Assembly: GCA_017403185.1 (NCBI GenBank)
Contig: JAFQON010000005.1
Location: 1-47,123, forward strand
DNA from: Clostridia bacterium
Lineage (GTDB): Bacteria > Bacillota > Clostridia > Oscillospirales > Acutalibacteraceae
Length of the DNA: 47,123 nucleotides
Direction: 5' to 3'
In this document: positions 1 to 47,123 of the stretch, in pieces
Position numbering within the stretch: position 1 is the first letter of the stretch
Layout: each line of letters starts with the position of its first letter
Made by a program: the position numbers and the translations under genes
Notes under the pieces: generated by a model
Told to the model about the DNA's origin: nothing
Databases searched by the model: none
The model's input: the letters and a program-made list of their open reading frames with translations, nothing else

Positions 1-2070
1 ATTGATAGCTGCACGGATAACAGCCTTAGTCTGCATTGCTGCGATTTCAGGATATGTTACTGTAAGACGGCAGCCTCTGTGACCCATCATGGGGTTGAAC
101 TCGTGGAGAGCTGAGATGATAGCCTTGATGTCTTCAACTGACTTGCCCTGAGCTGCTGCAAGAGCTGCGATGTCAGCTTCTTCTGTGGGAACGAACTCAT
201 GGAGAGGAGGATCAAGGAATCTGATTGTTACGGGGTTGCCTTCAAGAGCTTCGTAGAGAGCTTCGAAGTCGCCCTGCTGATAGGGAAGGATCTTATCAAG
301 AGCTGCTTCTCTTTCAGCAACTGTATCTGCACAGATCATCTCACGGAAAGCAGCGATTCTGTCTGCTTCGAAGAACATATGCTCTGTACGGCAAAGGCCG
401 ATGCCTTCTGCGCCGAGCTCGCGAGCCTTCTTAGCGTCTGCGGGAGTATCTGCGTTTGTGCGAACCTTGAGGGTTCTGAATTCGTCAGCCCAAGCCATGA
501 TTCTGCCGAACTCACCTGCGATTTCAGCGTCAACTGTGGGGATGATGCCGTCGTAGATGTTACCTGTTGAGCCGTCGATTGAAATATAGTCACCTTCGTT
601 GTAGGTCTTGCCTGCGAGAGTGAACTTCTTGTTTTCTTCGTCCATGTTGATGTCGCCGCAACCTGATACGCAGCAAGTACCCATACCGCGAGCAACAACA
701 GCTGCGTGTGAAGTCATACCGCCGCGAACTGTGAGGATACCCTGAGCAGCCTTCATGCCGGTGATGTCTTCGGGTGAGGTTTCAAGACGAACAAGAACAA
801 CCTTCTCGCCCTTTTCGTTCCATGCAACTGCGTCTTCAGCTGTGAATACAACCTTACCGCAAGCAGCACCGGGTGATGCACCGAGACCCTTGCCTGCGGG
901 AGTAGCAGCCTTGAGAGCCTTAGCGTCGAACTGAGGATGAAGGAGTGTGTCGAGGTTTCTGGGGTCGATCATAGCAACGGCCTTCTTCTTGTCGATCATG
1001 CCTTCGTCAACGAGGTCGCAAGCAATCTTGAGAGCAGCCTTAGCGGTTCTCTTGCCGTTTCTTGTCTGAAGCATATAGAGCTTACCGTCTTCAACGGTGA
1101 ATTCCATATCCTGCATATCTCTGTAGTGGTCTTCGAGGATAGCGCAAACTTTGTTGAACTGCTCAAAAGCCTCGGGGAACTTCTCAGCCATCTCAGCGAT
1201 GGGCATGGGAGTACGAACGCCGGCAACAACGTCTTCGCCCTGTGCATTGGTGAGGAACTCACCCATAAGGCCTTTTTCGCCTGTTGCGGGGTCACGGGTG
1301 AAAGCAACGCCTGTACCGCAGTTGTCGCCCATGTTACCGAAAGCCATCATCTGAACGTTAACTGCTGTGCCCCATGAATAGGGAATATCGTTGTCACGAC
1401 GGTAAACGTTTGCACGGGGGTTGTCCCATGAACGGAAAACAGCTTCAACAGCGCCCATAAGCTGCTCTTTGGGGTCTGTGGGGAAGTCTGAACCGATCTT
1501 GCTCTTGTATTCAGCCTTGAACTGACCTGCAAGAGTCTTGAGGTCGTCAGCGGTGAGATCAACGTCCTGAGTAACGCCCTTTGCTTCCTTCATCTCGTCG
1601 ATGAGCTCTTCAAAGTACTTCTTACCAACTTCCATAACAACATCGGAATACATCTGAATGAATCTTCTGTAGCAGTCCCAAGCCCAACGGGGGTTGCCGC
1701 TCTTAGCTGAGATAGCCTCTACAACTTCTTCATTAAGACCGAGGTTGAGGATTGTGTCCATCATGCCGGGCATTGATGCACGTGCACCTGAACGAACTGA
1801 AACGAGAAGGGGATTTTCCTTATCGCCGAACTTTTTGCCTGTGATTTCTTCCATCTTAACGATGTATTCCATAATCTGAGCCTGGATTTCATCGTTGATC
1901 TTCTTGCCGTCTTCATAGTACTTTGTGCAAGCTTCAGTTGAGATTGTGAAGCCCTGAGGAACGGGAAGACCGATCTTTGTCATTTCTGCAAGGTTTGCGC
2001 CTTTGCCGCCGAGGATTTCACGCATATCTGCGTTACCTTCGGAGAACAAATAAACATACTTGTAAGCCAT
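1..2070 (-). CDS. ppdK: pyruvate, phosphate dikinase, N-terminal 690 residues (runs off the window)
   Basis: Interconverts pyruvate + ATP + Pi and PEP + AMP + PPi in the cytoplasm; in anaerobic Clostridia it serves PPi-linked glycolysis or gluconeogenesis. The reading frame is open from the ATG at 2070 to the window edge, giving about 690 of the usual ~875 residues. The N-terminal ATP-grasp part starts MAYKYVYLFSEG and includes the G-GKGANLAEM segment. The phosphohistidine domain carries GGMTSHAAVVARGMG with the swivelling histidine at residue 455, the same number as the phosphorylated His known for this family, followed by CCVSGC. The start of the TIM-barrel PEP/pyruvate domain (GIGLCRTEHMFF) is present; the C-terminal catalytic Cys region lies outside the window. 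An AGGAGGT-like ribosome site (GGAGGT on the minus strand, 2079-2084) supports the start. Confidence 0.97.
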   Translation of the reverse strand, partial: MAYKYVYLFSEGNADMREILGGKGANLAEMTKIGLPVPQGFTISTEACTKYYEDGKKINDEIQAQIMEYIVKMEEITGKKFGDKENPLLVSVRSGARASMPGMMDTILNLGLNEEVVEAISAKSGNPRWAWDCYRRFIQMYSDVVMEVGKKYFEELIDEMKEAKGVTQDVDLTADDLKTLAGQFKAEYKSKIGSDFPTDPKEQLMGAVEAVFRSWDNPRANVYRRDNDIPYSWGTAVNVQMMAFGNMGDNCGTGVAFTRDPATGEKGLMGEFLTNAQGEDVVAGVRTPMPIAEMAEKFPEAFEQFNKVCAILEDHYRDMQDMEFTVEDGKLYMLQTRNGKRTAKAALKIACDLVDEGMIDKKKAVAMIDPRNLDTLLHPQFDAKALKAATPAGKGLGASPGAACGKVVFTAEDAVAWNEKGEKVVLVRLETSPEDITGMKAAQGILTVRGGMTSHAAVVARGMGTCCVSGCGDINMDEENKKFTLAGKTYNEGDYISIDGSTGNIYDGIIPTVDAEIAGEFGRIMAWADEFRTLKVRTNADTPADAKKARELGAEGIGLCRTEHMFFEADRIAAFREMICADTVAEREAALDKILPYQQGDFEALYEALEGNPVTIRFLDPPLHEFVPTEEADIAALAAAQGKSVEDIKAIISALHEFNPMMGHRGCRLTVTYPEIAAMQTKAVIRAAIN

Positions 2071-2110
2071 TGGAATCTACCTCCATATAAAATAATAAAC
2101 ATTTTTAAAC

Positions 2111-2135
2111 CTCATTCTGAAAATTACAGAATGAG
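2111..2135 (-). other. stem-loop in the ppdK leader
   Basis: CTCATTCTG and CAGAATGAG form a perfect 9-bp inverted repeat around a 7-nt loop, inside the predicted 5' leader of ppdK. There is no U-run after it, so it is not a classic terminator. It may stabilise the mRNA or bind a protein; that is inference. Confidence 0.5.
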
Positions 2136-2144
2136 CCATCAATG

Positions 2145-2173
2145 ATTATATCATAGGAAAAAGGAAATTTCCA
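2145..2173 (-). promoter_or_regulatory. probable ppdK promoter
   Basis: On the minus strand TGGAAA (2168-2173) and TATAAT (2145-2150) are separated by 17 bp, with TGA directly before the -10 (extended -10). The -35 match is 4 of 6, so the -10 carries most of the signal. The resulting leader of about 70 nt contains the stem-loop at 2111-2135. Confidence 0.6.
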
Positions 2174-2275
2174 TACATTTTCAGGAAAATATATAATAAA
2201 TTTAAAACATTTTTTTAGTAACATTATACATATCGGGCGGATTTTTGATTTTTTATGCAGTTTGCAAGGCGGGTG

Positions 2276-2336
2276 TTGAAAACGGGCAGCTTGTGGGATA
2301 TAATTAAAATCGGCAGGGGCGACCTGCGTGTCGCCC
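2276..2336 (+). other. orphan promoter-like site followed by a GC hairpin (repeat remnant)
   Basis: TTGAAA (2276-2281) and TATAAT (2299-2304) lie 17 bp apart, and GGGCGAC/GTCGCCC (2317-2323/2330-2336) forms a perfect 7-bp hairpin just downstream. I see no reading frame behind it. GC-rich palindromes of this look are dispersed in gut Clostridia genomes, and a comparable hairpin lies at 24830-24848. The rest of the gene-free stretch 2071-2477 holds only the ppdK and MerR control regions. Confidence 0.35.
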
Positions 2337-2423
2337 GCAAAAATTTGCGGCTGCTTCGGGCATTCAAAAAATGCTCCTGCGATGCGGAAATCACTCCGAA
2401 ACAAACATAATATTGAAAAATTC

Positions 2424-2454
2424 TTGACATTTACATTGGGTGAAAATGTATTAT
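2424..2454 (+). promoter_or_regulatory. MerR-type promoter/operator of the downstream regulator
   Basis: TTGACA (2424-2429) and TATTAT (2449-2454) are separated by 19 bp. Within the spacer lies the inverted repeat TACATT-N7-AATGTA (2432-2437/2445-2450). A lengthened spacer with the operator dyad between -35 and -10 is the hallmark of promoters activated by MerR proteins through DNA untwisting. It sits 24 bp before the MerR-like gene, so autoregulation is likely. Confidence 0.75.
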
Positions 2455-2477
2455 TGCCCTGAAAGGAGGTCTTTTTA

Positions 2478-3863
2478 ATGAAAATTAAAGAGGTAATCGA
2501 AAAAACAGGGTTGACCGACAGAGCTATAAGGCTTTATATTGATGAGGGTTTGGTATTGCCGAATATAGCCGAGTCATACAGCGGAAGAAAGAGCATCGAA
2601 TTCTCCGAAAACGATGTTGAAAGGCTGAAAAATGTTGCGTTGCTCAGAAAAGCGGGCTTTTCGATTGCGGATATAAAAAGTATGGTTGACGATAATTCAA
2701 CCGCAGAAAATATTGTTAAAAACTTCATCGAACAGACCGAAAACAATATTGCCCATGAAACGGAAATCGTTGAAAAGCTCAAGGAAATTTCGTTTGATGA
2801 AGGCGTGACGATTGAAACAATATGCGATTCTCTTTCTGCTGCGGTTGAGAAAAAAGAAGTGCCGAAAGAGGATGTTAAGCTGACATTAAAAGAAAAAGCC
2901 TTTAAAGTTATCACAATACTTTTTTCTTCTGTTTTGCTTGCTAATGCAGTTTATTATTTTGTGCTTTGCTGTTTGGCGGTTTTTGATGTCCGTTTTATCA
3001 AATTAACTGATAACCCCGGAACAATAACAGGTTCTCTGTTTTATCTCGGATGGGTTGTGATTGCGATATTGATGATAGCTGTTATTTTGAAAAATATCGG
3101 CAAACGGTTTAATCGCAAAACAAAAGGTTCTTTGGCGGTGCTTATACTTTCTGCCGCAGGAACAGTTATTCTGATTCCGATTACATTGTTTTTGTCTTTT
3201 TGCACAATAACTCCGTTTTACTCTCAGACTACAGACCCCGATAATTACTTGAAGTTTGATGATTCTTTGATGTCGTATGACGAAAAATATGACGCTCTTG
3301 ATCATATATATAAAGTCTTTCCGAGAAAAATCCCGGGCAGTGCAAAGGAAAAACATCCCGAATCAATAAAATATTTTTATGAATACACACCTTGTTGGGA
3401 TGGGTATTACGGCACTTATGACATCTGTGCGGAATGGGTTTTATCTGATGCGGATTATGAAAAATTCAAAGAGAATTTACAAGGGGATTTTATTCTTGAA
3501 GAATATTTGATTGAACTTAAATATATGGATGAAAAATATAAATTTGCGATAGAATCTGCAATAGAAAACAGCGGTTACAATATTGTTGAAAAAGGCGATT
3601 GGACCATGGTGTATTATGTGAACGAGGTAGGTTTTATGAATTCTGAGGGTGTGAGTGAAAAAAGCAAAGCAGAACAGCATTATCTTGAAACGGGCAATGA
3701 GTTTGAAATCAAAAAATGGGATACGGAGGAATACAGAACAAGCTATCATTTTCTGATATGTGCATATAATGATAAACTTCAAAAGTTCAGGTATATTGCT
3801 TCGGAGTGTTGCTATCATTGCACTCCCGCAGACGGTCCGTATTATCTCTCCCTTGATTGGTAA
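2478..3863 (+). CDS. membrane-integrated MerR-family transcriptional regulator
   Basis: 461 residues. The N-terminal winged helix (about 1-70) has the MerR pattern: EVIEKTGLTDRAIRLYIDEG, then GRKSIEFSENDVERL and a KAGFSIADIKSM segment. A short helical linker follows (75-130). Three hydrophobic segments, about 142-168, 185-205 and 218-245, would leave the DNA-binding domain inside and residues ~246-461 outside the cell. The outer part is rich in Tyr, Trp and acidic residues and I do not recognise it. The layout suggests a one-component sensor in which an outer domain signals to a tethered MerR domain. AAAGGAGGT (2462-2470) precedes the ATG. The gene is monocistronic, with its own promoter/operator and terminator. 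Confidence 0.85.
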   Translation: MKIKEVIEKTGLTDRAIRLYIDEGLVLPNIAESYSGRKSIEFSENDVERLKNVALLRKAGFSIADIKSMVDDNSTAENIVKNFIEQTENNIAHETEIVEKLKEISFDEGVTIETICDSLSAAVEKKEVPKEDVKLTLKEKAFKVITILFSSVLLANAVYYFVLCCLAVFDVRFIKLTDNPGTITGSLFYLGWVVIAILMIAVILKNIGKRFNRKTKGSLAVLILSAAGTVILIPITLFLSFCTITPFYSQTTDPDNYLKFDDSLMSYDEKYDALDHIYKVFPRKIPGSAKEKHPESIKYFYEYTPCWDGYYGTYDICAEWVLSDADYEKFKENLQGDFILEEYLIELKYMDEKYKFAIESAIENSGYNIVEKGDWTMVYYVNEVGFMNSEGVSEKSKAEQHYLETGNEFEIKKWDTEEYRTSYHFLICAYNDKLQKFRYIASECCYHCTPADGPYYLSLDW

Positions 3864-3897
3864 TATCGCTCTTGAAAAAAATGATAACATGATATAT

Positions 3898-3930
3898 AAT
3901 CGGTGTGAAATTATTTCGCACCGATTTTTT
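3898..3930 (+). terminator. rho-independent terminator after the MerR-like gene
   Basis: AATCGGTG and CGCACCGATT pair across a short AT-rich loop and are followed by a T-run (to 3930), 35 bp after the stop codon. Confidence 0.8.
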
Positions 3931-3956
3931 GCTTTAGACGGTGGGTTAGCCCTTGG

Positions 3957-4076
3957 GCTTCCTCTGATGAGGAAGCTGTCCGAAGGACTGAAGGAGAGAT
4001 GATTTTGCAAAGAGTTGTTTGTTCTCTCCCTCCGTCTTTTGCTTCGCAAAATCCACCTCCCTCGTCAGAGGGAGGC
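3957..4076. repeat. pair of inverted two-hairpin repeats
   Basis: The left unit (+) has stem GCTTCCTC/GAGGAAGC (3957-3976, loop TGAT), then GTCC-GAA-GGAC (3978-3988) and a purine-rich tail GAAGGAGAG. The right unit is on the minus strand: CCTCCCTC/GAGGGAGG (4056-4075), then TTTTGC/GCAAAA (4037-4051) whose apex is also GAA on that strand, and a tail GACGGAGGGAG. The same architecture recurs at 24749-24782. The right unit ends 22 bp before luxS, close to its translation start. Confidence 0.7.
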
Positions 4077-4098
4077 AATGAATTCAAAGGAGACTGAC

Positions 4099-4551
4099 AT
4101 GAACAGAATAACAAGCTTTACCGTTGACCATGACCTTCTTACGGAGGGAATTTATGTTTCACGCATCGACGGCGACATCACAACCTATGATATGAGAACA
4201 AGAGTGCCCAATTCCGGCGATTTTATGGACACGACAACTGCCCACACGGTTGAGCATATGTTTGCAACCTTTGTGAGAAATTCCGAGATAAAGGACGATG
4301 TTATCTATTTCGGCCCCATGGGCTGCAGAACGGGATTTTATCTGCTTGTGCGCAATGCGGATAACGCAAAAATCCTTGAAATAACAAAGAAAATCCTTGC
4401 CGATATCATTGCGTATGACGGCGAGGTTTTCGGCAACACAAAAAAAGAATGCGGCAATTATCTTGACCTTGACCTTGAAAAGGCAAAGCAGGAGTGCCGC
4501 AGATATCTCAAAGCACTTGAAGCGGAGCAGACTTTTGAATATAAAGCATAA
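4099..4551 (+). CDS. luxS: S-ribosylhomocysteine lyase (AI-2 synthesis)
   Basis: Cleaves S-ribosylhomocysteine to homocysteine and DPD, the precursor of autoinducer-2, as part of the activated methyl cycle. The 150 residues match the family's usual ~150-157. The metal motif HTVEH (His49, Glu52, His53) is followed by FGPMGCRTGFYL with the catalytic Cys76, and the third metal ligand Cys118 sits in ECGNYLDLDL. I chose the ATG at 4099 because AAAGGAG (4086-4092) is 6 nt upstream and because the product then begins MNRITSFTVDH, as in the family. An ATG at 4078 would lie directly at the edge of the repeat. The alaX gene follows 12 bp later. Confidence 0.96.
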   Translation: MNRITSFTVDHDLLTEGIYVSRIDGDITTYDMRTRVPNSGDFMDTTTAHTVEHMFATFVRNSEIKDDVIYFGPMGCRTGFYLLVRNADNAKILEITKKILADIIAYDGEVFGNTKKECGNYLDLDLEKAKQECRRYLKALEAEQTFEYKA

Positions 4552-4563
4552 GAGGTAGAGAAA

Positions 4564-5715
4564 ATGACACAGAAACTTTACAACGAAAACCAATATATAA
4601 AAGAATTCACCGCTTGCGTTGTATCGTGCACCGAAGGGGAAAGGGGCTTTGAGGTTATCCTTGATAAAACCGCATTTTTTCCCGAGGGGGGCGGTCAGCC
4701 GGGCGATACGGGCTTTATCGGCGGTGTTGAGGTTATCGACACCGTTGAGAGAGGCGACGATGTTGTGCATATCTGCGCTGAGAAGGTAAGCGGAGAGGTT
4801 GAATGCAGCCTTGATTTTGAGAGAAGATTTTCTTTTATGCAGCAGCACACGGGTGAGCATATTTTTATGGGCTTTATCCATAAAATGTGCGGTGCCGAGA
4901 ATGTGGGCTTTCACATCGGCGAAAGCGGCGTTACCGTTGATTTGAGCGTTCCCGTTACGGGCGAAATGCTTGCCGATGCCGAAAGGCTTGCCAATGAGGC
5001 GATTTATAAAAATCTGCCCGTAAAAGCGGTTTATCCTGCCGATGACGAGCTTGAAAATTACGAATACAGAAGCAAAAAAGAGATTAACGGTCAGGTGCGC
5101 CTGATAGATATTGAGGGCAGTGATTTGTGCGCCTGCTGCGGCACCCATGTTGCCTTCACGGGTGAAATCGGAATAATCAAAATCGTTTCAGCCATGAAAT
5201 ACAAAAAAGGCGTGCGCCTTACCCTGCAGATAGGCAGAAAGGCGTTTGAGGATTATGCCGATAAGCATGAAAATGTTCACCGTATTTCCGTTGCACTCAA
5301 GGCAAAGCCCGAGGAGGTGAGCGAGGCGGTTGACCGTGTTATGGCTCAGCAGAAGGAAATGAGATTCAGATATACGCAGCTCAAAAGGAACTATTATGAG
5401 ATTTATGCCGAGGATTGCGACGGCGAAAAATGCTGCTTGTTTGATGACAGCGGTGATGCTGCCGATGCAAGGATGCTGTGTGATATTCTTGCACAAAAAG
5501 CCTTTGTTGCGGCTGTTTTTTCGGGCAATGATGAGGATGGCTACAAGTATGCCGTTGCAAGCCGCACATACGATGTGAGAAAGGTTGCGGCAGAGCTCAA
5601 TTCCTGCTGTGCAGGCAGAGGCGGCGGCACTGCCGAGATGGTTCAGGGCTCGCTTGCAACATACAGGGATATGATTGAATGCTGCTGGAGAGAGATTGAG
5701 CTTAATGACGAATGA
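4564..5715 (+). CDS. alaX: alanyl-tRNA editing protein (AlaX-L type, with DHHA1 region)
   Basis: A free-standing relative of the AlaRS editing half that deacylates mischarged Ser-tRNA(Ala) or Gly-tRNA(Ala). 383 residues. The N-terminal barrel includes AFFPEGGGQPGDTG, typical of the second AlaRS domain. The zinc-binding editing site shows HTGEH (His95, His99) and C-x-G-T-H (Cys191, His195). A helical linker (about 235-280) leads to a DHHA1-like C-terminal domain ending in CCAGRGGGTAEMVQGS, a glycine-rich motif of that domain. The AGAGG ribosome site overlaps the sequence just after the luxS stop, so luxS and alaX are probably co-transcribed. The 3' end overlaps the next gene by 11 bp. Confidence 0.93.
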   Translation: MTQKLYNENQYIKEFTACVVSCTEGERGFEVILDKTAFFPEGGGQPGDTGFIGGVEVIDTVERGDDVVHICAEKVSGEVECSLDFERRFSFMQQHTGEHIFMGFIHKMCGAENVGFHIGESGVTVDLSVPVTGEMLADAERLANEAIYKNLPVKAVYPADDELENYEYRSKKEINGQVRLIDIEGSDLCACCGTHVAFTGEIGIIKIVSAMKYKKGVRLTLQIGRKAFEDYADKHENVHRISVALKAKPEEVSEAVDRVMAQQKEMRFRYTQLKRNYYEIYAEDCDGEKCCLFDDSGDAADARMLCDILAQKAFVAAVFSGNDEDGYKYAVASRTYDVRKVAAELNSCCAGRGGGTAEMVQGSLATYRDMIECCWREIELNDE

Positions 5716-6499
5716 AGAGAAGCTTCTGATTGCCAGAATCGAAGATAAAATGCGCCTTTGCAGTGAGAATTCAATGATAACAAGCAGCGATTTTCTCGAT
5801 ATGCACGAGCGTTCCGTCGTGTCACAAATCCGCCTTCGGTATTCCGATGTGAAAATAGTTTTTTACGGCGTTTTTGATGATGCGGAGCGCACCGTTGCGG
5901 TGTTTCTGCCTGAGTATATTGAGGCTGAAAATTCCGCTGAGCTTGAAGCGTATTTTGACGAAAATCCCGACGATAATCCGCTTGCGGCAATAAGGCTTGA
6001 GAAGGATAAATTTTCGCCTGCTCTCAGCCACCGTGACTACCTCGGAGCCCTTATGGGGCTTGGGATTCGCCGTGAAATGACGGGCGACATCAAGGTGGGT
6101 GAAAACGGCTGTGAATTGATTGTTTTAACCAAAATCGCCCCCTATGTTGCCGATAATATGAGCAAGGCGGGCAGGGGCACTCTGAAGGCTGAAATCATAC
6201 CTGCTTCGCAGGCGAAGAGCGGAGCAAAAGCCTCGGGCGTTCCCGACAGCTTCACCGTCTCCTCAATGAGGCTTGACAGTGTTGTCAAAAATGCTTTTCG
6301 CGTGTCAAGAGGGGATGCAGCGGCGGCGATAGAGGGCGGAGCGGTTTTTGTGAATGATGTTGAGTGCGAAAAGCCCGATAAAAAGGTTGCGACGGGCGAT
6401 AAAATCGTTTTTCGCAGAAAAGGCAGAATTATAATAGACGATTGCTCCTGTGTTTCAAAAAAAGGCAGAGTAATAGTTGAAATAACAAGATTTGCATGA
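5705..6499 (+). CDS. ylmH: YlmH-like S4-domain RNA-binding protein
   Basis: 264 residues, close to the ~257 of Bacillus YlmH. The N-terminal part resembles the YlmH pattern (LSHRDYLGALMGLGIRR, then a GDI-VG--G-E-IV segment). The C-terminal S4 domain (about 187-245) reads SSMRLDSVVKNAFRVSR, GGAVFVNDVE and GDKIVFRRKGR, the surface that binds structured RNA. YlmH-type proteins act in ribosome quality control or cell-division clusters, but here the gene sits with tRNA editing, not with ftsZ/sepF. The ATG at 5705 overlaps the alaX end by 11 bp, which suggests translational coupling; an in-frame ATG at 5675 would add 10 residues and is less likely. Confidence 0.85.
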   Translation: MTNEEKLLIARIEDKMRLCSENSMITSSDFLDMHERSVVSQIRLRYSDVKIVFYGVFDDAERTVAVFLPEYIEAENSAELEAYFDENPDDNPLAAIRLEKDKFSPALSHRDYLGALMGLGIRREMTGDIKVGENGCELIVLTKIAPYVADNMSKAGRGTLKAEIIPASQAKSGAKASGVPDSFTVSSMRLDSVVKNAFRVSRGDAAAAIEGGAVFVNDVECEKPDKKVATGDKIVFRRKGRIIIDDCSCVSKKGRVIVEITRFA

Positions 6500-6504
6500 A
6501 TTCG

Positions 6505-6526
6505 GCGGGCGGCTAAGGCTGCCCGC
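6505..6526 (+). terminator. stem-loop terminator after the luxS-alaX-ylmH unit
   Basis: GCGGGCGGC and GCTGCCCGC form a 9-bp GC-rich stem (one G-T pair), followed by TTCATATTTT. The U-run is weak but the stem is strong and directly follows the gene. Confidence 0.7.
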
Positions 6527-6564
6527 TTCATATTTTAAGTTTATGTAAACTTATATATAAAATA

Positions 6565-6593
6565 TTGACCTTAATGTATAAAACTGATATAAT
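6565..6593 (+). promoter_or_regulatory. rpe promoter
   Basis: TTGACC (6565-6570), 17-bp spacer, TATAAT (6588-6593) with TGA before it (extended -10). A near-consensus housekeeping promoter 29 bp before the rpe start. Confidence 0.85.
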
Positions 6594-6621
6594 AAAATGA
6601 ATTTATAAGGGGGAGTGCGCA

Positions 6622-7293
6622 ATGATTAAAATTTCTCCGTCTGTGCTGGCAAGTGATTTTTCCGCTCTCGGAGCAGAGAGCAAAAGAATGGAAGAGAGCG
6701 GTGCAGATTACCTTCATCTTGATGTTATGGACGGCAGATTTGTGCCGAATATAACCTTCGGTGCGCCCGTTATCAAGAGCATAAGAAATAAAACAGGGCT
6801 TGTTTTTGATGTTCACCTTATGATTGACAAGCCGCTTGAATATATTGAAGACTTCAAAAAGGCGGGTGCGGATATAATCACCTTCCATGTTGAAAGTTCA
6901 TCTCCTGCGGAGCAGACGGTTGATAAAATCCTTGAATGCGGCTGCAAAGCAGGTGTAAGCATAAAGCCCAAAACGGCGGCGGAAGAGGTGCTTCCGCTTC
7001 TTGATAAGCTTTCGATGGTGCTTGTGATGACGGTTGAGCCGGGCTTCGGCGGTCAGTCATTCATGCCCGAAACGATGGAAAAGGTAAAGACCCTGCGCCG
7101 TGAAATCGAACGCAGAGGTCTTGATGTTGATATTCAGGTCGACGGCGGAATTAACGAAAAAACCGTTGAAACCGCAGCAGCTGCAGGTGCGAATGTGTTT
7201 GTTGCGGGCAGTGCCGTTTTCGGTGCGGAGAATGCCGCAAAGGCGATTTCGGATTTGCGCAGCCTTGCTGAAAAGGCATATTCAGCTACCTGA
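6622..7293 (+). CDS. rpe: ribulose-phosphate 3-epimerase
   Basis: Interconverts D-ribulose 5-phosphate and D-xylulose 5-phosphate in the non-oxidative pentose phosphate pathway. The 223 residues match the family. TIM-barrel landmarks are SPSVLASDF at the N-terminus, LHLDVMDGRFVPNITFG (metal-binding His32, catalytic Asp34), FDVHLMI (His65), VEPGFGGQSF (phosphate loop) and the QVDGGI catalytic Asp. GGGGGAG precedes the ATG. Its last 12 bp overlap the 3' end of the convergent mecA-like gene. In Bacillus rpe lies near rsgA and a thiamin pyrophosphokinase gene; neither is seen here. Confidence 0.97.
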   Translation: MIKISPSVLASDFSALGAESKRMEESGADYLHLDVMDGRFVPNITFGAPVIKSIRNKTGLVFDVHLMIDKPLEYIEDFKKAGADIITFHVESSSPAEQTVDKILECGCKAGVSIKPKTAAEEVLPLLDKLSMVLVMTVEPGFGGQSFMPETMEKVKTLRREIERRGLDVDIQVDGGINEKTVETAAAAGANVFVAGSAVFGAENAAKAISDLRSLAEKAYSAT

Positions 7294-7842
7294 CAGCACT
7301 GAAATCGCATTGCTTTCAATAAGATTCCGCCAATGCTCTTTTGTGTGCTCAATGCACAGCTTATCGGCATTGATTATGCGTGAAAACTCCGAAAAATACT
7401 GCTTCAGCCCTCTTGTGTCGCAGAATCCGCCGACTATAAGGCGGTATTTGCCGCCACTCTCAAAAAGGCTGCTTTCGGCGGTGATGCTGCAGCCCTCGGC
7501 AGCACGGCAGAGCGCATCAAGGCTGTCAAATTCACAAATAAAGCATTCGCTTTGTTTTTTCAGAAGATGCTTTTGAGGGTACGCTCTTTTTTTTGAATCG
7601 AGAAGGGTGAAGTTGAGCAGGCATCCGCCCTCATTTTTCGGAATAGCCTCGATTATCATTCTGCGTGTGGGGTCAAGCTCCCTGCCGAGCACCTTGCCTG
7701 CTTCGTCAAGCAGAGTCCATATAACTCTTCTTGTTTCTATTGTGGAATAATCCATATCCTCATATGTAATATCAAGCTCTGCCATGTCCTGCTTTGTCAG
7801 GTCAACGGTTATTCTGTCATCGGCAGTGGAATTAATCTTCAT
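7282..7842 (-). CDS. mecA: MecA-like adaptor protein
   Basis: 186 residues. MecA/YpbH proteins deliver substrates such as ComK to the ClpC-ClpP protease. The N-terminal domain shows the MecA pattern: DDRITVDLTKQDMAELDITYEDMDY, here split as DDRITVDLTKQDM and ELDITYEDMDY, then RRVIWTLLDEAG and a MIIEAIPKNEGGCLL segment. The C-terminal ClpC-binding half (about 100-186) is more divergent but keeps the FEFDSLD-like core (CEFDSLDALCRAA). I chose the ATG at 7842 because GGGAGG lies 8 nt upstream on the minus strand; the longer in-frame extension starts in sequence that carries the promoter. Which protein it targets here cannot be read from the sequence. Confidence 0.85.
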   Translation of the reverse strand: MKINSTADDRITVDLTKQDMAELDITYEDMDYSTIETRRVIWTLLDEAGKVLGRELDPTRRMIIEAIPKNEGGCLLNFTLLDSKKRAYPQKHLLKKQSECFICEFDSLDALCRAAEGCSITAESSLFESGGKYRLIVGGFCDTRGLKQYFSEFSRIINADKLCIEHTKEHWRNLIESNAISVLSGS

Positions 7843-7885
7843 TGTATTGCCTCCCGTAAGTGGTTTGAAATTGTTCTTATGTAAT

Positions 7886-7914
7886 ATTTTATGCTCAACG
7901 GAGCAGGTATGCAA
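7886..7914 (-). promoter_or_regulatory. probable mecA-like gene promoter
   Basis: On the minus strand TTGCAT (7909-7914) and TAAAAT (7886-7891) are 17 bp apart. No equally good promoter is visible on the plus strand for the RnfD-like gene in this gap. Confidence 0.55.
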
Positions 7915-7946
7915 TGAATAAATAATGGAAATACGGGGTGAAAGCC

Positions 7947-8891
7947 TTGTCAGATAAAGAAACAAAAAACAAAACAGTAAGACCGCTCAGGCTTTACGGC
8001 GATTATCTTGTGATGCTTGCGGCGCCGTTTATTCTTGCTCTGAGCGGCTACGGAGCAAGGCCGCTTGCAGTGATATCTGTGGCAATATTATGCGCCGTGC
8101 TCAGCGATATGCTGTTTTGTGTTATTCTTAAAAGAAAATTTTTGCTTAGGGACCTGAGTAATATATGTATCGGAGCGGCAATTGCGCTTATGCTGCCTGC
8201 GGGTGTGCCTCTTTATGTGCCTGCAGTTGCCTCGGTTTTTGCAGTTATAACGGCAAAGGTGCCCTTCGGCGGCTCAATGAGAACGCCCTTTGTGCCTGCA
8301 GCGGCAGGCTTTGCGTTTGTGAGCGTGTGCTTCAAAGAGCAGGTTTTTGATTTTTCGTATAATTCGGCGCAGAAGATGCTTGGTGAGCGTTCGCTCGGAG
8401 CACTTCTTATGCAGGGTAATGCCGTGCGCCTTAATGCAATCAATGTTTTTGACATTATCAGCGGCAATGTTGCGGGGCCGATGGGTGCAGGCTGCGGTCT
8501 GCTTATGGCGGCTTGCCTTGTGTTCCTTCTTTTCAGAAGAAGAGAAGCTCTTCTTGCACCGCTGAGCTTTATTGCCGTCTGTGCATTATATGCGGCAATA
8601 CTGCCGAGAGTCAATGCTTCTGTGTTCACAAGCATTTTTATGGAGCTTTCATCAGGCTCATTGCTGTTTGCGGCGGCATTTCTGCTCAGTGATAATGCGG
8701 CTCAACCAGAAAGAGCAATTACAAAAATTCTTAACGGAGCGGTGTGCGGTCTGTTCTGTATGACAATGCGTGCCGTGGGAACCTATGAGGAAACCGTGTG
8801 CTTTGCCGTGCTGCTTGCAAACGCATTTTCACCCATAATTGATTCGGCTGTTAAAAAGCTTCCGTCAAAGAAAAAGGGGGCTGAAAAATGA
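7947..8891 (+). CDS. RnfD/NqrB-like membrane protein, flavin site apparently lost
   Basis: About 314 residues with some 9-10 hydrophobic segments. RnfD is the FMN-carrying membrane subunit of the Rnf ferredoxin:NAD oxidoreductase. Family marks include SVFAVITAKVPFGG followed by RTPFVPAAAGF (like the GG--RNPFNPA motif) and a C-terminal VCFAVLLANAFSPIID. However, the flavinylation motif (S/T)GAT or QATPL reads SLGALLM here, so the modified Thr seems absent, and the FxLTDP motif reads LLSDNAA. The gene heads a tight set with RnfE- and RnfA-like genes. I prefer the TTG at 7947, because GGGGTG is 6 nt upstream; a GTG at 7938 has no spaced ribosome site. It overlaps the next gene as ATGA. Confidence 0.75.
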   Translation: MSDKETKNKTVRPLRLYGDYLVMLAAPFILALSGYGARPLAVISVAILCAVLSDMLFCVILKRKFLLRDLSNICIGAAIALMLPAGVPLYVPAVASVFAVITAKVPFGGSMRTPFVPAAAGFAFVSVCFKEQVFDFSYNSAQKMLGERSLGALLMQGNAVRLNAINVFDIISGNVAGPMGAGCGLLMAACLVFLLFRRREALLAPLSFIAVCALYAAILPRVNASVFTSIFMELSSGSLLFAAAFLLSDNAAQPERAITKILNGAVCGLFCMTMRAVGTYEETVCFAVLLANAFSPIIDSAVKKLPSKKKGAEK

Positions 8892-9712
8892 GCAACAAGC
8901 TTTCGTTCAGGGATGTATTTGTAAGGGGAGCGGTTATTTTTAACCCCGTGCTCGTGCAGCTTGCGGGTCTGTGCCCCGTCGTGGCGGCTTCAACATCTCT
9001 CAAAAGTGCCGCAATGCTTTCGGCGGTGGCTTTTGCGGAGCTTATCGCCGTGTGCGTTATCGCGAGCGCATTTCTCAAAAAGGTGCCAAGGTGGGTCAGA
9101 ATGCCGCTTTACCTTATCATAGGGCTTGTGCTGATCTGCCCTGTTTTGTGGTATATCGAAACGAAAACACTGATTAATCTCAGCCTGAGCATGAAAATAT
9201 ATATTCCGCTCATTGCGATAAATTCAGTTGTTGCGGTTCACTGTGAGCAGTTTGCGGTCAAAAACAGCGTAAAGCTTGCATTTTATGATGCGGCGGCAGT
9301 CGGCATCGGTGCATCGGCGGTTTTTGTTGCCGTCGGTGTGCTCAGAGAGCTGCTCGGCAGCGCAACAATCGGCGGAATGCCCGTCAATATTCCCGTAACC
9401 TTTAAGGGGATGCTTATGCCCTTCGGCTGCCTTGTCATTCTCGGCTTTGCGGCGGCACTGCTCAAGTCATTCGTATCAAAGAAATACCCCGAATATATTG
9501 AAAACGGCGTTCTTGTTGCAAAAAAAGAGGAGCCGTCGGAGCCTGTTATCACTCAGGAATCGGTTGAAGCCGAAGAACAAACCGATGAAACTTCGTCTGA
9601 GCCGATTAATGAGGATGTGCAGGGCGGAATAAAAATAGGAACACAAGAGGAGATAGATGAATTTTTGAAATCTCTCGGCATAGATACGCAGGAAACGGGG
9701 GATGAGCAATGA
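8888..9712 (+). CDS. RnfE-like membrane protein with acidic C-terminal tail
   Basis: 274 residues with six likely membrane segments in residues 1-195. The N-terminus keeps the family motif NPVLVQLAGLCPVVAAS with Cys29, one of the cysteines that in RnfE/NqrD contribute to the intramembrane [2Fe-2S] centre. The second expected Cys, in the ITNC motif, reads INS (Ser113). RELLGSATIGG and a GCLVILGFAAALLK helix also fit RnfE. Beyond residue ~205 there is an extra ~70-residue Glu-rich, probably cytoplasmic tail ending with GTQEEIDEFLKSLGI, unusual for the ~195-230-residue family. The start overlaps the RnfD-like stop, and the stop overlaps the RnfA-like start (ATGA both times). Confidence 0.8.
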   Translation: MSNKLSFRDVFVRGAVIFNPVLVQLAGLCPVVAASTSLKSAAMLSAVAFAELIAVCVIASAFLKKVPRWVRMPLYLIIGLVLICPVLWYIETKTLINLSLSMKIYIPLIAINSVVAVHCEQFAVKNSVKLAFYDAAAVGIGASAVFVAVGVLRELLGSATIGGMPVNIPVTFKGMLMPFGCLVILGFAAALLKSFVSKKYPEYIENGVLVAKKEEPSEPVITQESVEAEEQTDETSSEPINEDVQGGIKIGTQEEIDEFLKSLGIDTQETGDEQ

Positions 9713-10302
9713 AAATAATTACCGATCTTTTTCTGACGGCATTTTATACCGTTTTTGTTCAGAACCTTGTTCTCAGCTCGGGTCTCGGCATGAGTGAGGC
9801 TTTCAGAGTATCCGCAAAGCCTGGCACCTTCGGCAGAATTGCCGTTATGATATCGGGCTTTTCGGTTGTCACAAGCGCACTGTGCGCTGCCGTCAATATT
9901 TATGCGGTGGAGGCTGAGCTGAGCTATGCGGTGCGTGCTGCGGTATACGGCATAGTGCTTGCTGCTGTTTATGCCGTTGTTGCGATAACGGCAAGGCTTG
10001 TTTTTAAAGCATCGGACAAATTCCTCGGCACTCTCGGAATAGCCGCATTCAACACTCTTGTATTTGCAATTCCCCATATAAATAACTCCGCAGCATATTC
10101 CTTTGCGGGCAGCATCGGCTCGGGTCTCGGTGCGGGCGTAGCATTCATTCTTGCTGCTGCTCTTATCAACAAAGGCTCGCAGCTTATTGCGGAAAACGAA
10201 GAAATCCCCGATGCGTTCAAGGGGACACCTGCAATGTTCTTCTATGTTGCATTGATTTCGCTTGCGTTTGCAGGCTTTACGGACACAAATCTTTTCGGCT
10301 GA
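9709..10302 (+). CDS. RnfA-like membrane protein lacking the FeS cysteines
   Basis: 197 residues, six likely membrane segments, the usual RnfA size. Family traits are an N-terminal VFVQNLVLSSGLGMSEA helix, a central FNTLVFAIPHINN segment and the C-terminal IPDAFKGTPAMFFYVALISL followed by AFAGF, close to the P--FRG...AGLMSLAFMGF of RnfA. The canonical LG-CP motif is gone (SSGLGMS) and the TTNC motif reads AFNT (Thr116). The only cysteine left is Cys59, elsewhere in the protein. If the alignment is right, this subunit cannot hold the [2Fe-2S] cluster of RnfA. It follows the RnfE-like gene with an ATGA overlap and has GGGGGAT as ribosome site. Confidence 0.8.
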   Translation: MKIITDLFLTAFYTVFVQNLVLSSGLGMSEAFRVSAKPGTFGRIAVMISGFSVVTSALCAAVNIYAVEAELSYAVRAAVYGIVLAAVYAVVAITARLVFKASDKFLGTLGIAAFNTLVFAIPHINNSAAYSFAGSIGSGLGAGVAFILAAALINKGSQLIAENEEIPDAFKGTPAMFFYVALISLAFAGFTDTNLFG

Positions 10303-10315
10303 GAGGTGAGTAAAG

Positions 10316-10558
10316 ATGCCTAAAATCGGAAAAATTGAAAAAACTCTTAAGCCGTCACAGCGCAAGAGCATAACCGATTTTTCGGACCGTTTCGGCGAAG
10401 GGCCGAGCTATGAAGAAAAAGCGAGAAACAGAAAAATCATATCCGCCGTGCTGATAACGGCAGGTGTGCTTGCTCTCATCGGTACGGGCTATTTTGTTAC
10501 CGATGTGCTGATTAAAATAACGGAGCTGCCGCCCGAAGCGGTGACAATGCTCGTTTAA
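10316..10558 (+). CDS. small single-span membrane protein of the Rnf-like set
   Basis: 80 residues. A charged N-terminal half (about 1-40, KIEKTLKPSQRKS then SYEEKARNRK) is followed by one hydrophobic helix (about 41-63, IISAVLITAGVLALIG), then a short outer tail. It sits 13 bp after the RnfA-like gene with its own AGAGGTGAG ribosome site. I recognise no family. The position suggests an accessory subunit of the RnfD/E/A-like complex; that is inference from context only. Confidence 0.65.
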   Translation: MPKIGKIEKTLKPSQRKSITDFSDRFGEGPSYEEKARNRKIISAVLITAGVLALIGTGYFVTDVLIKITELPPEAVTMLV

Positions 10559-10584
10559 CTTACTGATTTTTAAGGACTGAAACA

Positions 10585-12441
10585 ATGGATTTTATACCCT
10601 ATAATTCAAGGCTCAGCTGGCACAAAGTGCCGTTTGGCGCAGTGCGTGAGGGCGAAAAGGTAACAATAAGAATCGTGCTTCCCCTGAGCATCTGCTGCAC
10701 GGGAGCGAGCCTTGTAATCAATTCGGACAGCGGCAAATCCGCTGTTTATCCCATGGAATGGGAGCGTTATGAAAAAAATAATGAGGAATGGTGGAGAGTA
10801 AGCTTCACGCCTGAAAAGCAGGGGCTTTATTGGTATCATTTCGCAATCGCCTGCAAGGGCGAAAGCCGCTTGATAACAAGATTTGAAAATTCGACAGGCA
10901 GAATTTCCTCTGACGGCACAAGCTTTCAGCTTACGGTTTATTCAAAGGATTTTCAAACTCCCGATTGGATAAAGGGCTCGGTTATCTATCAGATTTTCCC
11001 CGACCGCTTCCGCAATTCGGGCAGCGAAAAAAACGGCGTGCCTTCAGACAGGGTGCTTCGCTCCGATTGGGGCGGTGAGCCGATGTGGGAGCCTGATGCC
11101 GAAGGGAAAATTACAAAATATGATTTCTTCGGCGGAGATTTCAGGGGCATTGAGCAGAAGCTTGATTACCTTGAATCGCTCGGTGTGGGCTGCATCTACC
11201 TTAACCCGATTTTTGAGGCTCAGACCAATCACCGCTACGATACCGCAAGCTACGAAAACACAGACCCGCTGCTCGGCAGTGAGGATGATTTTTCACACCT
11301 TTGTGCAGAAGCGGAAAAGAGAAATATAAAAATAGTGCTCGACGGCGTATTCAGCCACACGGGTGCAGACAGCGTATATTTCAATAAAGAAAAAAGATAT
11401 GATACGCCCGGTGCTTACAACAGCAAGGAATCGCCGTATTATGATTGGTATAAATTTGAAAAATTTCCCGATAAATACGATTGCTGGTGGGGTGTTGATA
11501 TCCTGCCGGAAATTGATGAAGAGAATGACGGATATATCGAATATATCGCAGGTGAAAACGGAATTCTGCGCAAATGGCTCAGAGCGGGCGCAGGCGGTTG
11601 GCGGCTTGATGTTGCCGACGAGCTGCCCGATAAGTTTCTCGATGCTCTCCGCCGTGCTGTAAAGGCGGAAAAGCCCGACGCATATATATTGGGTGAAGTG
11701 TGGGAGGATGCCTCAAACAAAATCAGCTACAGCCGCAGAAGGCGTTACCTTCAGGGTGCACAGCTTGATTCGGTTATGAATTATCCTTTTGCCGATGCGC
11801 TCATCAGCTTTGCGATAAGCGGCGCTGCAGAGGGCTTCAATGACAAAATAACCGGAATCTGCGAGAATTACCCGAAGCCTGCGGTGGACTGCCTTATGAA
11901 TCACATCGGCACTCACGATACCTGCCGTGTGCTTTCAAGGCTTGCAACCCTCGGCAGATACCGCAGCACCCATCTTGAAAGATATAAAGGCGGCTTGACC
12001 GTCGAGCAGGCGGAATACGGCAAAACTCTGCTGAAGCTTATTTCCGTTATGCAGTTCACTCTTCCCGGTGTGCCCTGCATCTATTACGGTGACGAGGCCG
12101 GGATTGACGGCGGTGAGGACCCTTTCAACAGAGGCTGCTTCCCGTGGGGCAAGGAGGATGCGGAGCTTATTGAGCATTACCGTTTTCTCGGCAGACTGCG
12201 CAAAGAGCATAAGGTGTTTGAAGAGGGAGAATTTGTGCCCGTTTCTGCGGCACTCGGCTGTGTTGCCTATGAAAGACGGAATGATGAAGAGAGAATAATG
12301 ACAGTTGCAAACCGCAACAGCCATTCAATAGTTTATGTTTTGCCCGAGGAGGGCTATGAGGCTCTGTCGGGCGGTACGGTCAGCGGCAGAGAGCTTTATC
12401 TTGAAGGAGAAACTGCGGCAATTTTGATTAAGGTGAGCTGA
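10585..12441 (+). CDS. GH13 alpha-amylase-family glycosidase (neopullulanase/cyclomaltodextrinase-like)
   Basis: 618 residues, no signal peptide, so a cytoplasmic enzyme for alpha-1,4-linked glucans or maltodextrins. An N-terminal beta-sandwich (about 1-125) precedes the catalytic barrel that begins GSVIYQIFPDRF. The four GH13 regions are visible: DGVFSHTG, GWRLDVADE with the nucleophile Asp342, ILGEVWED with the acid/base Glu371, and NHIGTHDTCR with the stabilising Asp445. GVPCIYYGDEAG-DGGEDPFNR is typical of neopullulanase-type members. A C-terminal beta domain ends the protein. AAGGACTGA precedes the ATG. It lies 27 bp after the small membrane gene; its link to the flanking membrane and folate genes is not obvious. 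Confidence 0.93.
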   Translation: MDFIPYNSRLSWHKVPFGAVREGEKVTIRIVLPLSICCTGASLVINSDSGKSAVYPMEWERYEKNNEEWWRVSFTPEKQGLYWYHFAIACKGESRLITRFENSTGRISSDGTSFQLTVYSKDFQTPDWIKGSVIYQIFPDRFRNSGSEKNGVPSDRVLRSDWGGEPMWEPDAEGKITKYDFFGGDFRGIEQKLDYLESLGVGCIYLNPIFEAQTNHRYDTASYENTDPLLGSEDDFSHLCAEAEKRNIKIVLDGVFSHTGADSVYFNKEKRYDTPGAYNSKESPYYDWYKFEKFPDKYDCWWGVDILPEIDEENDGYIEYIAGENGILRKWLRAGAGGWRLDVADELPDKFLDALRRAVKAEKPDAYILGEVWEDASNKISYSRRRRYLQGAQLDSVMNYPFADALISFAISGAAEGFNDKITGICENYPKPAVDCLMNHIGTHDTCRVLSRLATLGRYRSTHLERYKGGLTVEQAEYGKTLLKLISVMQFTLPGVPCIYYGDEAGIDGGEDPFNRGCFPWGKEDAELIEHYRFLGRLRKEHKVFEEGEFVPVSAALGCVAYERRNDEERIMTVANRNSHSIVYVLPEEGYEALSGGTVSGRELYLEGETAAILIKVS

Positions 12442-12444
12442 ATT

Positions 12445-13311
12445 ATGCCAAGAAAACCAAAAAATTTAATGTTCCGCACAACGAGGCAGAACAGCGGCAA
12501 CGATAACAAAAAATTTGCCGCAATCCTCATTGCAAGCGTTGTTCTTATACTTGCCGTTTCGATTTTTGTGATTATGAGCAAGAATGATTTTGATGTGAAG
12601 AATGTTCTCGGCGGCGATGCCGTGTCCGAAACTCAGGCTCAGCCTGTTGATACGCAGGAGAATGAAATCGAAGCGAGCAAAACCTATTTTTTGTGGTGTG
12701 CTGACGATTCGGAGAACAGTCTTTATTTTGCGTGGCTTGTGAATTTCACTTTGCCCGAAAGGCGTGTGACTGTCTGCGCCCTTGACCTTGACACAAGGCT
12801 TGATGAAGCCGGAAGCATAAGGCAGGTATTCAAATCAGACGGTATAAAAGAGCTTGTGAGCTGCATGGAAGCCGCTTTTGAAACGGATATTGACGGCTAC
12901 ATAGGCTCCGATGACGGCAGCTTTAAGTCGATGATAAATTATTTCGGCGGAATTGATATCACCGTGCCTGAGCAGATTGAATACAGAAGCGGAGACCTGA
13001 CCGTAATTCTTGTGAAGGGCAGGCAGAATCTTAAGGGGGATTCGCTCTTCAAGTATCTGAGATATCTCGGCACTCTCGGCGAAAAAGGCAGGAGCCTTCA
13101 GGCGGCTGCTCTCAGCGAAATGCTTGATTTTGTGTTCAAGCCGTCAAATCTTAACCGATGCAGCAGCATTTTTTCCAGAATATCGAACACACTTGAAACC
13201 GACCTTACGATTGTTGACTATTCATCCGCCGAGGAGGGTATAAAGCAGTTTGTTGAAAACGGAATTTCATCCAAACGGACAGCCGATACCCCTGAGGAAA
13301 TGGAAGAATAA
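12445..13311 (+). CDS. LytR-CpsA-Psr (LCP)-like membrane-anchored protein
   Basis: 288 residues. A basic N-terminus and one membrane helix (about 23-44) anchor an outer domain. The segment INYFGGIDITVPEQIEY is the conserved LCP stretch before the polyprenyl-phosphate pocket, and LKGDSLFKYLRYL resembles LxGxxALxYxRxR but lacks most arginines that hold the pyrophosphate in active LCP glycopolymer transferases. It is also short and divergent in its first half (the D-R-DT motif is reduced to LDLDTR). It may therefore be a non-catalytic relative. It starts 4 bp after the glycosidase stop, with AAGGTGAG as ribosome site inside that gene. Confidence 0.65.
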   Translation: MPRKPKNLMFRTTRQNSGNDNKKFAAILIASVVLILAVSIFVIMSKNDFDVKNVLGGDAVSETQAQPVDTQENEIEASKTYFLWCADDSENSLYFAWLVNFTLPERRVTVCALDLDTRLDEAGSIRQVFKSDGIKELVSCMEAAFETDIDGYIGSDDGSFKSMINYFGGIDITVPEQIEYRSGDLTVILVKGRQNLKGDSLFKYLRYLGTLGEKGRSLQAAALSEMLDFVFKPSNLNRCSSIFSRISNTLETDLTIVDYSSAEEGIKQFVENGISSKRTADTPEEMEE

Positions 13312-13322
13312 GAGGAAAAAGT

Positions 13323-14501
13323 ATGAAAAAATTTTTATCAGTTCTGCTGTGCTTAATATGCGTTGCCGTGTGTGCTGCGGTGATTTTTAAGGTTACGGAC
13401 CGTGATGAGCCTGCGGTTAATCCCGATGCAGGTGTGTCACACACACAGTCTGTGCAGCAGATGCAAGAGCTCGGCAGTCCCTATAAATTATACTACGAAA
13501 AGCTCTCTGAAATTGAGAAGCAGGCATATGATAAAATTCTCTCTGAGATTTATTCGATGCCTGAGTCGATAAAGCTGCCCAGAATTGACGCGAATCAGCT
13601 TGACTCGGTTTTTTCGGCGCTTCTTTGCGATAACCCCGATTTGTTTTTTGTGGGCAGAAAGTGCACTCTTGTTACGGAGCTTTTCAGGGTAAGCTGTTCA
13701 ATTGAATATATATTTGACAAAGAGGAATATGAGAGCTGCAAGGCAGAGCTTGACAAGGTGTGCGATAAGGTGATTGCCTCGCTTTCAGACCCCGATGATG
13801 AGTGGCAGACCGAGCTTGAAATTCACGATTATATTGTAGATAACTGTGATTACAAGCTTGTTGAGAATGATCACACCTATTCTTCGGCTTACGGCGCACT
13901 CGTCAACGGCGAGGCGGCGTGTGAGGGCTACTCCAAGGCGGCAAAGCTGCTTTTTGACAGAGCGGAGATAGAGAGCGCCGTTGTGAGCGGGCTTTCTGCA
14001 GGCGCAGACGGCACTCAGGGAGCTCATATGTGGAATGCGGTTAAAATCTACGGTGATTATTATTATCTTGACTGCACATGGGATGACCCGCTCAGCGATG
14101 ACGGCGAGGATGTAAAGATTTACTCTTACTTCAACCTCAGCAACGAAATGATCGCCTCCACTCATTCCGATTTCTCCTATGATTTCGGCTGTGAGGCTAC
14201 GGCTGCAAACTACTATATAAAAACCGGCAGATATTTCAAGACATATGACCGTGACGATGAAGAGGCGGTTGCCCGCATCGTTGCAAGCGAGCTTGATGCG
14301 GGCGGTGATATAATCGAAATCCGCTTTGGCTCAAAAAAGGCGTTTGACAGCGCCGTTAATGACCTGATAAAAGGCGAGCGGATTTATGAGGTGCTGACTC
14401 TTGCAAGGGCAAAAACCAAGGTCAGGTTTTCGCTTGATTCGTTATCTTATTATACCGACCCCGATCTGCTTACGCTGACTATAGTCCCCGAACGCAGTTG
14501 A
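13323..14501 (+). CDS. secreted/membrane-anchored transglutaminase-fold protein
   Basis: 392 residues. The first ~23 residues ([20 protein letters not shown]) are a signal peptide or anchor. Residues ~55-185 are helical and of unknown type. The transglutaminase-like core has [16 protein letters not shown] with Cys200, [10 protein letters not shown] with His235 and [10 protein letters not shown] with Asp250, in the right order for the Cys-His-Asp triad. Such extracytoplasmic proteins are usually proteases or cell-wall-linked enzymes rather than crosslinkers. The C-terminal ~110 residues are unassigned. It follows the LCP-like gene by 11 bp, so the pair may work on the cell surface (inference). 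Confidence 0.85.
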
Positions 14502-14526
14502 TTTATTTGAAAGGAAAGTGCATTCA

Positions 14527-15090
14527 ATGGATAAACAGAGAATAGAAGCGGCTGTGCGTGAAATTCTTATCGCAATCGGCGAGGACCCTGACAGGGAGGG
14601 GCTTGTTGAAACCCCCGCAAGAGTTGCGAGAATGTATGAAGAGATTTTTTCGGGTCTTGAGGATGACCCTACACGCCATCTCAAACTTTTCAACGAAAGC
14701 GGCAACGAAGAGATGGTTGTTGTGAGGGATATCCCCCTTTACTCAATGTGTGAGCATCATCTCATACCTTTTATGGGCAAGGCTCATATTGCCTATATTC
14801 CGTCGGCAGGCAAGGTTATAGGCTTGTCAAAGCTTGCGAGAATTGTTGAGTCATTTGCCAAAAAGCCGCAGCTTCAGGAAAGGCTGACGGCGCAGATTGC
14901 TGATTTTCTTGATGAAAATCTCAGCCCTCAGGGTGTTGCCGTTGTTATTGAGGCGGAGCATTTGTGCATGACAATGCGAGGTGCAAGGGCATCGGGTGCA
15001 AAAACAAGAACCTCTGCCCTCAGAGGCACTATGAGAAGCGATGCAAAGACGAGAGCGGAGGCAATTTCGCTCCTCACCGGAGGCAACTGA
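14527..15090 (+). CDS. folE: GTP cyclohydrolase I
   Basis: Converts GTP to 7,8-dihydroneopterin triphosphate, the first step of folate synthesis. 187 residues, the family length. [21 protein letters not shown], here cut to [18 protein letters not shown], starts the domain; the zinc site shows [11 protein letters not shown] and EHLCMTMRG, and RTSALRG is the substrate-binding end. I chose the ATG at 14527 with GGAAAG 8 nt upstream; a GTG at 14518 overlaps that ribosome site. It is the first of four consecutive folate genes in one transcription direction. Confidence 0.97.
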
Positions 15091-15091
15091 G

Positions 15092-15928
15092 ATGTTTAAG
15101 GCAAGAGGTCACGAATTTCCTTTGGGCAAAAAAACCTATGTTATGGGAATTCTCAATTATACACCCGATTCCTTCTCAGACGGCGGACTTTATAACACCC
15201 CCGAAAAGGCATTGGAGCACGCCCTTGCCATGCAGGCAGACGGTGCGGATATCATAGATATCGGAGCAAACTCGACAAGACCCGATGCCGTCATTCTCTC
15301 TGCAGCGCAGGAGGAGGAAAGGCTTCGGCCCGTAACAGGTGAGCTTTGCGCGAGGCTTGACTGTGCGGTATCTGTGGATACCTTTTATCCCTCATGTGCA
15401 AAGGCTGCGCTTGAGGCAGGTGCGGATATCATCAACGATGTGAGCGGCGTTTTCAATCCGGAAATCGCTCAGCTTTGCAAGCAGTATTCGGCAGGCTATA
15501 TTGTTATGCACAACCCGTGCGGCTCGGCAGAGGTGTCTGAATACCCCAACGGAGCTGTAAATGAAATAAGAAGATTTTTTCTTGATACGCTGACTCTTGC
15601 GGCAAAGGCGGGCTTGCCCAAATCTCAGCTCTGCCTTGATATGGGTCTGGGCTTCGGCAAAGCATATGAGGATAATCTGGAACTTCTCAGGGAAGCTGAA
15701 TGGCTCAAAATTCAGGGCGTTGCCCTGCTTGCGGCAGGCTCGAGAAAGCGTTTTATCGGCAGGGCATCGGGCGTTGAAAACAGTGCGCAAAGAGATGCGG
15801 GCACCGTTGCGGCTCACACTGCTGCGATTGCGGGCGGGGCGGATATAATCCGTGTTCACAATGTTTTTGCAGGCGTTCAGGGTGCAAGGGTAGCCGATGC
15901 AATTTACAGAGGTAAAGCAAATGGATAA
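15092..15928 (+). CDS. folP: dihydropteroate synthase
   Basis: Joins 6-hydroxymethyl-dihydropterin pyrophosphate and p-aminobenzoate to dihydropteroate; the sulfonamide target. 278 residues. The TIM-barrel marks are MGILNYTPDSFSDGG (pyrophosphate loop), DIIDIGANSTRP, SVDTF, INDVSG, YIVMHN, DMGLGFGK and LAAGSRKRFIGR, then IIRVHNV. GGAGG (15079-15083) lies 8 nt before the ATG at 15092; the frame is open further upstream, but that stretch belongs to folE. It starts 1 bp after the folE stop and overlaps folB by 8 bp. Confidence 0.97.
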   Translation: MFKARGHEFPLGKKTYVMGILNYTPDSFSDGGLYNTPEKALEHALAMQADGADIIDIGANSTRPDAVILSAAQEEERLRPVTGELCARLDCAVSVDTFYPSCAKAALEAGADIINDVSGVFNPEIAQLCKQYSAGYIVMHNPCGSAEVSEYPNGAVNEIRRFFLDTLTLAAKAGLPKSQLCLDMGLGFGKAYEDNLELLREAEWLKIQGVALLAAGSRKRFIGRASGVENSAQRDAGTVAAHTAAIAGGADIIRVHNVFAGVQGARVADAIYRGKANG

Positions 15929-16289
15929 AATTTTAATCAGAAATCTGAAGATATATGCGTATCACGGCGTTCATTCCGAGGAAAAGGAAAACGGGCAGAA
16001 CTTTATTTTGGATATCGATGCAGGTGTTGATATCGCTGAGCCGTGTGTGAGCGATAATGTTGACGATACGGTCAGCTATTCGGCAATAATTTATGAAACG
16101 CAGAGAATATTCACTTCGCAGAAGGATGATTTGCTTGAGAGGGCAGCGCAGAGAGTGGCAGACGGACTTTTTGAAAAATTCGCAAAAATTCATACTCTGC
16201 GGATTCTTCTTAAAAAGCCCGAGGCACCCATAAAGGCGGATTTTGATTTCGTCGGCGTTGAAATTTTCAGAGAGAGGGCAAAAAAATGA
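15921..16289 (+). CDS. folB: dihydroneopterin aldolase
   Basis: Cleaves dihydroneopterin to 6-hydroxymethyl-dihydropterin and glycolaldehyde. 122 residues, family length. MDKILIRNLKIYAYHGVHSE carries the YHGV--EE motif with the active-site Glu, and the C-terminal half shows ILLKKPEAPIKADFDFVGV with the catalytic Lys region. AGAGG (15908-15912) is 8 nt before the ATG. The gene overlaps folP by 8 bp and folK by 4 bp (ATGA). Confidence 0.96.
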   Translation: MDKILIRNLKIYAYHGVHSEEKENGQNFILDIDAGVDIAEPCVSDNVDDTVSYSAIIYETQRIFTSQKDDLLERAAQRVADGLFEKFAKIHTLRILLKKPEAPIKADFDFVGVEIFRERAKK

Positions 16290-16795
16290 GCGAAGCGGTA
16301 ATTGCGCTGGGAACAAATCTCGGCAACAGAATCGAAAACATAAATGCAGCCGTCAGGGCAATCGCAAAGCTCTCGGGAGTTAAAATACTCAAGGCATCCG
16401 GAGTGTATGAAACAGACCCGATAGGCTGCGAAGAGGATTATAAATATTACAATGCGGCAATTCTTGTTGAAACAAGCGTTTCGCCCGCAGTGCTGCTTGG
16501 TGAATGCCTCGGCATAGAGGCGGCTATGGGCAGAATAAGAAACAGAATAAACGAGCCGAGGGTAATTGACCTTGACCTTATTCTTTATGAAGGCTTCAAG
16601 GCTGAAAGCTATGAGCTTACGCTTCCTCATCCCAGAGCACTTGAAAGGGCTTTTGTCATGGCTCCGCTTCAGGAGCTTTATCCCACGGGCAGGGCACCCG
16701 GTATGTTTTTTGGTCCCCGTCTGAGAGAATCAGGCATGGACGGCGTAAGAAAAACGGAGTACGAAATCATAATTCCCATATATAACAAGAGGTGA
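16286..16795 (+). CDS. folK: HPPK: 2-amino-4-hydroxy-6-hydroxymethyldihydropteridine diphosphokinase
   Basis: Transfers pyrophosphate from ATP to 6-hydroxymethyl-dihydropterin. 169 residues. N-terminal ALGTNLGNR, then YETDPIGCEEDYKYYNAAI and the catalytic region MGRIRN--NEPRVIDLDLILY with the two Mg-binding aspartates, then LPHPRALERAFVMAPL. It closes a compact folE-P-B-K set; folC, folA and pab genes are not in the window. The final ~15 residues are variable. Confidence 0.96.
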   Translation: MSEAVIALGTNLGNRIENINAAVRAIAKLSGVKILKASGVYETDPIGCEEDYKYYNAAILVETSVSPAVLLGECLGIEAAMGRIRNRINEPRVIDLDLILYEGFKAESYELTLPHPRALERAFVMAPLQELYPTGRAPGMFFGPRLRESGMDGVRKTEYEIIIPIYNKR

Positions 16796-16800
16796 GCGGA

Positions 16801-16983
16801 ATGGCAGGCTCAAACATTTGCGAAAACTGCGCTTATTATGACTATAACGAAGAATACGAGTGTTACGAATGCCTTGTCAATCTTGATGAGGACGAGCTCT
16901 ACAGATTTATGCAGGGCGGAGCGAATGAATGCCCGTATTATAACCCCTTCGATGAATATAAAGTTGTCAGAAAACAAAACTGA
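16801..16983 (+). CDS. small Cys-rich protein, DUF6472-like
   Basis: 60 residues from the ATG at 16801, which has AGAGGTGAG 5-6 nt upstream; a GTG at 16792 would lie inside that site. Four cysteines are arranged as CENCAYY and YECYECLVNLDEDE, followed by a final ECPYY and DEYKVVRKQN. I recall this pattern (CxxC-Y-YDEE...C...LDEDE...CPYY...DEYK) from the widespread clostridial DUF6472. A metal-binding role is likely from the cysteines; function is unknown. It couples to folK through a near overlap. Confidence 0.75.
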   Translation: MAGSNICENCAYYDYNEEYECYECLVNLDEDELYRFMQGGANECPYYNPFDEYKVVRKQN

Positions 16984-16994
16984 GGTGATTTGCA

Positions 16995-18623
16995 ATGAGC
17001 AAAAAAAATAATACAAAGAAAAAAACTGCAAAAAAGCAGGTGAAGGCTGCTCCTGATAAAAAGAAAATTGCAATAATTGCCCTTGCCGCTTTGGTTGTAG
17101 CGGCTGCGGTTGCGCTTGCAGTATACTTTGTAACAAAAGATGACGGAGGTAAGCCTGCGGTAACAGAGCCTATTGTTACTGTTGATAACGGCGGCTCACA
17201 GTATACCTATGCTGAATACAAGGGCACAAAAATGCCCGTTGAGTTTGTTGAAATTCTCAATCAGGCGGAGCTCGACAGTGCCGAAATGTGCAAAGAATAC
17301 GGCGTTGCGCTTGAGGTTGGAGACAGAGAAATTTCAATGCCCGAATTTCTGATGTATTATTATGATGCGTATTATTTCCAAAATCAGTCTGTTGAATATT
17401 CAATAGAAACAACGGGTCAGAACAGAACGGGCTATGACCCCGGGAAGGATCCTGCAGACCAGAAGTACCTTGACAAAGGTTATACATGGTCTGAAAAATT
17501 CACGCTTGATGCAATTGAAATACTCACTGCAAATTATTCTGTTTTTGACCTTGCGGTTGAGGCGGGTACACAAATCGACGGATATACGATATCGACTGTT
17601 TTTGATGTTATAGAGATTGTGGACGACAGAGCCCAGAAAAACAAAACAACTCCCGAAAAAGATCTTGCAGAAACCTATTGTGAAGGTCTTTCACCTGCTG
17701 TTTTCAAGGCAAGAGAGATAATTGCGACCTATGCCGAGGCTTATGAGAATAACAAATATAACGAGCTTCTTAACGGGTATTCCGATGAAGAAATCAGCGA
17801 GAAATTTGATTCTTCGGATAAATCGTATTCCGTTGCAAGCCTCAGAGTTTATCCCATTGAAGGTGATTATAACGAGGCAGAGGCAAATGCGGTTTCAAAC
17901 GAAAAGGAATTCCTCGAGTATGCTCAGAAAAATTATCCTTATGATGGCTACGATGCCGAATTTTCAACTAATTGCGGCTATATAACAAAAGAAAAAGTGG
18001 CAAATGTTTATGGTGATGAGGTGGCTGACTGGGCATTTGAAACCGGAAGAAAAAAAGGAGATATTGCCGTTATTGAGGGTATGCTTTTCAGATATGTTGT
18101 TTATGTTGATACACCTCAATTTCTCAGCACAAGCTGTGATATCATGATTGCCTCTGCCGCCTATGAAAGCTATACAACTCAGGAGGAGAAAGAGGAACAC
18201 TTCAAGCGCATCAGCGATGAGTATAATGAGTGGAAAAAGGGCGGAGCAACCAAAGAGGCTTTTGAAGAGTTCAGTATTAATTCAGGCGGTGCAGGCGAAG
18301 AAACGGTAAGAATCGGCGACTATCATTTTGAAATTGAAAACTGGATTTTTGACCCTGCAAGAAAGAACGGTGATTCGACAGTCATTGATACCACACAGGG
18401 CGCCTGTGCAATTTATTATATTGAAAAGAATGAAAAAGATTTTGATTGGCAGAACACCATAAGGGAAGAAACTGCACTTGAGGATATTAATGAGATGTAT
18501 TCGGAATTGCGCAGCAAAGATTATAAAGTCAAGCGCAATGACTCGGTGCTCAAAAAGGTTTATGACGAGGGATATGACAGCATTAAAAGGCATCAGAAAA
18601 GGATTGCCGACAAGAAAAAATAA
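16995..18623 (+). CDS. membrane-anchored SurA/PrsA-like foldase (putative peptidyl-prolyl isomerase)
   Basis: 542 residues. A Lys-rich start (1-25) and one membrane helix (about 25-46) anchor a long outer part. The architecture is that of SurA/PrsA-like proteins: an N-terminal helical region (EVGDREISMPEFLMYYYDAY resembles VNGxxI---EF--YY), a long helical linker, and two C-terminal stretches resembling parvulin repeats (SYSVASLRVYP then EFSTNCGYI, and GGAGEETVRIGDYHFE then AIYYIEKN). Key parvulin His residues are not evident, so isomerase activity is doubtful and a chaperone role is as likely. It is the last gene of the run that begins with the RnfD-like gene and is followed by a strong terminator. 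Confidence 0.65.
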   Translation: MSKKNNTKKKTAKKQVKAAPDKKKIAIIALAALVVAAAVALAVYFVTKDDGGKPAVTEPIVTVDNGGSQYTYAEYKGTKMPVEFVEILNQAELDSAEMCKEYGVALEVGDREISMPEFLMYYYDAYYFQNQSVEYSIETTGQNRTGYDPGKDPADQKYLDKGYTWSEKFTLDAIEILTANYSVFDLAVEAGTQIDGYTISTVFDVIEIVDDRAQKNKTTPEKDLAETYCEGLSPAVFKAREIIATYAEAYENNKYNELLNGYSDEEISEKFDSSDKSYSVASLRVYPIEGDYNEAEANAVSNEKEFLEYAQKNYPYDGYDAEFSTNCGYITKEKVANVYGDEVADWAFETGRKKGDIAVIEGMLFRYVVYVDTPQFLSTSCDIMIASAAYESYTTQEEKEEHFKRISDEYNEWKKGGATKEAFEEFSINSGGAGEETVRIGDYHFEIENWIFDPARKNGDSTVIDTTQGACAIYYIEKNEKDFDWQNTIREETALEDINEMYSELRSKDYKVKRNDSVLKKVYDEGYDSIKRHQKRIADKKK

Positions 18624-18635
18624 GTAAACCATTTA

Positions 18636-18670
18636 ACGCAGGCTTGTGAATGCAAGTCTGCGTTTTTTTT
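18636..18670 (+). terminator. terminator of the Rnf-like/folate gene run
   Basis: ACGCAGGCTTG and CAAGTCTGCGT form an 11-bp stem (one G-T pair) around TGAATG, followed by eight T. Confidence 0.9.
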
Positions 18671-18733
18671 GTGCATCAATGTGCTTGTTTACAAATAATT
18701 CAATTATTATTATGAAAAAATGTAAAATTACTC

Positions 18734-18762
18734 TTTTATTTTATAATTAATAGTGATATAAT
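18734..18762 (+). promoter_or_regulatory. probable promoter of the ABC transporter unit
   Basis: TATAAT (18757-18762) is preceded by TGA (extended -10). The -35 region 17 bp upstream is only T-rich (TTTTAT). The stretch 18671-18827 is otherwise very AT-rich, and a second TATAAT (18779-18784) lies closer to the gene without a -35. Confidence 0.5.
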
Positions 18763-18827
18763 AATCCTAATTATAGACTATAATGCGCAATTGTGTGCTG
18801 AATTTTACAAAAAACAGGAGGTAAAAA

Positions 18828-19535
18828 ATGGCTGACATTATTACGGTTAAAAATCTCAGCAAGTCCTACGGCAGCCATCAGGTGCTTAACGATGTGTCGT
18901 TTGATTTCAAAGAAGGTCAGATCATCGGTCTTCTCGGCCCTAACGGCAGCGGAAAAACATCTTTGATTAAAATTCTTGTCGGTCTTATCAATGACTATAA
19001 AGGCGAAGTGCTTGTTGATGGCAGCAGACCCGGCAAGGTGAGCAAGGCGGCGGTTGCATATCTGCCCGAAAAAACATATCTTGCAAGCTGGATGACAACT
19101 AAGGATGCCGTTAACTACATTGCCGATTTCTATGACGATTTTGATAAGGAAAAGGCTCTTGTTATGATTGACAGATTCCAGCTTCCCCTTAAGCAGAAGG
19201 TCAAAACCATGTCAAAGGGTATGCAGGAGAAGCTGCAGCTTGTGCTCGTAATGTGCCGCAACGCAAGGCTCTATGTGCTTGACGAGCCTATGGGCGGTGT
19301 TGACCCTGCGGCAAGAGATTTTATTCTTGAAACAATTCTCAAAAACAGACCTGAGGGCTCAACCATTCTTATGTCAACCCATCTTATTCAGGATGTTGAG
19401 GAGATATTTGATTCAATCCTTATGATAGGCAGGGGTAAGGTGCTTATCAAGGATAAGGTTGAAAATATTACCGCAAGCGGCAAAACAATCAACGATGTGT
19501 TCAAGGAGGTGTTCAGCGTTGACTGGGGTTTCTAA
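18828..19535 (+). CDS. ABC transporter ATP-binding protein
   Basis: 235 residues, cytoplasmic ATPase subunit. Walker A is GPNGSGKTSL, the signature motif is degenerate (MSKGMQEKLQL instead of LSGGQ), Walker B is LYVLDEPMGGVD and the switch His lies in STHLI. The signature variant SKGM is typical of the drug/lantibiotic and YtrB-like exporters. CAGGAGGT precedes the ATG. The next gene overlaps it by 17 bp and encodes the membrane subunit. Substrate unknown. Confidence 0.93.
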   Translation: MADIITVKNLSKSYGSHQVLNDVSFDFKEGQIIGLLGPNGSGKTSLIKILVGLINDYKGEVLVDGSRPGKVSKAAVAYLPEKTYLASWMTTKDAVNYIADFYDDFDKEKALVMIDRFQLPLKQKVKTMSKGMQEKLQLVLVMCRNARLYVLDEPMGGVDPAARDFILETILKNRPEGSTILMSTHLIQDVEEIFDSILMIGRGKVLIKDKVENITASGKTINDVFKEVFSVDWGF

Positions 19536-20406
19536 GAAAAAGAACAAATTCTTAATGCTTCTCAAAAACGATTTTCTTGCAAGTGCAAGAGTAATCAGCC
19601 TTTTCTACATTGCGCTTGCCCTTCTTTTTGCACTTTTCGGCATATGCACGGGCATTGCAAAAATAGATTCGCTCAGCGTTGAAGTGCTGAACAAGGTTTC
19701 AACAGTCCACACCGTGTCAATTGCGGTTTCAATGCTTGTTTCGTTTCTGCTTATATTTGTCACCTTCTTCTTTGTTGTATACGATTTCTTCAAATCGCTG
19801 TTCGGTCAGCAGGGCTATTTAAGCTTTACGCTTCCCGTGTCGAGCCATCAGCTTCTGGGCTCAAAGGTGATAATTTACGGCAGTTGGCTTGCAATAAGCT
19901 ATGCGGTATTTATGTTTACGGTTTACTTTATGGGCACATACACAATCGATAATGTTATCGGGCAGGAGAAGATTTCGCTTGTCGAAACACTTATGATGAT
20001 GCTCGGCGATTTCCCGTCAATAACACAGCTTATCGCATATGCCGTTTATATTTCCGTGTTTTTCTTCGTGATGATATTCAGCTTTGTTTTCATTGTCTAT
20101 TTTGCAATATCACTCGCTCATGTAAGAATTCTGCAAAAATTCTCGCTGATTGCATCGGTTCCGATTTTCTTTGTGCTTGCAGCGGTTTTCTTTGCTCTTG
20201 CAATGAAAATGTCCGATATAGTCAATGTGTTCATGCTTTTCAACGATGACCACACAATCAGCATCAGCATTCTCAGAGAGGGTATGCAGATCAAATCGCA
20301 GTATATGATGATGCCCATTACTCCCATCATCTCATTCATAATTATTGATGTGGGAATGTTCTTTGCAACATCCTATGTAATGCACAAAAAGGTTAACCTT
20401 AAATAA
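19519..20406 (+). CDS. ABC transporter permease subunit
   Basis: 295 residues with about six membrane segments: residues ~25-48, 65-90, 110-135, 165-190, 205-230 and 260-285 by hydrophobicity. Motif FFKSLFGQQGYLSFTLPVS is a recurring pattern in ABC-2-type permeases of Firmicutes. Start choice: AAGGAGGTG (19503-19511) lies 7 nt before a TTG at 19519, inside the ATPase gene; the frame is open further upstream but only in sequence that belongs to the ATPase. The first in-frame ATG (about 12 codons later) has no ribosome site. The overlap implies translational coupling and equimolar subunits. Confidence 0.85.
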   Translation: MTGVSKKKNKFLMLLKNDFLASARVISLFYIALALLFALFGICTGIAKIDSLSVEVLNKVSTVHTVSIAVSMLVSFLLIFVTFFFVVYDFFKSLFGQQGYLSFTLPVSSHQLLGSKVIIYGSWLAISYAVFMFTVYFMGTYTIDNVIGQEKISLVETLMMMLGDFPSITQLIAYAVYISVFFFVMIFSFVFIVYFAISLAHVRILQKFSLIASVPIFFVLAAVFFALAMKMSDIVNVFMLFNDDHTISISILREGMQIKSQYMMMPITPIISFIIIDVGMFFATSYVMHKKVNLK

Positions 20407-20421
20407 GGAGCGATTACAATA
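20406..20421 (+). promoter_or_regulatory. ribosome site and ATA start of nadD-yqeK
   Basis: AGGAG (20406-20410) is 8 nt before ATA (20419-20421). In this frame the preceding stop is TAA at 20404-20406 and the only codons between are GGA, GCG, ATT and ACA, so no ATG, GTG or TTG can start the complete protein. ATA replaces the Met of the family's M-K-I-G-I-F-G-G-T-F N-terminus. Confidence 0.7.
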
Positions 20422-21570
20422 AAAATCGGTATTTTTGGCGGAACCTTCAATCCGCCGCACAAGGGTCACACCCGCCTTGCAAATGAAGCGGCGGGCAGGC
20501 TCGGGCTAGACAGAGTGCTGATTGTGCCCTCGTGCATTCCGCCTCATAAAATCCCAGGCAAGCTTGCAAGCGGTGAGGACAGGCTTGAAATGTGCCGCAT
20601 AGCGTTTGAAGGCAGCCTTTTTGAGGTGTCGTCAATCGAGCTTGACAGAGGCAGCAGGAGCTACACGGTTGAAACTCTGCGTGAGCTCAGAAAGATATAT
20701 CCCGACGATGAGCTTTATTTCATAATCGGCTCCGATATGCTTTCAACCTTTACGCAATGGTATTGCTGGGAGGAGATTCTTTCGCTTGCCTTTATTTGTG
20801 CCGCATCAAGAGAAAAGGGTTTTGAACCCGATCTTTCGGCGTTCACAGGGGAGCAAAAAAAACGCATTGTTCTGCTTGATGCAGAGCCGTTTGAGGTGAG
20901 CTCAACTCAGCTTCGCGGCATAATAGCAAGGAATGAGGACAGCGGCAATCTGATTGACTCAAAGGTTCTCGGTTATATAAAATCAAAAAAGCTCTATGAT
21001 GACGGGCTTTCGGAATACAGAAAGATAATCACCGAAAGGCTTGATGCTTACAGACTGCATCACAGTGAGTGCGTGAGCGAGTGCGCTGCGGCACTTGCGG
21101 AGCAGTACGGTGCGGATGTTGAAAAGGCACGCATTGCAGGTCTTCTCCATGATGTTATGAAAAACACACCTGCAAGTGCTCAGCTTTATTATCTTCATAA
21201 GGCGGGTGTTTTTCTTGAACCCGTTGAGATTTCGAATTTCAAGGTGTGGCATCAGTTTTCCGGTGCGGCATTTCTTGAAAGCGAAAAAATCGTTACCGAT
21301 GAAGAAATTCTCGGTGCCGTCAGGTGGCACACAACGGGCAGAGCAGGAATGACCCTTCTTGAAAAGGTGGTTTACATTGCCGATTTTATCTCGGCAGACA
21401 GGGATTACCCCGATGTGGGCGTTGTGAGAAGGCTTGCTTCTCAGAGCCTTGATGAAGCGATATTTTACACCGCCCGTTATACAATTAAAAAATTAGTGTC
21501 GGCGGATTTGCCGGTGCATCCCGCAACCGTCGATTGCTATAACGACATGATTTTAAAGAAAGGAAAATAA
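20419..21570 (+). CDS. nadD: NadD-YqeK fusion: nicotinate-nucleotide adenylyltransferase and HD-domain Ap4A hydrolase
   Basis: 383 residues. Residues 1-~195 are NadD, which makes nicotinate adenine dinucleotide in NAD synthesis: IFGGTFNPPHKGH with the catalytic H-x-G-H (His14, His17), VPSCIPPHK, FIIGSDMLSTFTQW and the C-terminal VSSTQLRG (ISSTxIR). Residues ~205-383 are a YqeK-type HD hydrolase (symmetrical Ap4A cleavage): HHSECVSECAAALAEQYG, LLHDVMKN with His244-Asp245, GAVRWHTTG and VVYIADFIS. In Bacillus the two are adjacent genes; here they are one frame. The start must be ATA at 20419 (see that entry): the next in-frame GTG (20515) would delete the nucleotide-binding motif. rsfS follows 1 bp later, as after yqeK in Bacillus. 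Confidence 0.92.
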   Translation: MKIGIFGGTFNPPHKGHTRLANEAAGRLGLDRVLIVPSCIPPHKIPGKLASGEDRLEMCRIAFEGSLFEVSSIELDRGSRSYTVETLRELRKIYPDDELYFIIGSDMLSTFTQWYCWEEILSLAFICAASREKGFEPDLSAFTGEQKKRIVLLDAEPFEVSSTQLRGIIARNEDSGNLIDSKVLGYIKSKKLYDDGLSEYRKIITERLDAYRLHHSECVSECAAALAEQYGADVEKARIAGLLHDVMKNTPASAQLYYLHKAGVFLEPVEISNFKVWHQFSGAAFLESEKIVTDEEILGAVRWHTTGRAGMTLLEKVVYIADFISADRDYPDVGVVRRLASQSLDEAIFYTARYTIKKLVSADLPVHPATVDCYNDMILKKGK

Positions 21571-21571
21571 C

Positions 21572-21934
21572 ATGGCAGATTCTTCAATTCTTGTAAAAGA
21601 AATCGCAAAGGTTCTTGATGAGAAAAAGGCGATGGATATCGTTGCCATAAAAACAGAAGAGGTAACAATTGTTTCGGATTATTTTGTTATCGCTTCCGCA
21701 ACATCAAACACCCACACAAAGGCTCTTGCCGATGATGTTGAATACGAAATCAAGCAGCGCCTTGACATTGCACCCGAGCATATCGAGGGCAGGGCAACGG
21801 GCTGGATTCTGCTTGATTACGGCACGGTTATCGTTCACATTTTTCAGCATGAGGACAGAGAATACTATAACCTTGAACGCCTGTGGGCAGATGCACAGGT
21901 TATGGATTTAAGCGATGTAATAACAGAAGATTAA
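21572..21934 (+). CDS. rsfS: ribosome silencing factor RsfS
   Basis: 120 residues. Binds ribosomal protein uL14 and blocks subunit joining under starvation. Family marks are DIVAIKTEEVT, SDYFVIASATSNTH and the conserved EGRATGWILLDYGTVIVHIF, then REYYNLERLW-DA. GAAAGGAAA precedes the ATG. Its position after nadD-yqeK matches the conserved nadD-yqeK-rsfS order of Firmicutes. Confidence 0.96.
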   Translation: MADSSILVKEIAKVLDEKKAMDIVAIKTEEVTIVSDYFVIASATSNTHTKALADDVEYEIKQRLDIAPEHIEGRATGWILLDYGTVIVHIFQHEDREYYNLERLWADAQVMDLSDVITED

Positions 21935-21969
21935 GTTTTTCACTATTTATTTAAAAGAGGTTGAATTAA

Positions 21970-24381
21970 ATGGCTCAGTATGATTTTAAAAATGTAGAAA
22001 AAAAGTGGCAGGATATATGGGATAAGAATAAGACCTTTGAATGCTCAGAGGATTATTCAAAGCCCAAGTTCTATGCCCTTGTTGAATTCCCCTATCCCAG
22101 CGGCGCAGGTATGCACGTAGGTCACATCAAGGCGTATTCGGGCCTTGAGGTTGTGTCACGCAAGAGAAGGCTTGAGGGCTATAATGTGCTCTTCCCCATC
22201 GGCTTTGATGCTTACGGCCTGCCTACCGAAAACTATGCAATCAAAACAAACACACACCCCAGAATCGTTACCGATAATAATATCGAAAACTTCACAAATC
22301 AGCTTCGCAGAGTAGGTTTTTCGTTCGACTGGTCAAAGGTTATCGACACCACTCAGAAGGATTACTACAAGTGGACACAGTGGATTTTTCTCAAGATGTT
22401 TGAGCACGGTCTCGCATTCAGAGACAAGACCCTCGTTAACTACTGCCCTCACTGCAAGGTTGTTCTTTCAAACGAGGATTCGCAGGGCGGTAAGTGCGAC
22501 ATCTGTCATAACGATATTGTTCAGAAAACAAAGGATGTTTGGTATCTTCGCATCACGGAATATGCAGATAAGCTCCTTGAAGGTCTTAAAGAGGTTGACT
22601 ATCTTCCCAACATAAAGCTTCAGCAGGAAAATTGGATCGGCAAATCAACGGGCGCATTCGTTAACTTTAAGGTTAACGGCACCGATGAAATGCTTAAGAT
22701 TTATACCACAAGACCTGATACTCTCTTCGGTGTAACCTTCATGGTTATGGCACCCGAGCATCCTCTTATCGATAAGTATGCCGCAATGATAGGCAACATG
22801 GATGAGGTTGCTTCTTACAGAGAGATGTGCAGCAAGAAATCCGCATTTGAGAGAACACAGCTTGTCAAGGATAAGACGGGCGTTAAGCTCAGCGGCTTCA
22901 CGGCAACAAATCCCGTTAACGGCAAGGAAGTTCCCATCTATATTTCGGACTATGTTATGATGGGCTACGGCACGGGTGCAATCATGGCTGTTCCCGCTCA
23001 CGACCAGCGCGACTATGAATTCGCAAAGAAATTCGGCATTGATATTGTTGAGGTTATCAAGGGCGGCGATATCGGCGTTGAGGCTTACACAGGCGACGGC
23101 GAAATGGTTAACTCCGATTTCCTCAACGGAATGACCAATAAAAAGGATTCCATTGAGAAGATTGCCGGTTGGCTTGAAGAAAAGGGCATCGGCGAAAAGG
23201 GCGTTCAGTATAAGATGAACGACTGGGCATTCAACCGCCAGAGATATTGGGGCGAGCCCATTCCCATTGTTCACTGTGAGCACTGCGGCACCGTGGCTGT
23301 TCCTTATGAGCAGCTTCCGCTCGAGCTTCCCGAGGTTGAGAATTTCGAGCCCGGCACAGACGGTGAAAGCCCCCTTGCAAAGATTGAGTCCTTCGTAAAT
23401 TGCACCTGTCCCAAGTGCGGTCAGCCTGCAAGAAGAGAAACGGATACAATGCCTCAGTGGGCAGGCTCATCATGGTATTTCCTTCGCTACATAGACCCCC
23501 ACAACACCGAAACCTTTGCCGATAAGGACAAGCTTAAATACTGGATGCCCGTTGACTGGTACAACGGCGGCATGGAGCATGTTACAAGGCACCTTATCTA
23601 TTCAAGATTCTGGTATAAATTCCTCTATGACCTCGGCGAAGTGCCCGTATCAGAGCCCTATGCAAAGAGAACTGCTCAGGGTCTTATCCTCGGCCCCGAC
23701 GGTGACAAAATGTCGAAGTCAAAGGGCAATGTTATCAACCCCAATGAGGTTGTTGATGAGTTCGGAGCAGATGTGCTCAGAGCTTATGTGCTCTTCATGG
23801 GTGACTATGAAAAGGCTGCTCCCTGGAGCGAAACGGCAGTTAAGGGCTGCAAGCGCTTCATTGACAGAGTCTGGGGTATGCTTGATATCGTTGCAGACGG
23901 CGGCGAATACTCAAAAGAGCTTGAAAGCAGCTTCCACAAGACAATCAAGAAGGTTTCAAGCGATATTGAAAACCTTAAGTATAACACCGCAATTGCCGCT
24001 CTCATGACTCTCACAAACGAGATTTATGCAAAGGGTGCAATCAATAAGGCAGAGCTTAAAACATTCATCACTCTTCTCAATCCCTTTGCACCTCATATCA
24101 CTGAGGAAATGTGGGAGAAGCTCGGCTTTGAAGGTATGCTCAATCAGACCTCATGGCCCGCATACGATGAAGCAAAGTGCATTGATAACGAAATTGAAAT
24201 TGCTGTGCAGATTAACGGCAAGGTAAGAGAAAAGCTCGTTGTTGCTGCCGAAGCAAGTGCCGACGAAGCAATTGCCGCAGCAAAGAGCCTTGAGAAGATT
24301 GCCGATGCGATAAGCGGCATGACAATTGTCAAGGAGCTTTATGTTAAGGGCAGGCTTGTAAATATCGTTGTCCGTCCGTAA
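21970..24381 (+). CDS. leuS: leucyl-tRNA synthetase
   Basis: 803 residues, full family length. Charges tRNA(Leu). The HIGH motif is HVGH in PYPSGAGMHVGH (about residue 48), the KMSKS motif is DKMSKSKGNV (about residue 580). The CP1 editing domain (about 220-420) contains TTRPDTLFGVTF and GYGTGAIMAVPAHD-RD, the site that hydrolyses mischarged Ile/Val. The zinc-ribbon-like CPHC and CPKCGQPARRETDTMPQW are present. AAAGAGG is the ribosome site, 35 bp after rsfS. I see no T-box leader in this gap, so it is probably co-transcribed with the genes before it. Confidence 0.98.
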   Translation: MAQYDFKNVEKKWQDIWDKNKTFECSEDYSKPKFYALVEFPYPSGAGMHVGHIKAYSGLEVVSRKRRLEGYNVLFPIGFDAYGLPTENYAIKTNTHPRIVTDNNIENFTNQLRRVGFSFDWSKVIDTTQKDYYKWTQWIFLKMFEHGLAFRDKTLVNYCPHCKVVLSNEDSQGGKCDICHNDIVQKTKDVWYLRITEYADKLLEGLKEVDYLPNIKLQQENWIGKSTGAFVNFKVNGTDEMLKIYTTRPDTLFGVTFMVMAPEHPLIDKYAAMIGNMDEVASYREMCSKKSAFERTQLVKDKTGVKLSGFTATNPVNGKEVPIYISDYVMMGYGTGAIMAVPAHDQRDYEFAKKFGIDIVEVIKGGDIGVEAYTGDGEMVNSDFLNGMTNKKDSIEKIAGWLEEKGIGEKGVQYKMNDWAFNRQRYWGEPIPIVHCEHCGTVAVPYEQLPLELPEVENFEPGTDGESPLAKIESFVNCTCPKCGQPARRETDTMPQWAGSSWYFLRYIDPHNTETFADKDKLKYWMPVDWYNGGMEHVTRHLIYSRFWYKFLYDLGEVPVSEPYAKRTAQGLILGPDGDKMSKSKGNVINPNEVVDEFGADVLRAYVLFMGDYEKAAPWSETAVKGCKRFIDRVWGMLDIVADGGEYSKELESSFHKTIKKVSSDIENLKYNTAIAALMTLTNEIYAKGAINKAELKTFITLLNPFAPHITEEMWEKLGFEGMLNQTSWPAYDEAKCIDNEIEIAVQINGKVREKLVVAAEASADEAIAAAKSLEKIADAISGMTIVKELYVKGRLVNIVVRP

Positions 24382-24430
24382 AAACTATACAAATCCGACC
24401 CTGTGTTGCAAAAAATTCATATTTTTATTG

Positions 24431-24460
24431 TTGACAAGCAGGGTTGATTTATAGTATAAT
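24431..24460 (+). promoter_or_regulatory. rpsU promoter
   Basis: TTGACA (24431-24436), 18-bp spacer, TATAAT (24455-24460). The -35 lies inside a long imperfect inverted repeat (ACCCTG at 24398-24403 with CAGGGT at 24439-24444, plus outer AATC/GATT), which could act as operator or as leuS terminator stem. Confidence 0.8.
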
Positions 24461-24514
24461 AAGCTTCAAGCTATGAAATTTAGTCCCTGTAATCAAACGA
24501 GGGGAGGGAATACA

Positions 24515-24691
24515 TTGAGTCAGGTAAAAGTTAAGGAAGGCGAGTCACTCGAAAACGCACTCAGAAGATTTAAAAGACAGACTTCAAGAGACGGCGTTAT
24601 CCAGGAGGTTCGCAAAAGAGAACACTATGAGAAGCCTTCTGTTAAGAGAAAGAAGAAGTCAGAGGCAGCTCGCAAGCGTAAGTTTAAGTAA
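24515..24691 (+). CDS. rpsU: ribosomal protein bS21
   Basis: 58 residues, very basic. Small-subunit protein near the anti-Shine-Dalgarno end of 16S rRNA. The protein reads [20 protein letters not shown], with the characteristic [12 protein letters not shown], and ends in a Lys/Arg tract [14 protein letters not shown]. The start is TTG at 24515 with GGGGAGGG (24501-24508) 6 nt upstream; an in-frame ATG at 24473 would add 14 residues foreign to the family. It has its own promoter and terminator. Confidence 0.96.
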
Positions 24692-24707
24692 TTGAATTTA
24701 CAAACAC

Positions 24708-24736
24708 AAAGCCACCCGTTTCGGGTGGCTTTTTTG
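24708..24736 (+). terminator. rpsU terminator
   Basis: AAAGCCACCCG / CGGGTGGCTTT stem with TTT loop and a run of T to 24735. Confidence 0.95.
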
Positions 24737-24748
24737 TTGTATCAAAAG

Positions 24749-24848
24749 CCTTCCCCTTGAGGGGAAGGTGTCACGAAGTGACTGATGAGGTGTGAATACA
24801 CACCCCTCCCGAAAAGAATATATTTTGGCGGGAGGCGAAACGCCTCCC
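24749..24848 (+). repeat. multi-hairpin intergenic repeat
   Basis: CCTTCCCC/GGGGAAGG (24749-24768, loop TTGA), then after one T GTCAC-GAA-GTGAC (24770-24782) and a tail TGATGAGGTGTG, the same order as the unit at 3957-3988. Further on, GGGAGGCG-AAA-CGCCTCCC (24830-24848) forms a third perfect hairpin, and CCTCCCG (24804-24810) could pair with it alternatively. No reading frame; the 224-bp gap 24692-24915 is filled by the terminator and this repeat. Confidence 0.7.
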
Positions 24849-24915
24849 CTACGAATTGGGACCGCAAATCAAAATAACAATAAATTGGTCATAGGCGGAG
24901 CCTATCCAAATTTTT

Positions 24916-25524
24916 TCACTTTTCATTTTTGTTAATCAAAGTATAACTTCTTATAAACAAGTTTTTATCGCTCAACAGAAGATTGATTTTTTCTCTGAAT
25001 TCATTATACTCTTCATCCTCAACATAATGCTTTGCGTAGCCCTCGCTGCCGTATTTTTCTTTAGTGTGAAGGTATGCACGCTCAATCATTTCATCCACCG
25101 TGCAATCCGGCTGATGCTTGAGAGTATAGGCATGGGTGCGCCTGAGAAAATCGTCAACATCCGTTGAGCGGTCTGCGGATGAGATTATTTTGCCGTAATC
25201 GCTTCGGGGCTCATGATTTGCGGATGCTCTGTGGTCCTCAATCGCTTCTTTGATAATCAGTCTTTCACCTTCGCTGAAAAACGCCTTCATATCCTCGTTT
25301 TCATAAAACATCTTTGCGGAGAGTGTTTCGTGATTTTTCTTATCTATATGATGGGCGATGTCGTGGAAGGCGGCGATTGCATAAAGCATATCGGTGTTGA
25401 TTTTTTCAAACTGCTCCGCAAAGCGCATGCACCTTTCAGTCACATAGCGGATATGCTCAATCCCGTGACCGCTGTCGTTATTATCATAAAGGGGCAGAAT
25501 TTTTGTTTCAATATAATTCTTCAT
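24916..25524 (-). CDS. HD-domain phosphohydrolase (YedJ-like)
   Basis: 202 residues. HD-superfamily metal phosphohydrolase: GHGIEHIRYVTERCMRF gives the first His, AIAAFHDIAHH the His-Asp pair, then KEAIEDHRAS and SSADRSTDVDDF the last Asp. The pattern is that of the small YedJ/YpgQ-type HD proteins, some of which hydrolyse nucleoside di- or triphosphates. It starts 1 bp after the Nudix stop on the same strand, so both form one unit. Substrate not readable from sequence. Confidence 0.85.
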   Translation of the reverse strand: MKNYIETKILPLYDNNDSGHGIEHIRYVTERCMRFAEQFEKINTDMLYAIAAFHDIAHHIDKKNHETLSAKMFYENEDMKAFFSEGERLIIKEAIEDHRASANHEPRSDYGKIISSADRSTDVDDFLRRTHAYTLKHQPDCTVDEMIERAYLHTKEKYGSEGYAKHYVEDEEYNEFREKINLLLSDKNLFIRSYTLINKNEK

Positions 25525-25525
25525 A

Positions 25526-25993
25526 TCATTTATAAATCAAAGTGTCAGGCTCATCTTCGTGCCATAAGCCGTAGGCTTCATTCAGGTTATCATCGAAAAA
25601 CATCGGTATATAATTGCCGAAATTCTTTGAAAGCTTTTGGTATTTCAGTTCATCGGGAGATATCCAGAAAACCCTGCCTTCGTCGGTTTCAGCGAGCAAT
25701 TCGCCGCTGAAATCGTTTGTTTTGTAAAGAAAAACAATGTATCTGTCCGAGCGGGTTTTATGCACCCAATGAATAATGCCGCAATGGTGCAGGTTTTGTA
25801 TATCAAGCCCCGTTTCCTCTTTCACCTCACGGATTGCCGAGTCAACAATGCTCTCATACTGCTCAACATGACCGCCGGGGAATGAAAGACCCGTCCAGCT
25901 TTTTCTTCTCTCCTGCACAAGCACTCTGCCTGTTTCCTTATCCTCAACCATCACCATGTTGGTGAATTCAACCGTTCCTTTTTCCGTTCTCAT
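25526..25993 (-). CDS. Nudix hydrolase (MutT/8-oxo-dGTP-type)
   Basis: 155 residues. The Nudix box fits G-x5-E-x7-R-E-U-x-E-E-x-G-U: GHVEQYESIVDSAIREVKEETGL, given here as GHVEQYE then SAIREVKEETGL. N-terminal ERRKSWTGLSFPGG and C-terminal DEGRVFWISPDEL are typical of the 8-oxo-dGTP diphosphatase-like branch. First gene of a two-gene unit with the HD protein; AGGAG lies 5-6 nt before the ATG at 25993 on the minus strand. Confidence 0.92.
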   Translation of the reverse strand: MRTEKGTVEFTNMVMVEDKETGRVLVQERRKSWTGLSFPGGHVEQYESIVDSAIREVKEETGLDIQNLHHCGIIHWVHKTRSDRYIVFLYKTNDFSGELLAETDEGRVFWISPDELKYQKLSKNFGNYIPMFFDDNLNEAYGLWHEDEPDTLIYK

Positions 25994-26021
25994 TTTGTGC
26001 TCCTATGTATAATGTAATAAA

Positions 26022-26073
26022 ATAATACCATATTTTCAAATTCGTTGCAACCAAAGTATTAATATGGTATAAT
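26022..26073. promoter_or_regulatory. divergent promoter pair sharing one palindromic -35 box
   Basis: TTGCAA (26045-26050) is its own reverse complement. Seventeen bp to the right lies TATAAT (26068-26073, plus) and 17 bp to the left TATTAT on the minus strand (26022-26027). Both -10 boxes are preceded by TGG (extended -10). The outer parts form an inverted repeat (ATAATACCATAT against ATATGGTATAAT, 11 of 12 matching). The pair would drive the Nudix-HD unit leftward and the HD gene at 26091 rightward. Confidence 0.6.
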
Positions 26074-26090
26074 CAAAATCGGGTGATATT

Positions 26091-26699
26091 ATGGAAAAGT
26101 TTAAGTTTATAAAAGACGAAAAGCTTAAAAATCAGATAAAATTCGTTATGGTGATTGACGAGATGAAAAATATCTTTCGCCGCAACCTGATTATTGACGG
26201 CTCAAGGCGTGAAAACGATGCCGAGCATTCGTGGCATCTTGCAATGCTTGCGATGATTCTTGAAGAGTACAGCGCAGAAAAAATCGACCTTGAAAGAGTG
26301 CTTAAAATTGCCCTTGTGCACGATTTGATTGAGGTTTATGCGGGTGACACCTTCGCCTATGACGAAAAGGGCTATGAGGATAAAGAGGAGAGAGAAAAGC
26401 AGGCGGCGGATAAGCTTTTCGGTATGCTTGACAGCACGCAGGGAGCTGAAATCCGAGCACTATGGGATGAATTCGAAGCAATGGAAACTGCCGAAAGCCG
26501 CTATGCCAATGCTATAGACCGCATTCAGCCTCTTATTCTCAACTATATGACAAACGGTCACACCTGGAAGCTGGGCGATGTGCATTCAACGCAGATTTAC
26601 AAGCGAATGGATATTATCCGCACCGCAACGCCCGAGCTGTGGCACATTGTTGAGGGGATTATAAACACCTCAATTGAAATCGGAATATTGAAACCTTAA
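26091..26699 (+). CDS. HD-domain 5'-deoxynucleotidase-like protein (YfbR/HDDC2 type)
   Basis: 202 residues. Members hydrolyse deoxynucleoside 5'-monophosphates. The HD pattern is RRENDAEHSWHLAMLAMIL (first His), ALVHDLIEVYAGDTFAYD (His-Asp and the E-x4-D typical of YfbR) and YANAIDRIQPLILNY (last Asp). The only visible ribosome site, GGGTGAT, is just 4-5 nt from the ATG, so the leader is very short (~11 nt). Divergent to the Nudix-HD unit across a shared promoter region, which groups three nucleotide-cleaning enzymes. Confidence 0.87.
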   Translation: MEKFKFIKDEKLKNQIKFVMVIDEMKNIFRRNLIIDGSRRENDAEHSWHLAMLAMILEEYSAEKIDLERVLKIALVHDLIEVYAGDTFAYDEKGYEDKEEREKQAADKLFGMLDSTQGAEIRALWDEFEAMETAESRYANAIDRIQPLILNYMTNGHTWKLGDVHSTQIYKRMDIIRTATPELWHIVEGIINTSIEIGILKP

Positions 26700-26791
26700 T
26701 AAACTTGTAACTATTTTAATTATTTATTTGTAATCCACGCCGTTTACAATAAAACTGTTCCGTGGGATTGATTTTTTCAGAGGTGAAGCCG

Positions 26792-27481
26792 ATGTATACC
26801 GTACTCGTCTGCGATGATGACATCGCAATACTTGATTCCGTTGAAATTTATCTGAAGCTCGAAGGGTATAATGTGCTGCGTGCCGAAAACGGCAGGGGCG
26901 CAGTTGAGCAGGTTAAGAATAATGAGGTGCACTGCGTTATTCTTGACATCATGATGCCTGATATGGATGGCTTGCAGGCAACGCTCAAAATGCGTGAAAA
27001 GCACAATATCCCCATAATACTGCTTTCTGCCAAAAGCGAAGATACCGATAAAATAACGGGGCTTTCATTCGGTGCGGATGACTATGTTACAAAGCCCTTT
27101 AATCCGCTTGAGCTTATGGCAAGGGTGAAGTCGCAGATAAGGCGCTACACCATGCTCGGCTCGATGGAGATAAAGGAAGGCGTTATAACAACGGGGGGAC
27201 TTTCGCTCGATACGCTTGCAAAGGAGCTTACCCTTGACGGCGAGCCCGTGAAGCTCACTGCAACGGAATTCGGCATAGTCAGCGTGCTGATGGAAAATCT
27301 CGGCAGAGTGCTTTCAACGGGTCAGATTTATGAGGCTGTGTGGGATGAGCCCGCCTGCTATGCGGAAAAAACGGTTACGGTACATATCAGAAGAATCCGA
27401 GAAAAAATTGAAATCAATCCCAAAGAGCCCAAATATTTAAAGGTGGTGTGGGGAATTGGATACAAAATCGAAAAGTATTAA
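26792..27481 (+). CDS. OmpR-family response regulator
   Basis: 229 residues. Receiver domain: CDDD (Asp8-10 acid pocket), phosphoacceptor Asp52 in VILDIMMPDMDG, LLSAKSE Thr/Ser position, and TKPFNPLEL with the conserved Lys. C-terminal winged helix from ~130: LTLDGEPVKLTATEF, RVLSTGQIYEAVW and VTVHIRRIREKI, then KYLKVVWGIGYKIE. Start chosen at 26792 with AGAGGTGAAG upstream; an ATG/TTG-type start at 26762 would overlap that site. Its 3' end overlaps the kinase gene by 26 bp. Confidence 0.95.
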   Translation: MYTVLVCDDDIAILDSVEIYLKLEGYNVLRAENGRGAVEQVKNNEVHCVILDIMMPDMDGLQATLKMREKHNIPIILLSAKSEDTDKITGLSFGADDYVTKPFNPLELMARVKSQIRRYTMLGSMEIKEGVITTGGLSLDTLAKELTLDGEPVKLTATEFGIVSVLMENLGRVLSTGQIYEAVWDEPACYAEKTVTVHIRRIREKIEINPKEPKYLKVVWGIGYKIEKY

Positions 27482-30140
27482 ACACAGCAGATGGCTGAAG
27501 CTTGCCGCACTTATTCTGGCAATTCTTATGTTCTTTATGGCAGGGAACTTTGCGAGTCTTTTTATAAAGGGCTTCGCCAATTTCAACATTTATGCAAATC
27601 CCGGGGATTTCACAAACACCTATGTGTTCCGCGATCAGATGAATTCATACATATGGTCTGTTTACTATGAGGGGCAGACAAATATTTATGAAACCTTTGA
27701 TGAATTCGTGAAATCCGAAGATGCAAAGGCATATGAAGAAAAATATGTTGAGCAGGCAAAAGATGTTGAGGAAGCTTACAAGCTGCTTGATGCGTCTGGG
27801 ATTGAGGTTTATGTTGATGCGCAGAATCGCTACCGCTATGCACTGACTCATAAGGGGATAAGGTATTTCTTCAACTGCGGCGGCACCCGCATTTCAAAGG
27901 ATGCTTTTGACACCTATGATTATGCTGATTATGAAGATGAAACCGAACCTTCTGAGCAAACAACGGCACTTGACGGCAGCATGAGCGCAGCCGATGTTGA
28001 AATCACCGATAACGGCAACGGTTTGCTTTTTCACGACCCTCATGCAGGCGGCGATGCACCTGAGTATATAAAGGAGATATCGGATGCGCTTGAGGTCGTT
28101 CACAATGTTGACGGTCACAGAGATTACGGTGAGAGCACAAAAGAAAGGCTTCTCGAGGTTATTGAAAACAATCGTGCAATAGGTCTTGAAAACGCTTATT
28201 ACGACAGCTTTTACAATTATTATTCAAATGCAACCTCAAATGTTGAGAGCATAAACTATGCCATTTTCTACAAAGACAGCGGTGAGGTTTACACAAACTG
28301 CGGAATAACCGCAGAGGATTCCGATGAGGCGATTTATAAGAAGCTGAATGTGACAAGATGGGCAGAAGAATGCAAAAACGGCGAATATAAGCTTCTTGCA
28401 GGCTACAAAAGCAACACCGCAAACAGCTTTTATGCAACTGCACATGAATGGCTTTTCGGCTTATGGGAAAAAAACATTTTCGGGAATGCCAACAGCGAAA
28501 TCGTAACCGAAACAGAAAAGGTTTATTTTTCTTATAACGAAGATTACAAAGGCTCAGACCCGTTTACAAACATCAAAAATTCCTTTGAAAGCTACGGCAA
28601 GGGTCATTCGCTGACAGCTTATTTTGTGCTGACCTTTGTGTGCTTTGCAGTTGCCTGTGCAGCGTGCATTTATCTTCTCTCCGCCGCAGGCAAAACCGCA
28701 GACGGAACAAAGATTAATTTCTTTGACAAGGTGCCGGTTGAAATCAATTGGGCGCTCGGTCTTGCCGTTATGGCAGGTGTTGCAACCCTTGCGGGAGTTA
28801 TGGTTGCTTATGAAATGTTCCCGTTTGATGCGCTTCATTCCGGCAGACGCAGCAGTGAGATTGTTTATGCCGCATATGATTCGGCGGCAGGGCTTACAAG
28901 TGTTGTCAAGGGTATTTGCGTTTCAGCATTCTTTATGATATGGACGGGTCTTAATGCAAGCCTGCTCAGAAATATCCGCAGCAAAACCTTCTTTAAGTAT
29001 TCAATTGTTTTCTTCCTTCTCAGGCCGCTTAAATGGATTTTCAAAAAGCTGTGGAAGCTGAGCAAGAGAGTGTTTGATAAAATCGGCTATATATTCACCT
29101 GCGATTATTCGAGGGGTCAGGGCAAAAAATTCAAGCTGCTTGCCTGCACGGGCACGGCACTGTTTATGCTTGCAACAATAATTTATTATTGCATAGCAGG
29201 CGGATGTATAAGCTACGGCGATGAATTTCTTGGCTTTATTTTGCTGCTTCTCGGTATTATCGGCGACGGTGCGGTCATTACTTTTATTCTGCTTCTCATT
29301 ACATCTCAGCACAGGCTTATGTCGGCTGTTTCGGACATGAGAAACGGCAGAGTCACTCAGGGCATTGACAAAAAGTATATGCCGCCGTTTATGAAGAGGT
29401 TTGCGGATGATATCCTCTTTATGCAGGACGGTCTGCAAAAGGCGGTTGACAGTGCCGTCAAGGACCAACGCATGAAAGCGGAGCTTATAACGAATGTTTC
29501 GCATGACCTCAAAACTCCGCTTACCTCAATAGTGAATTATGTTGACCTGCTCAAGAAGTGCGAAATTGAGGACGAAACGGCGCAGAGGTATGTTTCCATT
29601 CTCGATGAAAAGTCGCACAAAATGAAAAAGCTTATCGAGGATTTGGTTGAGGCATCAAAGGCATCCTCGGGTGCGGTTGAAATACACCCCGTAAAGCTTA
29701 ACCTTTGCGAATTTGCTGCTCAGGCTGTGGGCGAGCATGAGGATGAGCTCAGGAATCACAATATCGAAGCAGTGCTCAAAATGCCTGAGGAGCCCGTTTT
29801 TGTTATTGCGGATGCTCAGAAAACCTCAAGAATTGCCGAGAATCTTTTCTCAAATATCAGAAAGTATGCGCTTGAAGGCACAAGAGTTTATGTGGATGTT
29901 GTGCAGGGCAAGGATTTCAGCATGATAACCTTCAAGAATGTTTCGAAGCATCAGCTTGATGTTTCCGCCGAGGAGCTCACTCAACGCTTTGTGAGGGGCG
30001 ATGCCTCACGCTCGGGCGAGGGCAGCGGTCTCGGGCTTTCAATAGCCAAGGATTTGTGCGAGCTGCAAAACGGCAAGCTGCTGCTGCAGACAGACGGTGA
30101 CTTGTTCAAAGCCATTATCGCTCTGCCGACGGTGAAATAA
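27456..30140 (+). CDS. membrane sensor histidine kinase with multiple membrane segments
   Basis: 894 residues. Membrane helix at about 14-38, then a large outer domain (40-385) rich in Tyr, Asn and acidic residues without a family I recognise, then about five further membrane segments (about 385-405, 430-450, 480-500, 558-582, 592-615). The kinase core has TNVSHDLKTPLTSIVNYVDLL with phosphoacceptor His683, an N-box SRIAENLFSNIRKYA and a G-box GEGSGLGLSIAKDLCEL. Start is TTG at 27456 behind GGTGGTGTGGGG, 26 bp inside the regulator gene. It would phosphorylate the adjacent OmpR-type regulator. No exporter gene lies beside it, so the target is unknown. Confidence 0.92.
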   Translation: MDTKSKSIKHSRWLKLAALILAILMFFMAGNFASLFIKGFANFNIYANPGDFTNTYVFRDQMNSYIWSVYYEGQTNIYETFDEFVKSEDAKAYEEKYVEQAKDVEEAYKLLDASGIEVYVDAQNRYRYALTHKGIRYFFNCGGTRISKDAFDTYDYADYEDETEPSEQTTALDGSMSAADVEITDNGNGLLFHDPHAGGDAPEYIKEISDALEVVHNVDGHRDYGESTKERLLEVIENNRAIGLENAYYDSFYNYYSNATSNVESINYAIFYKDSGEVYTNCGITAEDSDEAIYKKLNVTRWAEECKNGEYKLLAGYKSNTANSFYATAHEWLFGLWEKNIFGNANSEIVTETEKVYFSYNEDYKGSDPFTNIKNSFESYGKGHSLTAYFVLTFVCFAVACAACIYLLSAAGKTADGTKINFFDKVPVEINWALGLAVMAGVATLAGVMVAYEMFPFDALHSGRRSSEIVYAAYDSAAGLTSVVKGICVSAFFMIWTGLNASLLRNIRSKTFFKYSIVFFLLRPLKWIFKKLWKLSKRVFDKIGYIFTCDYSRGQGKKFKLLACTGTALFMLATIIYYCIAGGCISYGDEFLGFILLLLGIIGDGAVITFILLLITSQHRLMSAVSDMRNGRVTQGIDKKYMPPFMKRFADDILFMQDGLQKAVDSAVKDQRMKAELITNVSHDLKTPLTSIVNYVDLLKKCEIEDETAQRYVSILDEKSHKMKKLIEDLVEASKASSGAVEIHPVKLNLCEFAAQAVGEHEDELRNHNIEAVLKMPEEPVFVIADAQKTSRIAENLFSNIRKYALEGTRVYVDVVQGKDFSMITFKNVSKHQLDVSAEELTQRFVRGDASRSGEGSGLGLSIAKDLCELQNGKLLLQTDGDLFKAIIALPTVK

Positions 30141-30144
30141 AATT

Positions 30145-30168
30145 AAAGCCGCCCATTCGGGCGGCTTT
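30145..30168. terminator. terminator after the histidine kinase gene
   Basis: AAAGCCGCCC / GGGCGGCTTT, perfect 10-bp stem with an ATTC loop, 4 bp after the kinase stop. Confidence 0.85.
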
Positions 30169-30180
30169 CAGACTGTTGTA

Positions 30181-30209
30181 AACCCCCGTGTCACACGACA
30201 CGGGGGTTT
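30181..30209. terminator. terminator, likely for the convergent P-type ATPase gene
   Basis: AACCCCCGTGTC / GACACGGGGGTT, perfect 12-bp stem with an ACAC loop; it lies 10 bp beyond the ATPase stop and can serve both directions. Confidence 0.7.
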
Positions 30210-30218
30210 GCTATGGCA

Positions 30219-32924
30219 TTATTTGTTTTTTGCAGCTGCTCGCTGAATTGCCTTGATAATTTCAACAATGGGAATTACAAGGAATGCAAGGCCGATTGAA
30301 ATACCGTATTCAAGACCGCTGAGGTGAGTGAAGCCGAAGAGTGCTGCAACGGCATCAACCTCTACAAGCACGGTTGTGAGAACAAGTGAAAGAACCATTG
30401 CGCCGTAGAGCACGATGTTATGCGATTTCTGACCGAATGCCATGCCGAGAACAGAGCCTCTTTGTGAACGCATATTGAAGGAGTGGAAGATTTCACACAT
30501 TGACATTGTGAAGAATGCCATTGTCATACCGTTCTGGCATTCAAAAGCTTCTTTCATATGAGTGAATGAGAAGCTCCATACGCCGCCGTTTGCAAGCATA
30601 ACGCCTGTGAAATATGATGCAAGAGTAAGGATTGTTACAAGCACGCCCTGATAGAACACATCAAAGCCCATGCCGCCTGCGAAAACGCCTTCCTTGCTGT
30701 TTCTGGGCTTGCGCTGCATGATATCTCTCTCGGGCTTTTCAAGGCCGAGAGCAAGAGCGGGAATACTGTCCGTTACAAGGTTTATGAAAAGAAGGTGAAC
30801 GGGTTTGAGAATCGTAAAGTTAAGGATTGTTGCAATGAAAATTGAGAGAACCTCTGAAAGGTTTGAGCCGAGAAGGAACTGTATTGCCTTTCTGATGTTG
30901 TCATAGATTCTTCTGCCTTCCGAAACGGCGGCAACGATGGTTGCGAAGTTATCGTCTGCAAGAACCATATCGGCAACATTCTTTGTAACATCGGTGCCCG
31001 TGATACCCATGCCCACGCCGATATCCGCACTCTTGATTGAGGGGGCATCGTTAACACCGTCGCCCGTCATGGCAGTAATCATGCCTCTTGCACGCCATGC
31101 GTTGACAATTCTTGTTTTATGCTCGGGCTGAACTCGTGCATATACTCTGAACTCGGTAACTCTCTCTGCAAAATCCTCGTCGCTGATTTCGTTGAGCTGT
31201 GCGCCCGTGATTGCGCCCGACGCATCTTCAATAATACCGAGCTCCATTGCGATTGCAACGGCGGTGTCCTTATGGTCGCCCGTAATCATAATGGGAGTGA
31301 TGCCTGCCGAACGGCATTCCTCGATAGCAGCCTTAACCTCAGGTCTTACGGGGTCAATCATACCTGTAAGACCAACAAACACAAGGTCATTTTCAAGTGT
31401 TGCGGGAGCAAAATCAGCAGGAGCCGCATCGTATTTTTTGAGAGCAACGGCAAGCACACGCAGTGCCTTATCCGCCATTCTCTTGTTATCCGCAAGCACA
31501 GCCGCCCTGATATCCTCGGTGAAGGGAACAACTTTGCCGTCGATAAGTGCGCTTGTGCAGATTTTGAGAATTTCATCGGGAGCACCCTTGGTATACTGAA
31601 CAATGCCGTCTGCCGTGTTGTGAACGGTTGACATCATCTTTCTGCCCGAATCAAAGGGAGCTTCGCCGATTCTGGGAGCATTTGCAACAAGGTCATTTTT
31701 GTTAAGACCAAGCGTATTTGCATAGTTAACAAGTGCTGCCTCGGTGGGCTCGCCCGTAACCTCGCCCGCATCATCAATTTCGGCATCGCAGCAAAGAGCC
31801 ATCGCCTTTGCGATAAGAGCCTCATCGTCGCCGTAATGGTCAACAACGGTCATCTTGTTCTGAGTGAGAGTGCCTGTTTTATCCGAACAGATTATCTGAG
31901 CACAGCCGAGAGTTTCAACGGCAGTGAGCTTTCTGATAATCGCATTTTTCTTTGACATATTGGTAACGCCGATTGAAAGAACGATTGTAACAACCGCAGC
32001 AAGGCCCTCGGGGATAGCCGCAACCGCAAGGGATACAGCAACCATAAAGCTGTCAAGGAACACAAGGCCGTCAAAGCCGCCCTTAAGAAGGCTCGATATC
32101 ACCTGGAAGCCGAGAAGGAATACGCAGATGCCGAGAACAAGCTTTGTGAGAATTTTTGAAAGCTGTGCAAGCTTTATCTGAAGGGGAGTCTGACCCTCTT
32201 CAGCCTGAGAAATGGCATCGGCAATCTTGCCCATTTCGGTATCCATACCCGTGCCTACAACAACAGCTTTGCCTCTGCCGTAAACAACAACGGAGCCCAT
32301 ATATGCCATATTTTTTCTGTCGCCGAGAGGAACTTCGCCGTTCTCACCCGCTTCAAGAACATCGGTCTTTTTATTGACGGGAACGGATTCACCGGTAAGT
32401 GCCGCCTCTTCAACCTTCATGCTGGCATTTTCAAAAATTCGGCAGTCAGCGGGCACTGCATCGCCTGCTTCAAGCACAATAACATCACCAACAACAAGAT
32501 CTTCACTGCGCACGGACACAAGCTTGCCGTCACGGATTACCTTTGACATTGCGGCGCTCATCTCCTGAAGCGCTTCAATAGCCGCCTCCGCCTTGCTCTC
32601 CTGAACAACGCCGAGAATTGTGTTGATAACAACAACCGCAAGAATGATTACGGTATCCGTGGGGAATGTGAGCCCGCCTTCGTGCATATAATGCTCAACA
32701 TTCTCTGTAACAGCCGAAATAACAGCCGCAATGATAAGAATAATAATCATCGGGTCCGAAAGCTGTTCAAGAACACGCTTGAACATTGTTTTCTTTTCGC
32801 CTTCTTTGAGCTTGTTTTTTCCGTTTTCGGCAAGCCTTTTTTCAGCTTCAGCGGTTGAAAGACCGCTCGCTGAGCTGTTGACTTTTTTGAATACGGAGTC
32901 AACCTGTTCGAGGTAGAACTTCAT
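30219..32924 (-). CDS. P2A-type cation ATPase, predicted Mn2+/Ca2+ exporter
   Basis: 901 residues. N-terminal cation-ATPase segment, about ten membrane helices, actuator motif ALTGESVPV, phosphorylation site SDKTGTLTQNKM (Asp about 348), MITGDHKDTA and the hinge TGDGVNDAPSIK. AAIPEGLAAVVTI in M4 is the PEGL motif of the SERCA/PMR1 group, so sequence alone says Ca2+ or Mn2+. The upstream yybP-ykoY riboswitch tips the prediction to Mn2+ export, as for Bacillus/Lactococcus YoaB-type pumps. I chose the ATG at 32924 with AAAGGA upstream; the longer frame would translate the riboswitch itself. Confidence 0.95.
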   Translation of the reverse strand: MKFYLEQVDSVFKKVNSSASGLSTAEAEKRLAENGKNKLKEGEKKTMFKRVLEQLSDPMIIILIIAAVISAVTENVEHYMHEGGLTFPTDTVIILAVVVINTILGVVQESKAEAAIEALQEMSAAMSKVIRDGKLVSVRSEDLVVGDVIVLEAGDAVPADCRIFENASMKVEEAALTGESVPVNKKTDVLEAGENGEVPLGDRKNMAYMGSVVVYGRGKAVVVGTGMDTEMGKIADAISQAEEGQTPLQIKLAQLSKILTKLVLGICVFLLGFQVISSLLKGGFDGLVFLDSFMVAVSLAVAAIPEGLAAVVTIVLSIGVTNMSKKNAIIRKLTAVETLGCAQIICSDKTGTLTQNKMTVVDHYGDDEALIAKAMALCCDAEIDDAGEVTGEPTEAALVNYANTLGLNKNDLVANAPRIGEAPFDSGRKMMSTVHNTADGIVQYTKGAPDEILKICTSALIDGKVVPFTEDIRAAVLADNKRMADKALRVLAVALKKYDAAPADFAPATLENDLVFVGLTGMIDPVRPEVKAAIEECRSAGITPIMITGDHKDTAVAIAMELGIIEDASGAITGAQLNEISDEDFAERVTEFRVYARVQPEHKTRIVNAWRARGMITAMTGDGVNDAPSIKSADIGVGMGITGTDVTKNVADMVLADDNFATIVAAVSEGRRIYDNIRKAIQFLLGSNLSEVLSIFIATILNFTILKPVHLLFINLVTDSIPALALGLEKPERDIMQRKPRNSKEGVFAGGMGFDVFYQGVLVTILTLASYFTGVMLANGGVWSFSFTHMKEAFECQNGMTMAFFTMSMCEIFHSFNMRSQRGSVLGMAFGQKSHNIVLYGAMVLSLVLTTVLVEVDAVAALFGFTHLSGLEYGISIGLAFLVIPIVEIIKAIQRAAAKNK

Positions 32925-32951
32925 TTGGGTCAATCCTTTCTGTTCTGATAT

Positions 32952-33087
32952 AAAAAAGACCCTTGACAGAGAACCTTGCTTTTCTCTGTCAAAGGTCTTG
33001 CTTCCCATTAGGGCCGTTTGCCAGATGCGCTGAGCATCGGTTGTTGACAATCGGTTATGACGGAGCCATTAAGCTACTCCCCTTTAA
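32952..33087 (-). ncRNA. yybP-ykoY manganese riboswitch with terminator platform
   Basis: On the minus strand the conserved AAAGGGGAGTAGC (33085-33073) and AAGCAAGACCTTTG (33003-32990) are the two signature strands of the yybP-ykoY aptamer; AAAGG and CCTTT close P1. Downstream, AGACCTTTGACAGAGAA (32998-32982) pairs with TTCTCTGTCAAGGGTCT (32973-32957), followed by six T, a strong terminator. It shares the strand AGACCTTT with P1, so aptamer folding and termination exclude each other: an ON switch when Mn2+ is bound. Confidence 0.93.
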
Positions 33088-33096
33088 CTTAGCCTT

Positions 33097-33125
33097 ATTT
33101 TACCATACAAAAAAATAATTGTCAA
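33097..33125 (-). promoter_or_regulatory. promoter of the riboswitch-ATPase transcript
   Basis: Minus strand TTGACA (33120-33125), 17-bp spacer, TAAAAT (33097-33102) preceded by TGG (extended -10). It starts the transcript a few bases before the aptamer. Confidence 0.85.
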
Positions 33126-33150
33126 TAATGCAAAATTCAAATATTGTTGA

Positions 33151-34038
33151 TTATGACACATAATACGGTGCAAGATTCTGCACAAGCTTGTTGCAGAATT
33201 CCTCATACATAAACCTCTCGTAAACCTCTTTGTTGAGAAGATTCACGCTCTCACCGCTGCTGTTTGTGATATCCGGGAATCTTTTGACCGCTTCGCCTCT
33301 GAATCGCACAAGGTCCTCTTCTCCGTAGCCGCTGTCAGCCACGCTGTCAACAGCGGCATTGAGTTCTGAAATCTCACCCTGAGCTTCCTTTGCCATATAA
33401 TTAAAAAGGTATATATTTTCATTGCCCGGAACGCTTGAAATAAACGAGAGAATTTTATTGTTGAGCTCAGTCCATGCGGCAATACGCTCCCTTTCGGCGG
33501 CAATGGTGAATGAAGCGTTTTTGCCCTCAGCATCCTTGGTATGAAGGCGGTTTATCTCATTGAAAACATCCATCATATCAAGTATATCTGCTTTCAGCGC
33601 ATTATATTCCTTTTCGGCAGCAACAATTTGAGAAAGAAGGTGTGAAAGCTCAAGCACCTCCTGAGCCATAGTGTCACCGAGCGCTTCACCGTGATTGCAC
33701 AGCATCTCCGCCGTAAGTGCCCACATTTCAAGTTTATCACGATCATATTCCGAAAGCATAACAGGGTAATGCTCATTGATTTCAAGCCTCAGATTTATAT
33801 AATCCTCAAGCACCTGCGATTTTTCGCTGCCCGACTGCCTGACAAGCACTGCTGCAGTTGAAAAGTCTCCCTTCTCCGCACTGCTTCTTGCAAGCTCATG
33901 AAAAACCGTGTTTTTTGAGAGGAAAAAGGCGACAAGAATAATCATAACGGCAGCAAGGGATGAAACCACGGCAATAAGTGCATTTTTTTTGCCATGATTT
34001 GAGCCTCTCCTGTTATTATTTACCGAATATTCCTTCAT
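33151..34038 (-). CDS. membrane-anchored extracytoplasmic helical protein, unknown function
   Basis: 295 residues. A basic, Asn-rich start (1-19) precedes one membrane helix (about 19-41) and a mostly alpha-helical outer part (45-295) with heptad-like stretches (VLELSHLLSQIVAAEKEYN, EISELNAAVDSVAD). ELARSSAEKGDFSTAAVLVRQ resembles a TPR-like helix pair. I do not recognise a family. GGAAGG precedes the ATG at 34038. It is divergent to lexA but its promoter lies outside the SOS boxes, so it need not be part of the SOS regulon. Confidence 0.75.
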   Translation of the reverse strand: MKEYSVNNNRRGSNHGKKNALIAVVSSLAAVMIILVAFFLSKNTVFHELARSSAEKGDFSTAAVLVRQSGSEKSQVLEDYINLRLEINEHYPVMLSEYDRDKLEMWALTAEMLCNHGEALGDTMAQEVLELSHLLSQIVAAEKEYNALKADILDMMDVFNEINRLHTKDAEGKNASFTIAAERERIAAWTELNNKILSFISSVPGNENIYLFNYMAKEAQGEISELNAAVDSVADSGYGEEDLVRFRGEAVKRFPDITNSSGESVNLLNKEVYERFMYEEFCNKLVQNLAPYYVS

Positions 34039-34070
34039 AAGCCTTCCTGTTTCTCCTCCTATATCATTTA

Positions 34071-34098
34071 ATTATATCACAGAGTTGAAAATATTCAA
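34071..34098 (-). promoter_or_regulatory. promoter of the membrane-anchored helical protein
   Basis: Minus strand TTGAAT (34093-34098), 16-bp spacer, TATAAT (34071-34076) with TGA before it. Confidence 0.6.
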
Positions 34099-34132
34099 AT
34101 ACCTGTGTTCAAAAAATTTTTTGAAATTTTGT

Positions 34133-34172
34133 CAAACAAATGTTTGCATTTCTTGAACATTTGTGCTATAAT
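34133..34172 (+). promoter_or_regulatory. lexA promoter with two SOS boxes
   Basis: TTGCAT (34144-34149), 17-bp spacer, TATAAT (34167-34172). AAACAAATGTTT (34134-34145) and GAACATTTGTGC (34155-34166) match the Gram-positive LexA operator GAACNNNNGTTC with one or two changes each. The first overlaps the -35 and the second fills the spacer up to the -10, as expected for tight autorepression. Confidence 0.8.
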
Positions 34173-34213
34173 AGGTATCGTAGAAGAAAAATACGATGAA
34201 AAGAGGTTAAATT

Positions 34214-34804
34214 ATGAAACCGATTACCCCTATTCAGCAAAAAATATATGAATTCCTTGTGGAAATGGCAAAAGAAAATATGACCCCCAGCGTAAGAGAA
34301 ATCGGTGCAGCTGTCGGGCTGCGTTCAACCTCCTCAGTTCAGGCAAATCTTGATGCACTTGAAGCTGCAGGCTACATTCAGCGCCCGCCCATGCTCAAAA
34401 GATGTATCAAAATTGTGGGTCAGGCAGAGAATATAACCCATGTACCTGTTCTCGGCACCGTCACGGCAGGTCAGCCCATTCTTGCGGTTGAAGAAATTGA
34501 GGGTTACCTCCCGTTCTCAATGCCGGGCGCAAGCGATAAAGAGCTTTTTGCTCTCAAGGTTAAAGGTGAAAGTATGCTCTGGGCAGGCATTCTTGACGGC
34601 GATATCGTTATCGTTGAAAGAACTCCTACCGCCCGCAACGGCGAAATGGTTGTTGCTCTTGTTGAGGACTCTGCAACGGTCAAAACCTTCTACAAGGAAA
34701 ACGGTCATTTCAGGCTTCAGCCCGAGAATGACGCATATGAACCGATTATTGTTGATGAGGTTGTTATCCTCGGCAAGGTTATTGCAAGCTACAGATACTA
34801 TTAA
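34214..34804 (+). CDS. lexA: LexA repressor (SOS response)
   Basis: 196 residues. N-terminal winged helix: ITPIQQKIYEFLVEMAKENM, cut here at 20, then PSVREIGAAVGLRSTSSVQA (recognition helix). Hinge, then the S24 self-cleaving domain: cleavage site Ala85-Gly86 in GTVTAGQPI, catalytic Ser120 in KGESMLWAGI and Lys157 in ATVKTFY. All elements for RecA-stimulated self-cleavage are intact. AAGAGG is the ribosome site. It faces mfd convergently and shares a terminator with it. Confidence 0.97.
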   Translation: MKPITPIQQKIYEFLVEMAKENMTPSVREIGAAVGLRSTSSVQANLDALEAAGYIQRPPMLKRCIKIVGQAENITHVPVLGTVTAGQPILAVEEIEGYLPFSMPGASDKELFALKVKGESMLWAGILDGDIVIVERTPTARNGEMVVALVEDSATVKTFYKENGHFRLQPENDAYEPIIVDEVVILGKVIASYRYY

Positions 34805-34806
34805 GA

Positions 34807-34843
34807 AAAAAGCTTTCTCACCGTTATGGAGAGAAAGCTTTTT
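34807..34843. terminator. bidirectional terminator between lexA and mfd
   Basis: AAAAAGCTTTCTC / GAGAAAGCTTTTT, a 13-bp stem with A-run and T-run on either side, lying in the 42-bp gap between the two stop codons. Confidence 0.88.
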
Positions 34844-34846
34844 GAT

Positions 34847-37800
34847 TTATTCATCCATATAGTCGAGCACACGCTCAATCAGATTAAGGCGGTTTTCGCC
34901 CTTGAGCATCTTGACCGCAAGGTGCGGCTTGCCTGCACCTGCACTTACTACAAATCTGCCTTTGAAATGTGACGATGCCTTTGAAATCTTTTCCATATCA
35001 AGGCGGTTGATTCTGAAAATCAGCTTGTCTGCCTGCATGGTGATTTCATAAATATCGTGCCTTGCCGCCTTGCCTCTGAGCAGGGCAATTTTAATAAGCC
35101 CCTCAACGCTTTCGGGCGGGTCGCCGAAGCGGTCACAAAGTTCGTCGATAACATCCGAGGCATCCTCGTTTGTTTTGATATCCGCAATCCTGCGGTAAAT
35201 CTGAAGCCTCTGCGGAACGCTTTCGATATATTCATCGGGGATATGAGCATCAATCGGCAGGTCGATAACGCAGTCTTTTTCAGGCTCCGAGGGAGCTTCG
35301 CCCTTTTCCTCGCTGATTGCCTGCTCAAGCAGCTTCACATACATTTCATAACCGACGGATTCCATGTGACCGTGCTGAGATGAGCCGAGCACATTGCCTG
35401 CACCCCTCAGTTCAAGGTCACGCATCGCAATGTGAAAGCCTGAGCCGAATTCGGTGAATTCCCTTATGGAATCAAGCCTGCGTGTGGCAATTTCGCTGAG
35501 CTGCTTGCCTCTTGTGAAGGTGAAATATGCGCTCGCCCTGCGTGACGAGCGGCCGACTCTGCCTCTTATCTGGTGAAGCTGAGCAAGACCCATTCTGTCC
35601 GCATTTTCAATGATGAGCGTGTTTGCGTTGGGCACATCGACGCCCGTTTCAATAATGGTTGTGCAGACAAGAATATCAATCTCGCCTTCAAGAAGCCTTC
35701 TCCACACCTCGCTGAGCTCATCCTCACTCATTTTACCGTGACCTATGCCTACATTTGCATCGGGCAGCATAGCCTTGATTTCTGCCGCTTTTTTCTCGAT
35801 ATCCTCAACTCTGTTATACAGATAATATACCTGACCGCCCCTGCGAAGCTCCTGCTCCATCGCCTGAACAAGCACGGGCATATTGTGCTCGATAACATAG
35901 GTCTGAACAGGCTGTCTGTCCTGCGGAGCCTCTTCAAGCACGGACATATCCCTGATACCTGTCATAGCCATATTGAGTGTTCTCGGTATGGGTGTTGCGG
36001 TGAGGGTAAGCACATCAACGGCGGGGAAAAGCGTTTTGAGCTTTTCCTTCTGCGCAACGCCGAAGCGCTGTTCCTCATCAATAATTATAAGACCCAAATC
36101 CCTGAACTGAACATCCTTTGAGATTACTCTGTGGGTACCCACAACCACATCAACCGAGCCTCTGCGCAGGCCGTTGAGGGTTTTTTCAATCTCTTTTTTT
36201 GTGCAGAATCTTGAAAGCATTCCCGCTTCAATGGGGAAGCCCTCAAAGCGTTTGAGAATTGTCTGATAATGCTGAAGCGCAAGAATGGTGGTCGGCACCA
36301 TGATAGCGCACTGCTTGCCGTCTGCAATGCACTTGAACACCGCACGCAGCGCAACCTCGGTTTTTCCGAAGCCGACATCGCCGCAGAGCAGTCTGTCCAT
36401 GGGATATGTTCTCTCCATATCCTTTTTTATTTCGTGAATGCAGCGGAGCTGATCATCCGTTTCAACAAATTCAAAGCGGCTTTCAAAATCGTTCTGCATA
36501 TCAATATCGGGCGAAAATGCGTGACCCTGAACTTTGATGCGCTTTGAATAGAGCTCGATAAGCTCCTTCGCCATATCCTTAACGGCGCTTTTGACCTTTG
36601 AACGGGTTTTCTGCCAATCCTTGCCGCCGAGCTTGCTGAGCTTGAGCGGCTTTTCGTCACTCGTGGGGCCGATATATTTTGAAACCTGATCAAGCTGAGT
36701 TACGGGCACATAAAGATTGTCGCCCTTGTCGTAGCGGATTTTGATATAATCCTTGGTGTTGCCCGAAGCTTCAAGAGTCTGAATTCCTTCAAAAATGCCG
36801 ATGCCGTGGGTGGCGTGAACAACATATTCGCCCCTGTGAAGCTCGTCAAGATTGTTGAAAGCATTTTTGCCCCTCTTTGTTGAAGCAACCTTGTTTTTTG
36901 CGCTGACGGTGCGGCTTCTGTAGGTAATCAGCGTAAATTTTGCAGAGGGATATTCCATGCCGTATGACAGACCGCCGGGCATAACGCACACCGTTTTTTG
37001 CGGTATTTCGGCAGGGGGTACGGGGCAGAAAAGGGCGGGGATACCCTCACTTTCCAAATCCTCGGCAAGGGTTTTTGCCGCCTTGTCCGTGCCTGCAAGC
37101 ACTGCGCAGGCGTGACCGAGACGGTTGCGGATTGCCGAAATATCATCAAGAACGGTTGCAAAGGTGCCGTTCCACGGCGCAATCTGCTTTGCCGTGAATG
37201 TAACAAGCTCCTTTACGGGGGTATCAAAGCTGCCTCGCGGCAGGTTATCAAGATAAACCGCTCCGTGTTTTTCATAATAATCAAAAAGGTTGAAAAGCTG
37301 AAGGCTGTATCTGTCAAGCCCCTTGCAGAGCACGCCGTCTTGAAAAAGCCCTTTCACGGTTTCGTTCATCAGCTTGCAGGAGGCATCGAATTTTTCTTTA
37401 ACAGAGAAGCTTTCGCATACAAAGAGCATACAGTCCTTTGCATAATCAAAGATGCTTGCACTCTGAGGGTAAATCAGCGGCATATATTTATCAAGCGAGG
37501 AAAGACGCACACCGCTGCGTATGCCGTCAAGGTCTTCGTTGAGATATTTAAGAGCATCACCCTTGATTCTTTTTTCGGAAATATGCTTTTCTATCAGCGC
37601 CGCAAGCACCTCATCGGTGCAGAGAATTTCCCTTGCAGGAGTGATGCGGATTTCCTCCGTCATATCTTCTCTGCGCTGAGTTTCGGGGTCAAAAAATGCA
37701 ATGCTGTCAACGCTGTCACCCCAGAATTCAACTCTGCAGGGCTGCTTTGAGTCAGGCGGGAAGAAATCAAGAATTCCGCCCCTGAGTGCAAACTGACCGG

Positions 37801-38305
37801 GGCCGTCAACCTGCTCGCTCCGTGTGTATCCGCATCGGATAAGGCTGAGCAGAAGCTCGTCAACATCGTGTTCTTCGCCCACCGCAACGGAAAAGCTGTT
37901 GTTCATAAGCATTGCAGGCGGCACGGTAAGCTGGGTTGCCGCCTCCGCCGAAAGCACAACGGCATCAAAATCGCCCGACAGCATTTTATCAAGCACCTTA
38001 AGGCGTGCGTGCTCATACTCCCTTGAAACGGTTTCAAGAGAGCGGAAGGAGAAATCCCTTGCAGGGTATAGCAGAGCATTGATGCCGAAGGCCGCCATAT
38101 CCTGCCTGAGCCTTGTCGCCTGTGCCTCATCGGGAGCAATAACAATGGCTTTTTTGAGCAGGCACATACACATTGATGCGATAACATGAGCCTTGTGGAT
38201 ATGCGAAAGCCCCGTCACGCCGCAAGGCAGACGGTGTTTTCGGATTGCATTTGCAAGAGACATGAATTCAGGTATTTTTTTTGCGGTTTCTGTGTAACAG
38301 TTCAT
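34847..38305 (-). CDS. mfd: transcription-repair coupling factor Mfd
   Basis: 1152 residues, full length. Removes stalled RNA polymerase from lesions and recruits UvrA. The UvrB-like N-terminal part (about 1-330) includes DEAQATRLRQDMAAFG and GGILDFFPPDS. The RNA-polymerase-binding domain is GEYVVHATHGIGIFEG to NLYVPVTQLDQVSKY (about 490-550). The translocase has Walker A CGDVGFGKTEVALRA, IIDEEQRFGV, LTATPIPRTLNMAM and motif VI QIRGRVGRS. The TRCF domain ends the protein. AAGGA precedes the ATG. Adjacent to lexA, giving a DNA-damage pair. Confidence 0.98.
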   Translation of the reverse strand: MNCYTETAKKIPEFMSLANAIRKHRLPCGVTGLSHIHKAHVIASMCMCLLKKAIVIAPDEAQATRLRQDMAAFGINALLYPARDFSFRSLETVSREYEHARLKVLDKMLSGDFDAVVLSAEAATQLTVPPAMLMNNSFSVAVGEEHDVDELLLSLIRCGYTRSEQVDGPGQFALRGGILDFFPPDSKQPCRVEFWGDSVDSIAFFDPETQRREDMTEEIRITPAREILCTDEVLAALIEKHISEKRIKGDALKYLNEDLDGIRSGVRLSSLDKYMPLIYPQSASIFDYAKDCMLFVCESFSVKEKFDASCKLMNETVKGLFQDGVLCKGLDRYSLQLFNLFDYYEKHGAVYLDNLPRGSFDTPVKELVTFTAKQIAPWNGTFATVLDDISAIRNRLGHACAVLAGTDKAAKTLAEDLESEGIPALFCPVPPAEIPQKTVCVMPGGLSYGMEYPSAKFTLITYRSRTVSAKNKVASTKRGKNAFNNLDELHRGEYVVHATHGIGIFEGIQTLEASGNTKDYIKIRYDKGDNLYVPVTQLDQVSKYIGPTSDEKPLKLSKLGGKDWQKTRSKVKSAVKDMAKELIELYSKRIKVQGHAFSPDIDMQNDFESRFEFVETDDQLRCIHEIKKDMERTYPMDRLLCGDVGFGKTEVALRAVFKCIADGKQCAIMVPTTILALQHYQTILKRFEGFPIEAGMLSRFCTKKEIEKTLNGLRRGSVDVVVGTHRVISKDVQFRDLGLIIIDEEQRFGVAQKEKLKTLFPAVDVLTLTATPIPRTLNMAMTGIRDMSVLEEAPQDRQPVQTYVIEHNMPVLVQAMEQELRRGGQVYYLYNRVEDIEKKAAEIKAMLPDANVGIGHGKMSEDELSEVWRRLLEGEIDILVCTTIIETGVDVPNANTLIIENADRMGLAQLHQIRGRVGRSSRRASAYFTFTRGKQLSEIATRRLDSIREFTEFGSGFHIAMRDLELRGAGNVLGSSQHGHMESVGYEMYVKLLEQAISEEKGEAPSEPEKDCVIDLPIDAHIPDEYIESVPQRLQIYRRIADIKTNEDASDVIDELCDRFGDPPESVEGLIKIALLRGKAARHDIYEITMQADKLIFRINRLDMEKISKASSHFKGRFVVSAGAGKPHLAVKMLKGENRLNLIERVLDYMDE

Positions 38306-38327
38306 ATATGTTTTTCCTTGGAAAAGA

Positions 38328-38356
38328 TTGTAATATATTTGTTTTAATGGTATAAT
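38328..38356 (+). promoter_or_regulatory. promoter of the secreted protein gene
   Basis: TTGTAA (38328-38333), 17-bp spacer, TATAAT (38351-38356) preceded by TGG (extended -10), 19 bp before the start codon. Confidence 0.7.
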
Positions 38357-38374
38357 TTTGTTGAGGTGAATTAT

Positions 38375-39346
38375 ATGTTCAGCAAAATATTATCGCTGTT
38401 TTTTGTTCTTTACATAGCAATTTCGTCTGCTCTCGGTCTGCCGATAAAGGGATATGACTCCAAGCAGCTTTTTAATGACCCCGATTTTTTAAAGGGATTT
38501 TCCGTTGTTTCGCAGCAAACTGAAAACGGAAACGGCGTTAAGCTCGGCAGCTTCTCTTACGGCTTATCCGATGAAGCTCCCGACTGGTCAATCGCTCAAT
38601 GGAGCAGCGGAAAATGTCTGTGGGCAGACAGAGCCGAAAGCGACCCTTATACCATAACCGACGGCGTTTCCAAAACCGTCAGATATAACCCCGCCGACAA
38701 ATCGGTTTCCATGCGGCTGAATGCGGCAAATGTTTATAACGGTCAGCCCGCAGGCGATGAAAGCTGGCCTCATCTTCTGCTTGAGCAGTCACCGATTGTC
38801 AACTACAGCAATCTTTCAGATTCAGACAAAAGCTTTTATAATTGCTCCGCAGACAGAATCGTTCTTTCGCTTGATATCCGACTTTCGGATTTTGTTGACA
38901 CAGTAAACAAAGAGGGCATAAATGCGGCACAATATCTTGCCTATTTTTATCTCTGCGGCACAGACAATCAGAAATTTATATGGTTCGGCGTGAATCTCTT
39001 TGATGACAGAGGATATCAGGACACCTACTGGGCGCTTGACAAGGCAAGCAACAAGATGATTTACTGCGTTTCAACAAGGGATACCTACGGCTTTACAGGC
39101 AGGTCACTTTTCAGAAACGGCAAGCCCTTTGTTTCAGACGAATGGGTGCATATTGAGCTTGACCTCACGCCCCACATCGAGGATGCGATGAAGCGTGCAA
39201 ATGAATCAGGCACCTTCGGTACAGCAGTTTCAAAAGAGGATTTTTATATCGGCGGCACAAACATCGGCTTTGAAATTCACGGAAATTACGATTGCACGGT
39301 TGATATCAAAGACTTCCGGCTTACTTCCTACAATAAAACAAACTGA
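38375..39346 (+). CDS. secreted protein of unknown function
   Basis: 323 residues from the ATG at 38375, which has GAGGTGA 5-6 nt upstream (a GTG at 38366 lies inside that site). Residues 1-~22 (MFSKILSLFFVLYIAISSALG) form a signal peptide. The mature part is rich in Tyr, Trp, Asp and Ser, with patterns of beta-sandwich lectin-like domains (LLLEQSPIVNYSNLS, RIVLSLDIRLSDF, WVHIELDLTPHIEDAM and VDIKDFRLTSYNK at the end). That would suit a carbohydrate-binding or concanavalin-like fold, but no family is recognised. Monocistronic with its own promoter and terminator. Confidence 0.8.
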   Translation: MFSKILSLFFVLYIAISSALGLPIKGYDSKQLFNDPDFLKGFSVVSQQTENGNGVKLGSFSYGLSDEAPDWSIAQWSSGKCLWADRAESDPYTITDGVSKTVRYNPADKSVSMRLNAANVYNGQPAGDESWPHLLLEQSPIVNYSNLSDSDKSFYNCSADRIVLSLDIRLSDFVDTVNKEGINAAQYLAYFYLCGTDNQKFIWFGVNLFDDRGYQDTYWALDKASNKMIYCVSTRDTYGFTGRSLFRNGKPFVSDEWVHIELDLTPHIEDAMKRANESGTFGTAVSKEDFYIGGTNIGFEIHGNYDCTVDIKDFRLTSYNKTN

Positions 39347-39349
39347 CTG

Positions 39350-39377
39350 AAAGGGCAGCAAAAGCTGTCCTTTTATA
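39350..39377. terminator. terminator between the secreted protein gene and the HAD gene
   Basis: AAAGGGCAGC / GCTGTCCTTT with an AAAA loop, followed by TTATATTTTT; it overlaps the last codons of the convergent HAD gene. Confidence 0.75.
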
Positions 39378-39981
39378 TTTTTACGCCTTTTGCTGTCAAA
39401 TCTTTCTTAAGAATTTCAAGGTCACCGTGATAATAGCAGTGGCCGTCCATTCCCGTTGCCCTTGCGCCGTCAATGTTAGCCTGAACATCGTCGATGAAGA
39501 AGCATTCTTCGGGGTTGAGAGAAAACTTTTCGTAGAGTGCAAGATAAATTTCTTTTTCGGGCTTGAGAAGCTTGTAATCCGCCGAAATAAGCACTCCGTC
39601 AAACAGTGATAGTGCGGGAATTCCGTTCCTTCTTTCATGAAAATCCGAGGAGGCGTTTGAAAGAAGATAAATTCCGTAGCCGTTTTCTTTAAGCTGCTTT
39701 ATGAAATCATACATTTTTTCAAACGGCGGCATATACGGATAAAAATTCTCTACCATTCCGCAAACCTTGTCATACACCTCTGCGGGAATGGCGGATTTTT
39801 TTTGCTCCATTATTTCATCGGGAAAAATTATCCCCCTGTCCTTATCAGACCAGACGGAATTCCTGAATATCTCTTTGAGAAGGATATCTGCTGTTTCTCT
39901 GTCAAACAGTGAGTACAGTGCTTTTTCAGGGTTGTAGTCAATGAGCACGCCGCCCATGTCGAAAATAATGTTTTTAATCAT
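39373..39981 (-). CDS. HAD-superfamily phosphatase (subfamily IA, YihX-like)
   Basis: 202 residues. Motif I is IIFDMGGVLIDYNP with nucleophile Asp8; motif II LLSNASSDF; motif III Lys in DYKLLKPEKEIY; motif IV FFIDDVQANIDGARATGM. The FDxGGVL form and the KPEKEIY motif place it with the YihX/epoxide-hydrolase-like HADs that dephosphorylate sugar phosphates such as glucose 1-phosphate. Substrate uncertain. Separate from the hydrolase trio, which starts 178 bp away in the other direction. Confidence 0.9.
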   Translation of the reverse strand: MIKNIIFDMGGVLIDYNPEKALYSLFDRETADILLKEIFRNSVWSDKDRGIIFPDEIMEQKKSAIPAEVYDKVCGMVENFYPYMPPFEKMYDFIKQLKENGYGIYLLSNASSDFHERRNGIPALSLFDGVLISADYKLLKPEKEIYLALYEKFSLNPEECFFIDDVQANIDGARATGMDGHCYYHGDLEILKKDLTAKGVKI

Positions 39982-40091
39982 AATAAATCATCACCGAGAT
40001 AAATAATATCACTTTCTGCGCTTTACAGTCAAGCAAAATTCGTCACAGTGTATCATCTGCGCATATTATTTTAAAATTTTATAAGAGATTG

Positions 40092-40136
40092 TTGAAATCA
40101 TCCAATTTATATGGTATTATAAGGTGTAATTTGGAT
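40092..40136 (+). promoter_or_regulatory. promoter and possible operator of the hydrolase trio
   Basis: TTGAAA (40092-40097), 17-bp spacer, TATTAT (40115-40120) with TGG before it. ATCCAATTTA (40100-40109) and TAATTTGGAT (40127-40136) are inverted repeats (9 of 10) that flank the -10 box, a good position for a repressor site. No regulator gene lies beside it. Confidence 0.65.
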
Positions 40137-40159
40137 AATCCCAAAAGGAGCGTGCAAAA

Positions 40160-42037
40160 ATGAAAAAAACCCTCAAAAGAATAATTTCACTTATTCTTTG
40201 CTCGGCAATTCTCTTTTCAATCGGCGCAGTGGGCGCTTCGGCTGAAAAGAAAACAACCTGCGATGAAAACTGCGAGAAATCCCCCGTAGTTATTCTCCCC
40301 GGCATCAACCATTCACCCACAAATCTTTATGATGATAATAATGAGCTTTACAGAGATGCAGACGGCAACACCGTCGGTGGCACCCTGCTTATCCTTGAGC
40401 TGAGCAAGCTCTGGGGTCAGCTTCCCTCACTTGTTGTAAGCCTTCTTGCAACCCTTGTTCTTCAGCATAACATCGGCCTTGAGCAGGCTGCATATAACGC
40501 CGCAAGCGCTGCTTTCTGGGTTCAGGAATGCGATGACAACGGCGACCATGTTCAGAACCTTCAGACTCAGAGATGGAATCACCCCATTTCGGAGATGACA
40601 GAGGAAGATAAGGATTGGCTCTACAGAATGATTCCTCTGCAGAATGTTGAAGCAGTTTACGGCGGCGACCACATCTTCCTTTACACCTTCAACCTTGTAG
40701 GCGACCCCATGGATTCCGCAGATGAGCTTGATGAGTATATCCAGATGGTTAAGGAGCAGACAGGTCACGACAAGGTTACCCTTCTCCCTGTCAGCCTCGG
40801 CGGCACAATCCTCACCGCATATCTTGACGCATACGGCCACAAAGATGTTGACCAGATTATCAATGTTGTTGCCTGCCTTAACGGCACAGACATCGTTGCT
40901 GATATGATGGACAGAAAGTGGAATCTTGCAGATGATTACCTCTATCACGAGTTCATTCCCCCTATTCTCGGTGATGATGTTGCTCTCGGTTACCTCATCA
41001 ACATCATTCTTCATATTCTTCCCCGCTCAGGCGTTGATGCAATCCTCACGGGCGCAATCAGCGGCATTCTTGACACAATTATGATAAACTGCCCGCAGAT
41101 CTGGGCAATGATTCCCTCATACAGATATGATGCTCTTGCAGCAAGATATCTCAATGACCCCGCAAAGGCTAACCTCAAGGCAAGAACAGACCGCTTCCAG
41201 CAGGCAAGGCTCAACCTTGAAAAGAACATTCTTGATGCTGTTGCAGACGGTGTTGAGGTTAATACCATCGCTGCTGCAAACCTTGATTTCGGCGAGCAGG
41301 ACTACGCCTTCTTCGGCATCGTTGCATCCGCTTCCGATTATAACTCAGACGGCATCATCAACCTTGCTTCAACAACAGTCGGCGCAACAGGCGCACCCGG
41401 CAACAAGACTCTTGCAGATATCGAATACACCAAGAACACAAAGTGCTCAAACCCCGACCATAACCACATTTCACCCGATAACATGGTTGATGTTTCAACG
41501 GCAGTCCTGCCCGAAAACACATGGATTTTCCTTGATCAGCATCATGAAGTCGGTAATAACGACGCTGTTCTTAATCTCGTTAAGGCTATCCTTATAAACG
41601 AGGTTGAAAATGTTAATGATGACCCCGTAAATCATCCTCAGTTCAACTACTCCTGCAACACAAAGTATATTCGTCGTTGGAGAATTCCCGAAGCAGAAAA
41701 GCTCCTTGAAGCTGCAGATAAAGGCGAGGTTACACTTGCTGCAGGTGACAGAGAAGAGCTTGTTGCTGCAATAGCAGACGGTGAAGCGGTTATCAACGCA
41801 TCGGTTGTTGATGCGGCAAAGGTCAAGGCTGCCGAGGACAGACTCAACGCAATCCTCTTCAAATACACAGAGTACACAGGCTTTACATATGACGAAGAGC
41901 CCTCGGATTTTGACATATTCCTTGAAAATGCGCTTGAAGGCACCAGCAAATTCCTTGTTGACACCATCGGCGGCGGCAGCGTTGTTGATTGGGTGCTTTC
42001 ACCCGTGCGCAATCTTGCAGACAAAATTTTTGGTTAA
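40160..42037 (+). CDS. secreted alpha/beta hydrolase, paralog 1
   Basis: 625 residues. Signal peptide 1-28 with a type I cleavage site after ASA. The mature start has paired cysteines (CDENC) before VVILPGINHSP, likely the oxyanion strand. The nucleophile elbow is LLPVSLGGT with Ser212, the acid Asp397 in NSDGIINLASTTVG, and the base His462 in DQHHEVGNN; this order and spacing fit a lipase/esterase fold, but the first Gly of G-x-S-x-G is Pro. A conserved CSNPDHNHISPDN lies between Asp and His. Residues ~509-570 form a FIVAR-like helical segment and the end (590-625) is a hydrophobic tail. AAAGGAG precedes the ATG. First of three tandem paralogs; substrate unknown. Confidence 0.85.
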   Translation: MKKTLKRIISLILCSAILFSIGAVGASAEKKTTCDENCEKSPVVILPGINHSPTNLYDDNNELYRDADGNTVGGTLLILELSKLWGQLPSLVVSLLATLVLQHNIGLEQAAYNAASAAFWVQECDDNGDHVQNLQTQRWNHPISEMTEEDKDWLYRMIPLQNVEAVYGGDHIFLYTFNLVGDPMDSADELDEYIQMVKEQTGHDKVTLLPVSLGGTILTAYLDAYGHKDVDQIINVVACLNGTDIVADMMDRKWNLADDYLYHEFIPPILGDDVALGYLINIILHILPRSGVDAILTGAISGILDTIMINCPQIWAMIPSYRYDALAARYLNDPAKANLKARTDRFQQARLNLEKNILDAVADGVEVNTIAAANLDFGEQDYAFFGIVASASDYNSDGIINLASTTVGATGAPGNKTLADIEYTKNTKCSNPDHNHISPDNMVDVSTAVLPENTWIFLDQHHEVGNNDAVLNLVKAILINEVENVNDDPVNHPQFNYSCNTKYIRRWRIPEAEKLLEAADKGEVTLAAGDREELVAAIADGEAVINASVVDAAKVKAAEDRLNAILFKYTEYTGFTYDEEPSDFDIFLENALEGTSKFLVDTIGGGSVVDWVLSPVRNLADKIFG

Positions 42038-42044
42038 TAATTAT

Positions 42045-42077
42045 AAAGGTGAGCGGAATCTTCTCCGTTCACCTTTA
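42045..42077 (+). other. intercistronic stem-loop between paralogs 1 and 2
   Basis: AAAGGTGAGCGGA pairs with TCCGTTCACCTTT (one G-T pair) around a short loop, with no T-run after it. It could protect the upstream mRNA or partly attenuate transcription into paralog 2. Confidence 0.6.
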
Positions 42078-42098
42078 CGGAATTAAGGAGAATGTTCA

Positions 42099-43721
42099 AT
42101 GAAAAAAATTATTTCGGTTTTCCTTTGCTTTGCAATGATGTTTTCGATGCTTGCAATAAGCGCATCGGCATTCACCGCAGGCGGCGAGTGCAATGAAGGC
42201 GATTGCGAATACTACCCCACAATCATAATTCCCGGTCTTGGCCAGTCAAATGTTTTGGCACTTGACGACAACGGTGAATTCATCGTTGATTCAGACGGCA
42301 ACAAAACTGCCGCATTCCCCGGCGTTATGGATATCGGTGCAATTATCAAAACAGCAATTGTACCCCTGCTTCTCTCCGCAGTAACTCAGAGTGACATAGG
42401 CTTTTCCGATGCGGTTGCCGATGTTATAAATGTTATATTCGGCATTAACAAATGCGACAATAAGGCTCAGCCCTCAAAAAATGTATTCGTTGAGAAATAT
42501 CCGTATTCCCTTGCGGATTGCACGGAGGAAGAAAAGGCTGCCCCTTATCATCATGTTCCTCTTGATGAATTTGAAAGCTGCTACCCCGAAGATCATCTTT
42601 ACTATTTCTCATACAACTCCTTCGGCAATCACATTGACACTGCCAACGAGCTCTATGATTTCATTCACATGGTTATGGAGCAGACCGGTCACGATAAGGT
42701 TATCATCTCACCCATCAGCCAGGGAGGAAGCCTTGCAAACGCTCTTTTTGAATATCATCCCGATATCATGGACTGCCTTGCAAAGGTTCTTTACATCGTT
42801 CCCTGCCTTGACGGCTCAACCATTATCGGTGACGCTTTCAACGACAGAATAAGATTCCTTGACCCCGAAGTGCTTTATGACGGCTTTCTGTCAACCTTCT
42901 TTGATGTTGAAACCGCATCAATGATTGAAACAGTACTCAGAATTCTTCCCGATGAGGTTATCATGAAGGGCCTTGAAAAGGGCGTTGAGGTGCTTGTTAA
43001 CGACATCATGACAATGAGCACAAGCATGTGGGCGATGTGCCCCTCAGGCGACTACCTTTCCGCTGCAGAAAAGTATCTTTCAACACCCGAAAGAGCATCA
43101 ATAAAAGAACAGACATATAAATATTATCAGGCTCAGCTCCATTCAGACGAAAACATTCAGAAGCTTATTGACAAAGGCGTTGAGGTGCTGAATGTTGCGG
43201 AATATGATATTCAGATGTACGGCGTAGGCTATTCATTTGATAAAGAAAATGCAGACGGCATTATTCAGCTTGACTCAACCTCCATGGGTGCATATGCAGC
43301 CAATGTAGGCGAAACTCTTCCCGAGGGATATGTTCAGCAAAACACAAGCAAAAACTGCTCAGACCCCTCACACAACCATATCTCACCCGACAGAGTTGTT
43401 GATGCTTCAACAGCAATGCTGCCCGATACAACCTTCTATTTCGACGGTCAGAAGCACGAGCAGACAGCATTGAACAGCACAATCCTCAAACTTGCTCTCA
43501 AAATTCTTGAAAACAAAATAACAGATGTTTATTCAGACCCCGACTTCCCTCAATTCACCACCTGCGCCCCTTACCCGGCTCCCGAAGAAGGCTTCTTTAC
43601 AAAGCTCAGCGATTGGCTTTTTGATAACTACGGCTCAAACGGCTTCTCGGAGATGCCTGCAATCACCGTAACAAAAGCAGTTACTTTTGTTGCTTCGGCA
43701 ATAAAGGGTCTGTTTGAATAA
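42099..43721 (+). CDS. secreted alpha/beta hydrolase, paralog 2 (short form)
   Basis: 540 residues. Signal peptide 1-24 (ASA cleavage), cysteines CNEGDC, then TIIIPGLGQSN. Predicted triad: Ser207 in SPISQGGS, Asp386 in NADGIIQLDSTSMG, His453 in DGQKHEQTALN. The conserved HNHISPDRVVDAST precedes the His. It lacks the FIVAR-like segment of the other two: after YPAPEEG it goes straight to the hydrophobic C-terminal tail. Compared with paralog 3 the two share long identical stretches such as GQSNV-ALD and HLYYF-YNSFGN, so they are closer to each other than to paralog 1. AAGGAG is the ribosome site. Confidence 0.85.
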   Translation: MKKIISVFLCFAMMFSMLAISASAFTAGGECNEGDCEYYPTIIIPGLGQSNVLALDDNGEFIVDSDGNKTAAFPGVMDIGAIIKTAIVPLLLSAVTQSDIGFSDAVADVINVIFGINKCDNKAQPSKNVFVEKYPYSLADCTEEEKAAPYHHVPLDEFESCYPEDHLYYFSYNSFGNHIDTANELYDFIHMVMEQTGHDKVIISPISQGGSLANALFEYHPDIMDCLAKVLYIVPCLDGSTIIGDAFNDRIRFLDPEVLYDGFLSTFFDVETASMIETVLRILPDEVIMKGLEKGVEVLVNDIMTMSTSMWAMCPSGDYLSAAEKYLSTPERASIKEQTYKYYQAQLHSDENIQKLIDKGVEVLNVAEYDIQMYGVGYSFDKENADGIIQLDSTSMGAYAANVGETLPEGYVQQNTSKNCSDPSHNHISPDRVVDASTAMLPDTTFYFDGQKHEQTALNSTILKLALKILENKITDVYSDPDFPQFTTCAPYPAPEEGFFTKLSDWLFDNYGSNGFSEMPAITVTKAVTFVASAIKGLFE

Positions 43722-43739
43722 GAAAGAAGGAGATTAAAC

Positions 43740-45569
43740 ATGAAAAAATTCATTTCGGTTATTCTTGCTTTTACGCTCATTTTCTCCGCCTGCGCAGTCA
43801 GCGCATCCGCAGCGGTAAAAACGGATTGCGGCGGTAATTGCGACAAATGCCCCTCAATCGTTGTTCCGGGCATCGGTCAGTCAAATGTATGGGCACTTGA
43901 TGAAGACGGCAATTATCTTCTTGATGCCGACGGCGACAGAATGAGCTGCTTCCCTGCCATTTTCGATGTGAAATCAATCGTCTTTAAAGTTCTTGTCCCC
44001 GTACTTCTCACTCTTATCACTCAGCATGATATCGGTCTTTCAGACGCTCTTTGCGATGTTGTGCTTGACAGCTTTGCCGTTAATCTGTGCGATGAAAACG
44101 GCAAGAACACCGGCAACATTGAGGTTGAAAAGTATCCCTATTCCGTTGCAGAATGCAGCGACTACGAAAAAGAGCAGATTTATGACAACATTCCTCTTCA
44201 GGCATATTCTGAAATTGCCGGTGAGGATCATCTCTACTATTTTGCTTATAACTCATTCGGCAACAACAAGGATATTGTTGATGAGCTTTATCAGTTCATT
44301 CAGATGGTCAAAGAAGAAACAGGTCATGATAAGGTGAACATTGTTCCCATCAGCATGGGCGGCTCCATTGCAAACGGACTTTTTGAATATTATCCCGATG
44401 TTGTTAACGACCTCAACAAGGTTGTTTATATTGTTCCTGCGCTCAACGGTTCAACAATTGTAGGCGACCTTTACACAAAGAATTTTACATTTTTTGATAC
44501 AGATTACCTCTACAACGGCTTCCTTGAAACTCTTATGGATGAAGAAGAAGCAAGAATGATTGAGGTTATTGCAAGAATTCTTCCCGACAAAGTTCTTGCC
44601 GGCACACTCCAAAAAGTTGCAAACTGCCTTGTTGAGGATGTAGCGGCAAACATAACCATGCTTTGGGGACTTTGCCCGAAGGAATACTATCCTGAGGCTT
44701 CGGCTGCTCTTCTTAAGAATAAACCCGAAATCAAAAAGCAGACAGATGCTTTCTACAAAGCACAGCTCAACTCCGACGCAAATATTCAGAAGCTTGTTGA
44801 TGCAGGCGTTCAGGTTTTCAATATCGTTGACTATGATGTGCCTCTTTATCAGATAGGTAATTCATGGAATAACGACAACGCCGACGGCGTAATTCAGCTT
44901 TCATCAACCGCAATGGGCGTTAAGAGCGCAATTGTCGGCGAAACTCTCGGCGATGATTATGTTCAGGCAAACACAAGCCCCAATTGCTCAGACCGCACAC
45001 ACAACCACATTTCACCCGACAATGTTGTTGATGCTTCAACAGGTCTTCTTCCCGACACCACCTTCTATTTTGATGCTCAGAATCATGAGCAGACCGCAAG
45101 AAATGATATCATTATTTCACTTGCAACAAGACTTCTTGCAACAGACGATATCAAGGATGTTTACTCAACCGACGAATATCCTCAGTTCAGCGCACGAAGA
45201 GACACAAGAGATTTGAAAAATAACTATATCCCTACCGCAAAAGCTGTTGATACTTCAGCTCTCAGCGCTGAGGATGCCGCAGAGCTTGCAGCAGCAATAA
45301 AAGAAGCAGAAGATTTTGTTAACGGCACAAACTGCTACGCCGGTCAGCAGGATGAAATTGAGAAAAGGCTCAACGACATCCTTGTGAAAATCGGTGTGTG
45401 GACCGTTGAAGAGGAAGAGGAGCCCTCAACCTTCTTCACGGATGCAAGCCTCTGGCTCTATGACAATTTCGGAACTGCAGGCTTCTCACAGATTCCCTTT
45501 GTGGCAATAAAGCTTGTGTTTGAGAATGTTTTCTCATTCGTGGGCAGCCTTCTCGGCGGAATAATATAA
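43740..45569 (+). CDS. secreted alpha/beta hydrolase, paralog 3
   Basis: 609 residues. Signal peptide 1-24 (ASA cleavage). The mature start has three cysteines (CGGNCDKC) before SIVVPGIGQSN. Predicted triad: Ser205 in VPISMGGS, Asp382 in NADGVIQLSSTAMG, His449 in AQNHEQTARN, with HNHISPDNVVDAST before it. A FIVAR-like helical segment (about 498-553, SALSAEDAAELAAAIKEAED) and a hydrophobic tail (575-609) close the protein. GAAGGAG (about 43726-43732) starts translation 18 bp after paralog 2, so these two are surely one transcript. Likely lipase, esterase or phospholipase on the cell surface; inference from fold only. Confidence 0.85.
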   Translation: MKKFISVILAFTLIFSACAVSASAAVKTDCGGNCDKCPSIVVPGIGQSNVWALDEDGNYLLDADGDRMSCFPAIFDVKSIVFKVLVPVLLTLITQHDIGLSDALCDVVLDSFAVNLCDENGKNTGNIEVEKYPYSVAECSDYEKEQIYDNIPLQAYSEIAGEDHLYYFAYNSFGNNKDIVDELYQFIQMVKEETGHDKVNIVPISMGGSIANGLFEYYPDVVNDLNKVVYIVPALNGSTIVGDLYTKNFTFFDTDYLYNGFLETLMDEEEARMIEVIARILPDKVLAGTLQKVANCLVEDVAANITMLWGLCPKEYYPEASAALLKNKPEIKKQTDAFYKAQLNSDANIQKLVDAGVQVFNIVDYDVPLYQIGNSWNNDNADGVIQLSSTAMGVKSAIVGETLGDDYVQANTSPNCSDRTHNHISPDNVVDASTGLLPDTTFYFDAQNHEQTARNDIIISLATRLLATDDIKDVYSTDEYPQFSARRDTRDLKNNYIPTAKAVDTSALSAEDAAELAAAIKEAEDFVNGTNCYAGQQDEIEKRLNDILVKIGVWTVEEEEEPSTFFTDASLWLYDNFGTAGFSQIPFVAIKLVFENVFSFVGSLLGGII

Positions 45570-45576
45570 AAATTTC

Positions 45577-45612
45577 TCCCGTCATACTGTTTATGTATGG
45601 CGGGATTTTTTT
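45577..45612 (+). terminator. terminator of the hydrolase trio
   Basis: TCCCGTCATAC / GTATGGCGGGA with a short loop and seven T, directly after the stop of paralog 3. Confidence 0.9.
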
Positions 45613-45616
45613 CGCA

Positions 45617-46096
45617 TCATAATATTTCATCAGCAATATTTATTACATTAAGCCCTGATTTTTTTGCGTAATTAACGGTGTATGAAGTACCGCTTTTATC
45701 ATACTTTAAATAACAAACACAATGCGAACTGCAATCAATCAAATGTCTGTTTCTTTTTTGCATACACCCTTCATAATAATAATCTGAAACATACACATAC
45801 TTATCCGCTGATTTTTTTATTATATTGTATCTTTCAATATCGCTTCTTTTCCAGTATGCGGTTTGATTTTCACACGGATAAACCATTATTAATCTGATGT
45901 AAGGATATTTTTCTCTTAATAAAAGCACCGATTCTGCAGCTAACATATCAAATCCCCGTGCACCGCCGCAGCCGAAAAAGATGACACCGTTTAAAATTAA
46001 TTTTTCTATGTTTCTGATTAAACTCTTTTTTATTTTTTTACAATCTTCCAAAGGCACTCTTCTGTGACCTGTAAAACAGCAAGTTTTTTCTCTCAT
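45617..46096 (-). CDS. SLOG-family (DUF1273/YpsA-like) protein
   Basis: 159 residues. The SLOG Rossmann-type nucleotide-binding fold is visible: N-terminal CCFTGHRRVP, then VIFFGCGGARGFDMLAAES with the Gly-rich loop, IRLIMVYPCENQ and the C-terminal TSYTVNYAKKSGLNVINI. Related proteins bind nucleotides or derivatives and occur in phage, plasmid and stress contexts. AGGAGGAG precedes the ATG. The region is AT-richer than the chromosome to its left and next to an IS element, which suggests accessory DNA. Divergent to the Xre regulator. Confidence 0.85.
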   Translation of the reverse strand: MREKTCCFTGHRRVPLEDCKKIKKSLIRNIEKLILNGVIFFGCGGARGFDMLAAESVLLLREKYPYIRLIMVYPCENQTAYWKRSDIERYNIIKKSADKYVYVSDYYYEGCMQKRNRHLIDCSSHCVCYLKYDKSGTSYTVNYAKKSGLNVINIADEIL

Positions 46097-46114
46097 AGCT
46101 CCTCCTGACTTATC

Positions 46115-46148
46115 TTTACATTATATAATGTATTAGTCTATATGTAAA
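46115..46148. promoter_or_regulatory. SLOG/Xre intergenic promoter with a perfect palindrome
   Basis: Minus strand TTTACA (46143-46148), 17-bp spacer, TATAAT (46120-46125) for the SLOG gene. The -10 lies in the perfect 16-bp palindrome TACATTATATAATGTA (46117-46132). On the plus strand TTTACA (46115-46120) with TATATG 18 bp on may serve the Xre gene. The palindrome is a natural operator for the Xre protein. Confidence 0.6.
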
Positions 46149-46201
46149 GAGAAAGAATAAGATACTATCTAACTAATAAATAAGTTATGGAGAAGTATCT
46201 T

Positions 46202-46405
46202 ATGATTAGATTAAAAGTTAAGGAACTGCTTGAAGAAAACGGTAAAACCAAATATTGGCTGTATAAGCAGCTCGGGATGAGTTACCAGAATTTCAGCCGT
46301 ATGATAAACAACGAAACAAAATCCATAAGATACGAAAATATCGAAACATTGTGCCTGCTTTTCAATTGCACACCCAACGAATTGTTTGAAATCAACGACG
46401 AATAA
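46202..46405 (+). CDS. Xre/Cro-type helix-turn-helix regulator
   Basis: 67 residues, a lone HTH_3 domain: RLKVKELLEENGKTKYWLYK, then QLGMSYQNFSRMINNETKS (recognition helix) and ENIETLCLLFNCTPNELFEI. ATG at 46202 is preceded by GGAG at 9 nt; an ATG at 46187 would add five residues and overlap that site. Small proteins of this type act as repressors of their own and neighbouring genes; here the SLOG gene and the palindrome between them are the natural targets. A perfect terminator follows. Confidence 0.88.
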   Translation: MIRLKVKELLEENGKTKYWLYKQLGMSYQNFSRMINNETKSIRYENIETLCLLFNCTPNELFEINDE

Positions 46406-46410
46406 CAAAC

Positions 46411-46445
46411 AAAAACCCGTCATACAATTAGTATGACGGGTTTTT
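46411..46445 (+). terminator. terminator after the Xre gene
   Basis: AAAAACCCGTCATAC / GTATGACGGGTTTTT, a perfect 15-bp stem with an AATTA loop. It shares CCCGTCATAC with the terminator at 45577, so the two copies flank the SLOG-Xre pair. Confidence 0.92.
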
Positions 46446-46523
46446 ATGTTTTGCAAGTTGCACATATTAATCCTGCAAAATTTATGCAAAAAGCAGAATT
46501 AAGATACAGTTTTATGAATTTTA

Positions 46524-46552
46524 TTGACACACAAGCCTTCATATTATATAAT
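46524..46552 (+). promoter_or_regulatory. consensus promoter of the DUF1874-like gene
   Basis: TTGACA (46524-46529), 17-bp spacer, TATAAT (46547-46552): perfect consensus hexamers, the strongest promoter in the window by sequence. Between 46446 and 46523 I see nothing else. Confidence 0.9.
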
Positions 46553-46586
46553 AAACTCAACAACTAAACACAAGGAGGCCAAGATT

Positions 46587-46967
46587 ATGAAAAACCACGA
46601 TTTACCGTTATTGCTTCTCGACAATGCTTCGATGAGCACAGTTATCAACGAAGGCGAATTCAAAAGCGAGATGATGACCTTTGAGGAAACAAAAGCAATA
46701 ATTGAAATGTATGAAGAGGGCGATATCCTTCGCTGCTTCACAGGCGACCTGCTTGAAGAAATCATCTACAAATATCTTGACATCCAGGGTCAGCACTTTG
46801 AATACAAAAAAATCACGGATATGAGAGCGGGTCAGCACGCAATTGTGTTTAAGGTGTATGTCACACCGTCTGAAACGCAGCCCGTTATCAACACAAAATA
46901 CGATTCCGAGGCTAAAAAAATTCAGAATGTATATGTATACTGCCAGCATATTGTAAAAATGGCATAA
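46587..46967 (+). CDS. small protein resembling DUF1874 (STIV B116/AcrIII-1 fold), catalytic His absent
   Basis: 126 residues from the ATG at 46587, with AAGGAGG (46572-46578) upstream. The order of elements is like DUF1874: a first strand LPLLLLDNAS, FEETKAIIEMYEEGD (helix), ILRCFTGDLLEEIIYKYLDI (helix) and GQHAIVFKVYVT (strand). In DUF1874 ring nucleases (AcrIII-1/Crn2) the second helix starts with S-A-I/V-G-H; here it reads RCFTGD, so the catalytic His would be missing. This resemblance is by eye and weak. It stands under a consensus promoter beside an IS element. It could equally be an unrelated small protein. Confidence 0.6.
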   Translation: MKNHDLPLLLLDNASMSTVINEGEFKSEMMTFEETKAIIEMYEEGDILRCFTGDLLEEIIYKYLDIQGQHFEYKKITDMRAGQHAIVFKVYVTPSETQPVINTKYDSEAKKIQNVYVYCQHIVKMA

Positions 46968-46984
46968 AAAAAGGGGGCGAATAA

Positions 46985-47123
46985 TGAACTGCCCCAAATT
47001 GTGCGGACAGTACAAAAAAAGACCCTATGGCAGAAATATTTAATTAAGCGACATACTGACTTCGTTTTTCAAGCGGAGTCAGTTTTGTTTTTAATTGGAT
47101 TCTTTCGTTGTTGTAGAAATGTA
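46985..47123. mobile_element. end of an IS3-family (IS150-like) insertion element, cut by the window
   Basis: The terminal repeat begins at 46985 with TGAACTGCCCCAAATTGTGC and GGACAGTAC, the usual TG-start of IS3-family ends. The transposase C-terminus lies on the minus strand inside it. The element inserted 17 bp after the stop of the DUF1874-like gene; its other end lies outside the window. Confidence 0.8.
47044..47123 (-). CDS. IS3-family transposase (OrfB), last ~25 residues
   Basis: The minus-strand frame reads HFYNNERIQLKTKLTPLEKR, then SQYVA and a TAA stop at 47044. F-Y-N-(N/H)-x-R-x-Q-x-K-L-x-x-x-(S/T)-P is the hallmark C-terminus of the DDE integrase-type transposase of the IS3 family. 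The catalytic DDE residues are beyond the window edge, so it cannot be said whether the copy is intact. Confidence 0.85.
   Translation of the reverse strand, partial: HFYNNERIQLKTKLTPLEKRSQYVA

Follow-up and report, generated by a model that had tools for sequence, protein, structure and literature searches.

A recurrent Rnf-derived membrane gene set of Clostridia that appears to have lost its redox function

The window analyzed here, i.e., the whole 47,123-nucleotide stretch of contig JAFQON010000005.1 (positions 1 to 47,123 of the forward strand; assembly GCA_017403185.1, Clostridia bacterium, family Acutalibacteraceae), holds overlapping open frames for RnfD-, RnfE- and RnfA-like membrane proteins (D', E' and A' hereafter), and loss of their redox function is well supported by the residues found at the cofactor sites. 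The reading favored here, with about even confidence, is that D'E'A' represents an ancient redox-free descendant of Rnf that probably works as an ion-coupled alternating-access device.

Among these proteins, D' (7947..8891, plus strand, 314 aa) matches the Pfam family NQR2_RnfD_RnfE (PF03116) at 2e-51, and both E' (8888..9712, plus strand, 274 aa, with a C-terminal tail that is acidic by composition) and A' (9709..10302, plus strand, 197 aa) match Rnf-Nqr (PF02508), at 2.5e-25 and 5.1e-18, respectively, which bears out the RnfD/E/A-like set proposed for this locus in an earlier note made from the letters alone. The NCBIfam rnfD, rnfE and rnfA models match the corresponding proteins as well, but far under their curated cut-offs, and A' is matched to 9eri_A at 1.2e-8; judged by such similarities, the set is a member of the Rnf/Nqr superfamily by descent. 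The start of D' could be either TTG 7947 (with GGGGTG upstream) or GTG 7938, the choice having been made by eye. The span previously given, 7947..10558, was correct, and its end takes in a fourth gene whose nature had not been indicated, S (10316..10558, plus strand), which encodes an 80-aa single-span anchor. To the left lie rpe (6622..7293, plus strand; Pfam 8.6e-76), regarded as a marker of the place and presumably no component of the system, and a divergent mecA-like gene (7282..7845, minus strand; Pfam MecA 1.1e-16), which belongs to the conserved place, and to the right lie an alpha-amylase family gene (10585..12441, plus strand; Pfam 4.6e-52), found downstream in the window genus and its near kin, an LCP-family gene and a transglutaminase-like gene. 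As the note had stated, no rnfB, rnfC or rnfG adjoins the set, neither among the window ORFs overlapping 4000-16000 nor among the near neighbors scanned with Pfam. A scan for promoters and terminators gave 15 and 14 sites, compared with 8.6 and 9.8 on average in shuffled sequence, and was not used as evidence.

An RnfA-like paralogue is present in 40 of the 44 other genomes searched in the window genus (it was not found in G016, G018, G024 and G033) and also in other genera, and when 394 genomes of the order were searched, another family (f26) emerged whose genomes usually show a second RnfD-like match. Scanning named genomes with a profile led to 121 confirmed loci, of which 80 were kept; these were placed by their record titles, the order of each locus not being individually established, and the titles mostly read Clostridia, Oscillospiraceae, Ruminococcaceae or Clostridiaceae (two read "Bacillota" and one "uncultured bacterium"). 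Many of the named loci come from ruminant or horse gut, and Candidatus Limimonas coprohippi (Acutalibacteraceae) and Candidatus Fimenecus excrementavium are among their sources. Altogether, 117 paralogue loci were reduced to 108 non-redundant ones (the window, 36 from genomes of its own order and 71 named), in 101 of which D', E' and A' are all present on one strand, the remaining seven being cut by the sequence end. Where at least 2.6 kb of upstream sequence was available, rpe was found in 90/99 and mecA in 70/99 loci. As for a spread beyond the order, the A' profile reached at least 174 bits in only nine of 391 genomes of the class, all from families f1 and f26, with the next-best score at 130 bits (both among the matches listed), and all 21 lower-scoring loci inspected (L185-L205) were canonical RnfA with both Cys motifs; no further set was thus found among the matches listed, although very diverged forms could escape such a profile. 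Among the literature matches listed, as far as their available text goes, none was found to describe a Cys-less paralogue of Rnf.

The cofactor columns were mapped from the A. woodii Rnf complex (PDB 9eri) via the canonical proteins of the window genome, using the residues named in PMC11889175 with the addition of N107 of RnfE, which is not among the residues named in the available part of that paper. In A' of the window, SSGLGMS (Ser29) and AFNT (Thr116) occupy the places of both cluster Cys, and in E', Cys29 (8972-8974) is kept and Ser113 (9224-9226) stands for the second one, which leaves the set with one of the four [2Fe-2S] ligands; the alignment confirmed these readings of the earlier note, and the lost cofactor sites are not filled by any other Cys or Thr, the presence of which the note had named as grounds for overturning its claim. 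The same pattern recurs in the relatives, in which the cluster Cys is kept in 0/101 (A' C25), 9/99 (A' C113), 69/106 (E' C25) and 0/105 (E' C108) rows, so that no A'/E' pair has more than two of the four. As regards D', its flavinylated-Thr motif had been described as lost, and the motif is indeed mostly gone from the paralogues (D192, A197 and P199 are kept in 11%, 2% and 12%, respectively), but the change at the acceptor itself is from Thr to Ser, i.e., the hydroxyl is retained: in the window, Ser149 (codon 8391-8393), the Ser of RSLG, aligns with the flavinylated Thr of ATPL, and among the 108 paralogues, Thr is kept in five and Ser found in 91. Riboflavin Asn123 is kept in 16/108 and riboflavin Asp249 in 78/108 D' rows, and the residues contacting RnfB are mostly lost (K32 is kept in 9%, R154 in 2% and E158 in 27 rows). 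Canonical rows, for comparison, retain the cluster Cys, the FMN-Thr and the riboflavin residues in 11 or 12 of 12. Hence, both marks of an Rnf redox pump, the set of four [2Fe-2S] Cys and the covalent-FMN motif of RnfD, are absent from the window set, and the loss of most redox-centre residues, previously noticed in this one stretch, is a pattern beyond chance; as the set recurs in 108 non-redundant loci, it is not a matter of local decay. The frequent acceptor Ser and Asp249 of D', together with an ApbE gene in the genome, leave some room for a bound flavin in the strict sense.

A second rnfCDGEAB, which the note had suggested looking for, is present in the window genome (80.3% complete) as a complete operon on another contig, with ApbE nearby. 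Of the two RnfD-family genes of this genome, one is canonical, its sole RnfC_N and sole FMN_bind genes both lie inside the canonical operon, and one of its three FeS-domain genes is the canonical rnfB. The other situation that the note had named as refuting its claim, with rnfB/C/G co-regulated elsewhere and no other rnfADE, was accordingly not encountered. The paralogue also occurs in G259 (99% complete, two contigs), in which no RnfD match besides the paralogue was found. Service of D'E'A' by canonical rnfB/C/G encoded elsewhere was rejected, given the one complete canonical operon of this genome and the lack of a canonical RnfD match in G259.

The system seems to be wider than the three membrane proteins, a point missed by the earlier reader: some lineages add an RnfC-like subunit, and most have a DUF4015/anchor partner. 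An RnfC-like gene (RnfC') precedes D' in 15 of the 108 loci (by about 1 kb in L063); its product lacks the FMN/NADH loop in 15/15 cases (both the GLGGAGFPT loop and the NAAECEPF motif are lost) and keeps both 4Fe-4S motifs (CxxCxxCxxxC) in 15/15, which suggests that some relatives may still handle electrons. No RnfC' was found in the window genome, at its 80.3% completeness. As for the fourth gene, S has no Pfam match, and has a cytoplasmic motif and a membrane span in common with larger proteins (U) encoded after A' in relatives; all four of the latter that were tested carry DUF4015 (1.7e-26, 6.6e-26, 4.4e-36 and 5.3e-8). The DUF4015 profile is matched in 37 loci, two of which (L100 and L118) encode proteins of only ~150 aa, and the short-S profile in 38. 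S or U was recognized in 76 of 93 usable loci (72 by profile and four by eye) and was not recognized by either means in 17; wherever both it and A' were found (75/75 loci), it lies on the same strand no more than 156 bases after A'. The predicted model of U from L108 (pLDDT 83.6) consists of a membrane helix and a barrel and is nearest to PDB 4s1a (Cthe_0052), the next nearest folds being PgaB and many glycosidase barrels; the U homologues match 4s1a by profile (1.6e-33) and by Foldseek (7.8e-14). On the basis of the common motif and span, S is a member of the U/S anchor family, and, as no DUF4015 match was found in the window genome, the window genus is read as having retained the anchor only, with the glycosidase-like DUF4015 barrel missing.

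Neighborhoods of canonical operons shed some light on where this arrangement could have come from. In six genomes from a single family that does not belong to the order (L236-L241), chosen by comparing U and RnfA positions, rnfCDGEAB with all four Cys motifs is followed by a DUF4015 gene, with one intervening gene in three of them, and a divergent mecA lies upstream, one gene away, in L237 and L239 (out of three with upstream sequence); inside the order, a DUF4015 gene likewise comes after rnfB in two canonical operons with all four Cys (L049 and L054). Since mecA and DUF4015 thus stand beside canonical operons, a mecA - rnf - DUF4015 neighborhood may be ancestral. Speaking against a general link, the U profile was matched in 55/196 genomes of the class, a minority of which were examined for a nearby rnf; no rnf was found in five other DUF4015 regions (L243-L247), and in G497 the DUF4015 gene and rnf are about 16 kb apart. 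In a maximum-likelihood tree of RnfD (60 rows; rooted by midpoint only and with long branches), 19 canonical rows group together (100/100), L165 is sister to this clade (100/98), and the remaining paralogues lie outside it; the canonical RnfD of the window genome falls with the canonical rows, which indicates that the paralogue was not recently copied from that gene.

The mapped ion-path residues have fared unevenly. N112 of A' is kept in 99/99 rows, tied with one Pro for the most conserved column, and in E', R67 (102/105), E115 (90/105), N107 (95/105) and L103 (85/105) are retained, whereas for the columns otherwise identical in at least 11/12 canonical rows the median retention is 0.09 (A') and 0.59 (E'); in the numbering of the window proteins, the retained ion-site residues include the invariant Asn115 of A' and the kept Asn112, Arg71 and Glu120 of E'. 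The retention of A' Asn112 could reflect a helix break alone. Not kept in A' are Y105, T73 and E126, which vary, T110, which is mostly Ala (82/99), and the gate L108, which is mostly Ile/Met, and the gate L22 of E' is Leu in only 18/106 rows. Residues have also been gained. In the clade without RnfC' (78 A' rows), the canonical GxCPFLG has become GxSEAIR or nearly so: the Cys place is taken by Ser or Thr in 75/78, the Pro following it (present in 11/12 canonical rows) by Glu30 in 78/78, and Arg33 is found in 75/78, with the Ser29-Glu30 codons of the window (9793..9798, plus strand) marking this rebuilt loop at the former [2Fe-2S] site. Glu233 of D' (numbered from TTG 7947; 236 from GTG 7938) is found in 85/85 rows of the same clade. 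Of the 23 A' rows outside it, only two have Glu at this place, and 16 have Arg, Thr or Lys. The dN/dS values, resting on two close pairs (comparisons with the window itself are saturated, dS being mostly >1), are 0.07 (D'), 0.15 (E'), 0.04 (A') and 0.02 (S) against 0.05 for rpe in L067/L066, and 0.12, 0.13, 0.09 and 0.13, respectively, against 0.08 for rpe in L070/L071; D'E'A'S is under purifying selection. A recent pseudogene or an assembly artefact is ruled out by these ratios, by the 108 non-redundant loci and by their common place.

Under the favored reading of a redox-free, ion-coupled device, the A'/E' pair would still alternate between inward-open and outward-open states, the former cluster place would now be an ion site lined by Ser/Thr/Asn/Glu, and the whole would be powered by an ion gradient instead of electrons. 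S, or the DUF4015-bearing U, would occupy the place of RnfG, coupling ion movement to an envelope partner, and RnfC', where present, would be an Fe-S subunit on the cytoplasmic side, possibly with a sensing or gating role. The earlier proposal of a non-redox or different task, e.g., ion or solute transport, is thus supported in its non-redox part by cofactor loss, the retention of several ion-site residues and the new invariant residues, and transport by D'E'A' itself would be a further, inferred step. A more far-reaching version, in which the set would form a functional class of its own, the third in the Rnf/Nqr superfamily (redox-free, gradient-driven, with a rebuilt ion site and RnfG replaced by an anchored envelope protein, ion flow driving or gating work at the outer face), is offered tentatively and is more doubtful, because the new Glu is limited to a single clade and the ion path has not kept several of its residues.

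Those losses at the ion entry could also be expected if D'E'A' were a redox-free membrane scaffold, holding the S/DUF4015 envelope protein (and RnfC') without moving ions, and the conservation of the S/U anchor, kept in the window genus even without its barrel, points in the same direction; the polar residues at the former cluster site, however, are among the most conserved of the family (A' N112 and E' R67) and the new Glu is invariant in one large clade, none of which a scaffold would need, and S/U goes unrecognized in 17/93 loci, so a scaffold is considered unlikely, though it deserves serious attention. Continued redox work with other cofactors (the 4Fe-4S clusters of RnfC', a flavin attached to the Ser of D', or haem) is a still less probable account: the intact Fe-S motifs of RnfC', the acceptor Ser with ApbE in the genome and the one E' Cys kept in 69/106 rows would fit it, but RnfC' was found in only 15/108 loci, with none in the window genome, its FMN/NADH loop is lost, as are most RnfB-contact residues and most of the flavinylation motif, and the sole FMN_bind gene of the genome is the canonical rnfG.

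The co-occurrence of the two systems, with 38 of the 40 same-genus paralogue carriers also showing a canonical-level RnfA match, could be taken to mean that D'E'A' is an accessory of canonical Rnf, swapping with its RnfD/E/A subunits under some conditions; yet G259 has the paralogue alone, the RnfB contacts are mostly lost and the two sets lie on separate contigs in the window genome, which makes this very improbable. That rnfB, rnfG, rnfC and the DUF4015 barrel are progressively missing might even suggest a duplicated rnf operon left to decay, an explanation that is hardly credible given the overlapping open frames, the new invariant residues, a place retained across many genomes and dN/dS values of about 0.02-0.15 in the two close pairs.

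When set against the Rnf complex RnfABCDGE (9eri, 7zc6, 8ahx), the redox-free descendant proposed here is alike in its homologous D/E/A subunits, in the RnfC homologue of some relatives, in the gene order C-D-E-A and in keeping the reported ion-site Asn/Arg/Glu, though not every residue of the ion path, and differs in having no RnfB/RnfG at the loci read, no complete [2Fe-2S] ligands, no FMN motif and no FMN/NADH loop in RnfC', with an S/DUF4015 anchor protein added in most loci. A duplicated rnf operon taking on a new task has a proposed precedent in Na+-NQR, proposed in PMC4014512 to be a neofunctionalized copy that lost rnfB; according to PMC12174285, NqrA, its RnfC homologue, is devoid of redox cofactors, and its membrane redox chain (2Fe-2S, two FMN and riboflavin) is retained, whereas D'E'A' has lost this chain. 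U, in turn, resembles the DUF4015 (PF13200) proteins, i.e., 4s1a (Cthe_0052) and, next by fold, the C-terminal domain of PgaB, but is membrane-anchored and encoded within an Rnf-like operon, with the barrel missing in the window.

A family without intramembrane redox centres that keeps several RnfA/E ion-site residues is a natural separation-of-function case, and as such is relevant to the dispute over which Rnf subunits move the ion, in which PMC11889175 assigns translocation to RnfA/E rather than, as proposed earlier, to RnfD/NqrB. The set also offers a lead on the function of DUF4015 proteins, and, if the reading is true, the Rnf core can turn to a non-redox task.

Within the window, the RnfE-like paralogue protein (E') ends in an acidic C-terminal tail of 77 residues (9479-9712), of which 22 are D/E and 6 are K/R, and the length of this tail differs widely among relatives. 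The 80-aa anchor gene S is followed by amylase, LCP-family and transglutaminase-like genes (10585-14501), an arrangement seen in the window genus and its near kin. At loci L121, L125, L126, L134, L138 and L142, the place of S, or of its DUF4015-bearing form U, directly after D'E'A' is taken by a cysteine desulfurase-like gene, behind which, at L121, L134 and L138, comes a ThiI-like gene (named by eye).

DUF4015 genes also follow complete rnfCDGEAB operons retaining all four cluster cysteines (L236-L241, family f47, as well as L049 and L054), where the encoded proteins carry a predicted N-terminal span; no mention of a link between rnfCDGEAB and a DUF4015 gene was found in the literature searched. 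A complete rnfCDGEAB that is the second in its genome (L057, G078:C9) reads GCGSF in place of GICPF in RnfA and NG in place of NC in RnfE; part of the cluster ligands is changed within a full operon.

A partial locus of family f15 (L047:145-756), encoding a diverged RnfA-like protein with one cysteine displaced and the other lost, and followed by a DUF4015 gene, is a possible intermediate. The C'D'E'A'U set of L165 (G112, family f9), which includes the RnfC-like C', lies by score near canonical sets, and in the midpoint-rooted maximum-likelihood RnfD tree (60 rows) L165 is the sister of canonical RnfD.
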